From Clostridia bacterium (GTDB taxonomy: Bacteria; Bacillota; Clostridia; Oscillospirales; Acutalibacteraceae): DNA of 12,457 nt. Where the stretch lies: assembly GCA_017414725.1 (NCBI GenBank), contig JAFQKZ010000016.1:1-12457 (forward strand), read 5' to 3'. Below are positions 1 to 12,457 of this stretch, piece by piece. A program made the translations under genes and the position numbers. Position 1 is the stretch's first letter, and the number at the start of each line of letters is the position of its first letter. Below the pieces are notes generated by a model. It was not told the origin of the DNA and ran no database searches. It worked only from the letters and a program-made list of their open reading frames with translations.

Positions 1-1011
1 AAACTTTTCAATATACTTTCTTTGCTGGTACCCATAGGATTTATAATATATTTTCTTGTATCTGAAAATGGGCTTATAGATTTAATAAATTATGCTTCAA
101 AATTCAATTTTTTCTGGTTATTTTTAGGATTTTTATTTCAGATTTTAAATATTATCGTAGACGGGATGATATTATATAAATTTGTCAAAAATTATGATAA
201 TAATTACAGTATTTCGAAAGCTGTCAGAACTACTTGCGTAGGACAGTTTTATACAGCAATAACTCCGGGTGGAGTCGGTGGACAACCTGCGCAGATATAC
301 TCTCTTACAAAACAAAATATAAATACAGGCGTATCTTCTGCGTGTTTAATACAAAAATTTCTGATATACCAGACTATTATTACGATATATAGTCTGGTTT
401 CCATAGTTTTTAATATAAACATGTTTTTTGGCGAGTCAAAAAGTTTAATGATATTTCTGGCGGCGTTTGGGTTTATATCACATGCTATAGTAATAATATT
501 TATATTCATGTTTTCTGTTAACAAAAAATTGACCGACAAAATCATAAATTTCTGCTTAAATTTTTTGTTCAAAGTAAAAATTATAAAAAATATAGAAAAG
601 ACAAAAAATAATATTACAGAACAACTTGAAAAATTTCACGAGAGCAATATGAGTTTATACAAAAACAAGAGATTATTGGTAAATATTTCTTTTTTGGTGA
701 TATTACAGCTTACTTTTATGTTTTCCATTCCGTACATGATATACAGAGCTTTTAATTTTTCCGGGGCAAGTATATTTGACATGATAACAGCTCAAGCAAT
801 TGTTACTATGATCTCATCTTTTATGCCGTTGCCCGGAGGCTCAGGAGCAGCAGAAAGCAGTTTTTATTTGTTTTTTTCTATGTTTTTTACTGAAAACACC
901 ATAAAATCGGCTATATTGGTTTGGAGATTAATAACGTATTTTTTAAATATAATTATTTTTGCACCATTCGCGAATATAAATAAAATTCAAGAAAAATCCT
1001 GTAAATCCTGA
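1..1011 (+). CDS. YbhN/LPG-synthase-type integral membrane protein (UPF0104), 5'-truncated
   Basis: The reading frame is open from the first base, so the true start lies upstream and roughly the last 336 codons are seen. The product is almost entirely hydrophobic, with about six to eight membrane segments separated by short charged loops. Two glycine-rich motifs typical of the lysylphosphatidylglycerol synthase transmembrane family (PF03706) are visible: TPGGVGGQPAQ (bases about 262-294) and PLPGGSGAAES (bases about 826-858). Family members are flippase/synthase membrane modules. Free-standing versions without the cytosolic MprF synthetase domain have no well-defined substrate, and no soluble domain follows here before the TGA stop. 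It ends 76 nt before the glycyl-tRNA synthetase gene on the same strand. The family is confident; a specific biochemical role cannot be read from the sequence. Confidence 0.85.
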   Translation, partial: KLFNILSLLVPIGFIIYFLVSENGLIDLINYASKFNFFWLFLGFLFQILNIIVDGMILYKFVKNYDNNYSISKAVRTTCVGQFYTAITPGGVGGQPAQIYSLTKQNINTGVSSACLIQKFLIYQTIITIYSLVSIVFNINMFFGESKSLMIFLAAFGFISHAIVIIFIFMFSVNKKLTDKIINFCLNFLFKVKIIKNIEKTKNNITEQLEKFHESNMSLYKNKRLLVNISFLVILQLTFMFSIPYMIYRAFNFSGASIFDMITAQAIVTMISSFMPLPGGSGAAESSFYLFFSMFFTENTIKSAILVWRLITYFLNIIIFAPFANINKIQEKSCKS

Positions 1012-1026
1012 GCTAAGCTTAAAACT

Positions 1027-1070
1027 TTCAATAATTTTTTATATAAGTTATAGTAATATATATTATTGAA
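1027..1070. repeat. A/T-rich inverted repeat in the glyQS leader
   Basis: TTCAATAAT (1027-1035) is the exact reverse complement of ATTATTGAA (1062-1070), and ATATA/TATAT inside can extend the pairing. No T-run follows on either strand, so it is a poor intrinsic terminator. The 76-nt gap is also much too short for a tRNA-Gly T-box leader. A weak sigma-A-like promoter (TTTCAA, 17 nt, TATAGT at 1049-1054) overlaps it. Function unknown. Confidence 0.3.
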
Positions 1071-1087
1071 AAAAATTTCAGGAGGCC

Positions 1088-2458
1088 GTGAGTTTTAGTA
1101 TATTTATGGAAAAGATAGTAAATTTATGTAAAAATCGTGGATTTATATTTGCGGGTTCAGAAATTTATGGTGGATTATCGAACACATGGGACTATGGTCC
1201 GTTGGGAGTCGAGCTAAAAAATAATATTAAAAAAGCCTGGACAAAAAAGTTTGTCCAAGAGTGTAAGTATAATACGAATCTTGACAGTGCAATATTAATG
1301 AACTCCAAAGTCTGGGAAGCTTCAGGTCATGCAAATAATTTTTCAGATCCGTTAATGGACTGCAAAGACTGCAAAACACGTCACAGAGCTGACAATTTAA
1401 TTGAAAACAGTAATTATAACCCGGCCGGTATGAGTTTCAAAGACATGGAAGATTATATAAAAAACAATAATATTACGTGTCCGAATTGTGGATCTAATAA
1501 TTTTACAGAAATTCGGAATTTCAATTTAATGTTCAAAACTCATCAGGGTGTAACAGAAGAAAGCAAGAGTGAAATTTATTTAAGACCGGAGACAGCGCAA
1601 GGAATTTTCGTGAATTTTACGAATGTCATGAGAACCATGAGAAAAAAAATTCCGTTTGGGATTGCGCAAATAGGTAAATCTTTTAGAAACGAAATAACTC
1701 CGGGGAACTTTACTTTTAGAACACGTGAGTTTGAGCAAATGGAACTCGAATTTTTCTGTAAGCCCGGTACTGATTTAGAGTGGTTCGTGTTTTGGAAAGA
1801 TTTTTGTCAGAACTGGCTTTTGAATTTAAATTTAAAACCTGAAAATATTAGAATTCGCGATCACAAAAAAGAGGAGCTGTGCCATTATTCGAGTGCTACA
1901 AGCGATATTGAGTACAAGTTTCCGTTTGGATGGGGCGAGCTGTGGGGCATTGCAGACCGGACCGATTATGATTTGAAGAAACATCAAGAGCATTCTGGGA
2001 AGAATCTTGATTATTTTGACCAGGAAACGAGCGAAAGATATATTCCGTACGTAATTGAACCGTCCTTGGGAGCAGATCGAGTAACACTGGCGTTCTTGTG
2101 CGACGCATACACGGAAGAAAAGATTTCAGATACTGACACAAGAATAGTTTTAAAATTGCACCCTATATTAAGTCCATATAAAGTTTGCGTTATGCCGTTA
2201 TCAAAAAAACTTGCACCTGAAGCTGAGAAAATTTACGAAGAATTGTCTAAGAGTTTCATGTGTGATTATGACGAGTCGGGTTCTATAGGCAAACGATATA
2301 GACGCCAAGATGAAATCGGCACACCATACTGCGTAACTTACGATTTTGACAGTTATGATGACGATCATGTGACTATTAGAGATCGCGATTCAATGACTCA
2401 AGAACGAATACATATTAAAAATTTAGAACAGTATCTTAAAGAAAAATTAGATTTTTAG
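1088..2458 (+). CDS. glyQS: Glycine--tRNA ligase (single-chain dimeric, class II)
   Basis: Charges tRNA-Gly with glycine in the cytoplasm. The 456-residue length suits the alpha2 (eukaryote/Gram-positive type) enzyme rather than the two-subunit GlyQ/GlyS form. Class II signatures are present in order: the N-terminal [21 protein letters not shown] block (about 17-40), RPETAQG (166-172), motif 2 FRNE (199-202), and motif 3 [10 protein letters not shown] (328-337). A His/Pro-rich anticodon-binding domain starts with [10 protein letters not shown] and runs to the end. Two Cys pairs (CKDC near 92-95 and CPNC 131-134) look like a zinc knuckle in the insertion. Start choice is uncertain: the AGGAGG at 1080-1085 is only 2 nt from the GTG at 1088 but 20 nt from the in-frame ATG at 1106. 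The ATG gives MEKIVNLCK, the usual family N terminus. Confidence in function is very high. Confidence 0.97.
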
Positions 2459-2477
2459 TGATCTAGGAGGTTTGTAT

Positions 2478-3674
2478 TTGGAAAATATTAAAAAAAAGTT
2501 AATATACATGGATAACGCGGCTACTACTGCTGTAGACAGTCGAGTTTTGGAAGCAATGTTGCCATTTTTTACAGAAAACTATGGTAATGCGTCTAGTATA
2601 TATTCTTTGGGCAGAATATCTAAAAAATATATAGAAGAAGCACGCAAAATTGTCGCAAATAAATTAAATTCGTTACCTGAAGAAATATTTTTCACATCTG
2701 GCGGTACAGAATCTGACAATTGGGCGATTAAAAGTATAGCTTTTGATAAATTAAAATCAGGTAAAAATCATATTATAACTTCGAAAATTGAGCATCATGC
2801 TGTTTTAAACACGATGAAATTTTTAGAAAAACACGGGTTTAAAGTTACATATTTAGATGTAGACGAAAACGGCTTTATAAATTTAGATAACTTGCACAAA
2901 AAAATCACAGATAAAACTGCGCTTGTGAGCATAATGTACGCAAACAATGAAATAGGAACTATTCAAGACATACCTGAAATTGGGAAAATTTGTCATGAAA
3001 ACAATGTAATATTTCACACGGATGCAGTTCAAGCCGTAGGTCATATTAATATAGATGTAAAAAAAGAAAACATAGATTTGCTGTCGCTTTCCGCACACAA
3101 ATTTAATGGCCCCAAAGGCGTAGGCGCGCTATATGTTAACAAAAATTTAAAAATAAATAGTTTTTTAGAAGGCGGTTCGCAAGAATTTAACAAACGTGCC
3201 GGTACTGAAAACACAGCTGGAATTGTAGGATTAGCTAAAGCACTTGAACTTTCGCTTGAAAATCTAGGCGAAAACAACCAAAAATTAATATCAAAACAAA
3301 AGTATTTTATCGAAAATTTACTAAAAATAGAAAGATCCAGATTAAACGGAGATTACGAAAAAAGACTACCGGGAAATATAAATATATGTTTTGAGGGAAT
3401 CGAAGGCGAGTCGCTATTGTTATTATTGGATCAAGCGGGGATTTGTGCGTCATCGGGCTCAGCGTGCACATCCGGGTCACTTGACCCGAGTCATGTATTA
3501 CTGGCAATTGGGCTTCCGCATGAAATCGCTCACGGTTCTTTAAGATTGACTTTAAGTAAATTTAATACATACGAAGAAATAGATTACGCTTTACAAGAAA
3601 TTAACAAAGCTGTAACGAGACTTAGAAATATGTCACCGTTATGGGAGAAAATAATTAAGGAGGAGTTAAAATAA
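2478..3674 (+). CDS. iscS: Cysteine desulfurase (IscS/NifS family)
   Basis: PLP enzyme that removes sulfur from L-cysteine and passes it as persulfide to the Fe-S scaffold and other acceptors. The N-terminal YMDNAATT motif, the ...IEHHAVLN segment, the PLP lysine in SAHKFNGPKG (about residue 208), and the catalytic loop SSGSACTSG with Cys about 330 are all visible. The total of about 398 residues is normal for the family. The start is taken as TTG at 2478 because the perfect AGGAGG (2465-2470) lies 7 nt upstream. A TTG at 2472 is only 1 nt from the Shine-Dalgarno, and ATG 2508 would cut into the conserved MDNAATT motif. It is followed after one base by the scaffold gene, so the two form an operon. 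No iscR or tRNA thiolase gene is adjacent here, so its use in tRNA thiolation cannot be judged. Confidence 0.95.
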   Translation: MENIKKKLIYMDNAATTAVDSRVLEAMLPFFTENYGNASSIYSLGRISKKYIEEARKIVANKLNSLPEEIFFTSGGTESDNWAIKSIAFDKLKSGKNHIITSKIEHHAVLNTMKFLEKHGFKVTYLDVDENGFINLDNLHKKITDKTALVSIMYANNEIGTIQDIPEIGKICHENNVIFHTDAVQAVGHINIDVKKENIDLLSLSAHKFNGPKGVGALYVNKNLKINSFLEGGSQEFNKRAGTENTAGIVGLAKALELSLENLGENNQKLISKQKYFIENLLKIERSRLNGDYEKRLPGNINICFEGIEGESLLLLLDQAGICASSGSACTSGSLDPSHVLLAIGLPHEIAHGSLRLTLSKFNTYEEIDYALQEINKAVTRLRNMSPLWEKIIKEELK

Positions 3675-3675
3675 T

Positions 3676-4140
3676 ATGAATTATAGCGAAAAAGTTATGG
3701 ATCATTTTGTTAATCCCAGAAATGTCGGAGAAATTTTAGATGCTGACGGGATTGGCGAAGTTGGCAACCCGAAATGTGGCGATATTATGAAAATTTATTT
3801 AAAAATAGATAAAAATATTATTACAGATGTAAAATTCAAGACATTTGGGTGCGGCGCGGCGGTCGCTACGAGCTCGATGGCGACCGAACTTATCAAAAAT
3901 AAATCTATAGAAGAAGCTCTGAAAATCACAAACAGGGCTGTACTTGAAGCTCTCGATGGACTTCCACCGGTAAAAGTTCATTGTTCAGTGCTCGCAGAAC
4001 AGGCTATCAAAGCTGCGATTTGGGATTATTATACAAGAAAAAATATAAATCCAGAGATAATTATGGGTAAATTTGACAATACGAGCTGCTCGTGTGAAGA
4101 TAATAATAACAGTTGTTCGTGCGAAAGTAATTTAATCTAG
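3676..4140 (+). CDS. iscU: Fe-S cluster assembly scaffold, IscU/NifU N-terminal type
   Basis: Scaffold on which the desulfurase encoded just upstream builds [2Fe-2S] clusters. The three ligand cysteines of the family are seen at C34 (GNPKCGD, with the neighbouring Asp), C59 (FGCGAA) and C103 (VHCSVLA). There is no LPPVK chaperone motif exactly as in E. coli; the equivalent is LPPVKVHC at about 96-103. The ATG at 3676 is one base after the desulfurase stop, and TAAGGAGG (3656-3663) lies inside the end of that gene, which points to coupled translation. At 154 residues it has an extension beyond the core. The tail carries two CxC pairs (C138/C140 and C147/C149) among Ser, Asp and Asn residues, a Cys-rich C terminus of the general kind seen in some clostridial homologues. 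Confidence 0.94.
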   Translation: MNYSEKVMDHFVNPRNVGEILDADGIGEVGNPKCGDIMKIYLKIDKNIITDVKFKTFGCGAAVATSSMATELIKNKSIEEALKITNRAVLEALDGLPPVKVHCSVLAEQAIKAAIWDYYTRKNINPEIIMGKFDNTSCSCEDNNNSCSCESNLI

Positions 4141-4155
4141 ATTTAACACAAACAG

Positions 4156-4533
4156 GTGATTTTAATAAACATCAAACAAAAAGAAAATATTTTAATAACA
4201 ATAGGAATTGCGATGTGTCTTGTGCTTTTCGGGTATAACATAATAGATTTTTTTGGAAAAGATAGTAATATTAAAATTTCCGGAGATATAATCTCTCAAG
4301 AAAATTATAATAATACACAAAAAGAAGAAAACATCAATGAAAATTTTGTAAATATTAACAGTGCATCCGAAGAAGAATTAACTTCTTTGAAACATATTGG
4401 ACCTGCTATTGCGCTCAGAATTATCGAGTATCGTGAAACTCATGGCGGTTTTATGAATATAGACGAAATTAAAAACGTTCGTGGCATTGGACAAGCTGTT
4501 TTTGAAGATATTAAAAATTACATTTGTGTTTAG
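4156..4533 (+). CDS. ComEA-like helix-hairpin-helix DNA-binding protein, short form, non-ATG start
   Basis: One membrane segment near the N terminus (about residues 10-32) is followed by a low-complexity Asn/Glu/Lys linker and then a ComEA-type double helix-hairpin-helix from about residue 65 to the end (VNINSASEEELTSLKHIGPAIALRI ... VRGIGQ). In competence systems such proteins bind incoming DNA outside the membrane and hand it to ComEC. The soluble-ligand (SLBB) domain present between anchor and HhH in B. subtilis ComEA is missing, and no comEC or comEB is adjacent, so a competence role is only inferred. The start is unclear: GTG at 4156 sits inside the likely Shine-Dalgarno AGGTGAT (4154-4160). 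The real initiator may be ATA 4165 or ATC 4171. There is no in-frame ATG until well inside the membrane segment. Confidence 0.8.
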   Translation: MILINIKQKENILITIGIAMCLVLFGYNIIDFFGKDSNIKISGDIISQENYNNTQKEENINENFVNINSASEEELTSLKHIGPAIALRIIEYRETHGGFMNIDEIKNVRGIGQAVFEDIKNYICV

Positions 4534-4567
4534 TTTTGATTAAAATAATATAAAGGAGATTAGCTAA

Positions 4568-5470
4568 ATGAAAAGATTTGTAATATTTATGTTAAGTATA
4601 TGTTTGTGTTTTGTTTTTGCGGGTTGCCGAAAAAAAGTCAAAAATGAGCTCAATATCGTCACTTCTTGCTATCCAGTGTATATCATGGCGCTGAATATTA
4701 CGCGCGATGTCCCCGGGATTAATCTTGAGAACATGTGTGATATAAACACGGGCTGTTTGCACGATTTTCAGTTGAAATCTGATGATTTGAAGAAAATCGA
4801 AAGATCATCTGTTTTCATAATAAACGGCGCCGGAATGGAAAGCTTTTTAGACAAAATTACCAAAGAATTATCTGGAATTAAAATTATAGATTCAAGTTAT
4901 AATATAAATTTAATTAAAAATTCTTGTAAACATAATCATGAACATAAAAATCATGAGCACAATTATAACTCGCATATTTGGCTTTCTATAAGTAATTATA
5001 TAGCTCAAGTTCGTAATATTACACAAAAATTGTCTGAATTTAACCCTGGAAATTCACAAAAATATCAATATAACTGTGACCAGTATATTCAAAAATTAGA
5101 AAATTTAAAAAGTGAATTTGAAGAAAATTTATATGACATAACTAACAAAAAAATCGTAACTTTCCATGACGCTTTTCCGTATTTTGCACAAGAATTTGGT
5201 CTGGAAATTGCCGGCGTGATTAATCATGAACACGAAAACGAGTCGTCACTAAAAGATCTTCGAGAAATTATAGAAATTATTAAAGAAAATAATATTAAAT
5301 GCATTTTTGTCGAGCCCCAGTATAATCAAAATGTTGCTCAGATTATTTCTGGCGAGACGGGTGCGGAAATTTTTGTTCTTGACCCTGCTGTGACCGGAGA
5401 GAAAAATCCCGATTCTTATATAAATATTATGAAACAAAATCTCCATACTTTAATTAAATCTTTGGAATAA
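4568..5470 (+). CDS. znuA: Zinc (or manganese) ABC transporter substrate-binding lipoprotein
   Basis: Surface-anchored metal-binding component of the importer encoded by this and the next two genes. A lipoprotein signal is clear: MKRF, a hydrophobic core, then the lipobox FAGC with the lipidated Cys at position 20. The TroA/ZnuA fold shows candidate metal ligands H65 (CLHDFQ), H136 (HIWLS), H200 (FHDAFPYF) and D272 (LDP). A His-rich loop (about residues 121-136, HNHEHKNHEH) precedes the second ligand; such loops are typical of zinc rather than manganese binders, so zinc is preferred by inference. The ATG follows AAAGGAGA with suitable spacing. It starts 34 nt after the ComEA-like gene. I see no perfect Zur/Fur-like palindrome in this short gap, so a promoter for the transporter may lie further upstream. 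Confidence 0.93.
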   Translation: MKRFVIFMLSICLCFVFAGCRKKVKNELNIVTSCYPVYIMALNITRDVPGINLENMCDINTGCLHDFQLKSDDLKKIERSSVFIINGAGMESFLDKITKELSGIKIIDSSYNINLIKNSCKHNHEHKNHEHNYNSHIWLSISNYIAQVRNITQKLSEFNPGNSQKYQYNCDQYIQKLENLKSEFEENLYDITNKKIVTFHDAFPYFAQEFGLEIAGVINHEHENESSLKDLREIIEIIKENNIKCIFVEPQYNQNVAQIISGETGAEIFVLDPAVTGEKNPDSYINIMKQNLHTLIKSLE

Positions 5471-5500
5471 ATTCGAAATAATTTCACGAGGAATTAATAT

Positions 5501-6241
5501 ATGAGTTATAAAAAATGTAAATGTAGCGTAAAAATTGAAGATTTGCATGTCAAGAATATTCTTGATGATATTAATTTAGTCGCAAATCACGGCGAAACCC
5601 TCGCTCTTATCGGCAAAAATGGTGCCGGGAAAACTACGCTCCTGAAATCAATTCTTCATAGTATTGACTTTACAGGGAACATTAATTTTTTTAACTCGTA
5701 CGGACAGAAAATTTCGAAACCAAAAATCGGTTATGTTCCGCAAAGATTAAGTTTTGATAAAAATACGCCTATAACTGTGTTGGATATGTTTTGCGCGAAT
5801 TTGTCTAGATTTCCAATTTGGGTAAATTATAGCAAAAAATCTAAGGAAAAAGCAATTTTTATGCTTGAAAAAGTCGGTGCCGAAGAGTTAATTCATGCTC
5901 GAATCGGTCAGCTTTCAGGTGGTGAGCTCCAGCGTGTTTTACTCGCTTTTGCGTTGGATCCCATACCTAATATATTATTATTGGACGAGCCTGTTTCGGC
6001 TGTCGATCGCAAGGGCATCAGCAAATTTTATAGTATTATAAATTCGTTAAGAGAAGATTATCATATGCCTGTGATTTTGGTTTCGCATGACTTGGGACAT
6101 GTCGTGAAATACGCGAATTCGTACGCTTTGATAAATCACACTATTATTGAAACCGGTTGCGCTCAGGATCTTTTGAAAAGCCACAGGGTGCGCGAAACGT
6201 TCGGGATCGAGCCTGACGAAAGGGATGAAACATGGATTTAA
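5501..6241 (+). CDS. znuC: Metal ABC transporter ATP-binding protein
   Basis: Cytoplasmic ATPase that drives the zinc/manganese importer. Complete ABC motifs: Walker A GKNGAGKTT (38-46), Q-loop Gln about 81 in YVPQ, signature LSGGE (138-142), Walker B ILLLDEP (158-164), and the switch His about 196 in VSHD. The length of 246 residues is normal. The gene begins 30 nt after the lipoprotein gene behind a GAGGA ribosome binding site, and its last 10 nt overlap the permease gene, so the two are probably translationally coupled. A Cys/Lys-rich stretch (KKCKCS) at the very N terminus is unusual but short. Confidence 0.95.
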   Translation: MSYKKCKCSVKIEDLHVKNILDDINLVANHGETLALIGKNGAGKTTLLKSILHSIDFTGNINFFNSYGQKISKPKIGYVPQRLSFDKNTPITVLDMFCANLSRFPIWVNYSKKSKEKAIFMLEKVGAEELIHARIGQLSGGELQRVLLAFALDPIPNILLLDEPVSAVDRKGISKFYSIINSLREDYHMPVILVSHDLGHVVKYANSYALINHTIIETGCAQDLLKSHRVRETFGIEPDERDETWI

Positions 6242-7068
6242 TATATTTGTTACTCGAAAAAATTTTCCCGTTTTCATGGGTCGAATTCAATTTCATGAAA
6301 AACGCTTTTGTTGCGATTTTGTTAATAACGCCCCTGTTTGGACTCATCGGAACCATGATAGTTAACAATAAAATGTCGTTTTTTTCCGATGCTTTAGGGC
6401 ATTGTGCACTAACAGGTATTGCACTGGGCGTGATTTTGAACATAACAAATTACTCTGTTTCTATGATTTTGTTTTCGGTTTTGTTCGCGTTGGGAATCTC
6501 CGGAATCATGCAGTCCGAAGTCTCTTCTTCTGATACTATTATAAGCGTTTTTTCTTCTACTGGAATTGCTTTAGGAATATTCTTGCTGTCTTTTTCGGGC
6601 AATTTCGCCAAATATTCAGCATATTTAGTGGGAGATATATTATCTATCAACAAAAACGAAATTTTTATATTATTGTTAATTTTAATTTTAGTAATTATTA
6701 CATGGATATTATTATTTAATAAATTATTGTTATCTGGATTAAATTCTGATATGGCTCACAGCAAAAGAATTAATGTTAAGTTTTATAAAAATTTATTTTC
6801 AGTTTTGATTGCAATTATAGTAACTGTATGTTTGAAATGGGTCGGAATATTAATGATAAATTCGTTGTTAATCTTGCCCGCGGCGTCATCAAGAAATATC
6901 GCTAAAAACATGCGTAGTTATCACGTTTTGTCTGTGATATTTTCGGTGTTCTCAGGCATATTCGGACTGATACTCTCGTATTATATTGGAGCGTCCGCCG
7001 GCTCAACAATAGTACTTGTGTCAAGTGTGATATTTTTTGTTACGTTTTTTGTGAACAAAATAAAATAG
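6232..7068 (+). CDS. znuB: Metal ABC transporter permease (ABC-3 family)
   Basis: Membrane-spanning subunit of the importer. 278 residues with about eight or nine hydrophobic segments. The ABC-3/ZnuB signatures are visible: FFSDALGHCALTGIALG (about 50-66), the segment ending AYLVGDILS, and KWVGILMINSLLILPAA in the second half, where the conserved Gly-Ile-Leu...Pro-Ala region sits. The ATG at 6232 lies inside the end of the ATPase gene. The GGGATGAAAC just upstream offers only a weak Shine-Dalgarno, consistent with coupling to the upstream gene. Together with the two preceding genes it gives a complete zinc/manganese uptake system. Confidence 0.94.
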   Translation: MDLIYLLLEKIFPFSWVEFNFMKNAFVAILLITPLFGLIGTMIVNNKMSFFSDALGHCALTGIALGVILNITNYSVSMILFSVLFALGISGIMQSEVSSSDTIISVFSSTGIALGIFLLSFSGNFAKYSAYLVGDILSINKNEIFILLLILILVIITWILLFNKLLLSGLNSDMAHSKRINVKFYKNLFSVLIAIIVTVCLKWVGILMINSLLILPAASSRNIAKNMRSYHVLSVIFSVFSGIFGLILSYYIGASAGSTIVLVSSVIFFVTFFVNKIK

Positions 7069-7089
7069 ATATTCATAGGAGTAAAAATC

Positions 7090-8229
7090 TTGTTAAAATT
7101 AATTTATAATTCTATGAAATATTGCGATAAAATTTTATGGTTAATTATAATTCTAATATCAAGCTACAGTTTGTTACTCGTGAAAAGCATATCGCGTGAG
7201 AATTTCAATTATTTTACCGTACAATTTTTGTCAGTAATCATAGGCATAATCTGTGCGTGTTTCTTGCAAGTCTTGAATTATAAAATTCTTGTGAAATTTT
7301 CAAAAATTATAGGAATTATATCTGTATTTTTAATATTATGCACGTTATTTTTAGGCATAAAAATCGAAGGTTCCATGGGTGTCAACGCACGAGCATGGCT
7401 CGCTTTACCCGGCGGAATCACGTTTCAACCGTCAGAACTGGTAAAAATTGGATTTATCATAACTTTTTCTTATCATGTGTCAGAAATCAAAAAAAATAAT
7501 AACTTCAAAAAATTTAAAGATATAATTTATTTAGGAATACACGCTTTGGTGCCTGTGGTATTAACACACTTACAAGGCGATGACGGAGCTGCGATTATAT
7601 TTTTCTGCATAGCGTTTGTAATATTATTTTTGTCGGGTTTGCCTATAAAATATTTTGTTTTATTAGTATTTTTGTTGATTTTAGTAGTGCCGGTATTATG
7701 GAAATTTGTGCTTGTAGATTATCAGAAAAAGAGAATTTTGACGCAATTTAACCCTGAATCAGACCCGTTAAACATGGGATACCAACAAATACAAAGCATG
7801 TTGTCAATAGGCTCCGGCGGGGTTTTGGGCCAGGGAATATTTAACGGTCCAAGAGTCGCAAACAACGTAGTTCCGGTGCAAGAAAGCGATTTTATATTCT
7901 CTGTTGCCGGCGAAGAGCTTGGATTTATCGGCTGTTCGTTAATTTTATTATTAATTTTAATATTGATTTTCAGAATAAGTTATATATCTAAAATTTCTCA
8001 AGAAATCACGGGGACATATATATGCTTCGGGTTCATAGGACTAATTTCCATGCAATCGATTTTTAATCTCGGAATGTGTCTGAGTTTATTGCCTGTAATG
8101 GGCGTAACGTTGCCGTTCATGAGCGTCGGTGGCTCGTCAGTAGTGTGTCTGTTTCTGGGCATAGGAATTATCCAAAATATTTATATTAATAGAAATCAAA
8201 TACAAAAAAACACGAATTTTGAATTATAA
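7090..8229 (+). CDS. rodA: SEDS-family peptidoglycan glycosyltransferase (RodA/FtsW/SpoVE type)
   Basis: Polytopic enzyme (about ten membrane segments, 379 residues) that polymerises lipid II with a partner class B penicillin-binding protein. Family signatures: NARAWLALPGG...FQPSELVK (about 99-119), the loop LTQFNPESDPLNMGYQ (217-231), SIGSGGVLGQG (239-249), and ESDFIFSVAGEELG (265-278). The latter contains an Asp (D267) equivalent to the essential RodA aspartate, and W103 matches the conserved Trp. The gene starts with TTG at 7090, 9 nt after AGGAG. It is 21 nt downstream of the permease. RodA is favoured over FtsW by the NMGYQQIQSMLSIGSGG pattern, but the SEDS subtype (elongation, division or cortex synthesis) cannot be fixed from the sequence alone. 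Position next to sigK would also suit a sporulation role. Confidence 0.88.
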   Translation: MLKLIYNSMKYCDKILWLIIILISSYSLLLVKSISRENFNYFTVQFLSVIIGIICACFLQVLNYKILVKFSKIIGIISVFLILCTLFLGIKIEGSMGVNARAWLALPGGITFQPSELVKIGFIITFSYHVSEIKKNNNFKKFKDIIYLGIHALVPVVLTHLQGDDGAAIIFFCIAFVILFLSGLPIKYFVLLVFLLILVVPVLWKFVLVDYQKKRILTQFNPESDPLNMGYQQIQSMLSIGSGGVLGQGIFNGPRVANNVVPVQESDFIFSVAGEELGFIGCSLILLLILILIFRISYISKISQEITGTYICFGFIGLISMQSIFNLGMCLSLLPVMGVTLPFMSVGGSSVVCLFLGIGIIQNIYINRNQIQKNTNFEL

Positions 8230-8245
8230 TTAATAACTTAAACAT

Positions 8246-8274
8246 GCACATTTAATATCTCAAAATCATATTAT
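8246..8274 (+). promoter_or_regulatory. Possible sigma-E promoter for sigK
   Basis: GCACATTT (8246-8253) and CATATTAT (8267-8274) are separated by 13 nt and resemble the -35 and -10 elements of mother-cell sigma-E promoters. The -10 ends 34 nt before the sigK ATG. In well-studied spore formers sigK is transcribed by sigma-E, which fits, but in A+T-rich DNA such a match is weak evidence by itself. Confidence 0.35.
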
Positions 8275-8308
8275 TTTATTAGTAATTTTGTACAGGTGAT
8301 TATTAAAT

Positions 8309-8704
8309 ATGCTGTTTTTTTCAGAGATTTTTAATATATTAACAAATTTGCCGTTTATGATTTTGCACGTGATTTCGCAAAATTCTTTTCCAAAACCGTT
8401 GTCAAAAAAAGAAGAAGAAAAATATATAAAATTATTTTTTGAAGAGAAAAATATCGAAGCTAAAAATAAATTGATTAATCATAATTTGAGATTAGTGGCG
8501 CACATAGCCAAAAAATATCACCTGAAAAACGTCGACCAAGACGATTTGATTTCTATCGGAACTATAGGGCTTATAAAATCCATAAATACTTTCAAGCCCG
8601 AAAAAAGTGTGAGAATTTCGAGCTATGCTGCTAGGTGTATCGAAAATTCTATTCTCACACTATGGATACAAAAAATATTAATTGGCATCCAGTACTTAAA
8701 ATGA
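8309..8704 (+). CDS. sigK: Sporulation sigma factor SigK, N-terminal half, interrupted as by a skin element
   Basis: Late mother-cell sigma factor. Residues 1-113 match sigma-K: a hydrophobic leader of about 20 residues (MLFFSEIFNILTNLPFMILH) resembling the pro-sigma-K propeptide, then SFPKPLSKKEEEKY, the region 2 core NLRLVAHIAKKY (59-70), DDLISIGTIGLIKSINTF (78-95), and SYAARCIEN (105-113). After Asn113 (codon 8645-8647) similarity ends; the family normally continues with Glu-Ile-Leu and a further ~120 residues including regions 3 and 4. Here 18 unrelated residues lead to TGA at 8702-8704. This is the same codon neighbourhood where skin interrupts sigK in B. subtilis and C. difficile, so programmed excision in the mother cell is likely, not simple decay. 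The reading frame up to the break is intact. ATG follows AGGTGAT. Confidence 0.88.
   Translation: MLFFSEIFNILTNLPFMILHVISQNSFPKPLSKKEEEKYIKLFFEEKNIEAKNKLINHNLRLVAHIAKKYHLKNVDQDDLISIGTIGLIKSINTFKPEKSVRISSYAARCIENSILTLWIQKILIGIQYLK
8609..8658 (+). repeat. Candidate left recombination site (skin attL) with imperfect inverted repeat
   Basis: GTGAGAATTTCGA (8609-8621) is repeated in inverse, with a few extra bases, as TCGAAAATTCTATTCTCAC (8640-8658). The arms straddle the point at 8645-8650 where sigma-K homology ends. Such symmetry is expected of a large serine recombinase site. The crossover core would lie around GAAAAT/TCT. Without the right end of the element the exact core cannot be defined. 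Confidence 0.45.
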
Positions 8705-9237
8705 GTGACAATTTGGTTATTCTCGCAAATGATAAGGGGATAACCACTACTTACTCGTTATTTTATAAGCATACCTTTCGCTTTTTTAGTCTTAAAAGTT
8801 TAGCTGAATCAGAACTTTTTAATATAAAATATCAAAATTCTACGAATATTAAAACAGTTGCTGAAAAGCTTAGATATTATAGACATAAAAACGCTTTACT
8901 TCAAAAAGATATTGCAAAATATCTTGGCATAAACGAGTGTACATACATAAACTACGAATCCGGCAAACGTGATTATTATCCGATAGACGCTTTGAAAAAA
9001 ATCTCAGAACTTTACAAAGTTGATATTTTAGAATTTATGGACGATTATAATTTATTTGTTTACCAAGAGCAAGGGAAGAAGCTAAAGGCATTAATCAAAG
9101 ATCTCAAATTAACAAAAAAATATGTAGCCGAAAAGTTAAGTGTTCACCCAAAAACAGTGTCGGCTTGGGAAAACGAGAAAGGTATAATGCCAAAAGAAAT
9201 ATATACAAAACTCTTTAAAGATAAGATTTTTGGATAG
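8701..9237 (+). CDS. Double helix-turn-helix XRE-type regulator
   Basis: DNA-binding regulator of 178 residues. A 50-residue N-terminal region without recognised motif is followed by a complete XRE/Cro-C1 HTH (about 53-116: TVAEKLRYYRHKNALLQKDIAKYLGI ... YESGKRDYYP) and a second, shorter HTH (about 125-172: KALIKDLKLTKKYVAEKLSVHPKTVSAWENEK). Proteins with this tandem layout, including the YINYE.G.RDYYPID stretch, are common on clostridial mobile elements, where they are assumed to control element genes. The start at ATG 8701 is chosen because it overlaps the sigK-fragment stop (ATGA). In-frame alternatives are ATG 8662 and GTG 8635. No good Shine-Dalgarno precedes any of them, so translation may depend on coupling to sigK. 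The gene would then be read from the sigK promoter before excision. Its TAG is one base from the ancestral end of the convergent small ORF. Confidence 0.85.
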   Translation: MSDNLVILANDKGITTTYSLFYKHTFRFFSLKSLAESELFNIKYQNSTNIKTVAEKLRYYRHKNALLQKDIAKYLGINECTYINYESGKRDYYPIDALKKISELYKVDILEFMDDYNLFVYQEQGKKLKALIKDLKLTKKYVAEKLSVHPKTVSAWENEKGIMPKEIYTKLFKDKIFG

Positions 9238-9245
9238 ATTACATT

Positions 9246-9254
9246 TTATTGTAG
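9246..9254. repeat. Target site duplication, left copy (IS256-family insertion)
   Basis: TTATTGTAG directly precedes the left inverted repeat and recurs exactly at 10704-10712. Nine bases fits the 8-9 bp duplications of the IS256 family. Confidence 0.85.
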
Positions 9255-9279
9255 AGCCTGCGAAAAAGTTTCTGTAAAA
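9255..9279 (+). repeat. Left terminal inverted repeat of the IS256-family element
   Basis: Pairs with 10678-10703 allowing a one-base gap and a few mismatches; the shared inner part is TCTGTAAAA. Confidence 0.8.
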
Positions 9280-9331
9280 AGAGAAAAAAGAACTTCTGTG
9301 GTAAAATAAAGACATAGGAGGAAATAAAATC

Positions 9332-10573
9332 ATGGCAAGAGAGAAAAAAGCGGTACACAAAGTACAAATGACAGAAGGGAAAAGACGGATTATCCGTCAA
9401 CTGTTGGAAGAATACGAGATTGAAAGTGCGAAAGACATCCACGAAGCCCTGAAAGATCTGTTAGGGGGAACGATTAAAGAGATGATGGAAGCGGAGATGG
9501 ATAACCATCTTGGTTACGGGAAATCAGAACGATCTGATAGTGATGATTACCGAAACGGCTACAAAACAAAAAGAGTCAACAGTAGTTGTGGAAGTATGGA
9601 AATACAGGTGCCACAGGACAGGAAATCTACTTTTAATCCACAGATAGTGAAAAAACATCAAAAAGATATATCAGATATTGATCAAAAGATAATTTCTATG
9701 TATGCAAAAGGAATGACTACAAGACAAATATCAGAAACTATTAAAGATATCTATGGATTTGAAACTTCTGAGGGATTCATTTCTGATGTTACTGACAAGA
9801 TTCTTCCATTGATAGAAGACTGGCAGAATCGACCATTGGATACAGTTTATCCCATACTTTACATAGATGCGATACATTATTCTGTTCGTGATAATGGGAT
9901 TATTCGCAAATTGGCAGCGTACGTAATTCTCGGTATCAATACAGAAGGTAAAAAAGAAGTTTTGTCCATTAATATCGGAGACAATGAAAGCGCAAAATAC
10001 TGGCTTTCTGTGCTGAATGAACTTAAAAATCGCGGTGTAAAAGATATCCTGATTATCTGTGCAGATGGCCTTTCCGGCATTAAAGAAGCGATTACGACTG
10101 CTTTCCCTAAAACAGAGTACCAAAGATGTATTGTACATCAAGTTAGAAACACCTTGAAATATGTCCCGGATAAAGACAAAAAAGCATTTGCAGCTGACTT
10201 AAAGACCATTTATCACGCGTCAAACGAAGAACAAGCACGAGTCGCTCTGGACCGTGTAAATGACAAATGGACACCAAAGTATCCAAATGCCATGAAACGC
10301 TGGTATGATAACTGGGATATTATTTCTCCGATATTTAAATTTTCAGCCGGTGTCAGAAAAGTTATTTATACCACAAACGCTATCGAATCTTTGAATTCAA
10401 CTTATCGTAAGTTGAATCGGCAGAGAAGCGTGTTCCCCAGTGATACCGCTCTTTTAAAAGCTTTGTATTTAGCCACTTTCGAGGCCACTAAAAAATGGAC
10501 TGTCACCATCCGAAACTGGGCTCAAGTCTTTGGCGAGCTGAGTATCATGTACGATGGCAGACTACCGGGTTAG
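9332..10573 (+). CDS. IS256-family (mutator-like) transposase
   Basis: Cut/copy-out transposase of 413 residues, normal for the family and apparently intact. The N-terminal part (1-110) is the DNA-binding region, including the family stretch EAEMDNHLGYGKSER...YRNGYKTK. The DDE catalytic triad can be placed at D179 (LYIDAIH), D245 (ICADGLSG) and E352 (TTNAIESLNSTYRK). The C...H pair of the family (C266 and H269 in CIVHQVRN) lies between the second Asp and the Glu. ATG 9332 follows a strong AGGAGG (9316-9321). The leader from the left end of the IS is 77 nt. Closest relatives would be Bacillota IS256 members. Confidence 0.95.
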   Translation: MAREKKAVHKVQMTEGKRRIIRQLLEEYEIESAKDIHEALKDLLGGTIKEMMEAEMDNHLGYGKSERSDSDDYRNGYKTKRVNSSCGSMEIQVPQDRKSTFNPQIVKKHQKDISDIDQKIISMYAKGMTTRQISETIKDIYGFETSEGFISDVTDKILPLIEDWQNRPLDTVYPILYIDAIHYSVRDNGIIRKLAAYVILGINTEGKKEVLSINIGDNESAKYWLSVLNELKNRGVKDILIICADGLSGIKEAITTAFPKTEYQRCIVHQVRNTLKYVPDKDKKAFAADLKTIYHASNEEQARVALDRVNDKWTPKYPNAMKRWYDNWDIISPIFKFSAGVRKVIYTTNAIESLNSTYRKLNRQRSVFPSDTALLKALYLATFEATKKWTVTIRNWAQVFGELSIMYDGRLPG

Positions 10574-10677
10574 ACTTTGATGTCAAGTGCTGTAGCTTGA
10601 TATGCTGACTTGTTGTTGACATGCACAGCTTCTAATATTATTCTAAAATTACTTAGTTTCTGTCATAGAAGTTCCTA

Positions 10678-10703
10678 TTTTACAGACTTTTCTTCACAAG
10701 GCC
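10678..10703 (-). repeat. Right terminal inverted repeat of the IS256-family element
   Basis: Reverse complement of the left end with one gap. It contains the present stop codon (10694-10696) of the minus-strand small ORF. Confidence 0.8.
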
Positions 10704-10870
10704 TTATTGTAGCTTTTAATAATTTCATCAAGTAATTTAATTTTTTGATTTTTGCTACATTTTAGATTTTCCACTTTATGTTTTATAGCCGAGCCGTAAA
10801 TTTTTGCGACTTTGCTACTTAATTCGTTCAGCTTTTCTTTATCCTTTGGAATGTGTAAAATTATTTTCAT
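10694..10870 (-). CDS. Small Lys-rich protein of unknown function (58 aa), 3' end altered by IS insertion
   Basis: The minus-strand frame starts at ATG 10870-10868, preceded in frame by a stop, with a GGGGGG stretch (10884-10889) 13 nt upstream as possible Shine-Dalgarno. The product begins MKIILHIPKDKEKLNELSSK and ends KIKLLDEIIKSYNKAL; it is basic, predicted largely helical, and matches no family I can name. The final AL and the stop come from the IS256-family right end. Removing the IS and one copy of the 9-bp duplication restores SYNKM-stop, a 57-residue protein ending one base from the XRE gene stop, tail to tail. So the insertion probably left it functional. It lies downstream of the minus-strand sigma-like gene and of the structured RNA. 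Confidence 0.6.
   Translation of the reverse strand: MKIILHIPKDKEKLNELSSKVAKIYGSAIKHKVENLKCSKNQKIKLLDEIIKSYNKAL
10704..10712. repeat. Target site duplication, right copy
   Basis: TTATTGTAG, identical to 9246-9254, directly after the right inverted repeat. Confidence 0.85.
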
Positions 10871-11045
10871 TAAACGGCTTCAGCCCCCCTTGTAATGTGT
10901 ACGTCTTTATTACTTTTAAAATTCATTAAACCTTAGTCCTAAATTTAGGCACACGAATTTCACGTCCTACATTCTGTTAGGCTACTTTCGTTGCCTGCGA
11001 CGGTTTATTCACGCTCGGACTACGACTAAGTAGGAGTTTCTTTAA
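10871..11045 (-). ncRNA. Candidate structured RNA (possible OMEGA/HEARO-type or leader RNA)
   Basis: Reading the minus strand, this gene-free stretch carries several matched elements. A hairpin GGCAACGAAAGTAGCC (10995-10980) is closed by a GAAA tetraloop. TCCTAC (11035-11030) pairs with GTAGGA (10970-10965), while CTTAGTC (11030-11024) pairs with GACTAAG (10938-10932); these cross, so they form a pseudoknot or two alternative folds. There is also a CCTAAATTTAGG palindrome (10949-10938) and a GGC-TGAA-GCC hairpin (10885-10876) just before the small ORF. G+C is higher than in the flanks. The 3' end abuts ATGA, the kind of flank reported for HEARO RNAs (IscB-associated guide RNAs). It might instead be a cis-regulatory leader of the small ORF, or a remnant of a TnpB-type element. 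Class not identified. Confidence 0.45.
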
Positions 11046-11167
11046 CTGTTACTAAGATTTTGATTTAATTGTCAAGGTGCTCAAAAGAATATAATTATCC
11101 CTCTACTTATTTAAAGAGTTTTTTTGGGGTACTTTTTACACCCAATTTCGTGCAAAAATTTCATATT
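11046..11167. other. Intergenic stretch between sigma-like gene and structured RNA
   Basis: No open frame of note. On the minus strand, just after the sigma-like gene stop, GGGT-GTAAAAAGT-ACCC (about 11143-11127) can form a 4-bp hairpin followed by C and a run of A, so it is not an intrinsic terminator. Transcription from the sigma-like gene could therefore continue into the structured RNA and the small ORF. Confidence 0.4.
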
Positions 11168-11566
11168 CTACTTATTAGACAAAAATATCTTTATTTTTTT
11201 TAATAATTTGGAAATTCTTTTACTAACATTTTGTTGGGCTATACTATAAATTTCTGCTATTTCACTTTGAGTTTTTTCTTCATAAAACACGTAATGAAGC
11301 AATATTTTTTCGTCTGTATTCAGCTTACAAGTGGCATTGCGTAAATCTTCATTCTCTATAAATTCTATCCATTCTATCGAATCCGTTTCAAACAACTGCT
11401 TGTCCACATCGGATATATCCGGTTTTTTATCGTACACAGCTTCTTCAATGGAAATTTCGTGTTTATATATCTTCGATTGTTTAATGTTATCTTTCAAATC
11501 CATGTTCTTTACCACTGTATAAAAGTATGCTCCTTCATTTCTTATGTTATCAGGGCGATTTCCCAT
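11168..11566 (-). CDS. Sigma-70-like (region 4) protein of mobile-element type
   Basis: 132 residues. The C-terminal third (about 82-127) is a region 4-type HTH: LNTDEKILLHYVFYEEKTQSEIAEIYSI then QQNVSKRISKLLKKIK. The N-terminal part (RPDNIRNEGAYFYTVV...) resembles small sigma-like proteins found on clostridial conjugative elements and prophages, where they are annotated as sigma-70 family factors; targets are unknown. It lacks a recognisable region 2 with the -10-reading helices, so it may act as an accessory factor and not a full sigma. ATG 11566 is chosen because GGAGG (minus, 11579-11575) lies 8 nt upstream. A longer TTG-started frame from 11590 would place the Shine-Dalgarno inside the coding sequence. 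It is not the missing half of sigma-K: orientation is opposite and the sequence differs. Confidence 0.8.
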   Translation of the reverse strand: MGNRPDNIRNEGAYFYTVVKNMDLKDNIKQSKIYKHEISIEEAVYDKKPDISDVDKQLFETDSIEWIEFIENEDLRNATCKLNTDEKILLHYVFYEEKTQSEIAEIYSIAQQNVSKRISKLLKKIKIFLSNK

Positions 11567-11577
11567 AAATATTTCCT

Positions 11578-11609
11578 CCGAATTATTCAAAATTTTTCTA
11601 ATAATTCGG
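11578..11609 (-). promoter_or_regulatory. Hairpin overlapping the ribosome binding site of the sigma-like gene
   Basis: CCGAATTATT (minus, 11609-11600) and AATAATTCGG (11587-11578) are perfect 10-nt complements with a 12-nt loop. The last two G residues of the 3' arm are the first bases of the GGAGG site, so folding would partly hide it. Could be a translational control element or, as DNA, an operator palindrome. Confidence 0.45.
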
Positions 11610-11631
11610 AACTTCTAGGGATATCTAGCGA

Positions 11632-11660
11632 AGTATAAAAACCATCGTTCCATCGTAGTA
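11632..11660 (-). promoter_or_regulatory. Possible promoter with direct-repeat operator for the sigma-like gene
   Basis: Minus strand: TATACT (11637-11632) is a fair -10 box; the hexamer 17 nt upstream is a poor -35. The spacer holds two exact copies of ACGATGG (11656-11650 and 11648-11642) at an 8-nt period, a plausible repressor site. Speculative. Confidence 0.25.
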
Positions 11661-11682
11661 CGCCCGTTTTTATAAACTAAAA

Positions 11683-11719
11683 AAACAGAGTATTACACAG
11701 AAAATGTAAAACTCTGTTT
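11683..11719 (-). terminator. Rho-independent terminator, minus strand
   Basis: AAACAGAGT (11719-11711 on the minus strand) pairs perfectly with ACTCTGTTT (11691-11683), extended inside by TTACA/TGTAA across one mismatch, with a short loop. On the minus strand a run of T follows directly; on the plus strand the T-run is poor. It would stop leftward transcription about 115 nt before the sigma-like gene, so that gene needs its own promoter. Confidence 0.65.
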
Positions 11720-12080
11720 GTAAAATATAGGTATTAAAACACCATGCACAAAAATCTGATTTGTAAAGAGTATCTATGTATATGTACCGGATTTAACTTC
11801 TTTTATTGCAAAGTACTGTTTATTAAGACATATTTTCTTCAAAACCCCTTTAATGCGTGGTTAATACTTATATTTCCCATAGGTTACACACTTCCTTTGA
11901 TTATTTTTTGATATAATTTGATAGCTAACTTATTTTTTTGATGAATTTTAAGCTACATAGTTTTATTTTAGAATATTAACACTGTGCTTTTTTGTCGTAG
12001 TATGACCCGAGTTTTTGGGCAAGTTTTATCATAATTTGTAAATTCTTGAAATATTAACAATTAAAATGTAAAAATAAAAA
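11720..12080. other. A+T-rich region without a convincing gene
   Basis: No frame longer than a few dozen codons on either strand. On the minus strand there are two tiny frames without support: MGNISINHALKGF-stop, preceded by AAAGGAAG, and an 18-codon frame at 12032-11976. The region sits between two minus-strand terminators, which suggests a small transcript or a decayed minus-strand gene. Confidence 0.4.
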
Positions 12081-12100
12081 CCTTGCTTTCCCTAGCAAGG
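12081..12100 (-). terminator. Rho-independent terminator, minus strand
   Basis: CCTTGCT (12100-12094 on the minus strand in complementary sense) and AGCAAGG form a perfect 7-bp stem with a 6-nt loop, followed on the minus strand by TTTTTATTTTT. It points leftwards, so the transcript it ends comes from beyond 12100, where the IS1-family element now sits. Confidence 0.7.
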
Positions 12101-12107
12101 ATTATAT

Positions 12108-12457
12108 GGTTCAAAAAAATAGGTTATGTACTAGAAGGTTTGAGAAACAAAAAGGAGAGAGATAAGATAGGAAAAGAGGGTGATAAGTGATGGTGATGGC
12201 CAAAATAAAATGCATACATTGCGAAAGCGAAGAAGTAGTGAAAAACGGAAAGAGAGCAACGGGAATACAAAGCTTAAAATGCAAGAACTGTGGGAGATGT
12301 TTTCAAGAAAGCTACTTAAATAATGGAACAAAACCGGAAACTAAAAGAATGATAATAAGTATGTCAGTAAATGGAAGCGGGATAAGAGATATATCTCGGG
12401 TCTTAAAAATAAGCAAAGACACAGTGATGAAAACTTTAAAAAAACGGAAAAGAAGCT
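12108..12457 (+). mobile_element. IS1-family insertion sequence, left part only
   Basis: Inferred from the insA-like gene at 12190. The left end probably lies near GGTT at 12108 or GGTTATG at 12122, since IS1-family ends usually begin with GG, but the right inverted repeat and the target duplication are outside the window, so the boundary is a guess. Confidence 0.55.
12190..12457 (+). CDS. IS1-family InsA-like protein, 3'-truncated by the window edge
   Basis: 89 codons visible and still open at the end. A CxxC...CxxC zinc finger (IKCIHCESEEVVKNGKR...LKCKNCGRCF) is followed by the InsA-type HTH (KRMIISMSVNGSGIRDISRVL...TVMKTLKK), which matches the layout of E. coli IS1 InsA: zinc finger, then HTH. 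In IS1, InsA binds the ends and represses, and frameshifting onto insB makes the transposase; some IS1 relatives instead carry one long frame, which cannot be told here. ATG 12190 is 9 nt after GAGGG; an ATG two codons later (12196) is also possible. Confidence 0.85.
   Translation, partial: MVMAKIKCIHCESEEVVKNGKRATGIQSLKCKNCGRCFQESYLNNGTKPETKRMIISMSVNGSGIRDISRVLKISKDTVMKTLKKRKRS

Follow-up and report, generated by a model that had tools for sequence, protein, structure and literature searches.

A sigK Reading Frame Broken Within One Codon

The locus analyzed here raises the question of why a sigK reading frame loses its identity within a single codon, and whether this break reflects decay of the gene or a skin-like element that is removed by programmed rearrangement, as had originally been predicted. 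The window, i.e., the whole stretch of DNA under analysis (12,457 bp), is the entire contig C62 of a 150-contig draft assembly totalling 864,431 bases (91.8% complete), hereafter called G000; nothing therefore lies to the right of the window in this assembly.

The ORF at 8309–8704 encodes 131 amino acids, 113 of which are of the SigK type and are followed by a short unrelated tail. SigK profiles covered residues 3–117 (NF004471, E = 3.3e-41; TIGR02846, E = 1.5e-39, profile positions 5–115 of 227), and the SigE profiles matched this ORF more weakly (7.4e-32 and 3.9e-30). The translation and the limits of the profile matches bore out the original prediction of a clean similarity to SigK that is lost abruptly, with no frameshift. 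The N-terminal leader encoded at 8309–8390, ahead of NSFPKPLS, resembles a pro-sequence. The features of the locus are collected in Table 1.

Table 1. Features of the interrupted sigK locus (window coordinates unless a contig is named).
Feature	Position	Strand	Remarks
sigK 5' half, codons 1–113	8309..8647	+	ORF and SigK profiles
Double helix-turn-helix (HTH) ORF, XRE-type	8635..9237	+	possible starts GTG 8635 (inside sigK) and ATG 8662; frame continuous with that of the recombinase over the predicted attP
attL	8636..8670	+	sigK half-site, AA core 8645–8646, element half-site 8648–8669 inverted to its partner at the C136 end
attR	C136, about 6940–6990		predicted recombination partner of attL
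Left part of the element, to the contig end	8646..12457	+	right end on C136, about 6964–9436, outside the window
IS256-family transposase, intact-looking	9332..10573	+	behind the HTH gene; profile match
Sigma-70 region 4-like protein, mobile-element type	11168..11590	-	profile match
Start of an IS1-like element	12187..12457	+	truncated where the contig stops; copies resembling it on C15, C94 and C74

The Second Half of sigK and an Adjoining Recombinase

A SigK profile search of G000 located the C-terminal half of the gene on the minus strand of another contig (C136:6618–6971; profile positions 109–226, E = 2.3e-34), and no intact sigK was found by this search in the 91.8%-complete assembly. 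Directly upstream of the 3' half, on the same strand and overlapping its start, lies the gene of a large serine recombinase (LSR) of 583 aa (C136:6907–8658). The LSR carries the Resolvase (PF00239), Recombinase (PF07508) and zinc-ribbon (PF13408) domains and looks intact and full length; its motif YSRKS, the serine of which we take to be catalytic, was invariant in the 22 aligned LSRs (22/22). A sigma-K region 3–4 half starting with Glu-Ile-Leu and a nearby large serine recombinase had both been anticipated, and both were found, side by side, on C136 and not in the window. None of the outcomes that had been named as speaking against the element, namely the lack of a second half, the lack of a recombinase or an intact sigK elsewhere, was encountered in the search of G000.

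When codons 1–113 were joined to codon 114 onward, an open frame for a 229-aa protein was obtained. The joined protein reached 274.7 bits for the SigK subfamily NF004471, above the cut-off of 252, compared with 141 for the N-terminal half alone; with the stricter TIGR02846 equivalog model it scored 258.8 against a cut-off of 298.65. Since G000 contains a complementary C-terminal half and the joined protein scores as SigK, the break in sigK is more than a product of chance.

The two contigs are unlinked in the G000 assembly, and the orientation of both halves on one molecule was seen in relatives only. Repeats at the end of C62 led to other IS copies in G000 and not to C136, and the end of C136 matched itself alone in the same genome. 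The left-flank genes were not found beside whole sigK in the genus loci, where just weak matches to ABC-ATPase paralogues appeared, and the right-flank genes were located about 6 kb from sigK, differently arranged, in 3 of 8 loci. Synteny could not prove that C62 adjoins C136, because neither flank sits beside a whole sigK in the genus loci examined. Two more LSRs are encoded in G000, on C103 and C87. A full-length SigE-like match was not found in this genome, perhaps owing to the incompleteness of the assembly.

Predicted Attachment Sites and Crossover

At the left junction the sequence is TGTATCGAAAAT/TCTATTCTCACACTATGG, and at the right one GAGCCACAATGTGAGGATACCAAAC/GAGATTTTAATG; the att half-sites have a short core in common, with repeats in inverted orientation on its two sides. 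In the predicted attP, 15 of 22 pairs match as an inverted repeat at one centre, a value that none of 2000 shuffles reached. This centre falls on the AA of the Asn113 codon (8645–8647), which places the crossover at 8645/8646. The original prediction was thus right about an insertion in sigK and 2–3 bases off in placing the start of the element at about 8648.

The right junctions of the 15 split genomes described below are cut at the same codon (15/15), with the sequence AATGA in most and AACGA in three (G000, G070, and G141). AATGA is also the recombination site reported for the skin element of B. subtilis and for the elements of three B. cereus strains (AH820, J7, and J62; SpoIVCA, Skr) (PMC10745906). 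Judged from sequence, the reported AATGA fits codons Asn113–Glu114 of the G000 sigK and would correspond to them.

Recurrence of the Split Gene in Acutalibacteraceae

The family was searched in 150 genomes, G000 included, and the counts that follow rest on the matches listed. Among these matches, 17 C-terminal halves of SigK had open frames shorter than 200 codons; two of them (G106 and G102) were dropped as split genes, since their matches extend past the split point. At least 15 of the 150 genomes, with G000 among them, have sigK cut at the same codon, and an LSR or an LSR fragment adjoins the C-terminal half in each of the 15. In six genomes a single contig carries both halves, equally oriented, and the sigK 3' half is preceded by the LSR or its remnant. 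The sizes of these elements were 33,989 (G046), 12,051 (G055), 22,163 (G056), 10,148 (G116), 13,997 (G149) and 7,215 bases (G070); the LSR of G116 is damaged. The 5' half was not found for G023, G042 and G141 among the 15 split genomes. The joined sigK frame is open in all 12 elements with both halves, and the 3' half of G056 stops early.

Within the genus, sigK is whole in 7 of the 10 other genomes. In a further one, G005, the gene is whole across the crossover until the contig ends. No SigK was seen in the remaining two (G007 and G009), whose sole match, 48% identical, was read as SigE.

An HTH Reading Frame Across the Predicted attP

The LSR frame of G000 crosses the predicted attP in frame and continues into the element's left-end double-HTH ORF. 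The XRE-type regulator had been regarded as cargo; it does lie inside the element, but the notion of mere cargo had to be given up, this being a conserved left-end gene in frame with the LSR. A frame that spans attP, runs on into an HTH and is cut by integration was found in 10 of the 12 elements with both ends. It stays open past attP for 192–214 codons in nine elements; in G063, where only an LSR fragment is present, it reaches the contig end after more than 203 codons. Neither of the other two frames exceeds 58 open codons in these ten elements. The two exceptions are G165, open for 24 codons to the contig end, and G116 with its damaged LSR, open for 8 codons and with no HTH frame. The nine other HTH parts are homologous to that of G000 (29–60% identity, E ≤ 2.4e-16), and the linker ahead of the HTH domain varies in length and is always in frame (nine distinct elements, G149 left out).

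Once the element is integrated, the AATGA of sigK provides a TGA that ends the LSR at the junction in 9 of 11 scorable elements; the LSR of G000 runs 18 codons further and that of G070, 22. On the other side, the HTH ORF abuts the sigK 5' half without a gap. Its possible starts lie inside sigK in 6 of the 12 elements (offset -13); in three others they are at +11 or +14, and in the last three between +29 and +83. Since the ORF directly follows the 5' half on the same strand, the HTH could be read from the sigK promoter. Judged by position only, it is a candidate for a sporulation-timed directionality factor. Its closest profiles are those of phage transcription regulators, so it may instead be a regulator and not an excision factor.

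Fusions of Recombinase and HTH in Protein and Viral Databases

A first search for natural fusions yielded a single find among 598 scored candidates: P0016, an LSR-HTH protein of 763 aa on a 6,557-bp contig, the LSR part of which is 75% identical to the G000 LSR. When the HTH part of the fusion predicted for G056 was used as the query, 21 proteins were obtained and 17 of them were LSR-HTH fusions, 16 with full LSR domains and one partial (P0134). The LSR part ends in the crossover motif ED/DD-S-E/K/V in 16 of the 17, the exception being P0136, which ends in VDCK. As all of these are metagenome proteins, single fusion records may be assembly chimeras. P0016 was considered as necessarily an excised circle, and this was rejected, since other LSR-HTH fusions sit on long contigs, of up to 401,826 bp.

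HTH halves 95–99.5% identical to one another follow LSRs of just 36–65% identity, and near-identical ones also follow an FtsX-like permease (P0133) and, in P0127, an upstream part that has no other Pfam match and was read as tyrosine-recombinase-like. Conversely, LSRs 95–98% identical carry HTH halves only 67–73% identical. The change of partner falls at the predicted crossover. Given that such fusions exist and that their partners change at this point, recombination appears to swap what stands upstream of the HTH: a recombinase when the element is free, and sigK when it is integrated. Pieces of the HTH were also seen joined to other proteins in P0139 and P0144; together with P0133 and P0127, this range of partners hints at insertion into other genes or at a partner-swapping system.

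When 120 listed relatives of the LSR, G000's included, were sorted by a simple C-terminal pattern, 88 were seen to end at the crossover codon and 11 to continue with the tail that an AACGA-type sigK would give; 2 are longer than 700 aa and 19 show other endings. Five proteins (P0067, P0083, P0084, P0087, and P0115) run beyond the crossover into non-HTH tails. In viral contigs, two attP-like DNA patterns gave no matches (0), and neither the LSR alone nor one HTH retrieved a viral relative as a query. An alignment of LSRs used as the query retrieved 111 viral relatives, of which 80 were kept, and L160, L161 and L163 among them end in EDSK or ENSK. P0016 was matched by 1,228 phage records, none covering 80% of it. 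A distant LSR on a viral contig, L227 (37% identity), has a 667-codon frame with an HTH-like tail and is possibly another recombinase-HTH fusion.

Proposed Excision of the Element and Alternative Explanations

The reading that we favor, with a probability of about 0.7, is that G000 carries a sigK-intervening skin-like element, and that its excision by the LSR rejoins sigK, most likely in the mother cell at sporulation. The second half, the recombinase and the lack of an intact sigK in the assembly all support programmed rearrangement over decay, as first proposed. In this process, the C136 LSR would recombine attL with attR and the element would leave as a circle, joining sigK codons 1–113 to codon 114 onward, most probably in the sporulating mother cell. 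While the element is integrated, the HTH would be read from the sigK promoter and so be made when sigK switches on, and its product is perhaps an excision factor. After excision, LSR and HTH would form one fused protein, and this could make re-integration less likely; a new integration would need an LSR without the HTH, and integration by the fused form is outside the reach of this model.

The genus mate G005 bears on this process. One of its contigs, with an LSR 82% identical to that of G000, stops about 1 base before attR and attP would diverge. On a separate contig, sigK is uninterrupted at the crossover and continues for 124 bases past it, to the contig end; the sigK 3' flank was not found on any further contig of G005. 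These contig ends are what an assembly graph holding both integrated and excised states would give, which is only suggestive of excision.

An ordinary integrative island that has sigK as its attachment site, with excision untied to sporulation and only cured cells able to sporulate, is an unlikely but not negligible explanation. It would suit the varied cargo of the relatives (sugar degradation in G046, restriction/methylase in G149), and sigK is evidently not the sole target, since the same HTH family follows other host genes (P0133, FtsX-like; P0127). It accounts poorly, however, for the use of the same codon of one sporulation gene in all 15 split genomes, for two sigK halves that are still open and for an HTH ORF straight behind the 5' half; among published sigK elements, those whose excision has been tested are reported to be timed to sporulation (PMC5025042, PMC6957869). 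Decay, with the element stuck, sigK dead in the lineage and its halves surviving as remnants, is clearly improbable: the IS256 and IS1-like insertions, the lack of a SigK match in G007 and G009 and the damaged LSR of G116 would agree with it, but both halves are open and jointly exceed the cut-off of the SigK subfamily NF004471, the full-length LSR has its three domains, and the att arms are intact. That the halves come from different organisms through a binning or assembly error, as separate contigs of a 150-contig draft might suggest, is hardly credible, given that they are equally close to one relative (69% and 72% to G004), that their G+C is alike (32–33%) and their junction motifs complementary, and that six relatives have the same structure on single contigs.

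On top of the favored reading of a sporulation-timed excision, a reciprocal split-gene switch is put forward tentatively, as a model that we consider rather less probable than its opposite. The crossover that breaks sigK would also break the recombinase-HTH gene; the HTH, produced in the integrated state solely upon sigK transcription, would trigger excision and, once fused, would keep the element out, and the HTH half would be handed among recombinases and host genes. Excision would thereby separate the HTH from the sigK promoter and yield a natural integrase-directionality-factor fusion. Engineered fusions of serine integrases with their recombination directionality factors (RDFs) are described, in the text available, as favoring attL x attR and reducing attP x attB (PMC5737554), so a natural fusion could hold the element out; those fusions are man-made, whereas the LSR-HTH is natural and formed by recombination itself, and its HTH is just a candidate RDF.

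With the attachment site in a recombinase-HTH frame, each recombination event would change the gene driving the HTH. If the HTH is an excision factor, its timing would be inherited from the interrupted gene, and this would explain how unrelated cargo can reside in sigK without loss of sporulation. If the switch is true, mobile elements could quite generally take over the timing of whichever gene they interrupt.

Comparison With Known Systems

The comparisons below follow the published systems as described in the available parts of the papers. In skinCd of Clostridioides difficile (CD1231/CD1234), the LSR gene is immediately upstream of the sigK 3' part, as in G000 (PMC5025042). The region of sigK that is used differs between the elements of B. 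subtilis and C. difficile (PMC6957869), and G000 differs from skinCd in its crossover at an AATGA-type site. It also differs from B. subtilis, where spoIVCA adjoins the 5' half and is oppositely oriented (PMC10745906), whereas the G000 LSR adjoins the 3' half in the same direction. The known excision factors are small (Skr, 64 aa; CD1234, 72 aa), unlike the double-HTH ORF of G000, which lies at the far end and shares the LSR frame over attP. No skr-like gene was identified in the element.

In the phages SPbeta and phi3T, int and rdf are at opposite ends and meet across attP after excision (PMC6957869). The position of the HTH corresponds to that of these rdf genes, but in G000 the LSR and the HTH form one ORF across attP, and an rdf role is that of a candidate. 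In mycobacteriophage BPs, attP reportedly lies within the repressor gene, whereas in G000 it splits the LSR and the HTH of one frame and the partner of the HTH is swapped. BPs has an attachment site that involves a regulatory gene, and its immunity is integration-dependent (PMC4557955). Elements of the sigK/skin type have been reported in Bacillus, Clostridioides, Clostridium and Alicyclobacillus; neither a sigK element of Acutalibacteraceae nor an attP inside a recombinase-HTH frame was found in the available text of the literature searched.

Cargo of the Elements

The IS1-like copies on C15, C94 and C74 are 96–98% similar, and the assembly probably broke at the end of C62 because of these repeats. 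The sigma-region-4-like protein of the window (11168–11590) is similar by eye to that at L044:7412–7810, near the C103 serine recombinase, which suggests a mobile-element module shared between the sigK element and the C103 recombinase region. Two small ORFs are present at the right end of the element, on C136. No phage structural family was matched at 1e-8 among 20 ORFs scanned from five elements, and a replication-protein-like gene was found in the element of G070.

The 34-kb element of G046 (L135 and L136; C11) carries genes for alpha-L-rhamnosidase, an apiosidase-like protein, GH43, GH2 and fucose isomerase. That of G149 (L141; C21, 14 kb) encodes a type III restriction subunit and a DNA methylase.

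The Host

The assignment of the host to Acutalibacteraceae follows the source name of P0004, a relative of the LSR, and the named MAG relatives of the sigK half. Two ATP/ADP translocases (PF03219) are encoded in G000, at C58:1953–3398 and C84:75–1589 (E = 3.8e-137 and 2.7e-116). Matches to this family were obtained in 11 of 11 genus genomes, with just 9.2e-15 in G010, vs 0 of 14 controls. Spo0A is present in all 11 genus genomes, G000 included. A "small genome clade" of Acutalibacteraceae is described, in the part of the paper available, as putative intracellular energy parasites with an ATP/ADP translocase, genomes of 0.86–1.4 Mb and a G+C of 30–39%, and one of the paper's figure legends mentions an endospore (PMC10579323). 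The translocases of G000, its size (864 kb) and its G+C (30–33% in the six contigs measured) fit this clade, to which it would seem to belong by these features. With it, a gut lineage that includes a genome of the "energy parasite" type joins the bacteria whose spore programme appears dependent on DNA excision. G000 pairs translocases that are reportedly the hallmark of putative intracellular energy parasites with both Spo0A and sigK.
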